Shown piece by piece: positions 1 to 63,066 of a DNA stretch of 63,066 nucleotides. This stretch comes from a virus: positions 1 through 63,066 of the IMG/VR virus record IMGVR_UViG_3300003324_000427. One strand, given 5' to 3'. Both the position numbers and the translations under genes were made by a program. Each line of letters starts with the position of its first letter. The stretch's first letter is position 1. A model generated the notes under the pieces. The model ran no database searches. It was not told the origin of the DNA and worked only from the letters and a program-made list of their open reading frames with translations.

Positions 1-40
1 GGTGGCTCAAGTAGTTCGTTCTAAAACATCCAGATTGTTG

Positions 41-46
41 TATAAT
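41..46 (+). promoter_or_regulatory. TATAAT -10 box, possible leaderless promoter
   Basis: TATAATAT lies 8 nt before the ATG at 55. With the usual 6-8 nt from -10 box to start site, transcription would begin at or next to the start codon. No convincing -35 box is visible 15-18 bp upstream. Confidence 0.4.
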
Positions 47-54
47 ATGTTTGT

Positions 55-351
55 ATGAATAGCAAAGATATTATACTAATAGCCAAAGGTAAAAGACGAT
101 ATCTCCATCCTAAGTTGGATATATTAGAGAATATTGAATGTAATATTTGGTATGATAGAGAATTCAAGTTTTTTTATATTGAATACGATATAATAAATAA
201 CAAATCAAACAAGTCTTTATTAACAAAAGATACTGAATTGATTTTAACTGAAATAGGAAGATACATAAAACGTAAAATGGAAGAAGAGTCTGAACGTTTA
301 GATAGGTCTTATCAAGAATCCGGAGAAGATAATGTTAGAATTTTTCACTGA
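55..351 (+). CDS. Hypothetical small protein
   Basis: I do not recognise this 98-residue protein. It has mixed charge: an N-terminal half rich in aromatic and hydrophobic residues (ECNIWYDREFKFFYIEYDI region) and a charged C-terminal tail rich in Glu and Arg. The ATG is only 8 nt downstream of a TATAAT box (41-46) and there is no Shine-Dalgarno sequence between them, so the mRNA may be leaderless. The next in-frame Met lies near residue 75, too late to be a credible start. It overlaps the following gene by 20 nt, which suggests co-transcription. Confidence 0.65.
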   Translation: MNSKDIILIAKGKRRYLHPKLDILENIECNIWYDREFKFFYIEYDIINNKSNKSLLTKDTELILTEIGRYIKRKMEEESERLDRSYQESGEDNVRIFH

Positions 352-589
352 TACCGATGAAGGTAATGTAAGTTTTGCTTTTTATGACGCCGATGGTGAC
401 TCTAAAAAAGCCATAAAACTAGTAAAAGAAACTTTGGGCTACGTATTCGAAAGTACCGAAGACGGTGACATGTTCGATGATTTGCCAGAATTTCTTTCCA
501 ATACTTTAATCCTTGGCATTGATAATATCAATGAGGATATTTTGGAACTAGCTAAAGATAAAGGGTTTGCGATTTACATAGTTCCGTAA
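332..589 (+). CDS. Hypothetical small acidic protein
   Basis: 85 residues, strongly acidic, with many Asp and Glu in the first half and middle (TDTDEGN, STEDGDMFDD). I recognise no family. The start overlaps the end of the upstream gene by 20 nt, and the AGAATCCGGAGAAG stretch before it supplies a possible GGAG ribosome binding site. The hydrophobic/acidic pattern suggests a small folded alpha/beta protein. No signal peptide or membrane segment is seen. Confidence 0.6.
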   Translation: MLEFFTDTDEGNVSFAFYDADGDSKKAIKLVKETLGYVFESTEDGDMFDDLPEFLSNTLILGIDNINEDILELAKDKGFAIYIVP

Positions 590-606
590 ACTGTTAGAAT
601 GGTTAA

Positions 607-1395
607 ATGAGCGCCGACGTACCACCAGAAAAAGTAAAGCGTAGAAAGAAGACGCACGACACAACCATATTTTCTTTTAGCCACAGCGGCTTGGAATCAA
701 TGGAATCGTGTTTACGTAAATGGTACCTCATGTACATTAAGGGATATTTCCCTAAACCTAAGCAACCGGCTACTGAATTTGGTAAACTTTGCCATAAAAT
801 AGCAGAAGAATATACTGGTACCGGAATAGCTGAGGCGAGACAGTTATTGGAGCAATATAAAGCTAATCATGAAATAACACCGGAATATGAAACTAAACTT
901 AGTTCCGCCATAAGTATCATTGTTGATTTTCATGATAAGTATTTGAGTAAAGTTGAAAAAGTGTATAAAGAAAAAGAGATTCGTATAGCACTCTCTGAGT
1001 ATATTGACTTATTGGGTAGCATTGACGTTCTTTATAAATCAGAAGAAGATGGTTGGGTGGTGGTAGATTATAAAACTAGCAAAAAGAAATCTGATTACTC
1101 AAAACAGTTAGCGTTTTACTATTTTTTGTTATTGGGTATATCAAACGCTAAACCAAAAAAATTGAAATGTCAGATAGTTTATCTAGCTTTGGACGGCCAA
1201 AAAGACTATATAGACGAATACGAATTGTCAAAAGATGAACTTGAGTTTTGTGAAATGAGAATACAGTCTGCCATTAATAGAATTATGCATTTGGGCATAG
1301 ATGACCAAGGCGCATGGCGTAAGAAAGTTGGACCATTGTGTAATTACTGTAATTTCAAAATAGTTGGATATTGTGACGGAGTTGAACATGACTGA
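607..1395 (+). CDS. Cas4/RecB-like PD-(D/E)XK nuclease with probable Fe-S cluster
   Basis: This 262-residue protein carries the hallmarks of the PD-(D/E)XK exonuclease superfamily of the RecB/Cas4/AddB type. Visible are His63 after FGKL, Asp140 in GSIDVLY, Asp154 and Lys156 in VVVDYKTS, and a following QLAFYY motif. Cys35 in the MESCLRKW motif plus three Cys near the C-terminus (LCNYC and GYC) match the four ligands of the 4Fe-4S cluster in Cas4 and AddB. In the family these enzymes degrade or trim DNA ends. In phages they usually act in recombination or host DNA breakdown; which applies here is unknown. The last 8 nt overlap the next gene (ATGACTGA). Confidence 0.85.
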   Translation: MSADVPPEKVKRRKKTHDTTIFSFSHSGLESMESCLRKWYLMYIKGYFPKPKQPATEFGKLCHKIAEEYTGTGIAEARQLLEQYKANHEITPEYETKLSSAISIIVDFHDKYLSKVEKVYKEKEIRIALSEYIDLLGSIDVLYKSEEDGWVVVDYKTSKKKSDYSKQLAFYYFLLLGISNAKPKKLKCQIVYLALDGQKDYIDEYELSKDELEFCEMRIQSAINRIMHLGIDDQGAWRKKVGPLCNYCNFKIVGYCDGVEHD

Positions 1396-1567
1396 TTCTG
1401 AGTTTGAAGACGTGAGGCCCAAGAGGAATCACACTAAGGGTAAAAACAAAGGTAATGGTGATCCATTCCTTAGAAAAAGAAAAGCTAATTATAAGAAGCA
1501 TAAACAAGATGAATACGAAGAATATGAAGAAGATTACATGGACGAAGAGGATGAGTTTTCCGAATAA
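1388..1567 (+). CDS. Hypothetical small charged protein
   Basis: 59 residues. An upstream in-frame TTG at 1364 is possible, but the ATG at 1388 forms an ATGACTGA overlap with the stop of the nuclease gene, a common coupling in this genome, so I prefer it. The N-terminal half is basic (KRNHTKGKNKGNG, KRKANYKKHK) and the C-terminal 22 residues are almost all Glu, Asp and Tyr. It looks largely disordered and may bind nucleic acid or a partner. No family is recognised. Confidence 0.6.
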   Translation: MTDSEFEDVRPKRNHTKGKNKGNGDPFLRKRKANYKKHKQDEYEEYEEDYMDEEDEFSE

Positions 1568-1577
1568 GAATATGGCG

Positions 1578-1605
1578 TTGTCAAGTCGCTAAACTGTAGT
1601 AAAAT
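1578..1605 (+). promoter_or_regulatory. Sigma70-like promoter before the 67-residue basic protein
   Basis: TTGTCA (1578-1583), a 16-bp spacer and TAAAAT (1600-1605). The -10 box sits in a palindrome, GTAGTAA-AA-TTACTAC (1596-1611), which could be an operator. The gene starts at 1652 after an AGAAAGG ribosome binding site. Confidence 0.5.
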
Positions 1606-1651
1606 TACTACGTGTTGATCATAAATCATTACTTAGAAAGGTAAAAATCAC

Positions 1652-1855
1652 ATGACAAAAAGAAATCGTACAAATTACATCGTTCGCGCTCAACTCGGAG
1701 CCGGCGCTGGTTATCTCACACGCAGAGTAAACGTTACCCGCACTAGCGGCCGTTATCGCTGGTCAAAGACTTCAAGAAACGTCGCAACTGTTCTCAGTTA
1801 TGACGCTGCTCGTCGTGCTGCTCGTCAATATGGCGGTTGCGTAGTTCCAGTTTGA
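1652..1855 (+). CDS. Hypothetical small basic protein
   Basis: 67 residues, very rich in Arg (about one in five residues), with few acidic residues and one Cys near the C-terminus. It could bind nucleic acid, but no family is recognised. It has its own promoter, a good ribosome binding site (AGAAAGG) and a strong terminator after it, so it is a single-gene transcription unit. It uses CGT/CGC for most Arg, whereas the surrounding genes mostly use AGA, which fits high expression or separate origin. Confidence 0.75.
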   Translation: MTKRNRTNYIVRAQLGAGAGYLTRRVNVTRTSGRYRWSKTSRNVATVLSYDAARRAARQYGGCVVPV

Positions 1856-1916
1856 ATTTTGATAGATTAGTTGCTACTCTCTCATAAAACTCTTTTCAAG
1901 CAAAGAGTCTATCAGC

Positions 1917-1948
1917 AAATACCCAGGATGGAAAGTCCTGGGTATTTT
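1917..1948 (+). terminator. Rho-independent terminator
   Basis: A perfect 12-bp stem (AAATACCCAGGA / TCCTGGGTATTT) with a 7-nt loop, ending in a short T run. It closes the unit of the 67-residue protein and runs directly into the next promoter. Confidence 0.85.
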
Positions 1949-1956
1949 GCTATAAT
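1948..1956 (+). promoter_or_regulatory. Extended -10 promoter TGCTATAAT
   Basis: TGC-TATAAT begins in the T run of the terminator and has no -35 match. The -10 box is itself flanked by a short inverted repeat (TGCTA / TAGCA). Expected start near 1963. Confidence 0.55.
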
Positions 1957-1960
1957 ATTA

Positions 1961-1978
1961 GCATAAGGAACCTTATGC
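1961..1978 (+). promoter_or_regulatory. Hairpin over the ribosome binding site and start codon
   Basis: GCATAAGG-AA-CCTTATGC is a perfect inverted repeat holding both the AAGG ribosome binding site and the ATG at 1975. As RNA it can form a 7-bp stem with a GAAC loop, which would restrict translation of the next gene. Confidence 0.45.
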
Positions 1979-2247
1979 AAGACGACATCGTAACAAACAC
2001 TGTTTTACTAAACGTTGTATTATTGAAATTGAAGGCTACTGAAAGAAACATATCAGTCAATTCCGCAGATATAAAAACATTCGTTGATGTTTTGCTCACC
2101 GGCTATCCTAAAAAGAACAAAAAAGCTATAATTGAAACTATTATAGCGATGGACGATTTTATTGATATGTTTACAATTGGAATACAACAAGATGTAATCA
2201 GTAAAATAAAGCCAAAAAAGAATAAGATTAGAAAAATAAGGTATTGA
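1975..2247 (+). CDS. Hypothetical small protein
   Basis: 90 residues, mostly helical in appearance, with hydrophobic stretches and a very basic tail (about 10 Lys/Arg in the last 16 residues). No family is recognised. The gene follows a terminator and its own extended -10 promoter, and its start codon lies in a short hairpin. It ends just before the large glycosyltransferase gene (1-nt gap), so the two are probably co-expressed. Confidence 0.65.
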   Translation: MQDDIVTNTVLLNVVLLKLKATERNISVNSADIKTFVDVLLTGYPKKNKKAIIETIIAMDDFIDMFTIGIQQDVISKIKPKKNKIRKIRY

Positions 2248-2248
2248 T

Positions 2249-4582
2249 ATGTCCGATTTTATTGTGTTAACTCCTGAGAAAGACGCTAAAGTTCCAACAA
2301 GAAAAAAGTTTTGCTATTGGACAGTAGCCGACGGCAAATACGCAAAAATGATAGAAACTACTATAGCTTCCGCTAGAGCGGTAGGCGTAAAAGAAGATTT
2401 CCATGTTTGGACTGATCAAAAAATTGAAGGTGCTATAACACATGATTGCGGAAATTTCGATAAGCATCTCTACATTTTCAAGTTTAAGTTCCTCAAAGAA
2501 CATGTACAGAAGCTAGATTATGACTATTTCATATTTTTAGATGCTGACAATTTATTTGTTAGGAATCCAGGTGATATACTTTCAGTAATGGGCGATTCTC
2601 CTGTTTTCGCATGTATGGAAAATGACTGCGATCCAAACAAAGTAAAAAGAAGAGAATGGTGGGGCTGTAAGATTGAGTTCTGGAGCGAACTGCTAAGAAT
2701 GTATGGCGTTAAGACGCCTAAAATTTACAATACTAATGCTGGTTTTTGGATAGTCAAAAAAGACTACGTAGATAAGTTCTATGAATTAGGAATGAAGTTC
2801 TGGAGTGAATGTCATGCTACTTATGGCCTTCTTCAGTTTACCGAAGAACCGGCTTTAGCGTATGTAGCGCACACTCTTGCCGCTGACTATCAAGATAAGC
2901 ACACGCTTGATAAAACAAGTCATATATGGGCTTCTGACTGGACTGGTAATTTCAAGAACGCATTACCAACTGGCGCACCATGGGAATTTGAAGATTACAT
3001 GTCTGGTGAAAAGAAAGTTGTCAATCCAGCTATTGTACACGTTATGAGAAGCGACGACCTCATGGTCGCCGAAACAGATAAAAGAAGAGCACGTGCTTCC
3101 GCTTCACCAATAGACATTTCTAAGGGATTCTGGATGGGCCACCAAATGCTTGGTGACGTAATTGGTTTCTGCGCTGCTGCTCATATCCTCCATAAGAAAA
3201 CTGGTCAGATAATAAAGATTCATTTCCCTCAAGAAGAACGTAGAGGCATCACTAGTTATTTCACTGGTATTAGATGGGTTAAAAAAGAAGAGATACCTCA
3301 AGCTGTAAATTGCGGTATGGACCCAACACCAGAACAATGGCCAACCATGAACGGTGTAAAGAGATTCTATAGATTTATGGACCCGGCGATGAAGCCAACT
3401 ATATCGTTTGATGTTCATATGAATATCGAAAAGTATGCTGCGCCAAAAGAAAAACTTATAGGTATAGTTGCGCATTCCGTCACGCAAGGCAGCATACCTA
3501 CTAGTGTCGTTACTCAAATGTGTAAAGACGCTCTTGAAAAATTCCCAGGATACAAGTTGGTGTTATTAGGGGAAAAGAAGAACACGTTTACTTTCCCTAA
3601 TGATATTGCGATTGAAGATAGAAGAGACGAAGCTGCAGATTATGATTCACTAGTTGAACAAATAAGAAATCTTGCTTTGTTGTTATGTCCTCAAACTGGT
3701 CCATGTTTTATTGCCGCCGGACTTCGTGTCCCTATGTGGGTTTATAGAAGCAAAGAAGTACATTGGGATTATGTGTTGAACTACGACACGCATAAAGTTC
3801 AAAAGTGGTACGACAGGGAACAAGAGAAAACATTTAGGGATTATAGTAATTTTTTACTTGGGTGCTCAGGTATTGGCGATATGACGTGCGCGTTGAACGC
3901 CTTGGAAAGTATCGGAATTGAAAACAATAAAGATGTCTATGTTTACGTAGATAAAACAAAAATAGAAAAGCTCTACAACTTACATAGTCTTTTCTCGTTG
4001 AATAGAGTGAAGATAACTACAGAAATGCCAGAAAAGAATATCACTATGGGCGCTAATGCTCACGGCATGGACTGTTCTTGGGTATATGATTGGCCAGCAG
4101 CATGGGGAGTCACGAAGCGACTTGGTGATAACTACATGATGAAGCCAAAACATTTTTCTTGGAGAGGTAGGAAAGGAACCGTTGGAGTTTCCTTTACTGT
4201 AAATTTCGCAAGACATAAGAATCCATCTACAGAATATAAGTCCAGCATTGTACGTAGTTTGATAAAAGATGGTTACAAAGTTGTGTATTTCGGTGCTATA
4301 GATACCCATGATACGGAAAGTCTATGGCAGAGAGAGTTTGGCAAAAATATACAGTATGCCCCGAAGGACCTATTCCAGACTGCGGATATGTTGTGTAATT
4401 GTGAACATTTCATAGGTGCGGATAGCGGTATGGCGTGGCTGAGTGTGTTTTTCAAAGTTCCTACAACTGTCGTATTAGGAAGGACTTACGGCAACGAACT
4501 CCCTAAGACTTTCACTAAGATAAAGCACTGTAAGATGTTATGGGAAGATGAAGTTGAAGCGGTAATCAAGAAACAAATTTAA
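2249..4582 (+). CDS. Three-domain glycosyltransferase (GT-A plus two GT9-like modules)
   Basis: 777 residues. Residues 1-285 look like a GT-A fold: a DxD motif Asp98-Ala-Asp100 (FLDADNLFV) after hydrophobic strands, then an acceptor region NTNAGFWIV. Residues about 292-520 look like a heptosyltransferase (GT9) module with GFWMGHQMLGDVIG and CPQTGPCFIAAGLRVP. Residues about 535-777 look like a second one, with GCSGIGDMTCALNALESIG and FIGADSGMAWLSVFFKVP, close to the GT9 GxDSGxxHxA pattern. Such enzymes move sugars from nucleotide donors. The target could be DNA bases, virion proteins or host surface glycans; the sequence does not decide. The fusion of three catalytic folds is unusual. A fucosyltransferase-like gene lies just downstream (5438-6469). 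Confidence 0.85.
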   Translation: MSDFIVLTPEKDAKVPTRKKFCYWTVADGKYAKMIETTIASARAVGVKEDFHVWTDQKIEGAITHDCGNFDKHLYIFKFKFLKEHVQKLDYDYFIFLDADNLFVRNPGDILSVMGDSPVFACMENDCDPNKVKRREWWGCKIEFWSELLRMYGVKTPKIYNTNAGFWIVKKDYVDKFYELGMKFWSECHATYGLLQFTEEPALAYVAHTLAADYQDKHTLDKTSHIWASDWTGNFKNALPTGAPWEFEDYMSGEKKVVNPAIVHVMRSDDLMVAETDKRRARASASPIDISKGFWMGHQMLGDVIGFCAAAHILHKKTGQIIKIHFPQEERRGITSYFTGIRWVKKEEIPQAVNCGMDPTPEQWPTMNGVKRFYRFMDPAMKPTISFDVHMNIEKYAAPKEKLIGIVAHSVTQGSIPTSVVTQMCKDALEKFPGYKLVLLGEKKNTFTFPNDIAIEDRRDEAADYDSLVEQIRNLALLLCPQTGPCFIAAGLRVPMWVYRSKEVHWDYVLNYDTHKVQKWYDREQEKTFRDYSNFLLGCSGIGDMTCALNALESIGIENNKDVYVYVDKTKIEKLYNLHSLFSLNRVKITTEMPEKNITMGANAHGMDCSWVYDWPAAWGVTKRLGDNYMMKPKHFSWRGRKGTVGVSFTVNFARHKNPSTEYKSSIVRSLIKDGYKVVYFGAIDTHDTESLWQREFGKNIQYAPKDLFQTADMLCNCEHFIGADSGMAWLSVFFKVPTTVVLGRTYGNELPKTFTKIKHCKMLWEDEVEAVIKKQI

Positions 4583-4583
4583 C

Positions 4584-4610
4584 TTGCCAAAATTTATATT
4601 TTGGTATACT
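4584..4610 (+). promoter_or_regulatory. Promoter TTGCCA-15-TATACT with extended -10
   Basis: TTGCCA (4584-4589), 15-bp spacer, TATACT (4605-4610) preceded by TGG. The spacer includes a 7-bp inverted repeat (CCAAAAT-TTAT-ATTTTGG) that could end transcription of the glycosyltransferase gene. The HNH gene follows with an AAAAGGAG ribosome binding site. Confidence 0.6.
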
Positions 4611-4635
4611 TCCAGCATACCTAAAAGGAGATACC

Positions 4636-5169
4636 ATGCGTACTATGGTACTTAATCAATCAATGGAATTCTTGGGCATAGTGCCTTGGTTCGATGCTTT
4701 TACTCTTGTATTGACCAATAAGGCTCACACCATTGGTAGCTACAACAAGAAGGTACGTTCTGCTTATGCGGAATGGGATATGCCTGCCGTAATCGTTACC
4801 AATGACTACAAGAACACTAAGAAGCGTCCACGCGCTTTTGCTGCTAGCACTCGTAACGTATTGATACGTGATAACTTCACTTGTCAATACTGCGGTTGTA
4901 AGTTGACTCTCAAGACTGGTACTAAGGATCACGTTCATCCTGCCGCTCAAGGTGGTAAGACTATTATGACTAACCTCGTAGCAGCTTGTAAGCCATGTAA
5001 CGGTAAGAAGGATAACCGTACTCCTGCTCAATCTGGCATGCACCCAGCTAACCCAGCTAGAGAAATGACTGATGAAGAAAAGCTTCGTTCTGTCATGAAG
5101 ACTTTCCAGTCCAGGGAAAGAAATGTATGGTTAGATGTTCTTAAGGAGCACAATATAACTCTATGGTAA
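4636..5169 (+). CDS. HNH endonuclease
   Basis: 177 residues. The C-terminal half has the zinc-HNH layout: Cys83-x2-Cys86, Asp98-His99 with His101, and Cys118-x2-Cys121-Asn122 (KPCNGKK). The N-terminal 75 residues match the extension common in free-standing phage and bacterial HNH proteins. HNH proteins cut DNA; this one may be a homing-type endonuclease or act in packaging or DNA processing. It has its own promoter and a strong ribosome binding site. Codon choice (CGT rather than AGA for most Arg) differs from its neighbours. The stop overlaps the start of the next gene. Confidence 0.9.
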   Translation: MRTMVLNQSMEFLGIVPWFDAFTLVLTNKAHTIGSYNKKVRSAYAEWDMPAVIVTNDYKNTKKRPRAFAASTRNVLIRDNFTCQYCGCKLTLKTGTKDHVHPAAQGGKTIMTNLVAACKPCNGKKDNRTPAQSGMHPANPAREMTDEEKLRSVMKTFQSRERNVWLDVLKEHNITLW

Positions 5170-5420
5170 AACTCATACCTGTAAAATTGGTAGGGTTGAA
5201 CGAAAGAGCCAATAAAATTATTGACTTCTATGGCAATAATTTGCTTCTAAGAGAATACGACACATATGGTAGGCCCCTCAACATGTTTGAGGGTGAGCCT
5301 GCCATATTTTGTTGTTCCGCTGATATGTTCTGGAATGGGTGGTTTGTTCTTGATAAAGACGTTCGGTTTGTTGAAGAAGTCAATAATGTGAAGAAAAGCG
5401 TGGAAGGGTCAGAAAAGTAA
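5163..5420 (+). CDS. Hypothetical small protein
   Basis: 85 residues. The ATG lies within the last codons of the HNH gene (CTATGGTAA), so it is translationally coupled. It contains a CCSADMFWNGWFVLD stretch rich in aromatic residues and Cys. No family is recognised. Overlap with HNH hints at a shared role but proves none. Confidence 0.6.
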   Translation: MVKLIPVKLVGLNERANKIIDFYGNNLLLREYDTYGRPLNMFEGEPAIFCCSADMFWNGWFVLDKDVRFVEEVNNVKKSVEGSEK

Positions 5421-5438
5421 CTATAATAAATATAGTTA
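5418..5438 (+). promoter_or_regulatory. Hairpin directly before the start codon of the 5438 gene
   Basis: TAACTATA-ATAAA-TATAGTTA, a perfect 8-bp stem with a 5-nt loop that ends at the A of the ATG. No ribosome binding site lies between stem and ATG. A GAAGGG at about 5402-5407 would come within about 10 nt of the ATG if the hairpin folds. The same stretch contains TATAAT, so a promoter is an alternative reading. Confidence 0.45.
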
Positions 5439-6469
5439 TGAGAATCAAACGCGCACATTGGGGATTGGGCGACACGTACATTGATGTTACGTCAAAGTTG
5501 TTGGAAGAATTGTCTAAATCGCCATCCGTCAAAGCGTGTAACGAATTATTCACCGACCCTTTGCCTGGTAACTATAAGCAGCTAACAGTACACATAGATG
5601 ATAAAGTGTACACTGTGTTTGAGACATCTTTCTTCTGTCTTGATAAAATCACTAAGATAAAAGAGAAAATTGGATACTACTCAGTAAAAGAACAAGAAGT
5701 TTACGATTATCTATCTAAGTTAGATAACAATACTGATTATTTTGAAGAGCATATTGTCATGACCGTAATAAATCATACGGATAAAACAGGAATAGTAATA
5801 TCGAAACCAGATACTTATGCCGGTTTTTACTGCTTCGTCGCATATTACTACAAGAAGATAAACGATATTGTCAATGTCTACGGATATAAACTGGATAGAC
5901 TCTTTAGTAAAGATGGTTTTACTGTTTATAAAGACACGCCGGAAGATGATTTGTACAAAATAATTTTTTCAAGAAACGAGAATAGCCGTAATTTATATTT
6001 GAAACATTTCTCTCCATCACCAGGAGTTCTTAAGAGAATAGAAGAACTGAAACAGAAATACAACATAAACTGTGAGAATTCTATAGGTGTCTATTACAGA
6101 GGTACGGATAAAATACGAGAAATAAAATTGCCTGATGTTGAGCGTTATTATTCTGTTATAGATTCTAAAGATGCTTCCCTAAAAATATTTTTACAAACCG
6201 ATCAACAGCAAATATTGGATCAATTCTTACAGAGATACGGCAACAGGGTAATATACTTTACCGAATTACCGTTTTCCTCTACTCAGAAAAGCACATATCA
6301 TTCTCAGAAAGAAGATAGGGTGAAAAACGCCATAGAATTCAACGCATCATTGAATATTATAGCTAAATGTAAGTATATGCTTATGACAGATGGTTCTAAT
6401 GTATCCGGATATTTGTGGAATATTCGTGATAAGGATTTACGTACAAAGGATACTTTTTCTATCAAATAA
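5438..6469 (+). CDS. Fucosyltransferase-like (GT-B) protein
   Basis: 343 residues. The C-terminal half has a VYYRGTDKIRE motif (Arg221, Asp224) followed by a strand and FLQTDQQQILDQF. This matches the GDP-fucose binding region of NodZ/FUT8-type and GT11-type fucosyltransferases, where a HxRxxD motif is followed by a TD strand. The C-terminal LMTDGSNVSGYLW fits the usual late SN(V/L) motif. The N-terminal 190 residues are divergent. It is probably an enzyme that adds fucose or a related sugar to a glycan. Its position after the three-domain glycosyltransferase suggests a shared glycan pathway. Confidence 0.65.
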   Translation: MRIKRAHWGLGDTYIDVTSKLLEELSKSPSVKACNELFTDPLPGNYKQLTVHIDDKVYTVFETSFFCLDKITKIKEKIGYYSVKEQEVYDYLSKLDNNTDYFEEHIVMTVINHTDKTGIVISKPDTYAGFYCFVAYYYKKINDIVNVYGYKLDRLFSKDGFTVYKDTPEDDLYKIIFSRNENSRNLYLKHFSPSPGVLKRIEELKQKYNINCENSIGVYYRGTDKIREIKLPDVERYYSVIDSKDASLKIFLQTDQQQILDQFLQRYGNRVIYFTELPFSSTQKSTYHSQKEDRVKNAIEFNASLNIIAKCKYMLMTDGSNVSGYLWNIRDKDLRTKDTFSIK

Positions 6470-6472
6470 TTG

Positions 6473-6481
6473 TGCTATAAT
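6473..6481 (+). promoter_or_regulatory. Extended -10 promoter TGCTATAAT
   Basis: TGC-TATAAT right after the stop of the fucosyltransferase-like gene, 21 nt before the ATG at 6503, with an AGAAAGGG ribosome binding site between. No -35 match. It has the same TGCTATAAT form as the box at 1948. Confidence 0.6.
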
Positions 6482-6502
6482 GGTGGTTAGAAAGGGATTC
6501 GT

Positions 6503-6811
6503 ATGCTTGAAATTCTTCTTGGCATTATAGTATTCTTGTTGATGTCTATAGGTACTTCACACCTATGGAGTCATTCTGATATATTTTCATATGTCAGAAA
6601 TCTCATTGCGCTAAACTTTCATCCTTTTTTCTCAAGGTTGTTTCTATGCCCTGAGTGCTCTGCTTTTTGGATAGGCGTAGCAATCTCATTCTGTTTCAAT
6701 CCGCTTGCCGGCGTTCTAATATACAAAGTATATTGGTTGTCGCATATATTCTGTGGGATAATAACCTATCTCTTCGCAAGCCCATTATATAAGAAATCTG
6801 TATTGGAGTAA
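6503..6811 (+). CDS. DUF1360-like membrane protein
   Basis: 102 residues with an N-terminal hydrophobic segment (residues 3-18), a central CPECSAFWIG motif (Cys49, Cys52, Phe55-Trp56) and two further hydrophobic segments (about 57-75 and 78-95). The CPxC-xx-FW-G signature beside membrane segments matches the DUF1360 family of small phage and bacterial membrane proteins, whose function is unknown. The protein should sit in the host inner membrane. Confidence 0.7.
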   Translation: MLEILLGIIVFLLMSIGTSHLWSHSDIFSYVRNLIALNFHPFFSRLFLCPECSAFWIGVAISFCFNPLAGVLIYKVYWLSHIFCGIITYLFASPLYKKSVLE

Positions 6812-6813
6812 GC

Positions 6814-7209
6814 ATGTATCCTGTTGATTACTACGTAAAGCTCATTAGAAGTGAAAAAGCATACGCTGAATTGCTGATGAAGCAATGTGAGCCTATTGCT
6901 GCAGATATAGTCACGTTCCAGGCTAATCCAAATTGCTCATGTAAGAAAAAGATAATAGATTACATAAATAGCAATAAGGAACTCGTAAAGCAAGTTTATA
7001 CACAATTTGTATCCGAAAATCCAAATTTTGTACCGGAAAAGCCAGAAGAAAATATAGCTGGAAAAGTTATAGAAATTGAAGCTGATCCAATAAAGTACCA
7101 AAAGCTAATAGAACATCTCAAACAAAACAATCAAGTTTACAAGGGATTGACTATTATGGATGTCGTTAAGGAACAAGAGAAGGTTGTATGGCTTGTTTTC
7201 TTCTATTGA
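6814..7209 (+). CDS. Hypothetical protein
   Basis: 131 residues. There is a Cys pair plus Lys run (NCSCKKK) near residue 42, and a C-terminal alpha/beta region with LTIMDVVKEQEKVVWLVFFY. No family is recognised. It sits 2 nt after the DUF1360-like gene and 8 nt before the spike gene, so it is probably transcribed with the virion block. Confidence 0.6.
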   Translation: MYPVDYYVKLIRSEKAYAELLMKQCEPIAADIVTFQANPNCSCKKKIIDYINSNKELVKQVYTQFVSENPNFVPEKPEENIAGKVIEIEADPIKYQKLIEHLKQNNQVYKGLTIMDVVKEQEKVVWLVFFY

Positions 7210-7217
7210 GGTAAAAC

Positions 7218-8813
7218 ATGTCGGACCTTACTGACTGGAGTGAAATATCGCGTAATAATTTCCGTTTTGACGGGAATCATAGAGCTATCGTTGAAGATAT
7301 CAATGATCCGGAAAATGCGGGTAGGGTTAGAGTCAGAATATTCGGCATACACTCACCAGACCCAACAGTCACTACAACTGAAGAGCTTCCATGGGCAGAG
7401 CCTGCGCTAAGCCTATACTTCGGTGGTGGTATTCTCAATGACAAGAACATAAATGATGAAGCGGATTTGACGGGTAGATACACCCCTAAGAAGGATATAG
7501 TCGCTGATGTACCAGGAAGGCACGTGACGCAATTGACGCCATCTAATGGAAAATGGCAAGATGATGTCATGAACGCCTGCGGTGCGCCTGGTATCTACAC
7601 GGTTCCTAGATTGGGAAGCATAGTATGGATATTCTTTGATGCTGGAAATCACGTTTATCCTAAATATTGGGCAACGGCACCAAGGAAATTAGATTGGGAA
7701 GCGCAACGTAAGAAGATAGACGATTTGATTGCCGAGAAAAGGGATCAAATAAACACACTCAAAGATAGTATAGAAGTTGATACCGGTGAATATAACGGTG
7801 CTGGCCAATCTACCAGAAACGCTAAGGTTTCTACCAAGATACCAACACCAAAAATGTGGATACATCAATTGAGTGATATTGATAATTCAGATATCACCAG
7901 CGTTACGTCAGCATTCGGCGCAACTTACATAATAGTCAACAAGAACGGTAAAGAAAGACTTTATGTGTTCAATAAAGGCGCTGCTCAATATGTAGACGAG
8001 AATGGACAAACCAAGTCTTTGGTTGGTATTTCCAGCAATTCCGGCACGGATCAAAACAATGACTTTCAAATGATGGTTGGTAACAACGTAGAGATACATT
8101 TGCTTGGTGACTACAACCTCTTCGCAAAGAATAACATATTCGTACAAACCGAAGGTAATGTTGAAATAAATTCCAAGAACAATGTTGGAATAGTTGCCCG
8201 TGAAGGTGACATTGACATTATCACGTCAAACGGTCACTGTAATATAGACGTAAAGGGTAACTGTAATATCAGAACTGGTGGTAATACTCAGTTAGAAACA
8301 GAAGGTGATTTGATTGCTAAAGTAACTGGAAAGTTGGATGCCGCTGTTACTGGTGACGTAATTGCCAATGTTGATGGTGATATTGATCTAAAGACAAACG
8401 GCGACGCTAATATTTCCTCTATAGGAAATATAAACATGAATGCTACAGGTGACATCACAATGTCCTGTAATAATTTAGCAGTTCAAACGAATGCTGCTAT
8501 GTCTGTCACGTCAACTACGTCTGTAGACGTTCAAGCAAATACTGGCATTTCTCTCTCAGGTGGCGGTTCTGGTATTTCATTGGCACCTGGAGCCGCTAAT
8601 GTTCAATCTACGCAAATTGGACTTTCTGGTTCCTCGGTTCAAATCCAAGGACAAGTGAATATGGGCTCGTCTGCTTCTGGTGGAACTGCCAATCCGCCAA
8701 GTGTTCAAGCTGTCACTCCGGTACAAATTCCACCTGCAGAACAATTTGCGGAAAGTGGAAGTGGTAAAACTATTTCTGCTACAGAGTCTCAGGTCAGCGA
8801 TCAAGATAATTAA
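7218..8813 (+). CDS. Baseplate central spike (gp5-like, OB fold plus beta-helix)
   Basis: 531 residues. Residues about 17-160 form a gp5/VgrG-type OB domain: the pattern GNHRAIVEDINDPENAGRVRV is typical, with VPRLGSIVWIFFDAG later. Residues about 160-190 are a coiled segment. From about 290 to 455 there is a long run of short beta repeats (EGNVEINSKN, GDIDIITSN, KGNCNIRTGG, TGDVIANVDG, GDIDLKTNG) that fit the triple beta-helix needle that pierces the membrane. T4 gp5 has a lysozyme domain between these parts; none is seen here, so the spike is non-lytic. It opens the baseplate gene block. Confidence 0.92.
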   Translation: MSDLTDWSEISRNNFRFDGNHRAIVEDINDPENAGRVRVRIFGIHSPDPTVTTTEELPWAEPALSLYFGGGILNDKNINDEADLTGRYTPKKDIVADVPGRHVTQLTPSNGKWQDDVMNACGAPGIYTVPRLGSIVWIFFDAGNHVYPKYWATAPRKLDWEAQRKKIDDLIAEKRDQINTLKDSIEVDTGEYNGAGQSTRNAKVSTKIPTPKMWIHQLSDIDNSDITSVTSAFGATYIIVNKNGKERLYVFNKGAAQYVDENGQTKSLVGISSNSGTDQNNDFQMMVGNNVEIHLLGDYNLFAKNNIFVQTEGNVEINSKNNVGIVAREGDIDIITSNGHCNIDVKGNCNIRTGGNTQLETEGDLIAKVTGKLDAAVTGDVIANVDGDIDLKTNGDANISSIGNINMNATGDITMSCNNLAVQTNAAMSVTSTTSVDVQANTGISLSGGGSGISLAPGAANVQSTQIGLSGSSVQIQGQVNMGSSASGGTANPPSVQAVTPVQIPPAEQFAESGSGKTISATESQVSDQDN

Positions 8814-8823
8814 CGCTGAAAAG

Positions 8824-8831
8824 TATAAATA
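8824..8831 (+). promoter_or_regulatory. T4-late-like promoter TATAAATA before gp25-like gene
   Basis: TATAAATAC, an exact match to the T4 late promoter core, 17 nt before the ATG at 8849, with GGAG between. No -35 is needed for this class. It fits late expression of baseplate genes. Confidence 0.65.
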
Positions 8832-8848
8832 CAGGCTGGAGTTTATCA

Positions 8849-9241
8849 ATGCCAGCGAAACAAGAAGTAGAAGTTTATTCTGACCTGTCATATACGCCAA
8901 TATTAAACCAATTGGGCGACTTGACAACCGTTACGAATCAAGATTCGATAAAACAATCAATTAGAACTATCATAAATACTCCAAAAGGTAGTCGTATATT
9001 TGAACCAGATTTTGGTTGTAATGTTAATTTTTACTTATTTGAGCCGTTTTTACCAGAAACCGGCATGAGAATAGGTAAGGATATTGAATATAATATTTCT
9101 ACCTATGAACCAAGAGTAGACTTACTCAACATAAAAGTAACTCTAGATAATCAAAATGAGGGTTACGCTATTGATGTGGTCTACCGAATCAAAGAAGTAC
9201 AAAAGATTGATACTGTCACAATAACATTACAGAGATTATAA
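8849..9241 (+). CDS. Baseplate wedge subunit (gp25-like)
   Basis: 130 residues, the normal size for T4 gp25 / GPW. The conserved core NTPKGSRIFEPDFG (about residues 43-56) and the following LFEP are clear family signatures. The C-terminal part (VDLLNIKVTLDNQNEG) is the usual strand pair. gp25 joins the wedge to the sheath start. It directly follows the spike gene and precedes the gp6-like gene, as in other myoviruses. Confidence 0.93.
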   Translation: MPAKQEVEVYSDLSYTPILNQLGDLTTVTNQDSIKQSIRTIINTPKGSRIFEPDFGCNVNFYLFEPFLPETGMRIGKDIEYNISTYEPRVDLLNIKVTLDNQNEGYAIDVVYRIKEVQKIDTVTITLQRL

Positions 9242-9243
9242 AA

Positions 9244-12200
9244 ATGAGTAACAATAACACTGTAAAAAGAACTATTGATTATACAAGCTATGACTTTGAT
9301 GTTCTTAGACAAGAACTCATTGGATATCTCCAAGAAACTAATTCGTTCAAGGACGCCGAATACGTCGCTTCAAACATAAGAACTTGGGTAGACATCTCAT
9401 CATATATTGGCTCTTTGTTCGGTTATTATATCAATTCTGCAGCAAATGAAGTATTCTTACCAACAGCTAAGAAGTATAAGAATCTCAATAAGATAGCTCA
9501 ATTACTCCGTTACGATCCAAGAGGAAAGATTTCAGCAAACGTTGACGTTATTGGTTCATTGAATCCAGAATATGTCTATGGAAAGGAAAATCAATTCATA
9601 GAAATACCAGCATATTCTATTTTTCCATCGTCTCAACCAACCAAGACAGGCGAAGACTTCTCATTTACTAACCCAACTCCTATCACACATATGGTAAAGT
9701 CATATGGTGTTAACTTTGTTCAAGAAGAAGACTTGTCATATAAGGGATATTCTTTCCCTTTCACTGCTCCACGTTCATTCTTTACTGCCGATTTGTCTGA
9801 AACTGGTGAAGTTGTCATTGATCCAACCGGTATTTCATTACCATTAAGCCTCCAAAAACCACTTTCTATCATAGTTAAGACAAGTGAAGACGGATATCAT
9901 GGTTTTGACACTGAAAATTACCCAATGTCTGACCCATCCAACTCACAAAGCGTTGGACAACCATTCACTAAGACAGTAAATACCGTAGAATACGGTAGCG
10001 CAATGGTACCAAACGTCATTTATTACCTAGTATTCAACTACGACAGAGCTACAGCTTCTCCGTATATGACTATTGTTGAGAACATAAACTCATTAGGTGA
10101 TAAGCAAAACGACATTATCTGCTCATTTATCCTTGAACCTACCGACAGCACAGAAAACTTCTACACTTTACGTGTTGAAGAGATGGAAACTTTCAGTCGT
10201 TTCTACGTTGGTGTATTGGGACTCATCAACCTTGAAAGCGTTGCTTGGGAATTTGATGAATTAGCTGAAAGATCAGACGCAGTAGAACGTATCAAGCTCG
10301 TTATCAACAAAGACGGTAACTCGGAACCATTCAGCGTATTGCTTGGTGGTAGAATATTCACGTTTACTAGCGGAACCATTTACTCTCAGAAGTTCCCAAA
10401 GGACTTCTTTGACGCTTCTATCTTGGAATATAACGTAAACCTCATCATAGAAGATGAAAATGACCAAGCTAACAACTACGGCGCACGACTTGAAGTCACT
10501 TCAAATCCACCTATAGCTAATCAAATAACTATAGCTAAGATTAACACTAAGTTTGCTGACCCTGAAACCGATACTACTTCAATAAAGAAGAATCCAGGTA
10601 AGAAGTTTGGTGATTTCCAAGTCTCAAAGACTCCACCAGCAACCACATCAGAACAAAAAGCAGGTAGAGTGTTCTTCAAGAGTGGCGAAACGGTTCAAAA
10701 GATAACTTTCAACGCGCCATTTGAATTAGCAGAAGGCGAAACCAATGTTGAATATCACATTGCTTTAACGCCAGACAACAATGTAAGAACTTGGTGGGCA
10801 AATAAGACAACTTCTGGATTCAATGCTTATGTTGAACCAAACACTCAATACGAAGGTTATGTATCTTGGACAGCAACTAGAGTTATTCAACAGAAGCTCA
10901 TTAGCGTACCTGTCGTTTTCAATCAACCAATACCAACATCAGTAACAGTTGACGGTAATATTTCTAATTACATGGTTCAATTGACACCAAATGAAAACGT
11001 ACAAGTTTGGTACGATAATTTAGGTCCTAATGGATTTGAAGTAAAAGCAGAATTAGACTTCCAAGGTAAAGTATCTTGGTCTGTATTCAATTACTTTGAA
11101 AATGATACCGTTCCTTCTGAACCAGAAAGTGGTTACAGACAAAGAGGACAAGTAAAGTTGAGAGGGGATACCATTGAAAGTGGATTGGACGTAACTCTTG
11201 AAAATTCAATTCCAGATGAAAATTACGCTATACAACTCATTCCTAATAAGAACGTAAACGTCTTCTACACTAATAAAAAGTCAGGCTCTTTCAAGATAAA
11301 CGTTGAACCTGGCATAAATGAAGAAGTAACCGTTGATTGGTATGTTGATTCCACCAACGGATATTCGTTCCAAAGACACGGTGAGATAGAATTTAAGGGT
11401 AGAACAATTGAAAGCTCTAACATCCCAGGATTGTACTTCGTTAATGTTCCGGAAACATTTGAAATAAACGGATTGATACAAGGTTCAGTGGCATTTACAT
11501 CAATAAACTCCAATACTGTAATTGATCAATTGAACAACGGATTGAATCTTGAAATTGACCCTTCTAGAACAAGCGAAAATGACGTTCGTTACATCATAAA
11601 GAATGTCAACGTTTCTACAAATGGAATAAGAGTATTCGTCAAGAATGACTCAGGTACTTGGGACGAATGGGAACGTGGTGGTACTGGATACAATGCCGAC
11701 ACATCCCCTGGTAATAAGACATTCTTGGTAAGAGTCAATGCCGATAGATACGCTATGATTGAATTTGGTGACGGCGTATCTTGGGGTGAAACTCCAATCA
11801 ATAAAGAAAGTCTTATCATTGGTGTTCTTTCCGTAGGTAAGGAAGGAAACATTAATAAGGGCGTCATGTCGCCTAATGTAATACTCTCAAGATACATCCT
11901 CGGAAATGACAGAACTACAGTTGAATTTGAAAAGTCTTTCGTTGACTTATTGGGACTCAAGTCTCAACAATTCTTTGATGGTAATTTACCAGATACTTCT
12001 ATAATTGACTCAGAAAATACCAAGTTGAAGACTAATGACTTGACTATTCAACAGAACAAGAATGCCTTTGGTGGTAATGAAATAGAAACTGTTGATGAGT
12101 TGAGAAAGAATGCTTCCAACTACTTCTTGAGACAAGGAAGAAACGTATCTCTTGGTGACTACGAAAGATTCTCCGAAGAAGTATTCAGTGACTATATTGC

Positions 12201-12873
12201 CAAGACTAAAACATTGACATATAAGCAAATCAAGCAAGCTGGATTGATTTCTGAAACAGAACTTGAGAAGTATTGGTTCAATTTCATCTTCATCGTTGCG
12301 TTGAATAAGGATGGTACCAACTTTATTTCTAAGTCTCTTAGAGATTCGCTATTGGAACAATTAGATAACTCAAGCGCTAAGATGATAGGAACTGAACATG
12401 AAATTGTAGCAGCAACTTGGGTACCAATTGACGTTGTTATCAGATACAAGAAGACTAAATTTGGCAACGCCGAAGTCATAGAAACAGATATGAAAAAGAA
12501 CATAACTGATTTCTTCTCTATTGATAATCACGAATTGGGTTCAAGAATCAATAGCTCTGATATTGATAAGTTGATAAACCTTGATAACGTTGAATCGTTT
12601 GAAGTCATGTTGAATAGAGATGACAATAACAGATTTACATATAATGATTATCGCGTAGAAGTATTTGAAGCCGATGGTGATCCAGAAAAGGTAAGAAGAA
12701 ACAGATTGATGTCCCTGGTCGCTAAGGACCCATCCTTGGTTAAGGTATTCCAACCATTGTTTGATACCATGAAGCTTGATGGAACTCAAGATTGGAACTA
12801 TTCTCTCTACATTCAGTTGTCAGAGTTCGAATTCCCTAAACTTGGGGATATAATAATACAAAGAGAAGAATAA
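9244..12873 (+). CDS. Baseplate wedge protein (gp6-like / baseplate J family) with inserted modules
   Basis: 1209 residues, far longer than T4 gp6 (about 660). The N-terminus (IDYTSYDFDVLRQELIGYL, then a helix region with SAANEVFLPTAKKYKNL) and the later NASNYFLRQGRNVSLGDYERF match gp6/J proteins that link wedges around the baseplate. Residues about 473-702 hold three copies of a module of about 65-75 residues (ending SWTA, SWSV, DWYV; each with an N-V-x-V/T-W/F-Y/W core), resembling H-type lectin domains. I infer that adhesive modules were inserted into a wedge protein. A SD-less short gap separates it from gp25. Confidence 0.9.
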   Translation: MSNNNTVKRTIDYTSYDFDVLRQELIGYLQETNSFKDAEYVASNIRTWVDISSYIGSLFGYYINSAANEVFLPTAKKYKNLNKIAQLLRYDPRGKISANVDVIGSLNPEYVYGKENQFIEIPAYSIFPSSQPTKTGEDFSFTNPTPITHMVKSYGVNFVQEEDLSYKGYSFPFTAPRSFFTADLSETGEVVIDPTGISLPLSLQKPLSIIVKTSEDGYHGFDTENYPMSDPSNSQSVGQPFTKTVNTVEYGSAMVPNVIYYLVFNYDRATASPYMTIVENINSLGDKQNDIICSFILEPTDSTENFYTLRVEEMETFSRFYVGVLGLINLESVAWEFDELAERSDAVERIKLVINKDGNSEPFSVLLGGRIFTFTSGTIYSQKFPKDFFDASILEYNVNLIIEDENDQANNYGARLEVTSNPPIANQITIAKINTKFADPETDTTSIKKNPGKKFGDFQVSKTPPATTSEQKAGRVFFKSGETVQKITFNAPFELAEGETNVEYHIALTPDNNVRTWWANKTTSGFNAYVEPNTQYEGYVSWTATRVIQQKLISVPVVFNQPIPTSVTVDGNISNYMVQLTPNENVQVWYDNLGPNGFEVKAELDFQGKVSWSVFNYFENDTVPSEPESGYRQRGQVKLRGDTIESGLDVTLENSIPDENYAIQLIPNKNVNVFYTNKKSGSFKINVEPGINEEVTVDWYVDSTNGYSFQRHGEIEFKGRTIESSNIPGLYFVNVPETFEINGLIQGSVAFTSINSNTVIDQLNNGLNLEIDPSRTSENDVRYIIKNVNVSTNGIRVFVKNDSGTWDEWERGGTGYNADTSPGNKTFLVRVNADRYAMIEFGDGVSWGETPINKESLIIGVLSVGKEGNINKGVMSPNVILSRYILGNDRTTVEFEKSFVDLLGLKSQQFFDGNLPDTSIIDSENTKLKTNDLTIQQNKNAFGGNEIETVDELRKNASNYFLRQGRNVSLGDYERFSEEVFSDYIAKTKTLTYKQIKQAGLISETELEKYWFNFIFIVALNKDGTNFISKSLRDSLLEQLDNSSAKMIGTEHEIVAATWVPIDVVIRYKKTKFGNAEVIETDMKKNITDFFSIDNHELGSRINSSDIDKLINLDNVESFEVMLNRDDNNRFTYNDYRVEVFEADGDPEKVRRNRLMSLVAKDPSLVKVFQPLFDTMKLDGTQDWNYSLYIQLSEFEFPKLGDIIIQREE

Positions 12874-12885
12874 CGGAGATTATGA

Positions 12886-15800
12886 ATGCCATTTTCTGCT
12901 GACTTTGAAATAAAAGGCGATCCAGCTTATTCAAATGAAAAGATAGAATTCAATTCTACTTCAACAACAGGCGTTGTTGTAGATTCTGATGATTTGGAAG
13001 TAGAAGGTGATGTAACGAAAGAGGAAGTATTCTCTAGTGGTGACTCTTATGTCGTTTCTGTTATTACAAAGACTACCTGGACAACCAGCACAGGATACTT
13101 CTTCTCAGGCGACACGTTAATCTATAGTTTCAATGATTCCGGAATTGCCAACGTAGAAATAAGCGTTTATTCTCAGTATTTCGAATATAACGGAAAGAGA
13201 TTCCGCTTCAAGATTTCATCTAATAGAGACGTAACTATATTCTCTAAGTTCTATAAGATGATAATTGATAGATTCCCATTATGGGAACAAAACCAAAATC
13301 AAGCTCAAAAAGATTTATTCTATGCGGCTTCTCAATTCTTTGAAAGAATCTACAAGGACATAAAGAGAACTCTAAACAACATCGACATGGAAATCATAAG
13401 TCCAGACTTGTTTGAATACATGTCATTGACTTTTGGACATGACCCTAACTATTCCAGAAAGGTAGGTGCTGATGTTAATAACGAAGAATTTGATAGCTAT
13501 GACATCTATGAAAAGATAAGAGTAAATAAAGCTACAGACGATGAAATCAAGGCTTTCAGACAATTCTTACTTTTTAGCTCCGCTTTGTTCAAGGGTAAAG
13601 GTACTCCTGACGGATTGAAAGCTTTCTTATCTTTATTCACAATAGACTCCAAAATAATAGAACTTTGGACTCAATATTGGGGATTGAAGACTAAGGGCGT
13701 TACGGACGAAACTTTTGCCGCATTAACTACCTTCACTGACAATTTGTTAGGTTTACGTTGGGTAGACGTAAGAGTAGTTGGTAATAACAACGATGTTGGC
13801 CAATTCTCAAATAACTTCAATTCGTTCACAATAGACAATTACCACCAAGCAGAAAAGGTAGAATACGACGCCGACGTTGTTTCTGTTGTTTCTAGTGGCG
13901 GTGAAAAAGACGGTTGGTATGAGTTTGAAATCTCCGGACTCGAAGAGCTTTTCATTAGCATAAAGAGAGAAAACGGCGACGAAATAGCTGACCCAGAAAC
14001 AAATGTCATTCCGGAATTGTACGATATAGTTCCAAATGTGCCAGTAAGAAATGACCCAAGCAAGCCATATGTTCTTCAATTGTCTCCGGATGTTGTAGAG
14101 CACGGCGATAGATTCTCTTTGAATTTCACCAATGCTATTGAGGAAGAAGTAGATTCTCTTGTTGCTTCTACTAAAGAAAAAGTCAAAAATCTTGACATTA
14201 GCATAAAGTACAAGATTCATGATATTTCTATTCCAGAAAAGAATAGTAACTTTAGATTACCAGAAGATGAAATATTCGTTTGTTTACGCGGTGTTCCAAA
14301 AGATACAGATAGATATGCTGATTTCAACGAATACTACAGAGTGTCAATCAATGCTAGAAGAAATACCTTCTCGTTAGAAAAGGTAGTCGAAAATAACGTC
14401 GGTAAATTGATAACTCAAAAAATAAATCTTTCCGGTGACAAGAATAATTTGATTTTTGATAAGTATATACTTGACCCAGAAACCGATGAACCATATGTCT
14501 TCTTGAAAGATTACATTTACGAATTCAAAGTATCAATCAATGGTGATACTGTATCTGCTTATTTCAGAAAAGCAACGGTTGACGAGGAAATTGAAAGTAA
14601 GATAGCATCCGATGAGGGTGATATTCCTTTCGGAGAAGAAGAAACTGAAACTTGGATTTCGTTAATTGAAAACGTAAGTATAGACGTTGATGACTCATCT
14701 GTCGTATCTACCGATCAAAATGGTGAAGAAGTAATAAGCTATCCATATACCCCAATCACAGACGCCGGCTTTATTGGCGTTGGTTGTCGCAATACTATTT
14801 TTGAAGTCCGCGAAATATATCTTGATAATCTTGATTATGACGAAACTCTTTACTCGACTGAAGATAAAGAAATAAATCTCAAGCCTTTATACCTTGAATG
14901 GCTAAACGATAAGCTTATCAAGTACAACAGCTACCCTAATAACGTTCAAAGCTTCACTAAGCCAATAGAGAAGCCATTTGATAAGGATACTAAGTCCTAT
15001 ACCATTACTGAACAAGAGAAGGACGCTTTGGAGTTCTTCTATTTTGATGGCGCTAATGTTACAGAAGATATTGGAAGTCGTTACACTGTCATATTCAATC
15101 AAGAATGGGTTGATGAAAACTTCACGTCTGAAACTGACGTAATGAGCAAAATAGTAGTTCCGTTCGGTAGCCAACCTTCCTGGTTCATGCCGGAATCAAG
15201 AGTCCATAACAGAGCGGCATATAAGAATTACTACGGTAATAACGAAACTGTTTGGGTAGAAACTGAGCCAACTACAAGTAGTCCTACTACCTCTGACCCT
15301 ACAACCATAACAGCAAGTGGTTATATTCCTGGTTTCTTCAATTACGATTTAGTACCAACATACGACAAATATAAGACAGAACCATTTGATGACTTTTCGT
15401 CAATGGATAGAAATGAAGATGGTTACGGAAAGATACTCTACTTAAACGATAGAATTACTCAATATAAGCTCTCTGGTAACTCATTCTTCTTGAAGGGTGT
15501 GTACGAAGAAGTATCACCACTATCTACGTATTTTGAAGAATTAGATGGCGTAAGAAAATTAGCAGATGACAGTAACTATAAGAATAAAGTATTCTTACCT
15601 ATAGTTTTTAAGACAGCAACTTATAGAAGATTGTTGGGTGTAAGATTTAGACACTGCGACGATATTAAAACTATCATTGACAGAGCAACTTTTGAATTCC
15701 AGAATGAAATTCAACTCTACGGCGCATTTGATTTACACTTCCCGCCGGAAGCTGTAAAGTTTAGACCTGATAGAGAAATCCAATTGCGTCCTTCTCCATT

Positions 15801-18642
15801 CAGAGAAAATTACGTAATAGGTAGAATATACGTACCTCTTGGTGTGTTGAATCCAAGCATCCAGAACTATTCTCTTGGTGCCGAATTCATGCATTTTGTG
15901 GACAATTCCGGAGCAACTGATATTTGGATGGATGGTGTCTATTTCAGAATACCAAAGAACAAAACTATCTATAGAGATAGTTTGAACGAAGTTGAAATTG
16001 AAACAGTAAACCCATTTGAAAATATTGAAAAGGGACTTTCCTGCAGACATTTCTTGAGTGCTGAACTGAATCTCGGTACTAGTCTTGAAGATTATGAAAG
16101 AACAACACTAGAAGACGAAATTTCTAATAAGTATCTCATAAGCTCAAACATTAGAAAGTTTATGAACACGTTGGAAGATACCGAAACTTACGACTATGAC
16201 ACTGATTATCTTTGGTGGTTGCCTAAGCAATTGTTCAGAAAGAGAGATTTCATAATTGCCGAAATGAATGTTGATTCCGATATAGCAACTGGCATAAACT
16301 TCACACCAAGCAGCGGCGTGGACAAATCTTTCTACGGTAACACTTTCCATTCAGCATCCGATGATCCTAAGTTCTTCCAACTTAAAATAACAGACGGTCC
16401 AATCAATAAGAACACTTACTACTACGCTAAGATAGTCGTAAGAATGAACTACTCCGGTTTCAACCAAAGTAACTTGAATAGAGACCAAGATAGCGTTGAA
16501 AGAGAAAATAGACCACTTTCCGGTACGGAAGCTAATAACGTTAAGGTTGTCGGTGGATTGAAGCAGATATATGACAATAACATAATCGCTCCAGTAAAGG
16601 AATGTTTAGACTTCTATGTTCCTATTGCTTGGTATCCAGATGGTGAAGTCCCATCCAATAACATAATTGAATGGGCTAATTACCTAAGAGGTAATTACGG
16701 TAGTTCTTCTACATACCCAACATTGACAATGACTCCTTACGGTTTGATGACTTGGCTCATCCAATACAGCGGCGAACCAAACGCATCGGAATTGGTAGAA
16801 CAAATCGCACAAGTCACTTCCGGTTGGACACTAAGAGACTGGAACGATAGATTCAGAGATTTGGTCAAGATAGAATCGATAGTTGAGAAGATACCTACAG
16901 ATAAGTATTCTCTCTATGAGGAATTCGGCTTTGTCAGCAAGTACGCCCCTAATAACGGCGCATATGTTCAAGTAAATTACGATATTGGCGATTTACCATG
17001 GAAGGTTGAGGACACTGCCAACTTAATACCGAAGGAAATTAATAGCTATTATTTCACAATTCCTAGAGACGTTCAGTCTATAAGAGATTGGGTATTCAAG
17101 GTAGAAAGCCTTAAACTTTACAATTACATCTTACCTCAAAGTTTCTACGAATTCAATTCTCCAACGAAATTCACATTGAACAACGATATTCTATTTGATA
17201 TATTTGACGGTTCTACTTTCAATGGTAGATATTTCTTTGATATATTCTTTGATAGCACGGAGTTTGAAGTTCTATCTGATGATTTTGATAAGACAAGAAA
17301 TCTCACTTGGACAGTATACGAAAATACAGTCGAAGATAAGTTTGAATTAGCAACAAGAAATCCAAGTACGGATATAGTATTTGAAGCAGAAGACCCTACA
17401 TATGAGATAATATCTGTAGATGGTTCTATGGCGTTCAAGAGAATTGACGGCAAGACTGTTTCAAAGTTTGATCCACGTAAATCTGGTTCTTCTCAAGCTA
17501 AGAACAATAGCAATATCACAATTGACGATAACGGCGGTTTCAGTCAAACGGTATACATCATTGATAGTAAGAATGAGGTATTTGATTTAGAAGCTGACGT
17601 ATTCTTTGACGAAGCTCTTGACGAATCGACAGATTACAACGGTAAGAAGTTTGAATTCATCATCAAGTCTAATAGCACGTATAACCCACTCACCAAGAAG
17701 TATAACCTATCGGAATACTACTTCTTAGGTGTCGGTACTTATGGATTTGATATTGCTCTTGGTGTTGCTAAGTATGATTTCACTACCAATAAGGTTAACA
17801 AAACATTCCTAGCTGGATTTGGACAATATAATACGAGAAACATATTGACTCAAACTTGGTACAAGTTGAAGGTTTCTGTGAATAATCAATTCATCAAAGT
17901 AATGTTCAATGAAAGAAATGACAGACCAAGACAGGTTCTCACCTATTGTATTGATCCATCAAGACAGACGGACCCTAATAAGTACCTTAAGGGTGAATTT
18001 GAAGAATTAGTATACTTAGTAACTGGACTTGAAAACCTTGACATAACTTACCCTGAGAAGTTAGCTGAGAAGAGTTCACAAGTATTCTTTGACTCTAATT
18101 GGAATGAAGCATTGGCTAGAGATGTTCGCCCTGTTGGTCCATTCTCCGGATTCAGAGTCTTCAACGATATGACTTACGTAACTAACATCGTCTACAAAGC
18201 TAAGATTGAAGACGATAGAACTTACGGTGAAGTACACGATGTTACTGACTACACGAATGTTGTAAGCAGAATAAAGACTATCTTTGATATCAGCGACGAT
18301 GTTGTTTACGTTGGCAAAACATTGAATGGCTCTATTGTCGTACAGATGGGAAATAACCTATTCTATCAACACGGTTCTAACGATCCAGTCCTTTATAGCG
18401 ACGAAGTAGATAAGGTTATCGTCTTCAAGAGTATAATAATAGTCAAATATATGAGCGATAGCACTATTCAGATGGTAATTGTTGACGAAAACTTCAAGTC
18501 AGAGAGAAATGTCTACGTCAAGGATAGTGGGTTCAACTTCGACCACATCTATAAATATTTACAGTACACACAAAGAGGTATTAGCAACTTGTACGTTACT
18601 AAGGACCATCTCCATATAGTCATGGAAAATATACAGGAATAA
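12886..18642 (+). CDS. Giant baseplate wedge protein (gp7-like, tail protein I-like region)
   Basis: 1918 residues; T4 gp7 is about 1030. Residues about 120-272 (FYKMIIDRFPLWEQ to LFKGKGTPDGLKAFLSLF) resemble tail protein I, which also forms the N-terminal part of gp7 and binds gp6. The first 110 residues look like a small Ig/PKD-type beta domain. A Thr/Ser/Pro linker lies at about 796-810 (TTSSPTTSDPTT), and the rest is mostly beta-rich. Gene order spike-gp25-gp6-gp7 supports the call. The extra length probably adds outward-facing domains. A GGAG ribosome binding site precedes the ATG, and a TATAATAA box lies in the end of the upstream gene. Confidence 0.75.
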   Translation: MPFSADFEIKGDPAYSNEKIEFNSTSTTGVVVDSDDLEVEGDVTKEEVFSSGDSYVVSVITKTTWTTSTGYFFSGDTLIYSFNDSGIANVEISVYSQYFEYNGKRFRFKISSNRDVTIFSKFYKMIIDRFPLWEQNQNQAQKDLFYAASQFFERIYKDIKRTLNNIDMEIISPDLFEYMSLTFGHDPNYSRKVGADVNNEEFDSYDIYEKIRVNKATDDEIKAFRQFLLFSSALFKGKGTPDGLKAFLSLFTIDSKIIELWTQYWGLKTKGVTDETFAALTTFTDNLLGLRWVDVRVVGNNNDVGQFSNNFNSFTIDNYHQAEKVEYDADVVSVVSSGGEKDGWYEFEISGLEELFISIKRENGDEIADPETNVIPELYDIVPNVPVRNDPSKPYVLQLSPDVVEHGDRFSLNFTNAIEEEVDSLVASTKEKVKNLDISIKYKIHDISIPEKNSNFRLPEDEIFVCLRGVPKDTDRYADFNEYYRVSINARRNTFSLEKVVENNVGKLITQKINLSGDKNNLIFDKYILDPETDEPYVFLKDYIYEFKVSINGDTVSAYFRKATVDEEIESKIASDEGDIPFGEEETETWISLIENVSIDVDDSSVVSTDQNGEEVISYPYTPITDAGFIGVGCRNTIFEVREIYLDNLDYDETLYSTEDKEINLKPLYLEWLNDKLIKYNSYPNNVQSFTKPIEKPFDKDTKSYTITEQEKDALEFFYFDGANVTEDIGSRYTVIFNQEWVDENFTSETDVMSKIVVPFGSQPSWFMPESRVHNRAAYKNYYGNNETVWVETEPTTSSPTTSDPTTITASGYIPGFFNYDLVPTYDKYKTEPFDDFSSMDRNEDGYGKILYLNDRITQYKLSGNSFFLKGVYEEVSPLSTYFEELDGVRKLADDSNYKNKVFLPIVFKTATYRRLLGVRFRHCDDIKTIIDRATFEFQNEIQLYGAFDLHFPPEAVKFRPDREIQLRPSPFRENYVIGRIYVPLGVLNPSIQNYSLGAEFMHFVDNSGATDIWMDGVYFRIPKNKTIYRDSLNEVEIETVNPFENIEKGLSCRHFLSAELNLGTSLEDYERTTLEDEISNKYLISSNIRKFMNTLEDTETYDYDTDYLWWLPKQLFRKRDFIIAEMNVDSDIATGINFTPSSGVDKSFYGNTFHSASDDPKFFQLKITDGPINKNTYYYAKIVVRMNYSGFNQSNLNRDQDSVERENRPLSGTEANNVKVVGGLKQIYDNNIIAPVKECLDFYVPIAWYPDGEVPSNNIIEWANYLRGNYGSSSTYPTLTMTPYGLMTWLIQYSGEPNASELVEQIAQVTSGWTLRDWNDRFRDLVKIESIVEKIPTDKYSLYEEFGFVSKYAPNNGAYVQVNYDIGDLPWKVEDTANLIPKEINSYYFTIPRDVQSIRDWVFKVESLKLYNYILPQSFYEFNSPTKFTLNNDILFDIFDGSTFNGRYFFDIFFDSTEFEVLSDDFDKTRNLTWTVYENTVEDKFELATRNPSTDIVFEAEDPTYEIISVDGSMAFKRIDGKTVSKFDPRKSGSSQAKNNSNITIDDNGGFSQTVYIIDSKNEVFDLEADVFFDEALDESTDYNGKKFEFIIKSNSTYNPLTKKYNLSEYYFLGVGTYGFDIALGVAKYDFTTNKVNKTFLAGFGQYNTRNILTQTWYKLKVSVNNQFIKVMFNERNDRPRQVLTYCIDPSRQTDPNKYLKGEFEELVYLVTGLENLDITYPEKLAEKSSQVFFDSNWNEALARDVRPVGPFSGFRVFNDMTYVTNIVYKAKIEDDRTYGEVHDVTDYTNVVSRIKTIFDISDDVVYVGKTLNGSIVVQMGNNLFYQHGSNDPVLYSDEVDKVIVFKSIIIVKYMSDSTIQMVIVDENFKSERNVYVKDSGFNFDHIYKYLQYTQRGISNLYVTKDHLHIVMENIQE

Positions 18643-18645
18643 TGA

Positions 18646-21600
18646 ATGTTAGTCTATAGACCATCAAAAGGAAACTTCGTAACTGAAGTTGGAATTTCAA
18701 ATGACGCCGAATGGTTCGGTGAATCATTAGGTGGTGTTGTTGTTCCTCGTCTAAAGCTACCTTCCCCACCAAAGAATCCGGTTGAGTCTAATCTTTCTGC
18801 CATTTCAACGTGGTTTTATAAAGACATAACTGATTATGACTTCATAAACGGAAGTTCTACTTATAGAGCAATGTATATTGGTGCTAATGATAAGTTCGAT
18901 GAAAATGAGTTGCTTGGTACTATCTCCGCTTCCATAACGAATGACAGCGGTAATCCAGATTTAGATGATTCTGTAAACTTAGAGATATGGAGAGAAGGTG
19001 GTATTTATGATTTACCATCTGGATTAGCTCACGGTGCCGGAATAGTTCTTGATAATGAACAAGATACCACTAATAAATTAGCTGACGCTGTTTGGTCAAG
19101 CTCAATAGACATAAATGAAACGCTCATATCTGGTCAATATGTGAAAATTTGGATAAAGATAAAATCAAAGAATGATTTGTCTTTACTTGAAACAGGAGAT
19201 TTCTCGTATGTCTATACGATAAATGGACTCTCAATACCCGTATCAAGAGTTAGAGGAAGACTAAACGTATCAAAAGTATATAGCGTTTCCTTAGAAAACA
19301 CCAAACAGAACAACAATTTCGTTGTCCATCAGACACTTCCATATGACTTTGACGCTGATAAGATAGTGAAAATAATTGATCATATGGGCGTCATGAATGT
19401 CTTCTATTTTGATGAAGAAAACAATTTGAAGATAATTTGTGTAAAACCAGACATAGATATCAATGAAAACAAATATGTTGAAGTTGATTTGAGTCCTATT
19501 ACCGGTGACATAAGCTCCGCAATTACTGAACAGCTTTACACAGAAGTTTCGCAATGCGTAACTATCCCACCAACTGGTGAGCCAATTCCTGACCCAATTG
19601 TAAATGACTACTTGAACAAGAGATTCATAGTTGACATTCATTCTACAAACAAAGATAGGAATATATTCTACATCTTCTTCAATGAATTTGTTTCTGATAG
19701 CGATGTCGAATATCAAAGAAACTACGGACACAAACTTTACATTTGGAAAAATGGCATAATCAAAGTAGACTTGGAAAACGTCAACTCATTTGATTTCGAT
19801 ACTATCGAACCCGGATTGGAAAATACCAAATACATAAGTGTTACCGATCAAGATTTAGTATATGAGATAGACGAATGGCATTACCTAACCTCTGTGGTAT
19901 TGCTTGATGACTTGTTTATCTGCGCGGGCTTTGACGTTGAAGACTGTCGTGTCATAGACAACAAGGGTAAGCTTGATTACATTTGGGAAAAGGACATTAT
20001 AAAGTCTGACATAAAAGTCCAGAAGACTCTTATACCAAAAGTTGACAATAACACATTACATACCATAAAAAACAAAGCTTCAAAGGAAGCATATTTGGTG
20101 TTTGATGATATCTCACTTATTGATAGAAACGATTTGAACTACGATAGAGAAGTAATAGTTCTTGATAACAATAAGTCATACGTAAATATGGGAAGTCAGA
20201 CTAGAAGAAGAGTTTATCACGACTACAGCGGTGTGTCATATGATGTCCCATTACAAATTGACGACTTCTCTTCTACATGGGCGTTCTCCATAAACAGAGA
20301 ATCGGTAACTACACAAACAACCGGAACAACTTCTACTCCAACTACGTCAACTCCAGGTAGTAGCACGCCTTTCAATAAGTTCGTGTTGGATAATCCTTAT
20401 GCTGTTCATTTGAAGTTACAAGCTGATTTTAACGAAATCATAGCAAATCCTGACCAACAACCTTATTATGTAAAAACATGGGACTTCTTGAATGAATATG
20501 TTTCTGTGTTCAAACTCCATTGTAACGGTGATGTTTCTAATTATGCTTTAGGTGCTAAGTATAGCTTCTTCGATAAGAGATGGCAGATAACTACTTTCGA
20601 TAAAGACAACGTTGAAAGTACAGTAACAATAATTCCAGATAATGGACAAGAACTATCAGTTGACTACGAAAATGTCATAACGCTTAATGTTACCAGAACT
20701 CAAGTATTTGGTTGCGGTAAGAAGTACATGGTTCATTTTGAACTTTATGTTTCTGGAAAATTGTTATATTCTGGTCAAACATTCACTACGAATACAACAG
20801 ACACGTATGTCGTAACACATAACGACTCTCATAATTTTGCCGGCGGCATCTCCTACTTTGAAGTAAGAGAATACTTAGAAGACTCAGGAAGAGAATACGC
20901 TTATTCCGTATTCCAAGTTCACACTAATCTCGCCTGGGCTGAATTAGAAGATAGTTCATTGAACGAAAACAGCCCTAATGGATTTGAGTTCTTTGGGTTC
21001 AAGAGAAATCTCTTATTCCACAATCTTTCTTGGTCAAACGAAGAAAACTCAGTTGTTTTCCCTATAGTATTACAGGGAAATGCTTACAACATCAGCGAAA
21101 CTTATAACCAAGAAGTAAGAAGAACCACTTTTGATTTCAATCAAATTGATGTCAATAAACCATCATTCATGTTTACATTTGAAGGTGTATCCGTACCTCT
21201 TCAATGGTATGCTGAACAATATGACTTCGATAAAGACATTATGGTAGTATGGGTAAAGCTTGAGAATTGGAAGGGTCAAAGATTAACTATGTACTACGGC
21301 GACGTTCGTCTTATCCAAGACAATATAAATAACGTTGGCGTTTTCAATGGTTTCTATGGTGTCTGGTTGATGGATCAATTTATCCAAGAAAGATACTTGA
21401 GATACTTGACTAACACTATTTTTGACGTTGGTGAAGGAATGCTTGTTGAGAAGAATGCTAATGGAATCTTTATGATTCAATTAGATAAGCAATATATGTT
21501 CGGTATATTGAACCTCTATAAGAGCAACCAGTTTGATGTCAAATACGATGATTATGGTGTTGATAGACACCGTGCTGATAGCGTTAAGGACTTTATAGTC

Positions 21601-21699
21601 TCGCAATCAGAAGGATTCAAACCTGGATTTATGGAAATCAGAAATGTCGAAAGTATTCATCCTTATAAGATAGAATCAAACAATAGCGACAAGGACTAA
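18646..21699 (+). CDS. Large baseplate or fibre structural protein
   Basis: 1017 residues. I recognise no T4 counterpart. The protein is beta-rich, with a Thr/Ser/Pro linker at about 555-574 (TTGTTSTPTTSTPGSSTP). Residues about 785-885 resemble a DUF2341-type carbohydrate-associated domain, ending VVWVKLENWKGQRLTMYYGD. It lies 3 nt after the gp7-like gene and 2 nt before the next virion gene, so it is part of the same late transcript. A role in the outer baseplate or as a fibre base is inferred from position. Confidence 0.65.
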   Translation: MLVYRPSKGNFVTEVGISNDAEWFGESLGGVVVPRLKLPSPPKNPVESNLSAISTWFYKDITDYDFINGSSTYRAMYIGANDKFDENELLGTISASITNDSGNPDLDDSVNLEIWREGGIYDLPSGLAHGAGIVLDNEQDTTNKLADAVWSSSIDINETLISGQYVKIWIKIKSKNDLSLLETGDFSYVYTINGLSIPVSRVRGRLNVSKVYSVSLENTKQNNNFVVHQTLPYDFDADKIVKIIDHMGVMNVFYFDEENNLKIICVKPDIDINENKYVEVDLSPITGDISSAITEQLYTEVSQCVTIPPTGEPIPDPIVNDYLNKRFIVDIHSTNKDRNIFYIFFNEFVSDSDVEYQRNYGHKLYIWKNGIIKVDLENVNSFDFDTIEPGLENTKYISVTDQDLVYEIDEWHYLTSVVLLDDLFICAGFDVEDCRVIDNKGKLDYIWEKDIIKSDIKVQKTLIPKVDNNTLHTIKNKASKEAYLVFDDISLIDRNDLNYDREVIVLDNNKSYVNMGSQTRRRVYHDYSGVSYDVPLQIDDFSSTWAFSINRESVTTQTTGTTSTPTTSTPGSSTPFNKFVLDNPYAVHLKLQADFNEIIANPDQQPYYVKTWDFLNEYVSVFKLHCNGDVSNYALGAKYSFFDKRWQITTFDKDNVESTVTIIPDNGQELSVDYENVITLNVTRTQVFGCGKKYMVHFELYVSGKLLYSGQTFTTNTTDTYVVTHNDSHNFAGGISYFEVREYLEDSGREYAYSVFQVHTNLAWAELEDSSLNENSPNGFEFFGFKRNLLFHNLSWSNEENSVVFPIVLQGNAYNISETYNQEVRRTTFDFNQIDVNKPSFMFTFEGVSVPLQWYAEQYDFDKDIMVVWVKLENWKGQRLTMYYGDVRLIQDNINNVGVFNGFYGVWLMDQFIQERYLRYLTNTIFDVGEGMLVEKNANGIFMIQLDKQYMFGILNLYKSNQFDVKYDDYGVDRHRADSVKDFIVSQSEGFKPGFMEIRNVESIHPYKIESNNSDKD

Positions 21700-21701
21700 A
21701 T

Positions 21702-22469
21702 ATGTCAAACTTACTAATAGATAACAGAAAGATAACAGATGGCATAATCGCTACGCCAGGGACCAATACCAATACATGGTACTGCAGAGAGCCTAACAAT
21801 AGCTTTAGCATCAATGGTGCTTTCAATGGCGCAGAGAGCTTGTTTGATTGGGTACTCACTAAGACAACAAACTCCAAATACATCAAGTCCGGTGTCGTAA
21901 AGATAGCCGCTGCTAAAAAGTCACTTGTGGTTCTGTTTGATACCGCATTTCCAAGTTCTGACTACTTCGTGTTCTTCTCTTCAAATGCCAATGTAAAATT
22001 GTTCTACGTTGATAAGAAGATAAATCGATTTGTTATCAACGCAAGTTCAAATGTTGGTACAGAAGTCACCTGGATAGCTTTCCATAAGGAATTCGCCAAG
22101 AAAACTGGTGTAAATAACCCAGGAAGTATTTTTGTTGGTAGCAGAACATTCGGGGAACCAATTCCAGATATTATTTTACCTGACGGAAGCATATTGGAAA
22201 CATTGGACATTACAAACGACGAATATGCTAATATGTCGTCTTGGTATCACAACGAATACATAATAAAGCCAACAAATTACATAGACGGAATACAACAAAC
22301 TCCAGATTTAGATGAATATTCAACCATACTAACACCTAGCAGTAATATAAATATATTTTGGTGTGAAAAAGCCAGAGATAGAGTCAAAATCGCTGCTAGT
22401 TATCCAAAACAATGTATAATAGATTATCTCATGATAAAAAAAGGCATTGACTGGTGGGATGAATTCTAA
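21702..22469 (+). CDS. Virion protein built of lectin-like repeats
   Basis: 255 residues made of about three degenerate copies of the module seen in the gp6-like protein: a strand, then a TPxxNxxxxYx/FWC core (NTWYCREPNN; NVKLFYVDKK; NINIFWCEKA), a hydrophobic strand, then FDWV, VTWIA or IDYLM. This pattern resembles H-type lectin domains that bind sugars. The protein is likely a small accessory baseplate or fibre component. No other family is recognised. Confidence 0.65.
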   Translation: MSNLLIDNRKITDGIIATPGTNTNTWYCREPNNSFSINGAFNGAESLFDWVLTKTTNSKYIKSGVVKIAAAKKSLVVLFDTAFPSSDYFVFFSSNANVKLFYVDKKINRFVINASSNVGTEVTWIAFHKEFAKKTGVNNPGSIFVGSRTFGEPIPDIILPDGSILETLDITNDEYANMSSWYHNEYIIKPTNYIDGIQQTPDLDEYSTILTPSSNINIFWCEKARDRVKIAASYPKQCIIDYLMIKKGIDWWDEF

Positions 22470-22487
22470 TAGAATAAGGAGTTTTAG

Positions 22488-24017
22488 ATGGCAAAGTTGA
22501 ATAAGGACATAACCCTGGTCAATCCTACTGACCTCGTTAATGACCAAAATGCCAATGCTGCTCCTAGAGAAATCCAAGAGAATATCAATTATATTCTCAA
22601 TTATTTGAATGGTAATAAGGCTCTCCTTAGCGGTATTTTTGGTAATTTGTGGGACTATAACAGCGACGGAAAGAGAATCCTAAGCAATGGTGGAAAGTTT
22701 GACACGTTTAAGAAGTGTCAAGCATGGAAGTCTCTTACTGATTACGCAGTAAGTAATGACGTTGAAATCTCTTTCGATTCCGCTAATGAAAAGTGCGTTT
22801 ACGAAGGTAGAAGCACGCTAACTACCAATAGAGAGAAGTGGATTGAAAGAGAAATCTGGATTCCAGAAACACTCAGAGACCAAGAATTGGTATTCTCTAT
22901 AAAAGCTGCCGGTTCATCAGAACAAACAGGTTGGGATCAAACTAATTCAGTTTACGAAACCATAGCTATTCAAATCCTCGGTGGAGAGGAAGATGTAAAC
23001 GCATTTAGAACTGTCGGTTATTGGAACAACCATAATTATTACGCAAATACGTCATATGCTCCATCAATGACAACGCAACATGTGTTTTTCAGAACAAGTA
23101 AGAGCACTACAAGCGTAAAAATAAAGATTTACAGAACGTTGAACACTGGTTACTTACATATTGATAAGATTTACGTCGGCGGTTTAGCTACCCCTTACGA
23201 TAATGCTACCGAAACTTACGATTTCACTAACTTGGACATCAATGAATTGTTTGATTACACCAACGGAATAACCAAAGTTATATCAACAGCAGTAATGGGA
23301 CATAAAGTTCCAGATAAGTTTGAGAACATTAGAGGTTCCGATATAGTTACGTTTGAATCTTTGATGCTTTTCCTTCGCTCCTGGTTGTATAATTCATCTG
23401 GAAATTGTAACATTCAAAACTTACAAGGAAGCACTGATGTTGATACTGTAAGTAAGTTATATACCATAACTGATTCAAAAATTGTAGAAGGCGACGTACC
23501 TGTAGTAAGTTTGGAATTACCAGATGACTCAACAGACGTTGGTTTCAATTACGCATTAGTTGCTACTGGTACTTCCGGTTCTAGTGGTTATGACATTACT
23601 ATTCTTGATGATTGTGTAAGCGTAACTGAAGTAACTGATGCTTTATCTAAGCCAGTTTCTTCTGGCGATTGTGAATTCTGCTTATCGTGTGTAACACAAG
23701 ATGTTTCTGGTGATACATCATATAAGACATTTGAATGTAGATTTAGACGTGACCTCCACATAGATGGTGTTATGAACGTTCAAGATGGACAATTCCAAGT
23801 CCTTCTTTCTGTTCCTGCTCCAACTAGTGGTTATAAGATAAATTGGCAGATAAATAGATTTGACTGTGAAAGTGCGGCAACAACATCAGCAAGCGGAGTT
23901 GGCAACTTCTTCTCTCCTGAGTTAGCACTAAGTAGCTTAAGCTTACCATCAGCCGATGAAGAACCAACCCCAACCGCATATCCAGACATATTCAATTATA
24001 CTTCTGATTTACAATAA
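22488..24017 (+). CDS. Probable tail fibre / adhesin protein
   Basis: 509 residues. The N-terminus (about 1-60) is helical with many Asn (NDQNANAAPREIQENINYILNYL), like fibre attachment regions. Residues about 75-235 look like a jelly-roll carbohydrate-binding domain (WIEREIWIPETLRDQ, then FSIKAAG, ending YLHIDKIYVGGL). The C-terminal third is rich in Ser, Thr and Cys. An AAGGAG ribosome binding site precedes the ATG. Its neighbours are all virion adhesins. Confidence 0.6.
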   Translation: MAKLNKDITLVNPTDLVNDQNANAAPREIQENINYILNYLNGNKALLSGIFGNLWDYNSDGKRILSNGGKFDTFKKCQAWKSLTDYAVSNDVEISFDSANEKCVYEGRSTLTTNREKWIEREIWIPETLRDQELVFSIKAAGSSEQTGWDQTNSVYETIAIQILGGEEDVNAFRTVGYWNNHNYYANTSYAPSMTTQHVFFRTSKSTTSVKIKIYRTLNTGYLHIDKIYVGGLATPYDNATETYDFTNLDINELFDYTNGITKVISTAVMGHKVPDKFENIRGSDIVTFESLMLFLRSWLYNSSGNCNIQNLQGSTDVDTVSKLYTITDSKIVEGDVPVVSLELPDDSTDVGFNYALVATGTSGSSGYDITILDDCVSVTEVTDALSKPVSSGDCEFCLSCVTQDVSGDTSYKTFECRFRRDLHIDGVMNVQDGQFQVLLSVPAPTSGYKINWQINRFDCESAATTSASGVGNFFSPELALSSLSLPSADEEPTPTAYPDIFNYTSDLQ

Positions 24018-24047
24018 TGACGGTGTGAATGTCGTATAATATTATTG
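24012..24047 (+). promoter_or_regulatory. TATAAT box inside a 7-bp inverted repeat
   Basis: CAATAAT (24012-24018) and ATTATTG (24041-24047) flank TATAAT (24035-24040). The box lies 24 nt before the ATG of the 3292-residue protein; GGGAAATAA is the ribosome binding site. No -35 is seen. Confidence 0.45.
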
Positions 24048-24064
24048 AAAATCACGGGAAATAA

Positions 24065-27000
24065 ATGACAATAGGTGATACAAGAGAATTTACTGCAGCA
24101 GAAAGGATAACTATAATCGGAAACGATAATAGTGATAGGATTTCCGCTGACATTCTCAAAGTATCAATTGATGGTACTAAATTCGGCACTATACAACCAG
24201 CTATCGCATTCAATGACGAATGGTCCACTAAGACTGAGAATTTCTCAGGTGGTGGTGAATTCATCAACAACATAAACATTTCAAATTTATTAGACATTCC
24301 CGCTGGTGTCATTTGGGATAATGATAATAGCACTTTAACATTCAAAGATAACTCTATCCAAGAATACGACTCAACTGGTTGCCCATTAGAAGGTACAGAT
24401 GAGATAACTTTATCGCAATTAACTGGCGACGTTGAAGTGTTGACTTACTTTGATAAGGTAAATCAATTCGGTAAGGTTTATGACTTCCAATTCAGACAAA
24501 TTCAATTTGGACAATACAAGTTTGCTAATACTAGAATCTGTTCCGCTATTGCTAGCGCTTTGGGATACTTCTCTGTAGATAAAATCATAAATGACGAAAA
24601 AGTAAGAATGGAAAAGCAGAATGCTTTATACCAACAGTATAAAGATGATCCTGAAAATTCCGCTAACTTCAAACCATATTCTGGTTTCCTCACTAGTGAA
24701 TCTTATCTCAATGAAGGTTGGATAGATTTTGACCACTTAGTCCATGTTTTCTATGAAAACGAAAACGCATATGACTCAGACGCATCTCTTTCAATCATAA
24801 CTAAGAAATTCTCAGAAGCTAAGAGAGCACTCGTAATGCTCTGCCTCAGCTATTCAAGCGATATAGTTGATTTAGCTTCATTCAATAAGATTACTGATTT
24901 CGGAGTTCGTGTCGTAGATAAAACTACTGGACAGTTACTTGATTTCTCTAACTTCAAGAATGACTTACACGCAACTTACGGTAACTCAGGAATTGCCTTG
25001 TTCACTGGTAAGTTACAATATGCTAATTCAACTGATGCCGCAGCCGATCCAAAGTGTAGCCCATGTACATCAATAAAAGTTGACAAGTGTACTGGCGAAA
25101 TGTCAGAAGTTACACATTGCTCCACTAACAAGAGCAATGAGCAAACCGGCGTCAACCACCTTCTATCTCCGCAATTCAGATTGAACCCATTGATAGAAAC
25201 TAGAAAGAATAAGCAAGATATTCTCAACACTATAGACCCTATCCAATGGACAACCGGTACTCAAGATTTCACTGAAGAAGATTTCCCAGGTATTACCGAT
25301 TTGAGAGAAGAATTCGGTGAGGATACTCTTACTGTAGGACGTTTGAATGAAGATAGAGGTTTTGCGCTCGGCGGCGGTAAGGATCACACTGACGGTTTCG
25401 TTGCCTCTGGTTTCTATCACCAATTAGACCAAGCAACTGATACTTCGACTTATGGACTAAGAAGCTCAACAGAAGAATGGAACGGTACAGCGTGGGTTAC
25501 ATTATCCACTGGTGACGTTCCATCCCCAAGAGGCGCAGGTTTAGGTGGCGGTGAAAAGACTTTCAAGGCAATCGCTTTCGGAACTAGACCAAATTACACC
25601 CCATACACTGACATAAGCGTTGCTTCTGCAGTTCCTGTTTCTTTCACTACTACCACACAAACAAGCGATACTTTGGTATTCGCAGATGGTGCTTGGTATT
25701 CTCTTCCAGCCGGTTCCAATACTAACGTTCCAAGACACTCCGTAGCCGGATTCTTGAAGTCAACTTATAGAGCAACCGGAGCCGATGGTAAGAGCGTCAC
25801 TGGATGTAACGGTGGTAGCACAACTTCTACTAGTCTATCTAATCTTATTGGTGAAGACGTTGAAGATGACGTTGATTTAGCACTCTGTCCAGAAGTTTTA
25901 GCCGCAGCAAGTTCATTCATAAGAGATGCCGGTGCCCGTGCCGCAGGACAGATGACTAATACATCGTTGAAGATGGTTGGTCCGGCATTTGATCCTAATT
26001 GTATGAACGAAACTGGAACTAGCGAAAATGATGTTCCAACAAACTCAAGCGGATTGGGATTCAACCTACCAGATATCACTATTGGTGGTTCAATAAGCTG
26101 CTCCGGTGTATCAATAGATTCCAACTTCTCAACTAAGTCAACATTTGCTCAAGATTTCGTTGTTCCTCTTTGCCCTTCTGTAAGCAATAAGCTTCCAAGT
26201 CTCGGTGGTATATTCCCAGGTCCAACAATGGGACTCCCACCTGGAATAACTACTGACCCTGGACACCCTGTAGCATCTTGGAAGGACCCAGTTGTTATGC
26301 CTGACGGTTCTATCGTATTTAAGGACGATAGCGCAACTGTTGATCCTGGATTGCTAAGAACTAATTCCTCTGGAAGACCATCTAATGTTGATTCCGGAAG
26401 TTACTATGAATTCTGGAATTTGAGCGGTATTGCCTTCAATGGTTCCACAGGCGACATGAAGTTAGATGGTGTTATTGAAAACGAATTGTCAGATACTTTT
26501 GAATTCATAAGCTGGATACGTATTCACCATCACGCAACTATAAGAAAGTCACCAACAACTTATAAGCCTTATACTTTCAAGTTTGAGCAAGGTTGCTGGA
26601 ACGTTGACACGACAAGAAAATATCCAATAAAGACTGTCGGTACTTGCTATGTAGGTAACGAATGTACTGGATTGGCTACAGGCGGTAAGACATCGAATCA
26701 GTTAGTTGGATGTGAAAGCGATAATGCTTCATTGAATATGAAGTATGGATATTTCTCAGATTCCCGTTACGACGAATTCAACAATTCAGTAGTAAATATA
26801 GCTTACGAAAACAACGGTTCTGCTTGGATAAGAAGAGATAATTTACCGGAAAACGTTTGCTACCATGTTGGTGTTGGTAATAAGGACCACGCTCTGTTTT
26901 GGGGCGGTATCCACGCTACTCTCGAAACTCCTAACGTTTCAGTTTCTTTCCCTGGTTGTGAAGATTGGTACCAAATGGTTAGAAACTTTGGTGGTGTCTT

Positions 27001-30000
27001 CAACAGAAGAGGAAACATTGGTTTAGACAAGGAAGTAAGATATACATTCTTCGGAACACAAGCCGTAGACGATTTCGGTAATCACTATTTCAAAGCTGGT
27101 GACAACCGCGATCCAAACAAAGACGGTATTGTTTATAGCCAAGAATATATTGATTCTGGTTCCTCAACATCGTTGAGCGGTAGAAATTGGGAAGGATACA
27201 CAACTTCTAACCCTGGTCACATATATTCCGTTTCTTACACGGGTAAGAATAAGGATGTTGATGAACCGCAAACTGGACTTGAAATCATCTACTTCACTCA
27301 CGGTGAAAGCTGGATAGGTGATGCGGTTGTTGCTGAAAACCTCAATAACGGAAATGCCGAATTACCATACGCAGAAAGACAAGCCGCTGCTGTGTTGGGT
27401 GTAGATGGTGAAAGCGAAACAACTGATCAAGTAGGTTCTTATATCAAGTCTCTTCTTGCTGAAGGATTTGATCAATTTGAAGAAACTTGGAGACCTGATA
27501 CCGAAACTAATAGCTTCCCACTCAGCGGTTTCTGGCCAAAACTTTACAACTATTTCTTGAACGGTTCTGATCAAAGACCTGTATGGAAATATTCGGGACA
27601 CCCTGTAGATGGCGCAATGTGGATATGGTCACGTCCAACCGCAGGTGAAGCTTTCTTCAATCCTAAGAATCTCCATCCGGAACCAATTTCGGAATCAGAA
27701 TGGCAATCACTCGAAAAGTGGAAATTACACTCTTTTGAAAACCACACTGGTTTAGAATACTTCTACACTAAGTTTGATGCTAACTATTCAGATTTAGTTG
27801 ATTATACTTTAGAAACACCAAGTTCTGGTAATTACAAGAAGACAGTCTATTGGGTAACTGATAACTTTGACACTAATAGCGATAATACCTATACAACTCT
27901 TTACGACTACGATCCGTTCAAGATTGAACAATTCTTAGACGAATATGCTGGCGTTATCACCTATTCTTCCTGGCAAAACTTCTTAGCACAAGAAGGTGGT
28001 AGAGTCCGCGTCCGTTCAGAAGACCCATACATGAAGCACGAATACCTCAGAAGTGTCGTTGCTGATGAAAGCCTATATAACCTCTATAAGAGAGGTAAGA
28101 TAAGCTCAATAAATGTACCATCTTCTGGTGGTTTAGCTCCGCAATTGTTTACCCACAACATTTCATCTTGTCTAAGTTTCTCTAACTCTTACGACGTAAC
28201 ATTAACTCCATCTGCTACATTACCTGCGTACAGCATTTCAAAATTCGTAAGCGGATTTACTATCCACTTATCTGGCGCATACAACGGAGACATCTCTTGG
28301 GAAATCTCAGAAGATATCATTCCGGATGTAGCTAAAGCATGGTGTGAATATAGAAAGAGCTACAACGAAATTTCTAGTGGTATTGGTTACTACTATGAAG
28401 ACAATATTGTAAGTGATTTCAGATCATTCACTGCAGCAAAGATTGTAAAGGTAATATCTAAGGCAAACGAAGATGGTTATATACCAAAAGAAGCTCTTAG
28501 TGATCCTCTCTTAGCACACGTACCCGAAGAAGGTATGACGCCACCAATAGCAACTTCCGGTGGATACAGATATTACGCACCAACACCATATGATGTAAGC
28601 GAATACGCTGATATATTCTCAGACCCAGACATGATAGTTCCACTTTCTCAATTAACATTGAGAGATTGGGATGCTTCCTCGCCAATAACATCAGGCGCAT
28701 GGGCATTGTCAAGATATAAGCTAGCCAACGTCTTATCTAGAGACGAAGACGGAAATCTTGTTCAAACAGTAAAGAAGGTTCTTTCTTATACCAAGACTTT
28801 AACAGAAAACCCAAGAGACTTCTTCTATAGTCATAACTTAGCATCGCATGTTGATGGTTATAACAGAAGATTCTACTTACCAAAAGTAAAGAGCAAATTC
28901 ATTGAAGACTTCTCAATTAGCGACACTAGAAGTGAAAATGGACTATTGTTGTTGCCGGAACTCAACAAGAGATATATTAGCAAGTATTTCCCTGACTCTG
29001 TTCTTTCTAACAACCTCGCATGTTACGGAAATAGCGGCTTAGTAATAGACGGAATTTCATATGTTGACACTGGTAGATACTCATCTCTTTCGGAAACTTG
29101 CTCTGGATTTGCTTACAGAACAAATGCGGATTTAGCAACCATACTTTCATATGGTAACAATTATGACATATTGGGTGGTTCGTTTGACATGTTCTGGTTC
29201 AATAATGTAACCAGAAGTGCCGATGAAATAGACCCATCTCTACAATACGAGAGCGGTTCGGAATATGACGAATCCCTTGACGCTATTGCTCAAGCAGTTT
29301 ACATGCCATCTAAGCAATCCGCTGGCTTTGATGACTTCCATTACTTCTATAAAGTAAACACTTGGTCATCACAAATAAGCTCTGCTAACTTGGACCCAAA
29401 TAGCGCTTCATTCTGGATTACTGGTGGTTATGCTCCAGTTAGCGCATGCCAATCTGCTAATACTTCCGCAGGTGATCCAGATATTGATACCAATTGCTGG
29501 CCAACCGATACTCTCACACCTTCTTCAAACCCAATAACAGCAACTACAGTTGATAGTATTTCCTATCAAGTTTCTGGTTCTGGTTACATATTCTCAGCTT
29601 CCGGAAGATACCTAACAGATTACAACTCTTCTGCTGTTGCTGATATTTCTGCTGGCTTCGCATATCACTTTGGATATGAAAGAAGTCTCCATAACGTAGC
29701 TCCAATAACCAATATATCCGATAGATTTGATCAGTTTGATTACTTCCGCTATCGCTTTGAGGACCACAATGCTGCAGATTGGTTATACATGCCAACTGTT
29801 CTTGAAGGTGAATATAATGGCGGTGATGCCCTTGATGACATGGGCTTTGCTACCGGTACTTACGCTCCAAGTGGTATAACATATTCATTCTATATCACAA
29901 GAAATTGCGGCGGATTGGATCAATTCATTTGGGGTAGAGATAAGAAGACATTCGTTGAAAAGTGGAAGCAACCATGTGTTGATGAAGTCTTAAATGCTCT

Positions 30001-33000
30001 TGATATTAACTCTGAATATGACGGCGTTGGTCCTATAGGAACTATGGTAGGTGATTCAAGCGGTAATAAATCATTCATTGAAATGAGAGATTACATCCCA
30101 TTCAATTGGGGTACGCTATCAGTCGGTGAATTCACCTATCCTGTCATTACTAAGGGTCAGATAAACTCTGGTGTTGAAAACCCACTTAAGTCCATATTCA
30201 ATGGCATATACGAAAGACAAAGCGATGATGTCTCTGTATTTGGTGTAACTTCTGGACAATCTTCCGCAGCATGGCAAGACTTGTATGATTATCTTGATGC
30301 TCCAATTCCAGATGATAACACAGAAGCAACAAACTATTACCCATTAACTTATGATACTTTCCAAGGCAACCCAGCTTACTTGCCACAATTACCATTCTTC
30401 AAGGTAGATGAAGAAGAAACCAATATTAGATTCTTGACTGATGCCGATTCTTCAAGCATAAGAGACAGAGCAACATTGTGGCCATGGTGTGATTTACTTG
30501 ACGGTGACGCAAGAAATGACGCAGCCGCTGGTGATGTAACTTGGCAGTTCACAACTGACGGACATTTCTGGATAGCCGAAACCGTTTCCAGAGAATGGAT
30601 AACCCCAAAGGCATGTCAGAATCCTGCAGCTAATACTGATCCATTACACAGAGACATTACCCACACTGGAATGTACCCTGTTGACGGATATTGGAGAGAA
30701 GTATTCAGAATTCGTAGATACGATAATCGTTCCCAATTGGTATTTGATTACACTATCACATATGACGAAGCTGCTGGTCCAGAAATTGAAGCTCCAAAAC
30801 AAATAGCATCTGATTTCAATATGTTCGGTATGAACATAAAGAAGAAGACTATTGAATTGAACCACTTCAACAACAAGCCAATAAACGGCCCAACACAAAC
30901 TTGGGTATCTGAACTTGACGAAGATAAGTCTTGGTTAGCAACCAACTGGTTGAGACAAGAAATTTCAGACTTGAGACGTGGTATTTCTGATATACAACCA
31001 GAAGTAGAAGGTATTTCCGCTACTATTTCTGAACTCTACAATTACAGACACGAAAGCCTCTGTGAAATGATAACTGGTGGATACAACAAAGCAGTATTCG
31101 TTCCATCTACTGGCGTATTCTGTGAAGCAGAACAAGACAGCATTTGGGTATACTCCGTTCCGTTCGGTGAACAAACTGGTGTCTTAGAACACGAAAGCTT
31201 CTTCATTGAAGAATCCCCATACGTAAGAACTGCTGTAATTTCCGGAACAGATGTTGGTTATGATATCTTTGGTGATATCACTGAAAACATTAGAGTTGTT
31301 GACGTATCAGCAAGCTATACTTGTATCGCTGAAGTAATAACTGGTGGAACTCCTTATATTTCCGGTAGCAGCATTTACGTCTCCGGTGGTACTGTAGTAT
31401 TGTCTGGTGGTCAAGAATGTGGTGCTGGAAGTCAAATTATCCACGCTAAGACATACACTAACAACGGCAAGACTGGATTGAGAATGTCCAGAGCTATAAT
31501 CGCTGGTCCATATTCCAGAGGAATCGGAATGTTGGATTACGGTAAGTCACAAGCATTTGATAAGAAGTTGCTCCATAATGGCGTAAGACAACCATGTACT
31601 TACAAGGAAGACGAGAACACAGCCTTCCACCCAAGCGATTCTACTATTAAGAAGGCATGGCCATGGAATATAATCGGTCAAGGCGGAACAGTTGGTCCTA
31701 AGGGATTCACTGACTTGATTGACTCCGATGGTAATTACTGGTTCGCAATGGGTGAGAAGTATAATTATGACGAAATAGAAAAGGCAGGAACAGCTAACGT
31801 CAACTATAAGAATTCTTATGTAATTGGTATGGTAAAGCAAACCAATATGACAGAATTCATGAAGACTGCTCTCGCTAAGACTAACTACATCCAAGCAAAT
31901 GAAACTCTCACTGCTATCAATCGTTTCGCACCAAGCGGTAACTATACACTTTACGGAACAGAAAACGTTGGTTCTAGATTCAGAGAAGGAATCCTTGAAT
32001 TAGTACATGCCAATAATGGTGACGAGTTGTTTGAACTCTATGTAAGAATAATGGAAGAAAACGTCATCGATGTTGATGCTTCCGCATATTCAAACAAGTA
32101 TAAGGGTATTTCTGAATATGAAATGCCAAAGGACGGTAACGGCGTTCTCATAGATTCCGTAACTCTCCCACTTGATCCATTGTTAGATGCTCCAGTTGTA
32201 AACAAACTCCAAGAACTTGAAGTTGTCAATCAAACCGATCCAACTTGCCTTGAATGCCTCACTTGCGCATCTGATACAAGTGACTACGCAACCACAGTAA
32301 CTAATCCAACTACATGGTTCCAACACAACCACGACCAATGGGTTGCCCCATTCCTTGAATCTCCATTCGCTGGTCCATATTCAATTGACGGATTCAATGT
32401 TTGGTTGACTGCAGGAAACGCAGCACGTTGGGGAACTCCACTTTGGTCAACCGTCAAGGATGGTAAGTTCTGGTTGTCCTACAGAAGAGCAAGATTACAC
32501 GCTAACCCATATAGAAACCACGTAGTATTGTCTTTCATCAATGCCTCTATCGCAGTTGAAGACTTCGCAGAAGCTAATACTGACAATATACCAGTTTATA
32601 TTACTTACGATGAATTCTTGTTTGATTACGAAGACTATAAGAACTTGAACATAATCAAGGAAATAGTTGAAGATGAAAACCTTGGTGCTCTCGGCAGAGA
32701 TTGTACAGATAACCTCGCAGCATACGTTCCAATTCAATATCCTGAGTTTGAAGCGTTTGATACTGGCGCAATCTGCTTGGCAACTTCCGCAGATTGGCAG
32801 AGCGTTTACAACTTGGGTTCGTATTCCGCAAGCATCTCGGCATTCAGTTCATTCCCAACATCAGCATGGGCATGCCCTGGAAGCATAACAAGCTATACAG
32901 TACAACAAGTTCCAACTTCTGGTTCTGGTACATTCACTCTCAGTAACGTAGTTGGATGTAATGACATTAATGTCTTCACTGTTGCTGCTTCCGCTGCTGC

Positions 33001-33943
33001 TCTATCCGGACAATGGATTTACATTACAAGCATAGCTTCCGAAGTAACTGGATGTTCCGGCGTATTCACTTGCCCTGACAATAATCCAAACGAAAGATAC
33101 ACTGAATGGGCAACCGCATTCATCCAAGAATACAAGAACCGTAAGATTTCTGATCAAAGCGGCGTCATGAAGAAATACTTCTTCAAGTATGACGTTATGA
33201 ACACTTACGATTCCAACACATTACTTGAATTGCCAAACATAACAGAGAAGAAGCTTGTTCCATATGATTGGAGAAGATACCAAGACGGCGTAGGTTTAGG
33301 TGGTGATGCTCCAGCGTTCAATGTCTATAGCGACAGCGAAAGAGCATGTAACGCTCTTAATCAATACTATGTCGGACAAACAGCATTCGGAAGCACTTCC
33401 AATGCCGTTATAGTTGGTGGATTCACAGTTCAAACCGATGGTGAATTGACACAAAGTCACGCATGGTGGGAAAGAACCACTACAGGAACTACATTCAAGT
33501 GGAGCACTCAAGTAATTTCACCAGAAGATAGCGTCAACGGAAACTATAAGAATAGAACGTTCTCGCCATTCTTCACTAATGGTGAACAAACCCTCTCCAA
33601 CACTACTCACGGCGCTATAATCTTTGATTTGAGCAAGCAAATAACCATTGAAAGACAAGGAATTGCTCAATTTGAAGATCAGAAGGAATTCCAAGTCACA
33701 TTTGATACCGCAATACCAGATTGGGCTACAAATAAAGATAAATATAGTATAACGCTAATGCCAGATCAAAACGTCAAGGTATGGTGGGATAACAAGACAG
33801 CAACTGGATTCACAATCAAAGTTGAGTTGGAAACCTGGACCGGAAGCGTAGATTGGCAAATAACCTTGGTGGATAACATTCCATCCTCTGAGGTAGATGG
33901 ACTAGGAACGCAAGAAACTTTTGATAAATTCAATAACCTCTAA
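24065..33943 (+). CDS. Giant virion adhesin / tail fibre-like protein
   Basis: 3292 residues, the largest protein in the window. Near the N-terminus is a motif shared with later proteins (STLTFKDNSIQEYD, then LSQL). About residues 435-510, 870-950 and 3110-3180 have Kelch-like strand repeats (EEWNGTAW, GGGEKTFKAIAFG; NGSAWIRRDNLP, ALFWGG; NAVIVGGF). At about 2294-2335 there is a heptad-type coiled coil (ISDLRRGISDIQPEVEGI), typical of trimerising fibres. Lectin-like modules lie at about 1356-1420 and at the C-terminus (about 3192-3270, ending VDWQI). Paired Cys motifs (CLECLTC) suggest disulfides or metal binding. It probably mediates host contact. It has its own promoter. Confidence 0.75.
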   Translation: MTIGDTREFTAAERITIIGNDNSDRISADILKVSIDGTKFGTIQPAIAFNDEWSTKTENFSGGGEFINNINISNLLDIPAGVIWDNDNSTLTFKDNSIQEYDSTGCPLEGTDEITLSQLTGDVEVLTYFDKVNQFGKVYDFQFRQIQFGQYKFANTRICSAIASALGYFSVDKIINDEKVRMEKQNALYQQYKDDPENSANFKPYSGFLTSESYLNEGWIDFDHLVHVFYENENAYDSDASLSIITKKFSEAKRALVMLCLSYSSDIVDLASFNKITDFGVRVVDKTTGQLLDFSNFKNDLHATYGNSGIALFTGKLQYANSTDAAADPKCSPCTSIKVDKCTGEMSEVTHCSTNKSNEQTGVNHLLSPQFRLNPLIETRKNKQDILNTIDPIQWTTGTQDFTEEDFPGITDLREEFGEDTLTVGRLNEDRGFALGGGKDHTDGFVASGFYHQLDQATDTSTYGLRSSTEEWNGTAWVTLSTGDVPSPRGAGLGGGEKTFKAIAFGTRPNYTPYTDISVASAVPVSFTTTTQTSDTLVFADGAWYSLPAGSNTNVPRHSVAGFLKSTYRATGADGKSVTGCNGGSTTSTSLSNLIGEDVEDDVDLALCPEVLAAASSFIRDAGARAAGQMTNTSLKMVGPAFDPNCMNETGTSENDVPTNSSGLGFNLPDITIGGSISCSGVSIDSNFSTKSTFAQDFVVPLCPSVSNKLPSLGGIFPGPTMGLPPGITTDPGHPVASWKDPVVMPDGSIVFKDDSATVDPGLLRTNSSGRPSNVDSGSYYEFWNLSGIAFNGSTGDMKLDGVIENELSDTFEFISWIRIHHHATIRKSPTTYKPYTFKFEQGCWNVDTTRKYPIKTVGTCYVGNECTGLATGGKTSNQLVGCESDNASLNMKYGYFSDSRYDEFNNSVVNIAYENNGSAWIRRDNLPENVCYHVGVGNKDHALFWGGIHATLETPNVSVSFPGCEDWYQMVRNFGGVFNRRGNIGLDKEVRYTFFGTQAVDDFGNHYFKAGDNRDPNKDGIVYSQEYIDSGSSTSLSGRNWEGYTTSNPGHIYSVSYTGKNKDVDEPQTGLEIIYFTHGESWIGDAVVAENLNNGNAELPYAERQAAAVLGVDGESETTDQVGSYIKSLLAEGFDQFEETWRPDTETNSFPLSGFWPKLYNYFLNGSDQRPVWKYSGHPVDGAMWIWSRPTAGEAFFNPKNLHPEPISESEWQSLEKWKLHSFENHTGLEYFYTKFDANYSDLVDYTLETPSSGNYKKTVYWVTDNFDTNSDNTYTTLYDYDPFKIEQFLDEYAGVITYSSWQNFLAQEGGRVRVRSEDPYMKHEYLRSVVADESLYNLYKRGKISSINVPSSGGLAPQLFTHNISSCLSFSNSYDVTLTPSATLPAYSISKFVSGFTIHLSGAYNGDISWEISEDIIPDVAKAWCEYRKSYNEISSGIGYYYEDNIVSDFRSFTAAKIVKVISKANEDGYIPKEALSDPLLAHVPEEGMTPPIATSGGYRYYAPTPYDVSEYADIFSDPDMIVPLSQLTLRDWDASSPITSGAWALSRYKLANVLSRDEDGNLVQTVKKVLSYTKTLTENPRDFFYSHNLASHVDGYNRRFYLPKVKSKFIEDFSISDTRSENGLLLLPELNKRYISKYFPDSVLSNNLACYGNSGLVIDGISYVDTGRYSSLSETCSGFAYRTNADLATILSYGNNYDILGGSFDMFWFNNVTRSADEIDPSLQYESGSEYDESLDAIAQAVYMPSKQSAGFDDFHYFYKVNTWSSQISSANLDPNSASFWITGGYAPVSACQSANTSAGDPDIDTNCWPTDTLTPSSNPITATTVDSISYQVSGSGYIFSASGRYLTDYNSSAVADISAGFAYHFGYERSLHNVAPITNISDRFDQFDYFRYRFEDHNAADWLYMPTVLEGEYNGGDALDDMGFATGTYAPSGITYSFYITRNCGGLDQFIWGRDKKTFVEKWKQPCVDEVLNALDINSEYDGVGPIGTMVGDSSGNKSFIEMRDYIPFNWGTLSVGEFTYPVITKGQINSGVENPLKSIFNGIYERQSDDVSVFGVTSGQSSAAWQDLYDYLDAPIPDDNTEATNYYPLTYDTFQGNPAYLPQLPFFKVDEEETNIRFLTDADSSSIRDRATLWPWCDLLDGDARNDAAAGDVTWQFTTDGHFWIAETVSREWITPKACQNPAANTDPLHRDITHTGMYPVDGYWREVFRIRRYDNRSQLVFDYTITYDEAAGPEIEAPKQIASDFNMFGMNIKKKTIELNHFNNKPINGPTQTWVSELDEDKSWLATNWLRQEISDLRRGISDIQPEVEGISATISELYNYRHESLCEMITGGYNKAVFVPSTGVFCEAEQDSIWVYSVPFGEQTGVLEHESFFIEESPYVRTAVISGTDVGYDIFGDITENIRVVDVSASYTCIAEVITGGTPYISGSSIYVSGGTVVLSGGQECGAGSQIIHAKTYTNNGKTGLRMSRAIIAGPYSRGIGMLDYGKSQAFDKKLLHNGVRQPCTYKEDENTAFHPSDSTIKKAWPWNIIGQGGTVGPKGFTDLIDSDGNYWFAMGEKYNYDEIEKAGTANVNYKNSYVIGMVKQTNMTEFMKTALAKTNYIQANETLTAINRFAPSGNYTLYGTENVGSRFREGILELVHANNGDELFELYVRIMEENVIDVDASAYSNKYKGISEYEMPKDGNGVLIDSVTLPLDPLLDAPVVNKLQELEVVNQTDPTCLECLTCASDTSDYATTVTNPTTWFQHNHDQWVAPFLESPFAGPYSIDGFNVWLTAGNAARWGTPLWSTVKDGKFWLSYRRARLHANPYRNHVVLSFINASIAVEDFAEANTDNIPVYITYDEFLFDYEDYKNLNIIKEIVEDENLGALGRDCTDNLAAYVPIQYPEFEAFDTGAICLATSADWQSVYNLGSYSASISAFSSFPTSAWACPGSITSYTVQQVPTSGSGTFTLSNVVGCNDINVFTVAASAAALSGQWIYITSIASEVTGCSGVFTCPDNNPNERYTEWATAFIQEYKNRKISDQSGVMKKYFFKYDVMNTYDSNTLLELPNITEKKLVPYDWRRYQDGVGLGGDAPAFNVYSDSERACNALNQYYVGQTAFGSTSNAVIVGGFTVQTDGELTQSHAWWERTTTGTTFKWSTQVISPEDSVNGNYKNRTFSPFFTNGEQTLSNTTHGAIIFDLSKQITIERQGIAQFEDQKEFQVTFDTAIPDWATNKDKYSITLMPDQNVKVWWDNKTATGFTIKVELETWTGSVDWQITLVDNIPSSEVDGLGTQETFDKFNNL

Positions 33944-33951
33944 GAGAGCAT

Positions 33952-35208
33952 ATGGCTAACGTACCAGATAAATCATTTTTCGCAGCGGGAATAACTCTCA
34001 CTAAGCCAGCCGAAAGTAACTCGTCAGGGGCAATCACTGACGTAAATACTGCGTTGTTTATTGATAGCAATGGCAATTTGAATTTTAGAGATGAGTACGT
34101 AAAGAAGATACTTGGTAAAGATAGTCTTACTCTCAAAGAGCTTTATACCCGTGCCAAAGGCGTTTTCGTAAAAGATGACAAGCTTTACTTCAAAGATGAT
34201 AGCCTATCAAGAGCTTATTCGTTAGAAGAGATTGTAGGAGCTTGCCGTAACTGGAAAGAAAACCTTACTACTGGTTCTCTTTGGTGGTTGGGAAGAAAGG
34301 AAATTGACCACAGCGCATGCGCTAATTTGCCAAGATTTTCCGACCCAACCGGTCCTAATTTCGTTTGGTCAATTGATAGATTCCTAGCTCAAGTAGCTAA
34401 GTTATCATCTTGTTCTGCTCCAACTCCGTTGACTTTCTATGAAAAGACAGTTGATCCTAATACGGGAGAATGGAGATGGTGGGACGTTCCTGGTTTGGAA
34501 ATAGTAATACCTCCAGTAACCGATCAATATAAGCTTGGAATGATAATTGCTAAGTTGGCATATGGTGCGTACAACTCACCAGAACCAGTTATTTTTAGAC
34601 TTTATGACCAAACTGCTAATAAAGAATTAGCAAGAACATCGGTCATTCAAGGTTGTGAATCAAAAATAATGTATCCAACCACACTTACTTTCTTCGGCAC
34701 TATGCCTAATTCAACCGAAGACTGTACTGCTCCAGAAAATTGCGGATGCGTAACATTAGATTGCGTAACTGGCGATACAAGCTGCGATGCTCCAGATACA
34801 GGTACCGTGATATTAAATAAATTTGAATCCGGTTCTCACCTTCTAAAAATTCAATTCCACGTTATAAACTACCAACCAAACCATTGGGAAAGAGTATTTG
34901 GAGTTGAAATAGATGGTGAATACCTCAGCACTTCAACTATAGACGCTGTTGTGTTTGACGCAAATCCAAATGATAAGTATGCTAAGAAACAAGGAACAGT
35001 TCAATTCAATGGCGAAAGCCAAAAGACAGTATCGTTTGGTACTCCAATGTCTTCTACAAGCTATTCAATTTCTCTATCTTCAAATAGAAACGTCAATGTT
35101 TGGTATGACAATAAGTCCGAAACTGGATTTAGAATAAATGGTGAATTGCCATTTAGTGGATACGTTGATTGGTCTATAGTAAACCTAAACCCAAATACAG
35201 GAAGATAA
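33952..35208 (+). CDS. Virion adhesin with C-terminal lectin-like module
   Basis: 418 residues. The N-terminus (about 33-95) has two copies of the shared motif: NLNFRDEYVKK with LTLKEL, and KLYFKDDSLSR with SLEEI. The middle is beta-rich with Cys-rich segments (CGCVTLDCVTGDTSC). The C-terminus (about 345-413) is a clear copy of the lectin-like module (NVNVWYDNKSETGF, ending VDWSI), near-identical in pattern to the end of the preceding giant protein. Probably a fibre or baseplate surface protein. Confidence 0.65.
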   Translation: MANVPDKSFFAAGITLTKPAESNSSGAITDVNTALFIDSNGNLNFRDEYVKKILGKDSLTLKELYTRAKGVFVKDDKLYFKDDSLSRAYSLEEIVGACRNWKENLTTGSLWWLGRKEIDHSACANLPRFSDPTGPNFVWSIDRFLAQVAKLSSCSAPTPLTFYEKTVDPNTGEWRWWDVPGLEIVIPPVTDQYKLGMIIAKLAYGAYNSPEPVIFRLYDQTANKELARTSVIQGCESKIMYPTTLTFFGTMPNSTEDCTAPENCGCVTLDCVTGDTSCDAPDTGTVILNKFESGSHLLKIQFHVINYQPNHWERVFGVEIDGEYLSTSTIDAVVFDANPNDKYAKKQGTVQFNGESQKTVSFGTPMSSTSYSISLSSNRNVNVWYDNKSETGFRINGELPFSGYVDWSIVNLNPNTGR

Positions 35209-35212
35209 ACTT

Positions 35213-35617
35213 ATGACTTGTGGACGTGGCCCCTTTGAAGTTACCGATATACAAATAGGACGTGAAGGCGTAGGACTTAGTGCCGGCGTGGATGGTTCTT
35301 TACAATTCACAGATTTGGTTTCTGGTACTGTAAAACTCTCAGATTTAATCAATCAAGAAATCATAGTCAACCCTGCAGTTGTTATTGAAGTTGAAGAAGC
35401 TGACTGGACTCCTATTGTTTTAGACGATGGTAGAACATTCTATACAGTTGATGTTCCACATAACTTCAATGTTACTAATTTCGCATTAGTTGATGTGGTT
35501 ATTTGGGATACAGATTATAATATGTTAAGCATAGATAATATTCAACAAAAAGCTAATTCGGCTTTGTTACGTTCAATAATACCTCTTCATATCTATGTAA
35601 CAGCTAAGAAGGTATAA
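35213..35617 (+). CDS. Small virion-block protein with shared FTD/LSDL motif
   Basis: 134 residues. It begins with a strand-rich region ending SLQFTDLVSGTVKLSDLI, which resembles the N-terminal motif of the two preceding adhesins. The remainder is beta-rich. It may be an accessory fibre or a trimeric connector. No family is recognised. A 4-nt gap separates it from the upstream gene. Confidence 0.6.
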   Translation: MTCGRGPFEVTDIQIGREGVGLSAGVDGSLQFTDLVSGTVKLSDLINQEIIVNPAVVIEVEEADWTPIVLDDGRTFYTVDVPHNFNVTNFALVDVVIWDTDYNMLSIDNIQQKANSALLRSIIPLHIYVTAKKV

Positions 35618-35627
35618 AGGAATAGTT

Positions 35628-36398
35628 ATGGCAGTTATTGAGAATGAATTTCCTTTCAAGATATACGAAGCAAGAAATCTTGCTACATCGGAAGCTTACG
35701 TTTATCTCGGAAAAGCATCTATCGCCGGTTTGAATGGCGCTAATGAAAACTACTTTTCTCATCAAGCTGATGCCAACTGTTTCACGACGTTCTTATTTGC
35801 TTCCATCGTAGGCGGTAGAAATGTTCGTATTGACGCCGCAACAGAAGACGATCCTTACATCTATATTGATTCTCGTTGGTATGATTTTAGACCATGTGGT
35901 GTTGAAAGTAACGATCAAACTACTTGGCCAGCTAACGGTATATTGAGTCACGTTGATTACAAAGATAACGGCGACGTAGTTACATATTTCAAATCAATCA
36001 CTAGCGACGGTTCTATAGTCATAGAAGGTGGAAATCCATCATTTGTGTGGAGTGACGAAGGCCCTGCAGGTGATCAATTCAATAGCGGTAACGCTGAGGA
36101 TTGTAATTTGATATTGAAAGCTCACAAGTATATTGTTGCTAATTCTTGTGAAACTAATGGAATATTACAAAGCACTCAGGGTGTTCCTGGTGCTTCTGAC
36201 GTGGTATTCTATTTGAAATCTATTGTAGGCGGAAGCTGTATCAATGTTACCGATACCGGTTCATCCCTTGTCATTTCTTTTGACTTAGGCGCATGTAATC
36301 CATGTTCATTCTGTACTGGTTCCTTCCCAACAACTGTTGACGAAGAAACTGAATGTTCCCAATGGATACCTTCTGAAATAGGTGTTTCTCTAACTTAA
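35628..36398 (+). CDS. Probable virion protein
   Basis: 256 residues, beta-rich, with Gly/Ser/Cys-containing C-terminal part (CNPCSFCTGSFP). No family is recognised. It is the last gene of the rightward virion block. Its stop codon (36396-36398) overlaps the stop of the convergent leftward gene. An AAGGAA ribosome binding site precedes the ATG. Confidence 0.65.
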   Translation: MAVIENEFPFKIYEARNLATSEAYVYLGKASIAGLNGANENYFSHQADANCFTTFLFASIVGGRNVRIDAATEDDPYIYIDSRWYDFRPCGVESNDQTTWPANGILSHVDYKDNGDVVTYFKSITSDGSIVIEGGNPSFVWSDEGPAGDQFNSGNAEDCNLILKAHKYIVANSCETNGILQSTQGVPGASDVVFYLKSIVGGSCINVTDTGSSLVISFDLGACNPCSFCTGSFPTTVDEETECSQWIPSEIGVSLT

Positions 36399-37126
36399 TT
36401 CTTCTTTTGAGAAGCCTTAACTAATAGTTCCTTGAACGTATTGAGTTGATCAAGCGCTATTGCTTTTTCTTCTTCGGTTTTAGCTTCAGCGACTTTATAC
36501 TCAAGTTGTTTGAATTTAGCTTCTGGTAAGTGTTCCTTGAACAAAGTTGGGCTATATTGAAGCTTTCCTTTTAGTGATTCGGAAATCTTATGCCAGTCTG
36601 ATACCTCTTCAATTCTGTATTTGATTGTCTTTTCCAATTGCTTCAATTCAAACACATATTCTTTTCTTTTTATTTCTAGTCTCTTCAAGTCAAACTTGGC
36701 TAGTTCTGGATCAAATTGTTCTTCTTTTTTGATTAGTCCCTTATCAATGGCTACATTAATACTCTTTATTTTGTAATCAATTTCTTCAATATCAACTAAA
36801 GCTCTTTCGTACTTGTTGTAAGCTCTTACTAGTTCATTATAGTGAACTTCTGCTTCCGACTTACACTGCCAGTATTTTGAGTCTGGTGTAGGGAAATTTC
36901 CATTGGTAAGAACGCTACAAAGCTTGACTACCATTGGTCTAAATTGCGTAACATCCGTATAAGTCGAAAGTAAAAAAGACTGAGCTTCTTTGAGTGACTT
37001 CACGTCATCTGGTGTTATGAGGGTTAGATTGTCTAGCTTTGAAATTATCTCATTTGATAGATTTGCGGATTGGTTCAAAAGAACATTGTTTTCCGTTAGA
37101 GATAATTCTTTGTTCGTATCGCTCAT
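36395..37126 (-). CDS. Hypothetical coiled-coil protein
   Basis: 243 residues, Lys/Glu-rich, with heptad-like helices at about 90-160 and 200-240. No family is recognised. Its ATG overlaps the stop of the ClpP-like gene (ATGA), so the two are translationally coupled; it may be a partner of the protease, but that is inference. It is the last gene of the leftward block and ends on the convergent stop overlap. Confidence 0.65.
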   Translation of the reverse strand: MSDTNKELSLTENNVLLNQSANLSNEIISKLDNLTLITPDDVKSLKEAQSFLLSTYTDVTQFRPMVVKLCSVLTNGNFPTPDSKYWQCKSEAEVHYNELVRAYNKYERALVDIEEIDYKIKSINVAIDKGLIKKEEQFDPELAKFDLKRLEIKRKEYVFELKQLEKTIKYRIEEVSDWHKISESLKGKLQYSPTLFKEHLPEAKFKQLEYKVAEAKTEEEKAIALDQLNTFKELLVKASQKKN

Positions 37127-37770
37127 TGGTCATCTTCCTCTTTTTCTTCTTTTTTTATTAGCTTTTCTAATTTCTTTATTCTTTTGGTTTTGCTGGATAC
37201 AACAACTTCATCAACTATGTTGTACTTCTTCGCTTGCTTTGGTGTCAACCAAGAATCGCTACCGTTCAAGAGATTAGTTTTTATTACGCTCTCTGACAAC
37301 CCGGTACATTCCTTGTAGTGAGTCAACATTCTCTTGATGATGTTGTTGAACTCCTTAGTAGTTGCTATGAGTTGATCGTGATTACCTTCTGTTCCCCATG
37401 AATATTCGTGAGACATGAGAGCGGTTCTATCCGTAATCTTTCTATTACCTATGCTACCATTCATCAATATTACTAATGCTGCTGAACAGATTTGACCCAA
37501 ACCAATAGTATGAATTGGCGTAGAAACAAAGTCCATTACGTCACAGATTTGCCATGCTGCAGTTAAATCGCCGCCTGGACTGTTGATAATAAGACTTATT
37601 GGCTCTACCTTTCCGTTTGTTTTATTGATGAAGTCAATAGATAACAATCTTGAACACACATTAGCTGCCATTTCTTCCGTGATTGGTCCAGAAAGAAAGA
37701 TAATGTTCCACATGTCTGGACTTTCAAGTCCTTGTTCCGGAATAGGGAAACTAAGTGAATTTTTTGTCAT
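37123..37770 (-). CDS. ClpP-like serine protease
   Basis: 215 residues from the ATG at 37770, which forms an ATGA overlap with the upstream gene; a further upstream in-frame start at 37842 would lie inside that gene and is less likely. ClpP signatures: LIINSPGGDLTAAWQI (about 60-75), the nucleophile Ser96 in LGQICSAALVIL, His121 in ALMSHEYSWG, and the late Asp in LTPKQAKKYNIVDEVV. A Lys/Glu tail follows. ClpP proteases form barrels that degrade proteins delivered by AAA+ unfoldases. In phages they often act in prohead maturation or host protein turnover; which role applies here is unknown. Confidence 0.9.
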   Translation of the reverse strand: MTKNSLSFPIPEQGLESPDMWNIIFLSGPITEEMAANVCSRLLSIDFINKTNGKVEPISLIINSPGGDLTAAWQICDVMDFVSTPIHTIGLGQICSAALVILMNGSIGNRKITDRTALMSHEYSWGTEGNHDQLIATTKEFNNIIKRMLTHYKECTGLSESVIKTNLLNGSDSWLTPKQAKKYNIVDEVVVSSKTKRIKKLEKLIKKEEKEEDDQ

Positions 37771-38045
37771 GGAGTATAGTATCCTTTTTGTATGTTCTTT
37801 ATTTTTTCTGGGTCCACTGTTTCGGCATTTACATCTGGACAATTCTGATCATTTATTTCAATGATAGTAAGCTCTTCGTAGTCTCTTCCAGCAGTACCAT
37901 TTCTAATCAAATGGGTTCTTCCTCCGGAAATTTTGAGCGAACCACAATCACATACTTCCACGTCAGATGGTCTATGTTCTTGTGAAATAACAATGGAGTT
38001 ACATCTTAAGCATTTGGCTTTATTTAGTTTTATGAAGCGAAACAT
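37767..38045 (-). CDS. Small zinc-ribbon protein (DUF7695-like)
   Basis: 92 residues. Cys12-x2-Cys15 and Cys32-x-Cys34-Gly35 form a probable zinc knuckle, followed by SLKISGGRTHLIRNG. This matches the small phage and bacterial family I know as DUF7695, with function unknown. Its stop overlaps the ClpP-like start. The upstream dNMP kinase gene ends 7 nt before its ATG. Confidence 0.65.
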   Translation of the reverse strand: MFRFIKLNKAKCLRCNSIVISQEHRPSDVEVCDCGSLKISGGRTHLIRNGTAGRDYEELTIIEINDQNCPDVNAETVDPEKIKNIQKGYYTP

Positions 38046-38052
38046 GATTACC

Positions 38053-38673
38053 TCAGAGTACGGTATCTATTATATTCCCAAGTTGTGTTCTTAAACGCTC
38101 TATCCAGTTTTCACTATCATCGTCGTTCAAAATTACATGGTCCCAATAAGATACATCATCTGGAACTTGATCATCTGCCCCGTCATTAGAGAATATACCA
38201 TTTGGGCGGTGAACTAGTATCTTATGGATAATAGGTTTATTAACATATTTATTCTTCTCTGGGTCCATATTTACGTAACTATTGAATATTTCATCAAACC
38301 CGTCACATTCGTTAGGGAACCTAAAATCAGAAATTATGCCAATTTTAGCGCCACTCTGAAGTATTTCGCTAAATGCTATATTTGCCCAAGCGTGAATCCA
38401 TATACTTCTGGCAAATATACCCTCTTTGATAAGAACATCACGGACAGATAATCCGCCAAGATGTTCTGGTTTACTAATTTTGTACGCATTGTCATCCATT
38501 CTATCGAAATCAAGATTGTATTTCATAGCGGATACTCTCTTCAACTCTTTAGCGAAGAAAGTTCTTTTGTAGCTTATTCTCTTCGCATCTAATTGACGCT
38601 CAAGAAGATTTGCGCAGGTGTCTTTTCCGTGTTGTTTTCTGTGACCAAATAAAAATATGTGTTCAGTATTCAC
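38053..38673 (-). CDS. Deoxynucleoside monophosphate kinase (T4 gp1-like)
   Basis: 206 residues from a GTG at 38673, chosen because AAAGGG lies 6 nt upstream of it; a TTG at 38688 would add 5 residues and overlap the upstream stop (TTGA). The P-loop is GHRKQHGKDT (about residues 10-19), and a later ISDFRFPNE (about 110-118) matches the T4 gp1 family, which phosphorylates dNMPs to dNDPs for phage DNA synthesis. It works with the dCMP deaminase and other nucleotide enzymes on this strand. Confidence 0.85.
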   Translation of the reverse strand: MNTEHIFLFGHRKQHGKDTCANLLERQLDAKRISYKRTFFAKELKRVSAMKYNLDFDRMDDNAYKISKPEHLGGLSVRDVLIKEGIFARSIWIHAWANIAFSEILQSGAKIGIISDFRFPNECDGFDEIFNSYVNMDPEKNKYVNKPIIHKILVHRPNGIFSNDGADDQVPDDVSYWDHVILNDDDSENWIERLRTQLGNIIDTVL

Positions 38674-38684
38674 GTTCAGCCCTT

Positions 38685-39251
38685 TCAAATTGAATTTGGA
38701 TTGCGGATTGGACGTGTATTAGTTAACGCATCAAGTCTTGACGCGAGACTATTATTATTCTTCCTCGTTTCTTCTCTTATGAGCTTATTCATATCTTTCT
38801 GAATAGCTCTATCTCTTTGACGTAAAAGTTTTCTACCCAACTTGCCGCCAGGCGCTTTTCTTGGCCCTTCTTGTTTCTGCGCTTCTGGTGGTTGCTCTGG
38901 TGGTAATACTCTGTCAGCGCCTTGGGTTCTCTTCATGTCAGTTGGTGCTTGTTTCCAACCAACTGGAAGTCCATTAGGTTTGATAATGCCCATTTCAATT
39001 TGTCTACGAATTGCCTCTTTCTTTTCAAGCTCTTCTTGAGAAGAATCAGAGTTCTTTGCCTTTACAGCAAACCACGCAAATTCCATTTTTTCTTGATGAT
39101 CAATGCTAAGCTCCTGTGCCTTTACCTCTTCAAAAGGACCAGAAAGGGAAGACACGTATGAACCGTTGAGCCATCCGATATCTAATTCGGATGCCTTCTT
39201 CATTTCTTGCTGTGGCTGTTCTTGTGATGTAGTGTCAGGTTGATTATCCAT
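38685..39251 (-). CDS. Hypothetical Gln/Lys/Arg-rich protein
   Basis: 188 residues. The N-terminus is Gln-rich and disordered in appearance; the middle has a proline-rich stretch (VLPPEQPPEAQ) and the C-terminal third is strongly basic (KLGRKLLRQRDRAIQKD). No family is recognised. Its own promoter precedes it. An AGAGGAT ribosome binding site precedes the ATG. Confidence 0.6.
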   Translation of the reverse strand: MDNQPDTTSQEQPQQEMKKASELDIGWLNGSYVSSLSGPFEEVKAQELSIDHQEKMEFAWFAVKAKNSDSSQEELEKKEAIRRQIEMGIIKPNGLPVGWKQAPTDMKRTQGADRVLPPEQPPEAQKQEGPRKAPGGKLGRKLLRQRDRAIQKDMNKLIREETRKNNNSLASRLDALTNTRPIRNPNSI

Positions 39252-39268
39252 AATAATCCTCTGACACT

Positions 39269-39296
39269 ATTTTATCACAAAGTTATTCCACTACAA
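39269..39296 (-). promoter_or_regulatory. Promoter TTGTAG-16-TAAAAT with extended -10
   Basis: On the minus strand, TTGTAG (39296-39291), 16-bp spacer and TAAAAT (39274-39269) preceded by TGA. The -10 ends 17 nt before the ATG at 39251, so the leader is very short. Confidence 0.5.
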
Positions 39297-39753
39297 TGAT
39301 TTGCGTGAATCCCTCGGTCAGTTCTGGCGGCGCTTCTTGAATGCTCTTGTACATGTTGTCCAAGACATCCTCTGGTACCTTACGGGCACGCGCAGCATTC
39401 CGTGACTTAGCAACGTCCAATGGGACTTTGAACCAGATGCCGATCACTTCGTAATTTGCCTTCTTGGCGTCCTCTATGACTTCCTTGCGGTACTTACGAC
39501 GAGCACTGGTGTTATCCCAATAGATAACTTCAACGTTGTTTGACATTGCGCTACGTAAAGTTGATTTCGCAACCCTAGCAACCAAGTCATTCTTTGACAT
39601 GTTTTCTTCTGAACCGGTCAGTTCCTTACGAATGGTGTCCATATTGATGCGCAAAGCGGTATTTGGGATGGTACCCTTTGACACAGCAGTTTCCCACCAA
39701 GTCGACTTACCTGAGCCTGGAACGCCGATTGCCATATAAATTGTCTTTTTCAT
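39283..39753 (-). CDS. Polynucleotide kinase-like P-loop protein
   Basis: 156 residues, the size of a single AAA_33 / PseT kinase domain. Walker A is GVPGSGKST (10-18), then NMDTIRKEL, WDNTSARRKYRKEV and a basic lid FKVPLDVAKSRNAARARK. T4 PseT phosphorylates 5' hydroxyls of RNA or DNA; here only the kinase domain is present and the phosphatase is absent. It may join the RNA-repair genes at 51673-54507. CGT-rich codon use differs from neighbours. The ATG overlaps the upstream stop (ATGA). Confidence 0.85.
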   Translation of the reverse strand: MKKTIYMAIGVPGSGKSTWWETAVSKGTIPNTALRINMDTIRKELTGSEENMSKNDLVARVAKSTLRSAMSNNVEVIYWDNTSARRKYRKEVIEDAKKANYEVIGIWFKVPLDVAKSRNAARARKVPEDVLDNMYKSIQEAPPELTEGFTQIIVVE

Positions 39754-40427
39754 TCTATGTGAGTCGCTTTCTTTACGAATTGTAGATGCCTACTATATCC
39801 AGTATTCCACAATAGCAAGCCTTTATTTTGGTTATCTATCATTACTGCCTTATCATTCAAGCAGTTATATACGTTTTTTATGTTACTGATGAATTTCTTT
39901 AGATACTTACCAACATCTTCTTCAAGCAAATACGGTTCGTTTGCCAAACCTTTGAATCTTATTATTCCTACTAACCCTATCCCAGCTAACCATTTCTGAG
40001 CGTGTCTTATTCGTTCTGTGTCATTTTCTTCCTCAAACCCTAATGAGTCCTTATATACCATTAGGATTTGTCTAATACCCTCCGGTAAGTCAGCAAACTG
40101 GGTGTTCTTATGGAAGGTGTACTTGAACAGATGCGTAAATACAGAATCGCCAACTTTAATTTTTCTACATATCTCGTCAACGTTGATTTCCACGTATTTT
40201 TTTTCAACGCCGTTTTTTATTATAGGTGCTGGTTTTGGTTTTTTGCCTAAGAATAAATCAAGCTTCTTCTTGTCTTGAGCTTTGAGAGTCAATTTTATAA
40301 AATTGGCGATGCCTTCAAGCTCATGCTTGGACATTTTTGAAAAGTCTAAGTCCTTTTCAATTAACGAATCTACAATAATATCTAAATTATTTAAGATTTC
40401 CTTTTTGAGTGTATTTCTGTTTGACAT
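39750..40427 (-). CDS. Hypothetical protein under hairpin-embedded promoter
   Basis: 225 residues, mainly helical, Lys-rich. No family is recognised. Its ATG is 2 nt past the downstream arm of a perfect 15-bp inverted repeat (40430-40478), whose loop holds TGATATAAT. This suggests that transcripts from the internal promoter, but not read-through ones, are well translated. It overlaps the polynucleotide kinase gene by ATGA. Confidence 0.65.
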   Translation of the reverse strand: MSNRNTLKKEILNNLDIIVDSLIEKDLDFSKMSKHELEGIANFIKLTLKAQDKKKLDLFLGKKPKPAPIIKNGVEKKYVEINVDEICRKIKVGDSVFTHLFKYTFHKNTQFADLPEGIRQILMVYKDSLGFEEENDTERIRHAQKWLAGIGLVGIIRFKGLANEPYLLEEDVGKYLKKFISNIKNVYNCLNDKAVMIDNQNKGLLLWNTGYSRHLQFVKKATHIE

Positions 40428-40429
40428 GT

Positions 40430-40478
40430 AAAGTAACGCCTATTCATACAAATATTATATCAAAATAGGCGTTACTTT
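40430..40478 (-). promoter_or_regulatory. Perfect 15-bp inverted repeat enclosing an extended -10 promoter
   Basis: Arms 40464-40478 and 40430-40444 (AAAGTAACGCCTATT / AATAGGCGTTACTTT), 19-nt loop. On the minus strand the loop contains TGATATAAT (40462-40454). The downstream arm ends 2 nt before the ATG at 40427 and holds the only SD-like AGG. It can act as a terminator or RBS block for upstream transcripts. Confidence 0.75.
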
Positions 40479-40484
40479 TGTGTC

Positions 40485-41552
40485 TTATGCCCAAGAACAG
40501 GTAGCGATGTCAGGGAAAACGCCAATCAAGTTCTTACAGTATTGGTAAGCATCTTCATACTTGGCGCGAACTTCCTTGATTGGAACTTTCTTACAGATGT
40601 CTGCGGTTGTTCCCTTGGCACTATCAAAGTCAAGGACAGACTCTTCACCCAGCAATTCGTTGGCATAACGTAGATAATTGCGAATGTAGATGATTCCCTG
40701 CATGATGCGGACAAGCTTACGACGATCGCGCATTGCGTTGATGAGCTTCATTTGCGAATCGTTCATTCCCTCTTCGCCACGCTTCTTATCATAAGCTAAC
40801 CAAATTCCTGACTTGCTTTGAATGTTGGAAAGCTTGAGAACGTCACCGTTGTTCTTCTTCTGTGTTTCCGCATCAAAAACAGCGCGTGAAGTCTTATACA
40901 GCATGGAAATTTCGTTCATTGCCGGCATCAAGTTGTCAGCTAGCAATTCCCGACTACCACCGATGAGATACACGTAGTCTCCACGGTCGCTATTCTCTGG
41001 TGCTTCATTGCGAACGATGTAGCGAATTGAAACGGGGTCCTCAAACCACTTATCACATGCCATACCAAGTTCAATGATAGCACGCTTACCTTCAATTGAA
41101 GATAGTGACTTGTCAATGAGACGCATAGGTGCTTTCTTTTCATCGCTTGAATACCATTTCATGCATGAGAAGAGTGAGCAAATCTTGTCTGGTTGACGAG
41201 TTTTGAGGATTTGGTCGGTAGTAACGTAACCGGAGCTATTCAAGAACGTGCTTGAACGCTTCATCATTACGTTAGACTCATAGAGTCCCTTCTTGACTGG
41301 TGCGAACCCGTTTAGCCAAACGGATGCCATGCCGTACATGTTATCCTTTTCTTCCTCTTGTACATTCTGCATGTTAGGATAAGCGAGCAGCGCGGCCTTT
41401 GGGGACCAATCTGGACTCTTAGCTTGCTTAGTCATAGTAGTTTCATTGTAACCAGCTTCGTCATTGGTGTCGATGATTGTTCCACCGAACACCATAACGC
41501 GGGCGTCCTTTACATTGAAAAGCTTGCTGACTGGATCGTTTTCTTTTGACAT
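40485..41552 (-). CDS. Hypothetical protein linked to the MoxR ATPase
   Basis: 355 residues. No family is recognised. Features: an N-terminal region of charged residues, then mixed alpha/beta, an IRYIVRNEAPEN strand, a DYVYLIGGSRELLADNL turn and a helical C-terminal half. It follows the MoxR-like ATPase gene by 46 nt with its own promoter and shares the CGT-rich codon use of that gene. By analogy with three-gene MoxR/VWA systems it could be a substrate or adaptor of the ATPase. That is inference from position. Confidence 0.65.
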   Translation of the reverse strand: MSKENDPVSKLFNVKDARVMVFGGTIIDTNDEAGYNETTMTKQAKSPDWSPKAALLAYPNMQNVQEEEKDNMYGMASVWLNGFAPVKKGLYESNVMMKRSSTFLNSSGYVTTDQILKTRQPDKICSLFSCMKWYSSDEKKAPMRLIDKSLSSIEGKRAIIELGMACDKWFEDPVSIRYIVRNEAPENSDRGDYVYLIGGSRELLADNLMPAMNEISMLYKTSRAVFDAETQKKNNGDVLKLSNIQSKSGIWLAYDKKRGEEGMNDSQMKLINAMRDRRKLVRIMQGIIYIRNYLRYANELLGEESVLDFDSAKGTTADICKKVPIKEVRAKYEDAYQYCKNLIGVFPDIATCSWA

Positions 41553-41570
41553 TTTATTTCCTTGGGTGGT

Positions 41571-41598
41571 ATTCTATCTAGTTGTTTGTAAATTTCAA
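41571..41598 (-). promoter_or_regulatory. Promoter TTGAAA-16-TAGAAT
   Basis: On the minus strand TTGAAA (41598-41593), 16-bp spacer, TAGAAT (41576-41571), 18 nt before the ATG at 41552; AAGGAAA ribosome binding site follows. Confidence 0.55.
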
Positions 41599-42753
41599 TC
41601 ACCAAACGTTGGCTAGTCCAGAAGCGCTAAGTATCTTCTTCTTATCAAAGAACTTACCGAGTTCCAGGTTCACGTCAGGGGACAACATGCTATCACGGAT
41701 ATGCTTGTTGGTAGTGAAGAAGTTTTCACAGTGTTCAGTTGGGATGATTGGGGTTTCAAAGAACTTAATCATGTAGTTAAGGTCCTTGATGGTTACTCCC
41801 GCATTATCTTGGATGTGCTGCTTGAGCAATTCGGTTGCTTTCGTGAGGATGTCAATTCTGACAGTCCTACGCCCGTCAATCGTAGTGGTAAGAGCATCTT
41901 CAATGTCTGACTTATAGACATCGTATTCTTGAATCATGTCAAGGGTGATGCTTTTGTCACCGATAGCGAATGCTTCGCACCACTTGAGAGCGAAAGATTC
42001 ACCAAGGTAGGTTTCAATGATGTGCGGAGCGTGATCGGCAATCCACTTCTTTGGCTTCTTACCGATTTTTGACATGATGTTGACGATGCTACGACGTGAA
42101 GGTTCAACTTCAAATGACAATTCAATTTCTGGAATTTTAGCGAATTCGTTGTTCTTCTTGATAACGTCGATGGTTACACTGTCCATTCCGATGGAGCGCA
42201 TGTACTCAAGGTACTCACTGACGGTTGGACTTAGGACGATGTGTCCGAGACGGTTTAGCAACGCCTTGTCGGTTAGTTCGTTTACTTCGTAATTCTCGTT
42301 AGCTGGGTTAGCAGCAGCGATTACGGCGTCTTTTGGTCCAATTTTGTGGGTGTGTAGGATACCTTCAATGAGGAATGGTAACATGGCAGCTAGTACGAGA
42401 CGTGGGCCACGGTTGAATTCGTCAAGGAAGAATAGAGTTGGCTTACCGTTCTTCTCACTGAGCTTCTTAGCGTCATGGAGCCAGCTTGGAACTGCCCAAC
42501 GCTGAACTTCTACCCCATCGACAGTTTCTGTCACTGGTCGGCCGATAAGGTCAATAATGTCCTGGGTAGCAAGGTGGAGAATGGTGACGTTATAGTCCAT
42601 TTCCTTAGCCACTTGCTTGACGATTTCCGTTTTACCTACACCGTGACTACCCCAAAGTAATACTGGTAGCTTAGTTGTTTCGGTTGCGTTCTCTATTGAG
42701 AATTTGATGCATTGGATAGCATCGTCACGCTTGAGTGTCTTAGTTTTTGGCAT
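41599..42753 (-). CDS. MoxR-type AAA+ ATPase
   Basis: 384 residues. Walker A GSHGVGKT (35-42), Walker B LFFLDE (107-112), then NRGPRLVLAAMLPFL, sensor-type AAANPANENYEV and an arginine-finger region DKALLNRLGHIVL. This layout is typical of MoxR/RavA ATPases, which remodel proteins with VWA-domain partners. A DUF2201-like VWA/zincin protein is encoded at 44255-46438 on the same strand, so the pair likely works together. Codon use is CGT-rich. It has its own promoter (42780-42806). Confidence 0.9.
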   Translation of the reverse strand: MPKTKTLKRDDAIQCIKFSIENATETTKLPVLLWGSHGVGKTEIVKQVAKEMDYNVTILHLATQDIIDLIGRPVTETVDGVEVQRWAVPSWLHDAKKLSEKNGKPTLFFLDEFNRGPRLVLAAMLPFLIEGILHTHKIGPKDAVIAAANPANENYEVNELTDKALLNRLGHIVLSPTVSEYLEYMRSIGMDSVTIDVIKKNNEFAKIPEIELSFEVEPSRRSIVNIMSKIGKKPKKWIADHAPHIIETYLGESFALKWCEAFAIGDKSITLDMIQEYDVYKSDIEDALTTTIDGRRTVRIDILTKATELLKQHIQDNAGVTIKDLNYMIKFFETPIIPTEHCENFFTTNKHIRDSMLSPDVNLELGKFFDKKKILSASGLANVW

Positions 42754-42779
42754 ATGTATGAACCTCTTTCATAGGTGGA

Positions 42780-42806
42780 ATTGTATGTACTTTTTTATTA
42801 AGTCAA
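42780..42806 (-). promoter_or_regulatory. Promoter TTGACT-15-TACAAT
   Basis: On the minus strand TTGACT (42806-42801), 15-bp spacer and TACAAT (42785-42780), immediately after the stop of the preceding gene. A GAGG ribosome binding site serves the ATG at 42753. Confidence 0.5.
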
Positions 42807-43397
42807 TTAGCAATTTTTGATGGAGTTCCAGTAGATACAATACTTACTTTCTTTGTAGGTGTCATATACTGGTGCTTCATAGTAGGGCGTGAGTTTATCT
42901 GCCCTGGCAAAAAAATCAATACGAATTTTGCTGTCTTCTAGAATGGTACAACCAACCACAATATCTCTTTCGGTTGGGTGATCAATAATAGGGTCTTCTT
43001 TTCTGAAAGACCAGCTTTTCTTACCAAGCTTTTTAGTCATGTAGTCGGAAGTTGACTTTATGTGAAAGTCGTTTTTCTCAGTAACTATATCTGGCTCGTC
43101 AAGAGCTTTCTTTGGTCTTTCAGATTCTGTCCATATTAGTGTATCTGGTACTGACGGGTTTTGTCCACGATCACGCATCCACTGATAAACAGCAAACTCA
43201 GACATTTTACCTTCGTAGTGGTTTTTCCATAAGACATTTCTACTATGTCCTTTTTGTTCGTAACGGTCATTTGCTTTCCCGTCATCGCACATCTTGTCTG
43301 CGAACTCGCGGCAAAGTTTCTCATATTGCTCTTCAACTGTAATTACGACGTTTTTTGGTCTACGTATTATGGAATGTTCATCAGACATGTTATTCAA
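42807..43397 (-). CDS. Possible PD-(D/E)XK-type nuclease next to methyltransferase
   Basis: 196 residues. The segment KMSEFAVYQWMRDRG, then EPDIVTEKN and DFHIKST, resembles the E...PD...xK layout of restriction-type PD-(D/E)XK enzymes, though the residue before the Lys pair is His rather than Asp or Glu. The ATG overlaps the end of the DNA methyltransferase gene by 8 nt. Together they could form a restriction-modification-like pair, or it could be an unrelated accessory protein. The nuclease call is tentative. Confidence 0.45.
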   Translation of the reverse strand: MNNMSDEHSIIRRPKNVVITVEEQYEKLCREFADKMCDDGKANDRYEQKGHSRNVLWKNHYEGKMSEFAVYQWMRDRGQNPSVPDTLIWTESERPKKALDEPDIVTEKNDFHIKSTSDYMTKKLGKKSWSFRKEDPIIDHPTERDIVVGCTILEDSKIRIDFFARADKLTPYYEAPVYDTYKESKYCIYWNSIKNC

Positions 43398-44265
43398 ACA
43401 ATTCGTTTATGGATGTTTTATATTTTGTTATTCTGTCTTTAGCTATTTCAGCGTACTTCTCATTCCATTCCATACCTATCCATTTTCTACCATGGATAGC
43501 TGACATCTTGCCGGTAGTACCACTGCCCATGAATGGGTCTAATATTACGTCACCTGGATTGCTCCACGAAAGAATGTGATCCTCAGCTAGCTTTTCTGGA
43601 AATATAGCAGGATGGTCGAACGCTTCTTCGTCTTTAGTTGAGAAGCCGGCACCAGTGTTGTATCTCCAAATATTGAAGCGAGCGCCAAAGTCCGGAGTAA
43701 TATGTCCTTTAGTTTCTATTAGTTCGTCATTCTTACCGCGTGAAGTCTTCTTACCCCAATTACCAACTCCTGCCCAATTGTTCTTTCTATCTTTCAATAG
43801 ATTTACAGTAGTTGGCCGGCCTTTAGTGATGATGAACATGTACTCAAACACTTGATAGTATCTATTCTTTGACGGGAAAGAACATCCGTTCTTTTCGTAA
43901 ATCATAGTATCATGGATATTAAATCCTAATGATTTGAAATAAAGAGCTTGTCTGAAACTAGTTCCAGTTTCAGAACCATTCTTATCAGTACCATCTCCGA
44001 CAACCCAAGCAATTGTTCCGCCAGGCTTAACTATTCTATAGAGTTCTTTAGCTAAGCCCTCAAAGTCAAAAGAATAGCCATTGTATTTTTCTAATAACTC
44101 TTCTTTGGTGTCATTGTCGTACAGCTTGTTATCGTAATTTCTAATATCATCGTAGGGTGGCGAAGTAACTACCAGATTTATACATTCATCTGGTAGTTTC
44201 CGACAAGACTCTACGTTGTCACCAACCATTATTGTGTTTACATATTGCTCAAAATCATTCATCAT
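43390..44265 (-). CDS. DNA methyltransferase, N4-cytosine/N6-adenine, beta class
   Basis: 291 residues from the ATG at 44265, where ATGATGAATGA overlaps the stop of the VWA gene. Catalytic motif TSPPY (34-38) comes before the SAM-binding motif DPFMGSGTTG (about 241-250), which is the beta-class order. PGGTIAWVVGDG lies between. It would methylate exocyclic amino groups in phage DNA, perhaps to resist host restriction. It sits between the VWA and MoxR genes and overlaps a possible nuclease gene. Confidence 0.92.
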   Translation of the reverse strand: MMNDFEQYVNTIMVGDNVESCRKLPDECINLVVTSPPYDDIRNYDNKLYDNDTKEELLEKYNGYSFDFEGLAKELYRIVKPGGTIAWVVGDGTDKNGSETGTSFRQALYFKSLGFNIHDTMIYEKNGCSFPSKNRYYQVFEYMFIITKGRPTTVNLLKDRKNNWAGVGNWGKKTSRGKNDELIETKGHITPDFGARFNIWRYNTGAGFSTKDEEAFDHPAIFPEKLAEDHILSWSNPGDVILDPFMGSGTTGKMSAIHGRKWIGMEWNEKYAEIAKDRITKYKTSINELFE

Positions 44266-46438
44266 CTTGACAGATAACCTTAAATCCCTTCGCCTCAAGT
44301 TGCTTACGGTTTTCAACACCGCCTCTTGATAGGAACATTATACTTCTAAATCCTGGGAATTCATCTTTCTTAAAATCGTCAATGAATCCGTCAGTGAAGA
44401 GAACTAAGAGTTTCTTGTTCTTTTCTCGCTTCAATTTCTCATAAACAAGACGCATAGTGGTACCACCAACTTCTTTTATTGGGATATTCTTGGCGCGCCG
44501 GATGTTGTAGATGCGGTCTTCTGAGATTCGATTATGACATTGGATGATACGTGCTCTGTCAATGTCGCAGTCTCTTGAAATCTTTTCAATCTGCTGAATG
44601 AAATCGTTCCAGTCACCGCCATTGATAGAACCTGACGTATCTACACCGATTACCAAGTCGATACCCAAGTCTCTCTTCTTACCTGGGAAAGTATCATCAA
44701 GAGCACGGTGTTCACGACTCATAGTATAGTCGTGTTCAGTTGGATTGAGACAGTGTACCAATTCCTGGCAAAGTTCCCTCTTCCAGTTCTTCTTTCTGAC
44801 GTTGAACCATTCCTTTACTACGTGTCCGAAGACAGCAAGGTGCGGAATGTCATTAAGAGCAGCTTCAATTTCTTCTGGGCTGTCTGGATTATAACCAGCA
44901 CGACGGATACTGTCTCTGATAGTCTGCTTTACTTCTTCACGTGCTGCAGAGTGATGGACGTTGAACCCCTGGTGCTCTTGGCCGCCGGAACCTTTTCCGC
45001 GCTCCTTCTGTTCAGAAGGTTGGCCGTTACCTGCAGCTTTGCCCTTCTTTTTGTTCATGATTTCGTTTACTTTGTCTTTTACTTCCTGTGGCACGTTGTC
45101 CATGTCCACTGGTTTCCCGCCCTTACCGTTCTTACCGATAACGATGGTGTTGACTTTACCTTGGCCCTCACCTTGACCGGAGCCTTGCCCTTCCTTTTCA
45201 CCCTCACCGCCGTTGCCTTCACCTTCTTGATCGCCTTCGCCACCCTGACCGTCTCCATTTCCGTCATCATCGCCAGTAGCGTCAATTATTTGCCAAGTTT
45301 CGTGACCGTGGGCACCCTGATCGACTTTATCAAAGTCGGTATTAGCTTCCATGAACACCTTGTAATAGAATTCGGCGCTTTGATTTGAGAATTTGTTTCT
45401 CTTTCTAGTGAATAGATTCCAGCTATTGCCCTCTGACATGTACTTGTCAAAAAGGTGCTTCTCATGAGGAATGAATTCGTCAATTGGACTTGAAGAATTC
45501 AAGTTATATTCCTTAGCTATTTCTTCCCTTATTTCTTTGTCATTGATGATTTGCCACTTCATGATGGAGTATACGAATGTGCTCCAGAAACTTGGCGAAT
45601 CTTCTGTGATGAGAACCTTTCGGAATTCTTCTGGCCAATTCAACTGTGAGTTGATGGCGAAGTCTGCGGCGATGTTCCATACCTGTGGATTCTTATCATT
45701 TACACGTGTCAAGTGATCCCACATGACGTGCATCATTTCGTGCATAATTACGCAGTTGATTGAGTTTCTGAAATACTCACAAGTGAAGATAAGATCGCAC
45801 CACATCTTCCAACCGGTGTCTGTCCATCCGCCTTCCTCAGCGCACTTCTTCAACTCCATGTAGAATGGATGACTGATTCCGTACTTATCGAAATCCGGTT
45901 GCTTCTTAAGGTTGAAAGTTCCTTCCTTTTCAAACTTCTCAATGTTACTATCGTGCCATTCAGTTAAACGCTTAGAGTAATCTTTCTTTTCTTCGCCGTT
46001 CTTTCTCTTTGGTTGGGTGTCGAAAATTGACGATACAACGCTGAGCTTGTATATCTCAAAGGGGTTGATCATCATTTTGTAACGGTGTGCGTTACCAAGG
46101 AAGCACATTGCTGCTGGCCCTGGGAAAGTGAAGTCGTCAAGCTGCCAGAGGCGCTTAGAAAACGACTTCCAGAATGGATTGTTTTGAATGTCAATCATTA
46201 TTTCGCGGTACGAAACAACTTTGTTGTTTGACACACGTTGACTATCGTGTAGGGAATTGAATTCCTGGTAATAGATGTTGCCGTTGTAGTTTTGTAAGAT
46301 GTAACATGGGGAATAACCAAAGAATAGCGAAAGTGTTGAGTGGCTAAACTTTGGTGTTATCCCGTTGTTGAGTATGTTACTCTTGATTACTTGAACAGTT
46401 ACGTTCTTGTCGGTACTGGTATTTGCGTCAGCGGACAT
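44255..46438 (-). CDS. VWA-domain protein with zincin-like metallopeptidase domain (DUF2201-like)
   Basis: 727 residues. The N-terminal half has HEMMHVMWDH (about 233-242), an HExxH zinc site of the putative metallopeptidase domain of DUF2201-type proteins. Residues about 383-480 are a low-complexity Gly/Glu/Gln region. Residues about 590-727 form a VWA domain with the metal-ion motif DTSGSING and a later TDGF. DUF2201 proteins occur beside MoxR ATPases in bacteria, where the ATPase is thought to act on or with the VWA protein. The methyltransferase and nuclease-like genes lie between the two here. Confidence 0.9.
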   Translation of the reverse strand: MSADANTSTDKNVTVQVIKSNILNNGITPKFSHSTLSLFFGYSPCYILQNYNGNIYYQEFNSLHDSQRVSNNKVVSYREIMIDIQNNPFWKSFSKRLWQLDDFTFPGPAAMCFLGNAHRYKMMINPFEIYKLSVVSSIFDTQPKRKNGEEKKDYSKRLTEWHDSNIEKFEKEGTFNLKKQPDFDKYGISHPFYMELKKCAEEGGWTDTGWKMWCDLIFTCEYFRNSINCVIMHEMMHVMWDHLTRVNDKNPQVWNIAADFAINSQLNWPEEFRKVLITEDSPSFWSTFVYSIMKWQIINDKEIREEIAKEYNLNSSSPIDEFIPHEKHLFDKYMSEGNSWNLFTRKRNKFSNQSAEFYYKVFMEANTDFDKVDQGAHGHETWQIIDATGDDDGNGDGQGGEGDQEGEGNGGEGEKEGQGSGQGEGQGKVNTIVIGKNGKGGKPVDMDNVPQEVKDKVNEIMNKKKGKAAGNGQPSEQKERGKGSGGQEHQGFNVHHSAAREEVKQTIRDSIRRAGYNPDSPEEIEAALNDIPHLAVFGHVVKEWFNVRKKNWKRELCQELVHCLNPTEHDYTMSREHRALDDTFPGKKRDLGIDLVIGVDTSGSINGGDWNDFIQQIEKISRDCDIDRARIIQCHNRISEDRIYNIRRAKNIPIKEVGGTTMRLVYEKLKREKNKKLLVLFTDGFIDDFKKDEFPGFRSIMFLSRGGVENRKQLEAKGFKVICQDDE

Positions 46439-46455
46439 GATTTTCCCTTTCCAGT

Positions 46456-46483
46456 ATCTTACAGAGAGGAATCAGTTAATCAA
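46456..46483 (-). promoter_or_regulatory. Promoter TTGATT-16-TAAGAT
   Basis: On the minus strand TTGATT (46483-46478), 16-bp spacer, TAAGAT (46461-46456), 17 nt before the ATG at 46438; GGAAAGGG ribosome binding site. Confidence 0.5.
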
Positions 46484-46489
46484 TATCTT

Positions 46490-47098
46490 TTATTTGAGCT
46501 TCCCGTTGCTTGGGCAGCTAATTTTGACTCCATTAATCCTAAATGGGTCGTTTTCTTCCCAAAAGGTTCTCCATACTGACCCATCTGCAGCTAGCTTCAT
46601 TTCGCTTTCTTTGGCGGTAGAAGTGACATTGTGTCCAGAAGCTAATACATCATACGTGTGTGATAGTCTTCCCGGTGTAACAACTTTGAACACCGTGGTT
46701 CCGCCGGATATATTGACTAAATCACCAGTCTTGAACTTAGTCTTGATTCTATCGTTCCACATTACCTTTGGTGGTAAGTTGGGTCTAATCTTACCCATTG
46801 GACGCTTCTCTTCGATTTCACCAGTAACAGAAGAAACGTCTTCAAACGTACCAACATCGCTATCAGTAAATTCTTCTTCCTTGTCAATAGACGCTAAACT
46901 TTCAACTGGTTCAACGTTATCTTCTTCTAAGGAAACTAAGGATTCTGTATTGGTATCTAAAGCATCTTCCCATTCCTTTTCGTTCTCTTCTACTTCTGGC
47001 TCAACAGGAACGATAGGTGTTTTCATGGGTGCTGGTTCTTTCTTTTTCTCTTTTTTTACTTTTATGGTTTTTGTGGTTTTTACTTTACGCTTATTCAT
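46490..47098 (-). CDS. Hypothetical protein with acidic middle and SH3-like end
   Basis: 202 residues. Lys-rich N-terminus, an acidic low-complexity segment (about 30-100), then a folded C-terminal part starting KFKTGDLVNISGG that resembles small SH3/KOW barrels. The next gene upstream has a similar KVGDKVNL motif, suggesting related domains. The opposite strand has a long open frame here, but it lacks family signals and this strand continues the operon. The ATG overlaps the upstream gene by 8 nt. Confidence 0.65.
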   Translation of the reverse strand: MNKRKVKTTKTIKVKKEKKKEPAPMKTPIVPVEPEVEENEKEWEDALDTNTESLVSLEEDNVEPVESLASIDKEEEFTDSDVGTFEDVSSVTGEIEEKRPMGKIRPNLPPKVMWNDRIKTKFKTGDLVNISGGTTVFKVVTPGRLSHTYDVLASGHNVTSTAKESEMKLAADGSVWRTFWEENDPFRINGVKISCPSNGKLK

Positions 47099-47348
47099 TT
47101 TCGGCGTCTTTCGTTACTAGAACTTCTTCTTTAGGTATAGCTAGTTTTGGTTTAGCTTTGATTAGCTCGTCACTTGAGCAAAAACGTCTGTCACCGATTA
47201 CGTTGTTTTTAACGAAGTGAACGTTCCATTCTTTCTTCTGCTTATTGAACTTGTTATCAACATCAAGTTCTGATACTATAACTCCGTCAATGGTTGGCTG
47301 GTCCGTTAGGTTAACCTTATCGCCTACCTTGAATGATGATTTGCGCAT
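47091..47348 (-). CDS. Small SH3/KOW-like protein
   Basis: 85 residues. The first 65 look like a beta-barrel: KVGDKVNLTDQ, VIVSELDVD, WNVHFVKNN and RRFCSSDELI. The C-terminus is Lys/Glu-rich. The GDKVNL motif is like that in the following gene. The family is not certain. It is sandwiched between the CCA-adding-like gene and the 202-residue protein without gaps. Confidence 0.6.
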   Translation of the reverse strand: MRKSSFKVGDKVNLTDQPTIDGVIVSELDVDNKFNKQKKEWNVHFVKNNVIGDRRFCSSDELIKAKPKLAIPKEEVLVTKDAENE

Positions 47349-48434
47349 TTATGAGCCTCTTCTTTCCTTGTTAAGATAGATAAGTAGTTTACTCTTATCG
47401 TTATATGATGGCTCAGTTATAACTTTATTGAGAGCCAAATCAAGGAGTTTCTGCGCCTCGTTTTCCTCAATGCGGAAGGAAACTTTGATTAATTCAACGT
47501 TCAAATCTAACTCGTCATATGATACAGCGGCAGCTTTTTGGTCTTTCACGTACTTAGATAAAGTCTTGTATCCCAATGCTTTAAGTAGTCTGGTTAGGCT
47601 TTGAAGCTTGTCTTTACCGCATATGTTGAGAATCTTCCTAGCGGTAACTTCGTCTTCTTTTTCTATCTGCTTGATACAGGAAAATATTTTTATGACATTT
47701 ACTGTATCTTTCTCAGCAAAGCCAACTTTATTAACAAGGAAAAACTTCAAGTTGTTTATATCAACATTTTTGAAAATAACAGCGAAGTATTCTTCAATGT
47801 CTTTTTTATTAAGATGGTTCAAAATAGCAGTCTCTGATAGATTCTCACCAAACAATACTGACGAAACGCCAAGAGTGTTTATTATGGCTATTATCTTTCT
47901 TGTTTTCTTACTCTTAACGAAAACGTCTATTAGGAAGCGGTAGATTTCTCTTTTGTTGGAAATACTCAAAAGGTTTTCTCTTTGGAAGAACAATGTCTTC
48001 ATGAGAGAAACGCTTAATGAGAATCCGGTTTCGGCTAATAGAGTAATGGTTTCCAGTATGAGTCTAGGGTTATTAGAAATGGTACTTTCTAATTCCGGAA
48101 CAATATTGATAACACCCATAGTCAAATCTGTGAACCCATTACCAGTTGGAGTTGGTACAGCTATAAGGGAATCATTCACCTTCACGTGAATATCATCTAT
48201 AGTAAAGCGAACATCATCTTTTGGTATTTCTGAGCCATAGAAGTATGTGAAATTTATAACATGCTTCGATAGTATGTTTTCGGTTTCTTGACTTACTGGC
48301 CCCTTTACAAATACAGAAATCTTATCCGGCGAATTCTTGAGAATCAAATTCCTCAATGATTTACCAAACAAGAACAATTCGTTAGGGACATCCTTGGACA
48401 GTTGCTTTAATTCATTTAGTATAATTTCGTCCAT
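47349..48434 (-). CDS. Degenerate CCA-adding-enzyme-like protein
   Basis: 361 residues. Order and spacing match class II tRNA nucleotidyltransferases: LFLFGKSLRNLIL for GG-x-VRD-x-LLG, VRFTIDDI for RRDFTINAIA, FTDLTMGVINIV for DL-x-x-G-x-IR, and NPRLILETITLLAETGF for DPLRILRAxRxAAxLGF. The catalytic DxD aligns to Lys38 and Ser40 (PDKISVFV), so catalysis is unlikely. It may have kept tRNA binding, or be a new fold user. Start chosen at the ATG with AAGGG upstream. Confidence 0.6.
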   Translation of the reverse strand: MDEIILNELKQLSKDVPNELFLFGKSLRNLILKNSPDKISVFVKGPVSQETENILSKHVINFTYFYGSEIPKDDVRFTIDDIHVKVNDSLIAVPTPTGNGFTDLTMGVINIVPELESTISNNPRLILETITLLAETGFSLSVSLMKTLFFQRENLLSISNKREIYRFLIDVFVKSKKTRKIIAIINTLGVSSVLFGENLSETAILNHLNKKDIEEYFAVIFKNVDINNLKFFLVNKVGFAEKDTVNVIKIFSCIKQIEKEDEVTARKILNICGKDKLQSLTRLLKALGYKTLSKYVKDQKAAAVSYDELDLNVELIKVSFRIEENEAQKLLDLALNKVITEPSYNDKSKLLIYLNKERRGS

Positions 48435-48454
48435 GGTATATTCCCTTGAGACTT

Positions 48455-48679
48455 TTACTTATCTTTTACTTCAGATGAAACGTGATCGCCGCTCAAGTCA
48501 CCGAATCCTGGTGGAATTGGGCTCTTGTTTTCTAGTTCATGAACTTTATTTTCAAGTTGCTTGATGTATAGAAATGCGGATAAGCACGCTTGACTTAACG
48601 AGCCCATTTGTCCTATTTGGGCAAGACGTATGAGTTCATCTGTAGTGTAGACTTTACCGGCTGGAGTTAGTTTTGGCAT
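48455..48679 (-). CDS. Hypothetical small protein
   Basis: 74 residues from the ATG at 48679, chosen because GAGGT lies 8 nt upstream; an in-frame ATG at 48718 has no such site and would lie in the preceding gene. It has a helical middle with a coiled tendency (FLYIKQLENKVHELENK) and a Gly/Ser C-terminus. No family is recognised. Confidence 0.55.
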   Translation of the reverse strand: MPKLTPAGKVYTTDELIRLAQIGQMGSLSQACLSAFLYIKQLENKVHELENKSPIPPGFGDLSGDHVSSEVKDK

Positions 48680-48689
48680 AATTTGTACC

Positions 48690-49115
48690 TCAATAATATG
48701 TTCGTTCGTAGATATCATTATACCCGGTTAAGTTAGAACTCCAAGCGGGTCCTACACATATGGCAACTGGTTCGTCAATGATATAAGAGACGGTTTTCTT
48801 TCGTATATGGTTGTTGTTTAACAATTCAATCATCTTTTTTGTACTTGATACTTTATAGATTACCGGTTCTGATTTTCTATTTACCCACGCTTGACATTCC
48901 TGTGAAGATGTCCAAGAGAAAAACCAACTTGAAACGCAGTCTATAATTGCCACTTGTTGGAAATCTGCAGGATAGTCTTCATTTACAAACACCACAATAT
49001 GAGAAACGTCTATTTTTGGCAGTCCAGTTCTTGGATCAATGTTGTTTGGAGTGTTTTTCTGTTTCCACTGCTTCAACTTTCTTAGTATCAAGAGCCGCTT
49101 GAGAAACTTCATCAT
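48690..49115 (-). CDS. Hypothetical protein with basic N-terminus
   Basis: 141 residues. The first 25 are basic and hydrophobic (MMKFLKRLLILRKLKQWKQK). The rest is an alpha/beta domain with two Trp-rich segments (VSSWFFSWTSSQ) and C-terminal VAICVGPAW. No family is recognised. It overlaps the upstream membrane-protein gene by 80 nt; an AAAGG ribosome binding site 8 nt before the ATG supports the start. Confidence 0.6.
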   Translation of the reverse strand: MMKFLKRLLILRKLKQWKQKNTPNNIDPRTGLPKIDVSHIVVFVNEDYPADFQQVAIIDCVSSWFFSWTSSQECQAWVNRKSEPVIYKVSSTKKMIELLNNNHIRKKTVSYIIDEPVAICVGPAWSSNLTGYNDIYERTYY

Positions 49116-49308
49116 TTATGTAACCTTTGTAAAACATGAACCCAATAATCAAGACAATCGCAGCGAAGCATGTGTGAATGGCGCGTTTGATGTTCTTTAC
49201 GTCATCTCTTTGAAGTCTGGTCTCATAGAACTTCACGCCTGCAGCGGCAGTGAAATAGAGAAACAGTATACACAAAGATAATAGAATTAAAGACGTATAA
49301 AACATCAT
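49036..49308 (-). CDS. Small membrane protein
   Basis: 90 residues with two hydrophobic segments (about 4-24 and 43-62) separated by a charged loop (YETRLQRDDVKNIKR). It is likely an inner-membrane hairpin protein. It overlaps the downstream gene by 80 nt. Its start lies under an inverted repeat with an internal -10 box (49310-49338). Confidence 0.65.
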   Translation of the reverse strand: MMFYTSLILLSLCILFLYFTAAAGVKFYETRLQRDDVKNIKRAIHTCFAAIVLIIGFMFYKGYINDEVSQAALDTKKVEAVETEKHSKQH

Positions 49309-49309
49309 T

Positions 49310-49353
49310 CAGTCTCCGCTCAATATCATACGAGACTGTTAGCCAAATTTCAA
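49310..49353 (-). promoter_or_regulatory. Promoter TTGAAA-17-TATGAT within an inverted repeat
   Basis: On the minus strand TTGAAA (49353-49348), 17-bp spacer, TATGAT (49330-49325). CAGTCTC (49338-49332) and GAGACTG (49316-49310) flank the -10; the downstream arm overlaps the GGAG ribosome binding site of the gene starting at 49308. Confidence 0.55.
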
Positions 49354-49704
49354 TTATTTCTTTTCTTCTTTTTTGGCTTTCTCTAAGTCTTTCTTATCGT
49401 CATTACCTTTGAAATTACCGAACTTGAAATTGAATTCATCAGCCAATTGTTTAATCTTAGGTAATTCTTTAACGAGTGTAAGAATTCTTTTTTCTACAGG
49501 AAGAGATACCAATGAAACTGGAACGTTGCTGTGCTTCTGCTTAATATTTCCTGAGATGTGCTTATTCAGTATGAGCCAGGAAATAAAAGATTCTAAAGAA
49601 GGAATTTCAACCTTGACGACATCAAAGAATTTGTCTTCTGGTGATGAAGTCTTTTCATCAATCTTAGTCTTAGGATCGCTATACCAATCTCTGAAAGAAG
49701 CCAT
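49354..49704 (-). CDS. Hypothetical Lys-rich protein
   Basis: 116 residues. The central helices (LESFISWLILNKHISGNIK) and the basic C-terminal tail (KKDLEKAKKEEKK) stand out. No family is recognised. It is preceded by a T4-late-like TATAAATA box and an AAAGGGG ribosome binding site, so it may be expressed late despite lying in the leftward block. Confidence 0.6.
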   Translation of the reverse strand: MASFRDWYSDPKTKIDEKTSSPEDKFFDVVKVEIPSLESFISWLILNKHISGNIKQKHSNVPVSLVSLPVEKRILTLVKELPKIKQLADEFNFKFGNFKGNDDKKDLEKAKKEEKK

Positions 49705-49722
49705 GTTGTTCCCCTTTCAATC

Positions 49723-49730
49723 TATTTATA
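49723..49730 (-). promoter_or_regulatory. T4-late-like promoter TATAAATA
   Basis: TATAAATA on the minus strand, 18 nt before the ATG at 49704, with AAAGGGG between. Exact match to the T4 late core. Confidence 0.6.
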
Positions 49731-49733
49731 TTA

Positions 49734-50081
49734 CTAAGCTGAGATTTTTTGTATTAACTTTTGGTAGTTATCCCCGTTATCGTTAGCATCTACTAAAAAA
49801 TTGGCAAGATGTATGAAAGACTGCGGTAATACTTGATGAAAACGTTGCTCATCAACTTTTCTGGCTTTCATGGCGATCCACCCAGCTACCGCCAATTTTA
49901 ACATCTCTTGAGAAGTAAGCGGTTCCCGATTGAGGACTTTGAACATATTCATAGATTGGAATATGCTTAGTGCCTGGGCAGCCGGCTCTATGTGTTCTGT
50001 TTCTGACTTTGGGGGAAGAGTCGGACATAGAACCATCAACCAACCAAGGTCTTCTTTTATTTTGTCTTCAAATTTACTCAT
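49734..50081 (-). CDS. Hypothetical helical protein
   Basis: 115 residues from the ATG at 50081, which overlaps the upstream stop (ATGA); an ATG at 50090 would sit inside the upstream gene. The protein is helical (LGWLMVLCPTLPP, MLKLAVAGWIAMKARK) with no recognised family. Confidence 0.6.
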   Translation of the reverse strand: MSKFEDKIKEDLGWLMVLCPTLPPKSETEHIEPAAQALSIFQSMNMFKVLNREPLTSQEMLKLAVAGWIAMKARKVDEQRFHQVLPQSFIHLANFLVDANDNGDNYQKLIQKISA

Positions 50082-50539
50082 AAAACACACCAGCCTAATA
50101 ATAAAAATGGTATAAGTATTATACTCGCAGTTATGACGTTAGCTATGGGCGCAATAACGATGTCGTAATACGTTTCCGCTGATTCCCACGGAATGATGAA
50201 TATTTTCAATAGCTTATAAGCTTTTGGGAATTTTTCTTGAAATTTAGACAGCGTTATCTTAATGAAACTTACGCCTTTTGTGTTGTCGTCACCTTCGGCG
50301 GTAATAACAGCGGTGTACCCCAATGACGCAAACATGTTTTTAATGTCATATCTGTCTAGATTATTGACTTTCGCTTGATAATGAACTTCCGCAACTCCAT
50401 TTTTAGAAGTAATAATTTGAAGTACAGAACCATTTTTACATAAATTGATAGTTATGTCTTTAGCTGTACTCAATTCTTTTTCGTATTTTTCTACAGCTTG
50501 TTCAAGAGTTTTGATGTATATGTCTTTCTCTTCTGTCAT
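50078..50539 (-). CDS. Hypothetical protein with C-terminal membrane segment
   Basis: 153 residues. An N-terminal coiled part (TLEQAVEKYEKELSTAKD), a central alpha/beta domain (NNLDRYDIKNMFASLGYTAV) and a C-terminal hydrophobic stretch (about 131-152, ANVITASIILIPFLLLGW). It is likely tail-anchored in the membrane. No family is recognised. Confidence 0.65.
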   Translation of the reverse strand: MTEEKDIYIKTLEQAVEKYEKELSTAKDITINLCKNGSVLQIITSKNGVAEVHYQAKVNNLDRYDIKNMFASLGYTAVITAEGDDNTKGVSFIKITLSKFQEKFPKAYKLLKIFIIPWESAETYYDIVIAPIANVITASIILIPFLLLGWCVL

Positions 50540-50781
50540 TTTGTATCTTTCTTAGGTACCGGAGCTTTGAAAGTTACGAGATATCTCTTCCCATTGAAGA
50601 ATAAGATATCGCCTTCTTTAACGGCATAAGACGGGTTACGTATAAGAACATCGTTTACCTTTATTAGTTTACGTTTGACGAAATCTTGAATTGATTTGAA
50701 TTCAAGAGTAAATTGACTACGCATCCATTCAATCAATGGCATGCTTTTTACCGAATTATCCACACTAGCGTTATTTTCCAT
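50536..50781 (-). CDS. S4-like RNA-binding domain protein
   Basis: 81 residues. Residues about 32-70 match an S4 domain: FVKRKLIKVNDVLIRNPSYAV then KEGDILFFNG, the usual helix-turn-KVN and the GD-I-x-F-x-G strand. S4 domains bind structured RNA such as tRNA or rRNA. It adjoins the radical SAM and RNA-repair genes, so an RNA role is plausible. It overlaps the downstream gene by 4 nt. Confidence 0.65.
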   Translation of the reverse strand: MENNASVDNSVKSMPLIEWMRSQFTLEFKSIQDFVKRKLIKVNDVLIRNPSYAVKEGDILFFNGKRYLVTFKAPVPKKDTK

Positions 50782-50789
50782 GTATTACC

Positions 50790-51662
50790 TCAAAGAAGGA
50801 CTGAGCCTTTGAATTGCCAGTCTGTATATAATTCTCCATTTGGGAAGAAGATAAGTTGCCTGGCGGTTTCTTCTTCTGGATTTCTTGTCAAGCAATTGCT
50901 CAAGCAAAGGTTTTGTCCGTTCAAATCGTAAACTTGGGCCCCGTGGACAAGATTTTGGATAAGGGTGCCGTGTCTGCGGACATAGTTAATGATATCATCT
51001 TTTTGGTGTACCTTTAGGAAGTGTTTCTTCGTCCATTCTGATACTTCCGAATCTTCTGACTTATCTGGTGCGTTTACTGGACGCCACGAAATTTGACGGA
51101 CATTGTTATCCTTGGCGAACTTCATAAGGTTTAGTATCTTTTCTGAGCTATCAATATAACCGTCAAGGCCAACGCACGTCAAGCGTACATTTATACCGCT
51201 ATTTTGAATCTTCTTTATGACTGCTGGTAAGTCAAAATACTTCTCTGCTTTCGGCATATAAGTTTGACGATTAATCTCTGGTTCATAGTGAACTACGGAA
51301 ATTAGAATAGTAGTCATTCCAAGTAGATACCACTGTGATAGCATAGTGTCAGTTACTAAATCTTTTGCTATCATAGTTCCGTTAGTCTGCAGCTCAATGA
51401 ACGGAAAATCAAATTTATTCAGATGTGCGAGGTAATCTGATATTTGTTGTGGGTGAAGAGTTGGTTCGCCTTTACCGGTGATAATAACAGTGTTTGTACC
51501 TGACCGATATGCGAGATTAGCAGCTTTCATAAAATTGCGGACGTTTATGGGGGTAATCTTACGTTCTACGCCATCAAATCCGGTTTGTCTACTAACGCAG
51601 AATGGGCACGATGCGTTACAAATTTCAGAACCACTCACAATGCTAAAAGTCTGGTATTTCAT
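50790..51662 (-). CDS. Radical SAM protein
   Basis: 290 residues. The N-terminal motif Cys15-x3-Cys19-x2-Cys22 (CNASCPFC) binds the 4Fe-4S cluster that splits SAM. TGKGEPTLHP (about 62-71) is the SAM-binding GE motif. C-terminal Cys at about 251-256 (NLCLSNC) could bind a second cluster. Closest in style to MoaA/SPASM-type enzymes. The substrate is unknown: modified tRNA, DNA base or peptide are all possible. It sits between the S4-like and cREC-like genes. Confidence 0.85.
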   Translation of the reverse strand: MKYQTFSIVSGSEICNASCPFCVSRQTGFDGVERKITPINVRNFMKAANLAYRSGTNTVIITGKGEPTLHPQQISDYLAHLNKFDFPFIELQTNGTMIAKDLVTDTMLSQWYLLGMTTILISVVHYEPEINRQTYMPKAEKYFDLPAVIKKIQNSGINVRLTCVGLDGYIDSSEKILNLMKFAKDNNVRQISWRPVNAPDKSEDSEVSEWTKKHFLKVHQKDDIINYVRRHGTLIQNLVHGAQVYDLNGQNLCLSNCLTRNPEEETARQLIFFPNGELYTDWQFKGSVLL

Positions 51663-51672
51663 AGTGTCTTTC

Positions 51673-51981
51673 TTAGATTAGTTTGTCCCAAATTGCGTCA
51701 GCGTGTCTTAATGCCGAACTTATCATGTTCTTACCATATCCATCAAGTGAGTGACAGTTCCAGCCGATCCGATGTGGCATCTTCTTATCAATGGTTCTCT
51801 TTTCCATCCAACAAGCGATCATATAACCGTCGCCGTTATCTTTCATGTTACCAAGATTGTAATTGAGAGAAATGTAGTCGTATTTGCCGGTGGACAACTC
51901 GTCTATAGCGTCCCAAGCAGTTTTAACCCACTTGTCAAAACCACGTGGCGCTGGTCTATCAGCATCAACCCAAAGTCTCAT
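51673..51981 (-). CDS. cREC-like receiver-domain protein (variant)
   Basis: 102 residues with the layout of the cyclic-phosphate-processing receiver domain family: an N-terminal MRLWVDADRPAP, then helix, ISLNYNLGN, and CHSLDGYGKNM. In most members I recall the strand is SLDHDLG; here both Asp are Asn (Asn40, Asn42). If that site is catalytic, this protein may be inactive or altered. The family is linked with RNA-repair genes in bacteria, and an RlaP-type gene lies nearby. Confidence 0.75.
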   Translation of the reverse strand: MRLWVDADRPAPRGFDKWVKTAWDAIDELSTGKYDYISLNYNLGNMKDNGDGYMIACWMEKRTIDKKMPHRIGWNCHSLDGYGKNMISSALRHADAIWDKLI

Positions 51982-51989
51982 TTACACCC

Positions 51990-52029
51990 TTTCGTTGTTC
52001 AGATTCTATCAACTATTACGAAAAATCAA
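51990..52029 (-). promoter_or_regulatory. Promoter TTGATT-15-TAGAAT with short inverted repeat
   Basis: On the minus strand TTGATT (52029-52024), 15-bp spacer, TAGAAT (52008-52003). TTTCGT (52023-52018) and ACGAAA (51995-51990) flank the -10 and the downstream arm overlaps the GAAAGGG ribosome binding site of the gene at 51981. Confidence 0.45.
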
Positions 52030-52466
52030 TCTTTTTTCTTTCTTTTTGATTTCTTTGGCTCTTTGTGTTCTTTTACTCGCCAAATGAACTCATTGAATTT
52101 TGAATCCCAGCACATCTCTAATATATTCTGATCAACCAATCGTCCTAAGAACTTAGAAATTATATGGTTAGCAAGAGTCTTGACTATATCTTCGATGTTG
52201 TATTTGAGTATGTACGGTTCCTTACTGTCGGCACCGTAGAACACAAAGCGTCTCAACTCAAACATTATAACATCATGTGGTAAGTCTTCGTCACCAATAT
52301 CATCGGTGTCCAACTCAATCTTTTTTATGTCCTTCTTGTCTTTGAAGTGCTTAGCTACTTTCAAGCTGAATTCTTGCCACGACTTCTTTTTCAGATAGTC
52401 AACAAAGCCTTCCATATTTGTAATCTTACAGATATATAAATCGCTTTGATCGTCCGATTCAGACAT
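52026..52466 (-). CDS. Hypothetical protein
   Basis: 146 residues, alpha/beta, with an acidic middle (ELDTDDIGDEDLPHD) and a very basic tail (KEHKEPKKSKRKKKD). No family is recognised. Its ATG is 3 nt from the downstream arm of a 10-bp inverted repeat whose loop holds promoter-like boxes. Confidence 0.6.
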   Translation of the reverse strand: MSESDDQSDLYICKITNMEGFVDYLKKKSWQEFSLKVAKHFKDKKDIKKIELDTDDIGDEDLPHDVIMFELRRFVFYGADSKEPYILKYNIEDIVKTLANHIISKFLGRLVDQNILEMCWDSKFNEFIWRVKEHKEPKKSKRKKKD

Positions 52467-52469
52467 TCA

Positions 52470-52559
52470 TACCCCGTAAGACGACAATGTAACATTGTTC
52501 ATCAAACGTATTTATCAACAATTGTCAACAAATAGCCTGTTATGGCGTATTACGGGGTA
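52470..52559 (-). promoter_or_regulatory. 10-bp inverted repeat enclosing promoter boxes
   Basis: TACCCCGTAA (52559-52550 on the minus strand) and TTACGGGGTA (52479-52470) flank about 70 nt. Within it are TTGACA (52528-52523) with a 16-bp spacer to TTTGAT (52506-52501), and GATAAATAC (late-like, 52516-52509). The downstream arm contains the GGGG ribosome binding site before the ATG at 52466. Confidence 0.5.
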
Positions 52560-52562
52560 CTT

Positions 52563-53402
52563 TTATCTCATTCTAGTCCGGTGCATTCCGTGAAAGTTAC
52601 CAAGTTCTGCTTTATGATACTCAATAGTTTTCTTATCGGTATCATAAATAAAGGCTTCCTTCCAGTCTCTACCATCCGAACTATCAGTGCTCCCAACACA
52701 GTAAAAGTAAGTGCTTTGAACTTTCTTCATACATGTTTGATGAAAATGGCCATATGCCCAATTCTCTGGTTTGGTGGTTAGTCCAGTCCAGAGTCTTGTC
52801 AATGCGCCTTCACCGCAATCGTGATTTGGTCCAGTAGAATGCCCTTTTCTGTGACAGAATTTATCAATGCTCTCAAAGAAAAACGCATTACCTACCATAC
52901 CAACACCAATAGAATGTGGGCAGCTATGAGTTATCATCAAATCAATCTTTGGAACAGAATTGAATTTGACAATAGCTTCAGCTACTTCAACGCGAAGTGG
53001 GTAGTTAGTGGTTCTCCGGTCAATTGAACCTTCTTGTGCTCGGTCAACGTTTAGAGCGCCACCGAAAAACCCGACAGTTGCCCCGTCAAACACTTCAATG
53101 GTGCCGCGTGGTTTATAAGTGAAGTTGTACTTCTCTTGCCACTCCGCACCGTGAGTAACGTTTGCTTCCTTCAACCATTCGTGATCCTCATGATTTCCGT
53201 CAATAACAAACGTTTTGATTGGTAGCTTATCGGTTCCCTTCAAGTTCTTAAACACGCTTCCGTAAAATCCAAAATCACCCACTTGGATACAGTGAGTGAT
53301 ATCTGGAAATTTCTTGAGTGCCTGAGTTTGAACATAGACAAGGTGTACCAGTCCAGTTCCTGGACCAGCATGTAAGTCACCTAAAATGAGAATTTTAGCC
53401 AT
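52563..53402 (-). CDS. Metallophosphoesterase
   Basis: 279 residues with the full calcineurin-type set: GDLHA (Asp9, His11), VGDFGF, GNHED, THSCPH and GHFH. These enzymes cleave phosphoesters, including cyclic phosphates and nucleotides. Given its place between the cREC-like and RlaP genes, a role in RNA end processing is possible, but a diadenosine or nucleotide phosphatase is equally consistent. An AGGAAA ribosome binding site precedes the ATG. Confidence 0.88.
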   Translation of the reverse strand: MAKILILGDLHAGPGTGLVHLVYVQTQALKKFPDITHCIQVGDFGFYGSVFKNLKGTDKLPIKTFVIDGNHEDHEWLKEANVTHGAEWQEKYNFTYKPRGTIEVFDGATVGFFGGALNVDRAQEGSIDRRTTNYPLRVEVAEAIVKFNSVPKIDLMITHSCPHSIGVGMVGNAFFFESIDKFCHRKGHSTGPNHDCGEGALTRLWTGLTTKPENWAYGHFHQTCMKKVQSTYFYCVGSTDSSDGRDWKEAFIYDTDKKTIEYHKAELGNFHGMHRTRMR

Positions 53403-53438
53403 ATCTTATTTCCTGCGGCGAAGTCTACAAGACTTAAC

Positions 53439-53765
53439 CTATAATTCAATAGAAATATCTTCGTCAGCACCAACAGTTATGATGGCGTCAATCCTATGTG
53501 GTAACTGGACTTCTGCGTTTCTATACTCGGCGTATTCAAGACTGACCGGGCATGCGTCAATGGATACCGATATTTCGGTATCACAGTTTTGGATTGCGTC
53601 AAGAATAGACACCTTCAACAACGCTAAATTGTCGTTTTTGGTGTTTAGCTTGTGTACGTTAACAACCATTACGTCGCCGCTCATTGCGTCCACAAGAGCT
53701 ACTACTAGCTCCTTAGCTTGTTTCTTAACTGGTTTCTTTTTGATAACTTTTTTATTTTTTGCCAT
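53439..53765 (-). CDS. Hypothetical small protein
   Basis: 108 residues. The N-terminus is very basic (KNKKVIKKKPVKKQAK) and a beta-rich domain follows (LVVALVDAMSGDVMVVNVH). No family is recognised. It overlaps the RlaP-type gene by 14 nt, so the two are coupled. Confidence 0.6.
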   Translation of the reverse strand: MAKNKKVIKKKPVKKQAKELVVALVDAMSGDVMVVNVHKLNTKNDNLALLKVSILDAIQNCDTEISVSIDACPVSLEYAEYRNAEVQLPHRIDAIITVGADEDISIEL

Positions 53766-54507
53766 AGAAGTATTCCTTGTGAAATTGTATGCTGAACTCG
53801 TTAACCTTGTTTTCGTCCGGCTTCAACGGAAGTTTGGAGTTACTTACTGCAGTCTTCATCTTATCCGCTAGTCCTTGGACTAACGCTATGACTTCCTCTC
53901 TGCTGTGGAAACCACCAACCTTCAACTTGCGTGCTATGTCTAATTCCTCACCACTAAGAGTAGGGTTTATTCTACCTTCAGTGAACAATTGCGCACCTTG
54001 AACACCTATTCTGTAGGCGTGTGATGCCATCTTAGTATCAAAGCCGAACTTCTCTACTAACTCACGTCTCTTTTCTCGGTGAACACCGGAACGGTTGACG
54101 AAGCACTTTATTTGATCGTGATAATATCCGTAGTAACCATTGAACAAGTGTTGGGTTATCATGTGCTCTCTAACGAAAGCCATGAGATTTCTACCAGCTT
54201 CGGTGTTTACTACCATATACTCTTCGTCTACGAATGGTATTTCCGCTAAAGTAGGATTACCGTTCATGAAAAGTTGTAGGAAGTAGACAACGGAATACAA
54301 AGTGGTTTCAACTTTGTCCTTGCCTTCTCCTACAACACTCTCAATACGTTTCTGAGGCTTGTATTCCTTTAGACCGAAGTAATCCGCTTCAGTTGGAACA
54401 ACCTTGTCAACTGATTCTATGAAAACACCCTTAAAATCGGTGTCTGAATTTTCGTTAGCTAAGCCGTAAAGCCTTGAACCAACATAAGTTTTGAATAAAA
54501 CATCCAT
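53752..54507 (-). CDS. RlaP-type nucleotidyltransferase
   Basis: 251 residues. The DNA polymerase beta-superfamily signature is at the N-terminus: Gly10-Ser11-Arg-Leu-Tyr-Gly-Leu, then Asp22-x-Asp24 (NSDTDFKGVF). A helical C-terminal part follows. This matches the RlaP family, predicted to act in RNA repair together with ligases and cREC proteins. The start codon lies inside the downstream arm of a perfect 15-bp inverted repeat, with a consensus promoter overlapping the upstream arm and loop. Confidence 0.85.
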   Translation of the reverse strand: MDVLFKTYVGSRLYGLANENSDTDFKGVFIESVDKVVPTEADYFGLKEYKPQKRIESVVGEGKDKVETTLYSVVYFLQLFMNGNPTLAEIPFVDEEYMVVNTEAGRNLMAFVREHMITQHLFNGYYGYYHDQIKCFVNRSGVHREKRRELVEKFGFDTKMASHAYRIGVQGAQLFTEGRINPTLSGEELDIARKLKVGGFHSREEVIALVQGLADKMKTAVSNSKLPLKPDENKVNEFSIQFHKEYFYGKK

Positions 54508-54560
54508 ACTTTACTCCAATTTGAGAATTCCAATTATAATATGTAAAGTATGGATGTCAA
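54500..54560 (-). promoter_or_regulatory. Perfect 15-bp inverted repeat enclosing a consensus promoter
   Basis: Arms 54543-54557 and 54500-54514 (ACATCCATACTTTAC / GTAAAGTATGGATGT), 28-nt loop. On the minus strand TTGACA (54560-54555), exactly 16 bp, TATAAT (54538-54533), both perfect hexamers. The upstream arm lies in the -35 end and spacer; the downstream arm contains the ATG at 54507, and GGAG is at its inner edge. Confidence 0.85.
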
Positions 54561-54564
54561 ACTA

Positions 54565-55770
54565 TTAGTGTTTGCCGCGTCGTTCTTCTTTACCCTTGTT
54601 CCAACCGTCTTCGTAACCGTTCTTTAGTTCTGCAGCAACTTCATCTTGTCTGCCCATTAGCGCATCATATTTACGAGTATGCGCTTTTTGATCGGCATAA
54701 CCCATATCAAAACCATTGCTGTAGGTTTCCTTAGAGTTGACATCTGGGTCTTCAAATTCAAAATCAAATTCCGTGTCAGAATCTTCGTCTTCTTCCTCTT
54801 CATCAGTTTCGTAGTCAGCAACACCCATGTAGTATCCATCAACGAAAGCTTCCTTGAAGTCTTCAGTCTTATCTTTGTACAAGAGAGATAGAAGGTTACT
54901 CATTCCCTTGGTTTCTTCAAGTACACAACCATTTTCAACGTGATTCTTAGCTAATTCATAACCAGCATCATAACCATCATCGTAACGTGCTGTTTCGTCG
55001 CTGTAAACTTTGTTTACTCCGCTATTACGATCACGATTTCTTGAGTAGAGGTTTTCGCCGTCAAGCTCACCTTCAAAGTCACCAAGGACTGTGTAAGCGC
55101 ATACTCTCATCTTCTTACCATCGTAGTCTGTTGGGACAGAGACTACGTTTTGTGGGTTTACTTCCACGTATATTAACTGATCACATGAAGAACCGTAGTG
55201 ATTCATGGAATAGTCAAGATTGGCAACGTGTAAACCAACCGAGCAAGTATTGTTTGGATTATCGTCAACTTCTTCTCTTGGCATTGAAACAACTTTGTTT
55301 TTTGAATTATCCATTAATCCAGTGCGCAAATCTCTGTAGTTACTTCCAACCTTCTTATACGCAATGAAGTTACCTTCTTCGGTTATTGGATGTCCATTGT
55401 GCTCTAAGAAACCAAACAAAGCATTACGTGCTCTGAATGATGGGTTCTTTGATAGGTTTACCCAAAACTTGATAATTGGTTCAAATGGAAGTTGTTGTTC
55501 CATGAAGCTGATTATCTTATTACTAATAACATCTGGAATAACCTTACCATTTATATACACTTGTCCGTCTTTGACTTCAAAGTTACCTTCGGACTTTTCT
55601 TTTAGCTTCTTTGAGAAGTTGATTAAGTCTGGCAACTTATCCCATTTCTTTTCTTTTAGGGCAGCAATTACGTCCTTGTAGGAATGATTAGCTGCTGAAA
55701 TAGTGTGGTTCTTACCGTTATAGATGAACGTCACACCTTTTTCCGAAATAGTAAATGGAATATAATTCAT
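54565..55770 (-). CDS. rIIB: RIIB-like protein with extra C-terminal repeats
   Basis: 401 residues. Residues about 118-215 match T4 RIIB: NALFGFLEHNGHPITEEGNFIAYKKV type sequence (here shortened to GFLEHNGHPITEEGN), CSVGLHVANL and KMRVCAYTVLGDF. The C-terminus is unlike T4: four repeats of a GYD/xGY type at about 261, 303, 348 and 380 (DGYDAGYE, DGYYMGVA, NGFDMGYA, NGYEDGWN) with an acidic stretch between. RIIA and RIIB are membrane-associated proteins that affect lysis and superinfection. The rIIA gene lies 31 nt upstream; the promoter between has its own TTGACA-TAGAAT. Confidence 0.88.
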   Translation of the reverse strand: MNYIPFTISEKGVTFIYNGKNHTISAANHSYKDVIAALKEKKWDKLPDLINFSKKLKEKSEGNFEVKDGQVYINGKVIPDVISNKIISFMEQQLPFEPIIKFWVNLSKNPSFRARNALFGFLEHNGHPITEEGNFIAYKKVGSNYRDLRTGLMDNSKNKVVSMPREEVDDNPNNTCSVGLHVANLDYSMNHYGSSCDQLIYVEVNPQNVVSVPTDYDGKKMRVCAYTVLGDFEGELDGENLYSRNRDRNSGVNKVYSDETARYDDGYDAGYELAKNHVENGCVLEETKGMSNLLSLLYKDKTEDFKEAFVDGYYMGVADYETDEEEEDEDSDTEFDFEFEDPDVNSKETYSNGFDMGYADQKAHTRKYDALMGRQDEVAAELKNGYEDGWNKGKEERRGKH

Positions 55771-55790
55771 ATAAAAATGCCCTTTTTCTT

Positions 55791-55818
55791 ATTCTACCTT
55801 GTTATTTTACTTTGTCAA
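55791..55818 (-). promoter_or_regulatory. Promoter TTGACA-16-TAGAAT before rIIB-like gene
   Basis: On the minus strand TTGACA (55818-55813), 16-bp spacer, TAGAAT (55796-55791), 20 nt before the ATG at 55770. The -35 lies in the last codons of the rIIA-like gene. Confidence 0.65.
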
Positions 55819-58087
55819 CCGTCTCAACGTATCTTATGATAGTTTTCTTCCTATCTGGCTTATCGCTATCCGAACACCAAGTATCAAGATACTTTATCAT
55901 TTCATAAGTTTTTTCCACATCATCAATGATAGCTTTTCTTTCCTTTGTTTGATATTTCTTGTAAAGAATATCATTACCAAGGAACATTTTATAGATTGGT
56001 ACTTTATCGGCATTTTCATCGGTGATGAAGAATGTTTCTAAGTAATTTCTCATCTTGCTGTTCTTGTTCTCAATGTCAGCAGCAGTTATCTTGAATTTTT
56101 CCATAACTGACTGAATTTTATGAATGTCAGATAGTTTACCTTCAATAACGCCACAGTAAGTATTTGCTAATACTCTATCAAATAGCTCTTTACCCTCAGC
56201 AGTTTTCATCATTTCGTCTAGCTTGTTGAATATACCAGCTTCTAATTTAGTCAATTTGCTATTGCCGACTACGCTGCTTAGTAGTCTTCTTGGAATAGCA
56301 TATAGCTTCTTACATCCCAAGAATTTTTTACAGGTATTGATGTAATGCCAATTATGAGTAGATGAATCTCGGTGACAGATTTGCTTATCAAATAGATAGA
56401 GATGTTGGCCTTCTAATTCAATATAATAACCGTCAAAGTCTTTCATAGCGACATTACGTTTTTGGATTGAACATTGATGCTCGTCAATCTCATAGATATT
56501 GAATTTTACGTTTCCATCTCTTGCGACAACTCGTTTAGCTGCTTTTTTCTTCTCTACCTTTGAAAGATAGATAGGTTCGTATGCTGAAATGTTGTGAGTC
56601 TTCAAATCAGAAAGAAATTCATCATGGGCGTCTTTCCACGATTCGTAGTCGGTGAAATTAGTCGTTATGACGAAGATATCTTCATCTGTCTTCTTATTAT
56701 CGAAGATTGTTCTCATTCTAGCGACGTTTGGTCTCTTTTCGTCTGGAACGTCGTTTACTACGAGAATTATATCATTCTTGATTTTTGATTTCTCGGCATT
56801 GTAGTTGTAATGATATGCGTCGTTTTCTTTCCGGAACATGGTATTGGCGACAGTTTGCGTAGTATAACCACATGCCTTAGAAGAATCTTCGGCTATTAGA
56901 ACTATCTTCATAGCTTCTGTACATGAAATGTGGGAATCTACAGTCTTACCCTTCCACTTTATTCCCTTAACAAGTGACAATACGATATTGTTGTAAGAAG
57001 CCAGCGCTTTCATTGCTAAAAGCATGTTAGGTTGCGATTCAACATCATCCCTAACATTTTTAGTCATTTCGTATAATGCGTTCTCAATTCTCTTTATGAT
57101 AGCGTTAGAAGTTTTCTGGTTATACTGCAGAGATTCGCGGCTGATAGAAACGTCAACCTGTCCAGTCTTGAAGTATAGGAAGCAATTGAATTTCTGAATG
57201 AATGTCTGAATATTACCTTGGTTGGCGTATTTCGCTTTCTCTGCTTCTTGTATAACAACTGCGCTATCCAATGGGTAGAACACGCCGTCGACTATTACTG
57301 AACAACCAGTAGCATTCGCACCTGGGGTTCTTCCGGTGCTGATGTCAATTGTTTTACCATTAGATTTTGCCGCTTCTTCAACGTCGCCGTCATATTCTGC
57401 TGTGGTGTTACGAAGAACCCAATGTCCGTGTTCGCTCTTAGTGATAATGGACTTATCTGATGGCCACTTTATATTGGCGTTGAGTCGGTGAATAACTGGA
57501 CGTACATCCCAATGGGCGCACGAATACACAATCCATTCACCGAACTTTGAAATATCTTTCAGCGCAATAGGAACGCTAACGAGGGTACCGTTCTCTTCTG
57601 TGGTTGGTTCTTCTGCTAATAGATTCATTTCACCGCATTGGGTTTCGTCAAGAGACATGCTGTAGTATCTCTTGGTGCCGTCAATGAATGTAACTACGCT
57701 GAATTGGTCAGTATATGACCAAGCAGACTTAGCGCCTAATCCGAACCCACCTGTTTGATCATTTGATTGTGTCTTAGTGGAAGAACCGAACTTACAGAAA
57801 ATGTTTTCCATTCTATCTGGACTTACACCTGGGCCGAAATCTCTGATTTCTAATGTCTGATCTTCAATTGTTGGGGCGTATACGTGGATAGGAACGTTGT
57901 CCTTCCCAACTTCTCTATGGGCATCTCTACCATTACACATGTACTCTTGGCAAATAACTCTAATCTTGTTGGAGTAAATGTTATTTCTGAGGAATCCGAT
58001 AATCATTGGAACATTACCAATGGAGAATTTTTCGCTTAGGAGAACTTCTGACTTATCGACTTCCTTACCACCAAATGCTACTTTCAT
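55802..58087 (-). CDS. rIIA: RIIA-like protein (GHKL ATPase)
   Basis: 761 residues, close to T4 RIIA (725). The N-terminus has the GHKL ATP-binding motifs: EYMCNGRDAHREVG (N box), EIRDFGPGVSPD, and GGFGLGAKSAWSYTD. The long C-terminal part is divergent. In T4, RIIA acts with RIIB in lysis control and exclusion. The gene has its own promoter and a GAAAGG ribosome binding site. Confidence 0.9.
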   Translation of the reverse strand: MKVAFGGKEVDKSEVLLSEKFSIGNVPMIIGFLRNNIYSNKIRVICQEYMCNGRDAHREVGKDNVPIHVYAPTIEDQTLEIRDFGPGVSPDRMENIFCKFGSSTKTQSNDQTGGFGLGAKSAWSYTDQFSVVTFIDGTKRYYSMSLDETQCGEMNLLAEEPTTEENGTLVSVPIALKDISKFGEWIVYSCAHWDVRPVIHRLNANIKWPSDKSIITKSEHGHWVLRNTTAEYDGDVEEAAKSNGKTIDISTGRTPGANATGCSVIVDGVFYPLDSAVVIQEAEKAKYANQGNIQTFIQKFNCFLYFKTGQVDVSISRESLQYNQKTSNAIIKRIENALYEMTKNVRDDVESQPNMLLAMKALASYNNIVLSLVKGIKWKGKTVDSHISCTEAMKIVLIAEDSSKACGYTTQTVANTMFRKENDAYHYNYNAEKSKIKNDIILVVNDVPDEKRPNVARMRTIFDNKKTDEDIFVITTNFTDYESWKDAHDEFLSDLKTHNISAYEPIYLSKVEKKKAAKRVVARDGNVKFNIYEIDEHQCSIQKRNVAMKDFDGYYIELEGQHLYLFDKQICHRDSSTHNWHYINTCKKFLGCKKLYAIPRRLLSSVVGNSKLTKLEAGIFNKLDEMMKTAEGKELFDRVLANTYCGVIEGKLSDIHKIQSVMEKFKITAADIENKNSKMRNYLETFFITDENADKVPIYKMFLGNDILYKKYQTKERKAIIDDVEKTYEMIKYLDTWCSDSDKPDRKKTIIRYVETVDKVK

Positions 58088-58111
58088 TGAGAGCCTTTCG
58101 TATTGCGCAGG

Positions 58112-58138
58112 ATTCTACAGATTATTTTGAATTGTCAA
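58112..58138 (-). promoter_or_regulatory. Promoter TTGACA-15-TAGAAT before rIIA-like gene
   Basis: On the minus strand TTGACA (58138-58133), 15-bp spacer, TAGAAT (58117-58112). GAAAGG follows before the ATG at 58087. Confidence 0.65.
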
Positions 58139-58658
58139 TGTTTTTCTTTGAATCGTAATAAGTTGTTACTTTATCAAATATAGCATGAATAGACTCTGGA
58201 GAATCATACACGTCCATTTGAATTGGATTACCAGCGTCAATTACTTTTATGATGTTCAGTTCTTTTTCTGTTATCATGTGTGACTGAATACTACAATGAA
58301 CTATTCTTTTAGCTCCAACGTTTTTTATCTTACCGAAACAATCTGGACAAGGCATTCCAGTTACATAAAACGTTGAATTCTTAAGACTTACACCAACTCT
58401 AGCGGCATTACTTATGGCATTATCTTCGGCGTGCCTAAAGTATGGATACTTTTCTGGCCTGGTCAATGGAATGTCTTTATCGCAACATCCTCTTGGTGGA
58501 CTGTTATAACCAACTGACAGGATAGTCTTATCGTCATCTACGACTATACACCCATGTTTAGTGGATGGGTCTAAAGAACGTTGTGCTGTCATCAAGCAGA
58601 GCGATAGGAAATAATAATCCCATTTGGGCCTACCAAAGTCATCAAACGGGGTTGTCAT
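58122..58658 (-). CDS. dCMP deaminase
   Basis: 178 residues. Zinc-site motifs FRHAEDNAISNAA (HAE) and GMPCPDCFGKI (PCxxC) match deoxycytidylate deaminases of phages, which make dUMP for dTMP synthesis. An N-terminal region with STKHGCIVVD is also typical. It overlaps the upstream gene by 17 nt. It fits with the dNMP kinase and MazG-like genes. Confidence 0.9.
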   Translation of the reverse strand: MTTPFDDFGRPKWDYYFLSLCLMTAQRSLDPSTKHGCIVVDDDKTILSVGYNSPPRGCCDKDIPLTRPEKYPYFRHAEDNAISNAARVGVSLKNSTFYVTGMPCPDCFGKIKNVGAKRIVHCSIQSHMITEKELNIIKVIDAGNPIQMDVYDSPESIHAIFDKVTTYYDSKKNIDNSK

Positions 58659-58848
58659 TATTCTTTTCCGATTCTTCCTGTAATTCTTTTTCTTGGCGAA
58701 TCCACTCTTTAATTCTAATGATAGCTATATGTTGGCTTAATTCAACAAACTCATAAAGAACTTCCGGATTTCCGGTTTTCATTATACATGTTCTAACACC
58801 ATTGAGGAATGGATTAAAAGAAACCTCGTATGTCTTCTGCTCAGCCAT
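58642..58848 (-). CDS. Hypothetical small protein
   Basis: 68 residues. A compact alpha/beta start (YEVSFNPFLNGVRTCIMK) and a Glu/Asn-rich tail. No family is recognised. Overlaps on both sides (17 and 8 nt) place it in the nucleotide-metabolism operon. Confidence 0.55.
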   Translation of the reverse strand: MAEQKTYEVSFNPFLNGVRTCIMKTGNPEVLYEFVELSQHIAIIRIKEWIRQEKELQEESEKNNDNPV

Positions 58849-59188
58849 TGTCTTTTTTGTTTTTAGCTATCTTAGTAGCTGTATCTTCCCATTTGCTTAG
58901 TTTCTCAGACATCTTGTTGAGGTATTCGTCGTAACTGAATCCTTCTGCGGTCAAGATGCTCTTGAGTATGATTACGCAATCGCACGCCTCTTCAAGAAGG
59001 TTTTCCCTTACGTCCTTGTCCGTTTTGTTACCTTTACCTTTTAGGTTTCTGCTTTGTAGAAATCCAGCAGCAAATTCGCCGGCTTCTTCCATGAGCTTTA
59101 CTACTTTTTCGGTTTGGGTTTTTACTTCTTTGTTTTTAGTTACTTGAGCAATCTTTTCAAATAACTCTCTACCTTTGAGCTTATCCAT
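58841..59188 (-). CDS. MazG-like NTP pyrophosphohydrolase
   Basis: 115 residues. EEAGEFAAGFL and LLEEACDCVIIL give the paired EExxE / ExxD metal motifs of the MazG / dUTPase-like all-alpha fold. These enzymes hydrolyse NTPs or dNTPs to monophosphates. In phages they may lower (p)ppGpp or clean nucleotide pools. It overlaps the upstream gene by 1 nt. Confidence 0.8.
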   Translation of the reverse strand: MDKLKGRELFEKIAQVTKNKEVKTQTEKVVKLMEEAGEFAAGFLQSRNLKGKGNKTDKDVRENLLEEACDCVIILKSILTAEGFSYDEYLNKMSEKLSKWEDTATKIAKNKKDNG

Positions 59189-59601
59189 TAGCGGTTCACT
59201 TCGTAGTAGTTGATCACATCAAATGACCATTGATTGTAGTCTTCCATGGTTTTGAATGTCGCGTAGAGGTTATGTGTTTTAGCAATCTTTGCCCACGCAA
59301 CGTCATCGGAAACATCTTTTTCTTTCTTGTAGTTCATCCATTCTAAAATGAGTTTGTTTCTGGTACCAAGAACGTTTTGAATCTCTGATTCTGACATTGA
59401 CTTGGTTCGCTCAAATAGATTCTTACCAATTTCTTTTAGTCTATCTTCTGTTCCGTTTATTGGTTTATAATTTGCTGTCTTATTCTTCGTTTTTATGAGA
59501 TGTACAAGGGCATCTGCTTTCGTTTTATCGGGGGTGAGCATTACTGGCTTACTCTCACAGTAAACAAGATAATGGCAATCAATCTTACGGGCTTTAGTCA
59601 T
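59188..59601 (-). CDS. Hypothetical protein
   Basis: 137 residues, helical in its second half with several Trp. No family is recognised. The ATG follows a GAAAGG ribosome binding site and a TTGACT-16-TATCAT promoter, so it probably begins the MazG/deaminase operon. Confidence 0.6.
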   Translation of the reverse strand: MTKARKIDCHYLVYCESKPVMLTPDKTKADALVHLIKTKNKTANYKPINGTEDRLKEIGKNLFERTKSMSESEIQNVLGTRNKLILEWMNYKKEKDVSDDVAWAKIAKTHNLYATFKTMEDYNQWSFDVINYYEVNR

Positions 59602-59620
59602 AATAAACCTTTCGTCACTT

Positions 59621-59648
59621 ATGATAACAAACTATTCTGTAAAGTCAA
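59621..59648 (-). promoter_or_regulatory. Promoter TTGACT-16-TATCAT
   Basis: On the minus strand TTGACT (59648-59643), 16-bp spacer, TATCAT preceded by TGT (59626-59621), 19 nt before the ATG at 59601. Confidence 0.55.
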
Positions 59649-59905
59649 TCGTCAGTACGCTTAAGCTTCAAGCGGACAACCTTATATGATATATCGACTT
59701 CAACTTCCTTAACGTCTTTCAAATTCTCACGAACCGCGTGGCCAAACTTTTCCGCCGCTTCGTTTCTGTCATCCCCGCTATCATCGAAGAAGTAAGTATC
59801 AGTACCACCACACCTTTTTAGGTATTCAACAATTCCAATGCTACTAACATTTTTCTTGTTTTTATTTGGTTGAGTGAAGATGTCAGCGGCGAGATTTCTA
59901 GGCAT
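59645..59905 (-). CDS. Hypothetical small protein
   Basis: 86 residues. Contains YLKRCGGTDTYFFDDSGDDRNEA in the middle (shortened here to GGTDTYFFDDSGDD), a charged C-terminal strand pair and no recognised family. A late-like GATAAATA box and AAGGAG ribosome binding site precede it. Confidence 0.6.
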   Translation of the reverse strand: MPRNLAADIFTQPNKNKKNVSSIGIVEYLKRCGGTDTYFFDDSGDDRNEAAEKFGHAVRENLKDVKEVEVDISYKVVRLKLKRTDD

Positions 59906-59922
59906 AGGTAGCTCCTTTTATG

Positions 59923-59930
59923 TATTTATC
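59923..59930 (-). promoter_or_regulatory. T4-late-like box GATAAATA
   Basis: GATAAATAC on the minus strand, 17 nt before the ATG at 59905. One base from the T4 late core; same form as the box at 52509-52516. Confidence 0.45.
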
Positions 59931-60447
59931 TTTTTTTCATTGGCTTTTTAGTCTTAAACACCCTAAGTGGTACTTCAAAGGGTATATAAATTTCACCATT
60001 CCCGCCCATTGCTTTGTGGTATGAACGCCACTCTGCGTCATGGAAGGAATTACCAATGTAGTAAAACTGAAGTAAGTGCGCAAACTCATGCGCTACTGTG
60101 TCATATACATCCGCAGCAGGGATGTACTGCATTATTCTTGGCGATATAGACATTACATAGTAATGTTTTACCGGCTCCACTAAACAAGGATAGAGCATAT
60201 CTTTTGATAACTCTATGTTCTTTTTGTAGTATTCTCTTTTAGGTTTGTCTTTTGCTTTCGTTGGATGAACCATCCAGGCGAATGCCCATGTTATACGTAA
60301 TTTATCATTACAATGAATGATGATCTTTTTAGCTAACTCTTTAGCCGTCTTCTTTACGTGCTTCGGTAGATTGGGGTCCTCACTTAACTTCTTAGCTGCT
60401 CTAATAAGCATTTTTCGCAGCAAAGGTTGGGTGATATTCCACATCAT
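59926..60447 (-). CDS. SprT-like metalloprotease
   Basis: 173 residues. The zinc site is His120-Glu121-x2-His124 (VAHEFAHLLQFYYIG), with a further His nearby in FHDAEW, the layout of SprT/WLM-type zincins. RITWAFAWMVHP upstream also fits. Family members cleave DNA-protein crosslinks or act in DNA metabolism, but the phage role is unknown. It overlaps the next upstream gene by 4 nt. Confidence 0.8.
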   Translation of the reverse strand: MMWNITQPLLRKMLIRAAKKLSEDPNLPKHVKKTAKELAKKIIIHCNDKLRITWAFAWMVHPTKAKDKPKREYYKKNIELSKDMLYPCLVEPVKHYYVMSISPRIMQYIPAADVYDTVAHEFAHLLQFYYIGNSFHDAEWRSYHKAMGGNGEIYIPFEVPLRVFKTKKPMKKR

Positions 60448-60806
60448 AACTTGTTTTTTTCTATATCCTTGACTATTTTAAGCTTGTCTTGTAGGGAGCA
60501 TCTTACCTTCTCATTCTCCAATTTCAAGCGTTCTTTTTCCGCTAAGTAATGATCTATCAATGGTAAAGATATAAATGAAACGTTATACTCACCTGACGCC
60601 ATTTCGTGAATTGAGAGCCCATCCCTATCGTGTAAGGTGTCTTTCTTACCGTCTTTATACTCTTTTATGTATAATTGACCAACATTAGCATTTGTCGCAA
60701 CAAGTGTTTCACTTGGCTTCAATTCGTCTTCGCAGATTGGTAGTTCCAATTCCCTACCGCTTGAGGTTAGTACGACTTTCCTTTGTCTAGGTAATTCACT
60801 TCGCAT
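60444..60806 (-). CDS. Hypothetical protein
   Basis: 120 residues with a coiled-coil tendency at the C-terminus (LAEKERLKLENEKV). No family is recognised. It overlaps the upstream gene by 40 nt, and GGAG before the ATG at 60806 supports the start. Confidence 0.6.
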   Translation of the reverse strand: MRSELPRQRKVVLTSSGRELELPICEDELKPSETLVATNANVGQLYIKEYKDGKKDTLHDRDGLSIHEMASGEYNVSFISLPLIDHYLAEKERLKLENEKVRCSLQDKLKIVKDIEKNKL

Positions 60807-61057
60807 ACGTCTCCGTTTTCTACAATCTTAGTATCTTCATATGGACCTATAAGTCTTCTATAGAATTCCAACTTACAGTTTTCAAGAGAGCTAACAACAT
60901 CACTAACGTTTTGATAGTTGAGCCCTTTTTTCTTGACATATAGTTGAGCTATTTTGGTGAACACGTAGTTCATATCACCGCCGCACTCAACTTTGCTTGC
61001 TATGTCTTCAATAGCAGCATCGTACTGTGGTCTTTTTTCTGGCTTTATGTAAGGCAT
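60767..61057 (-). CDS. DUF6899-like protein
   Basis: 96 residues. The order KPEKRPQYDAAIEDI, then GGDMNYVFTKI, and LEFYRRLIGPYEDTKIVENGDV matches a phage protein family known to me as DUF6899, of unknown function. The start follows the 59-residue gene directly. Confidence 0.7.
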   Translation of the reverse strand: MPYIKPEKRPQYDAAIEDIASKVECGGDMNYVFTKIAQLYVKKKGLNYQNVSDVVSSLENCKLEFYRRLIGPYEDTKIVENGDVCEVNYLDKGKSY

Positions 61058-61058
61058 T

Positions 61059-61238
61059 TTATCCTTCTTTCTTTTCTTCCGTTACTTCAACTTCTTCAAG
61101 TGAAACTTCTACGCCTTCTGTACCGTCGATACATGGCTTTATATTCACAACCTTTTTACCGAGTTTCTTTTCTACAAACTTGGTAAGCATCTTGTTTATT
61201 TCTTCTTGAGTAAGTGTAACTGTTTGACGTAATCTCAT
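61059..61238 (-). CDS. Hypothetical small protein
   Basis: 59 residues. It starts with MRLRQTVTLTQEEINKML and has a Lys-rich middle (KKLGKKVVNIK) and acidic tail. AAGGA lies 8 nt before the ATG; the stop is 1 nt before the next start, so it fills the gap exactly. It may be a small DNA-binding or regulatory protein. No family is recognised. Confidence 0.7.
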   Translation of the reverse strand: MRLRQTVTLTQEEINKMLTKFVEKKLGKKVVNIKPCIDGTEGVEVSLEEVEVTEEKKEG

Positions 61239-61248
61239 ATTGTGTTCC

Positions 61249-61770
61249 TTATAGTGTCCAATAACTGCTATCTATTTTACCATCATCTATCTCTTTCAGA
61301 TAGTCAAATAAGTCATCCCATTTTGTGAAGATGCAGTTTTCTTTGACTAAGGTAAGTGCCCATGGATTGAAATGTTCAATTTTTGACTCATCAAACCACA
61401 TTAGTATTGGCTTCTTTTGATGACTAGCTTCCACCATTTCGTGAATGGTGCCAAACATATGGACGGTTGGGTCATAAACGACAATAATGAAATCACTCTT
61501 ATCTACAGCACGTAAGTCTTTTCTTACTATATTCCAGAATATTTTCTTTACTTCAAGGAACTTTTTTTCTTTGATAAGTTCCACAAGAGCTTTCTTGTCA
61601 TCTTTGACTTCACCGAATCCACCAACAGTCTTCTTACAAGGGTCCTCTACTACTAATCCAAAATCATTGATAAGTCTTGGGGTAATAGAGTCACGCCAGC
61701 CAATTCCGTCATCATTACATGCGTGAATTGGCCCAGCAAGATAAACTTGTTTGTTAGATAAGTATTTCAT
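61249..61770 (-). CDS. Nucleoside 2-deoxyribosyltransferase-like protein
   Basis: 173 residues. VYLAGPIHACND (about 9-20), DLRAVDKSDFIIVVYDP (about 96-112) and GTIHEMVEASHQKKPI match nucleoside 2-deoxyribosyltransferases: the substrate loop, Asp and catalytic Glu regions. It may move deoxyribose between bases, or cleave a base. The stop is next to the start of the 59-residue gene and its start overlaps the next gene by 1 nt. Confidence 0.7.
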   Translation of the reverse strand: MKYLSNKQVYLAGPIHACNDDGIGWRDSITPRLINDFGLVVEDPCKKTVGGFGEVKDDKKALVELIKEKKFLEVKKIFWNIVRKDLRAVDKSDFIIVVYDPTVHMFGTIHEMVEASHQKKPILMWFDESKIEHFNPWALTLVKENCIFTKWDDLFDYLKEIDDGKIDSSYWTL

Positions 61771-62015
61771 TATTGAAGTACGCTACCGTATCTCTCAAGT
61801 AATGACAAGTCGAACACTTCTTCTACGTTATCATATTGCGGAACTTCCGCTTCATAGATGTAAGTATTTGGGTATTTACCACCATTGCTACGAATGAGAT
61901 TCTTTATGACTTCAAATTCCTTTTCTGCAGACTCCTTGGTTTCGTGACCATCCCATTTCATGTGATGCTCTTTGCCAGTCTGATCTTCTATAGCTATCCA
62001 TACGTAAGATTTCAT
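61770..62015 (-). CDS. Hypothetical small protein
   Basis: 81 residues from the ATG at 62015, chosen because AAGGAG lies 6 nt upstream; an in-frame ATG at 62048 would overlap the methyltransferase. MKSYVWIAIEDQTGKEHHM and a C-terminal acidic end. No family is recognised. Confidence 0.6.
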   Translation of the reverse strand: MKSYVWIAIEDQTGKEHHMKWDGHETKESAEKEFEVIKNLIRSNGGKYPNTYIYEAEVPQYDNVEEVFDLSLLERYGSVLQ

Positions 62016-62031
62016 ATAATCTCCTTGTTTA

Positions 62032-63066
62032 TTATTGTACGTCACCAATTGATGTCAGCAAGTTCTGATCAGCAAGTGATTTGGCTTCATTTAGTCGTTT
62101 TGTGTAAATTCTCTCAAATGATTGGTATAACTCAAACCCGACATAGTTTCTATCGTGCTCAAGTGCAACAACGCCAGTAGTACCGGAACCGTTGAATGGG
62201 TCCATGATTAAGTCCCCCGGTTTACTACCAGCTAGAACGCATGGTATTACTAATCCTTTTGGGTAAGTAGCAACGTGTTCATTATCTGGCCCAATTTCTC
62301 CGCCGGAAGTATTCACATCCCATACAGAGCGTTTATTACGGAACCCGTCAGGTGTCCAAGACTTGTCTTGGATTTCTTTGTTTTTCTTGTTCTCTTCTTC
62401 TATGAGAACGTCGTCTTTTATCTTGATTTCGCCGTCTGAAAAATCCATGAATGAAACGTCTTTAGTTTTCTTACGTTTCTTCTTTAGTTTCTCCACATTT
62501 GAGGAATCTGCTTGCTCTCTAATAGCTTCGTGGTCAAAGTAATATTCTTCATTCTTAGATAGAAGGAATATGTGCTCATGCGATTTAGTACATCTGTCGG
62601 TACATGATTCCGGCATTGGGTTTGGTTTTGACCAAATGATTTCTTGTCTCAAATACCATCCACGTTTACGCATAGCGAACGCAAACATCCAAGGGATACC
62701 AGTCATGTCTTTTCTCTTCAAATCACCAGTTAGTTTTCTTCCCGGTTGAGCTACATTTTGCCTACCTGGACGTTCAGCTTGGAAGTCAGCAGAACCGAAC
62801 TTCTTTACGCCTTCCGATACGTCCCCGGCATAGGTATCGCCAAGGTTTACCCACATGGTACCGTCATCAGCAAGTTTTGGTTTTATCTCATCAAATACTT
62901 TACAGAGATTTTCTATGAATTCCTCTGGTGTCGGCTCAGTTCCTAATTCATCGTCGCTGTCCCCGTATCTTCTAAGACGAAAATACGGAGGGGAGGTTAC
63001 GACAACTTTAACACTTCCGTCTTTAAGAAGTTTTATGTTATCTACATTTTTACCTAAATGAACTTT
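62032..63066 (-). CDS. DNA methyltransferase, beta class, N-terminus beyond window
   Basis: Open frame runs to the window edge: at the edge it reads KVHLGKNVDN, then KVVVTSPPYFRLRRYGD, before the internal Met at 62856. The catalytic TSPPY precedes DPFNGSGTTG, beta-class order. A Lys-rich insert (EKLKKKRKKTKDV) lies in the middle. It would methylate adenine N6 or cytosine N4. A second methyltransferase is encoded at 43390-44265. Partial: the start is not in the window. Confidence 0.92.
   Translation of the reverse strand, partial: KVHLGKNVDNIKLLKDGSVKVVVTSPPYFRLRRYGDSDDELGTEPTPEEFIENLCKVFDEIKPKLADDGTMWVNLGDTYAGDVSEGVKKFGSADFQAERPGRQNVAQPGRKLTGDLKRKDMTGIPWMFAFAMRKRGWYLRQEIIWSKPNPMPESCTDRCTKSHEHIFLLSKNEEYYFDHEAIREQADSSNVEKLKKKRKKTKDVSFMDFSDGEIKIKDDVLIEEENKKNKEIQDKSWTPDGFRNKRSVWDVNTSGGEIGPDNEHVATYPKGLVIPCVLAGSKPGDLIMDPFNGSGTTGVVALEHDRNYVGFELYQSFERIYTKRLNEAKSLADQNLLTSIGDVQ
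62034..62061 (-). promoter_or_regulatory. Promoter TTGCTG-16-TACAAT
   Basis: On the minus strand TTGCTG (62061-62056), 16-bp spacer, TACAAT (62039-62034), 18 nt before the ATG at 62015. It lies in the end of the methyltransferase gene, so it may be partly coincidental. Confidence 0.35.

Follow-up and report, generated by a model that had tools for sequence, protein, structure and literature searches.

The window analysed here is the whole 63,066-nt stretch of DNA, and its source record is an IMG/VR viral fragment. On the minus strand, a gene for RlaP (53752–54507) encodes a Pol-beta-type nucleotidyltransferase of 251 amino acids with a GS...DxD motif, which matched PF10127 (E = 1e-18) and phrog_388 (E = 2e-40). 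The PF10127 score was 68.4 bits against a curated cut-off of 23, and G10, S11, D22, and D24 of the motif were invariant in the RlaP alignment A1. The PF10127 match bore out an initial annotation of this DNA, which had read the gene as RlaP, an enzyme of the RNA-repair type. RlaP is predicted to restore lost nucleotides prior to RNA ligation (PMC7824862). The window contains a polynucleotide-kinase-like gene as well as a cREC_REC gene; no clear RNA ligase was found among the window genes scanned, the record being a fragment. The cREC_REC gene (51673–51981), encoding a cyclic-phosphate-processing receiver domain (PF20274), shares a minus-strand cluster with rlaP. An inverted repeat of 17 nt (88%) was also observed at 52470–52559, in the 96-nt gap ahead of the gene at 52026–52466, with one arm near the gene start.

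Upstream of rlaP, an rIIB-like gene was identified on the minus strand (54565–55770; phrog_609, E = 3e-67). The order rIIA–rIIB–rlaP runs in one direction with gaps of 31–57 nt, and a terminator scan flagged no site in the rIIB–rlaP gap. Since this gap is just 57 nt long, read-through is expected, and the rIIB-like transcript would run into rlaP. An early-type promoter, TTGACA-16-TAGAAT, located upstream of rIIB (55791–55818, minus strand), is a plausible source of such read-through RNA.

Hairpin and promoter at the rlaP start

The minus strand of the rIIB–rlaP gap contains TTGACATCCATACTTTACATATTATAATTGGAATTCTCAAATTGGAGTAAAGT, continuing into ATGGATGT. A 5′ arm, ACATCCATACTTTAC (54543–54557, minus strand), and a 3′ arm, GTAAAGTATGGATGT (54500–54514, minus strand), form a perfect 15-bp inverted repeat with a 28-nt loop between them. 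The rIIB stop codon (54567–54565) lies 7 nt ahead of the 5′ arm. The outer 3 nt of this arm are shared with a −35 element, TTGACA (54555–54560, minus strand), the arm extends across the −35/−10 spacer, and the −10 element, TATAAT (54533–54538, minus strand), is located within the loop. Judging by position only, transcription from this inner promoter is predicted to start at approximately 54526–54528, downstream of the 5′ arm. The 3′ arm includes the rlaP start codon (54507–54505). The Shine-Dalgarno (SD) sequence TTGGAG (54514–54519, minus strand) precedes the ATG by 6 nt and borders on the 3′ arm, its last base being the first base of that arm. No earlier in-frame start is available, because an in-frame TAA (54513–54511) stands six bases ahead of the ATG. 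Directly after the 3′ arm comes a U-rich stretch, TTTTATTC.

The initial annotation had described two perfectly complementary arms, a consensus promoter over the upstream arm and loop, and an ATG at 54507 within the downstream arm. Every coordinate was right, and the promoter proved to be the sole 12/12 TTGACA-16-TATAAT site (6/6 for the −35 and 6/6 for the −10) in the whole window, where a Markov model of the window expects 0.05 perfect promoters. With the same type of model, 0.01 pairs of perfect arms (15 nt or longer, separated by no more than 60 nt) were expected per window, and two were found. Considering both expectations, the combination of arms and promoter at rlaP is far beyond chance. 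A search of Rfam families gave no match at the gathering score in positions 36000–60000 of the window.

Read-through RNA across the site was predicted to fold at −24.4 kcal mol−1 (z = −4.4), whereas the hairpin was not formed in the predicted fold of RNA begun at about 54526. Opening the region from the SD to the AUG was calculated to require 17.2–17.4 kcal mol−1 in the read-through RNA versus 4.7–4.8 kcal mol−1 in RNA from 54526 or 54528, a comparison of the two transcripts that the initial annotation had proposed and that went in its favour. Its claim that read-through RNA can fold and hide the start is supported by these predicted energies, by another hairpin of this kind in the window, and by recurrence and covariation at clpP, both described below. 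That RNA from the inner promoter would lack the upstream arm agrees with the position of the promoter and with the fold predicted from about 54526. A ribosome terminating at the rIIB stop codon would overlap no more than the few outermost pairs of the stem. Masking could weaken if ribosomes load fast, ahead of hairpin folding.

A second hairpin and the promoter classes of the window

The other perfect repeat, which the initial annotation had overlooked, was located at 40430–40478. Its 5′ arm, AAAGTAACGCCTATT (40464–40478, minus strand), and 3′ arm, AATAGGCGTTACTTT (40430–40444, minus strand), form a perfect 15-bp stem with arm sequences unrelated to those at rlaP and with the same layout. The 3′ arm ends 2 nt short of the ATG at 40427 of a gene of unknown function (39750–40427, minus strand), the start of which is predicted to be masked. 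The 3′ end of this gene overlaps the start of the polynucleotide-kinase-like gene (39283–39753). The hairpin was predicted to fold at −27 kcal mol−1 (z = −5.0), and freeing the region from the SD to the AUG required 17.7–17.9 kcal mol−1 in read-through RNA versus 3.2 kcal mol−1 in RNA from the inner promoter. The loop holds a TATAAT (40454–40459, minus strand) that reads on as TATAATA. Its −35 is poor (2/6), and it resembles the late-type sites ahead of plus-strand structural genes, agreeing with the late-promoter pattern in the loose form only (TATAATA).

Two kinds of promoter sequence were recognized in the window. Several plus-strand structural genes have TATAATA or TATAAATA upstream without a −35 element, and several minus-strand genes have TTGAC-type −35 boxes with TAGAAT or a similar −10. 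The rlaP promoter, in which both the −35 and the −10 are complete, belongs with the early-type promoters ahead of rIIA and rIIB and not with the −35-less TATAAATA type. Judging from these sequences, this genome seems to combine one hairpin logic with promoters of either class. In addition, a 12-bp terminator-like stem followed by TATAATA was observed at 1917–1947, just ahead of the gene at 1975.

Single-sequence scans of viral and genome collections identified no close relatives of RlaP, rIIA, or rIIB, and a blastn search with 4.7 kb found no relative among phages. Alignment-based scans recovered RlaP genes of only about 25–34% identity and rIIB genes of up to 48% identity. No ortholog of the rlaP hairpin site was found in the collections searched. 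No equivalent hairpin was present at T4 nrdC.11, a gene of the same family (PF10127) with no start-site hairpin, or at the RlaP starts of 80 viral contigs and of seven of the rIIB relatives; the site is known from the phage of the window alone. Seemingly high-GC, actinophage-like contigs (L047, L058, L072, L073, L075, L083, and L090) carried GC-rich stem-loops just upstream of the RlaP start. Several of these stem-loops hold a GGGAG-type SD in the loop, a layout unlike that of the window.

Spacers complementary to ribosome sites in other phages

A blind scan was performed on contigs of rIIB-guided relatives, in which a clpP gene in L117 (TTGACTAGTCATAAATTTCCTGTATAAT...AGGAAATTTATGA) and a hydrolase gene in L105 (TTGACAATAAATAACCTTTCTGTTACAAT...CAGAAAGGTTATCCATATG) stood out. 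In the 1.56 Mb comprising the window and its rIIB relatives, 69 promoters of at least 11/12 were located near gene starts. Spacer and leader formed a duplex of −18 kcal mol−1 or lower at three of these 69, versus 0.3 after permutation, and rlaP was the strongest. Neither −10-only sites nor the part of T4 examined showed clear enrichment of complementarity between the spacer and the ribosome-binding site (RBS), which argues that it is gene-specific. Hence, such complementarity is not a general property of the promoters in a genome. In T4 (L259), inverted repeats directly flanking the −10 were observed at dmd (start 20553) and motB (start 7141), with the 5′ arm in the spacer and the 3′ arm right behind the −10, not on the SD.

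As a test case, 80 phage loci of the protease gene clpP were fetched, which gave 37 distinct upstream regions. Many of the loci carried a consensus promoter with a spacer complementary to the ribosome site. Over the 37 regions, the mean spacer/RBS duplex energy was below that of 200 of 200 permutations, a test made conservative by permuting among relatives. Only the windows covering the spacer and the adjoining −10 showed complementarity (z = −4.7 to −6.8, with −6.7 for the −35/−10 spacer), and none was detected in clpP regions further upstream (z = −0.4 to +1.7). By position, the complementary spacer is exactly the stretch that would be missing from the promoter's own transcript. Of the 16 distinct regions with a promoter scoring 11/12 or better, 10 had a hairpin, versus none of the 17 with 8/12 or less (Fisher P = 9e-5), counts that are not independent because the clpP sequences are related.

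Nine clpP sequences could be aligned (A4), and 94% of the cells in this alignment paired, versus 32–59% when slid. The one freely varying pair, 16–52, occurred as CG, UA, AU, and UG, and the covariation score of A4 was reached by 2 of 500 shuffles; this covariation rests on a single column pair changed on both sides, in related sequences. Another alignment, A3, took in poorly aligning rows and gave weaker covariation than A4. Other clpP genes (L273, L276, L300, and L321) carried different arms at the same place. Within the L260–L339 set of clpP upstream regions, another group was without a hairpin and had a conserved GTATTTATCGC motif in its stead. Neither sigma70-type versions nor phage clpP hairpins were found among the papers covered by a literature search.

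A proposed switch set by the transcription start and its alternatives

Here, we propose that the element at rlaP is probably a cis-acting RNA switch set by the position of the transcription start, such that no RlaP is made unless its own promoter fires. Read-through rIIA/rIIB RNA would hold both arms and form a stem of 15–16 pairs, in which the edge of the SD and the rlaP start codon would be hidden. RNA from the sigma70-like promoter in the hairpin would begin in the loop, without the 5′ arm, and would leave the rlaP start accessible. RlaP output would in this way be uncoupled from expression of the rII operon and shielded when rII RNA arises at other times. We infer promoter firing, production of the read-through RNA, and their timing.

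The same outcome, insulation of RlaP, would result if the hairpin were an intrinsic terminator of the rIIB transcript beside a promoter, with the stem and TTTTATTC stopping most read-through RNA; the stem cannot arise in RNA that starts within the loop. This is unlikely. The U-rich tract straight after the 3′ arm and the stable fold are consistent with a terminator, but the 28-nt loop, the AU-rich stem base, and only 5 GC pairs out of 15 are atypical, and the scan did not flag the site. Furthermore, the ribosome site is also covered by the second hairpin and by those at clpP, although in none of these does a U-tract follow the 3′ arm.

Hairpins that mask start sites are known from T4 and its relatives. 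In T4, leader hairpins mask the RBS of e, soc, 49, and I-TevI, each with an internal late promoter, and according to a review, all such T4 hairpin genes are late genes carried on early or middle transcripts (PMC3014915, PMC2988022). In Aeromonas phage Aeh1 mobE and T4 segB, the ribosome site is likewise sequestered by a hairpin on long early or middle transcripts (PMC2988022). The initial annotation had likened the rlaP site to e and soc, which would imply a gene silent early and translated late. We regard such a late switch at rlaP as quite improbable. The known T4-type cases do behave so, and the TATAATA of the second hairpin, without a −35, is like the sites ahead of plus-strand structural genes. 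However, the rlaP promoter has a complete TTGACA, spaced by 16 nt, of the type seen before minus-strand early or metabolic genes including rIIA and rIIB. Because the promoter has both a full −35 and a full −10, it is more likely that RlaP would be limited to the period of sigma70-type promoter use than delayed to late infection.

What rlaP shares with T4 e, soc, 49, and I-TevI is a stable stem that hides the SD and AUG in upstream-initiated RNA, as predicted for rlaP, a promoter in the region of the 5′ arm and loop that would yield RNA without this arm, judged at rlaP by position only, and a place downstream of another transcription unit, within an operon of another class. It differs from them in its full TTGACA-16-TATAAT, in contrast to the −35-less late TATAAATA of T4, in its perfect 15-bp stem, and in the genes concerned, which are rlaP here and clpP elsewhere as opposed to late or homing genes in T4. 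The mobE and segB genes encode homing endonucleases and have late-type internal promoters (PMC2988022); neither holds for rlaP. The likeness to e and soc was thus sound in its logic, in which read-through RNA is silent and RNA from the gene's own promoter is translated, and failed in its timing. The effect of the hairpin would probably be to tie RlaP to its own promoter, and not to switch it from early to late. The feature at rlaP is real, and the initial annotation was right at its core, with the T4 timing to be corrected.

Operators are common at phage promoters, and the arms at rlaP lie on both sides of the −10 region, as might suit an operator in the DNA at which a dimeric protein represses or activates the promoter, instead of an RNA element. 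This reading appears highly improbable: the arms are unrelated between the two hairpins of the window and between genes, the 3′ arm lies on the SD or ATG in all of the better cases, and the clpP arms change together with the appearance of G–U pairs, which a protein half-site would not explain. A chance palindrome meeting a promoter-like string is strongly disfavoured: one site on one uncultured contig without an ortholog would allow it, but the expectations per window given above, the second instance in the window, and the recurrence with controls elsewhere oppose it.

Beyond the switch proposed for rlaP, the chances are about even that these sites represent a device that is widespread among phages and so far undescribed. 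In it, a consensus sigma70-type promoter would carry, in its −35/−10 spacer, an antisense lock on the ribosome site of the gene that it drives, and only RNA started from that promoter would be translated. Such a lock, on clpP in many uncultured phages and on RlaP, would make early transcription a condition for the synthesis of proteins of counter-defence or host takeover. Known phage hairpins of this type prevent the early expression of late genes; by comparison, the present sites pair the hairpin with a host-type promoter, lie at genes of another class, and would hold the lock within the spacer. If this is true, the device would offer a ready-made genetic part to insulate a gene within an operon, and complementarity between spacer and ribosome site would give a simple rule to find genes shielded from read-through expression.
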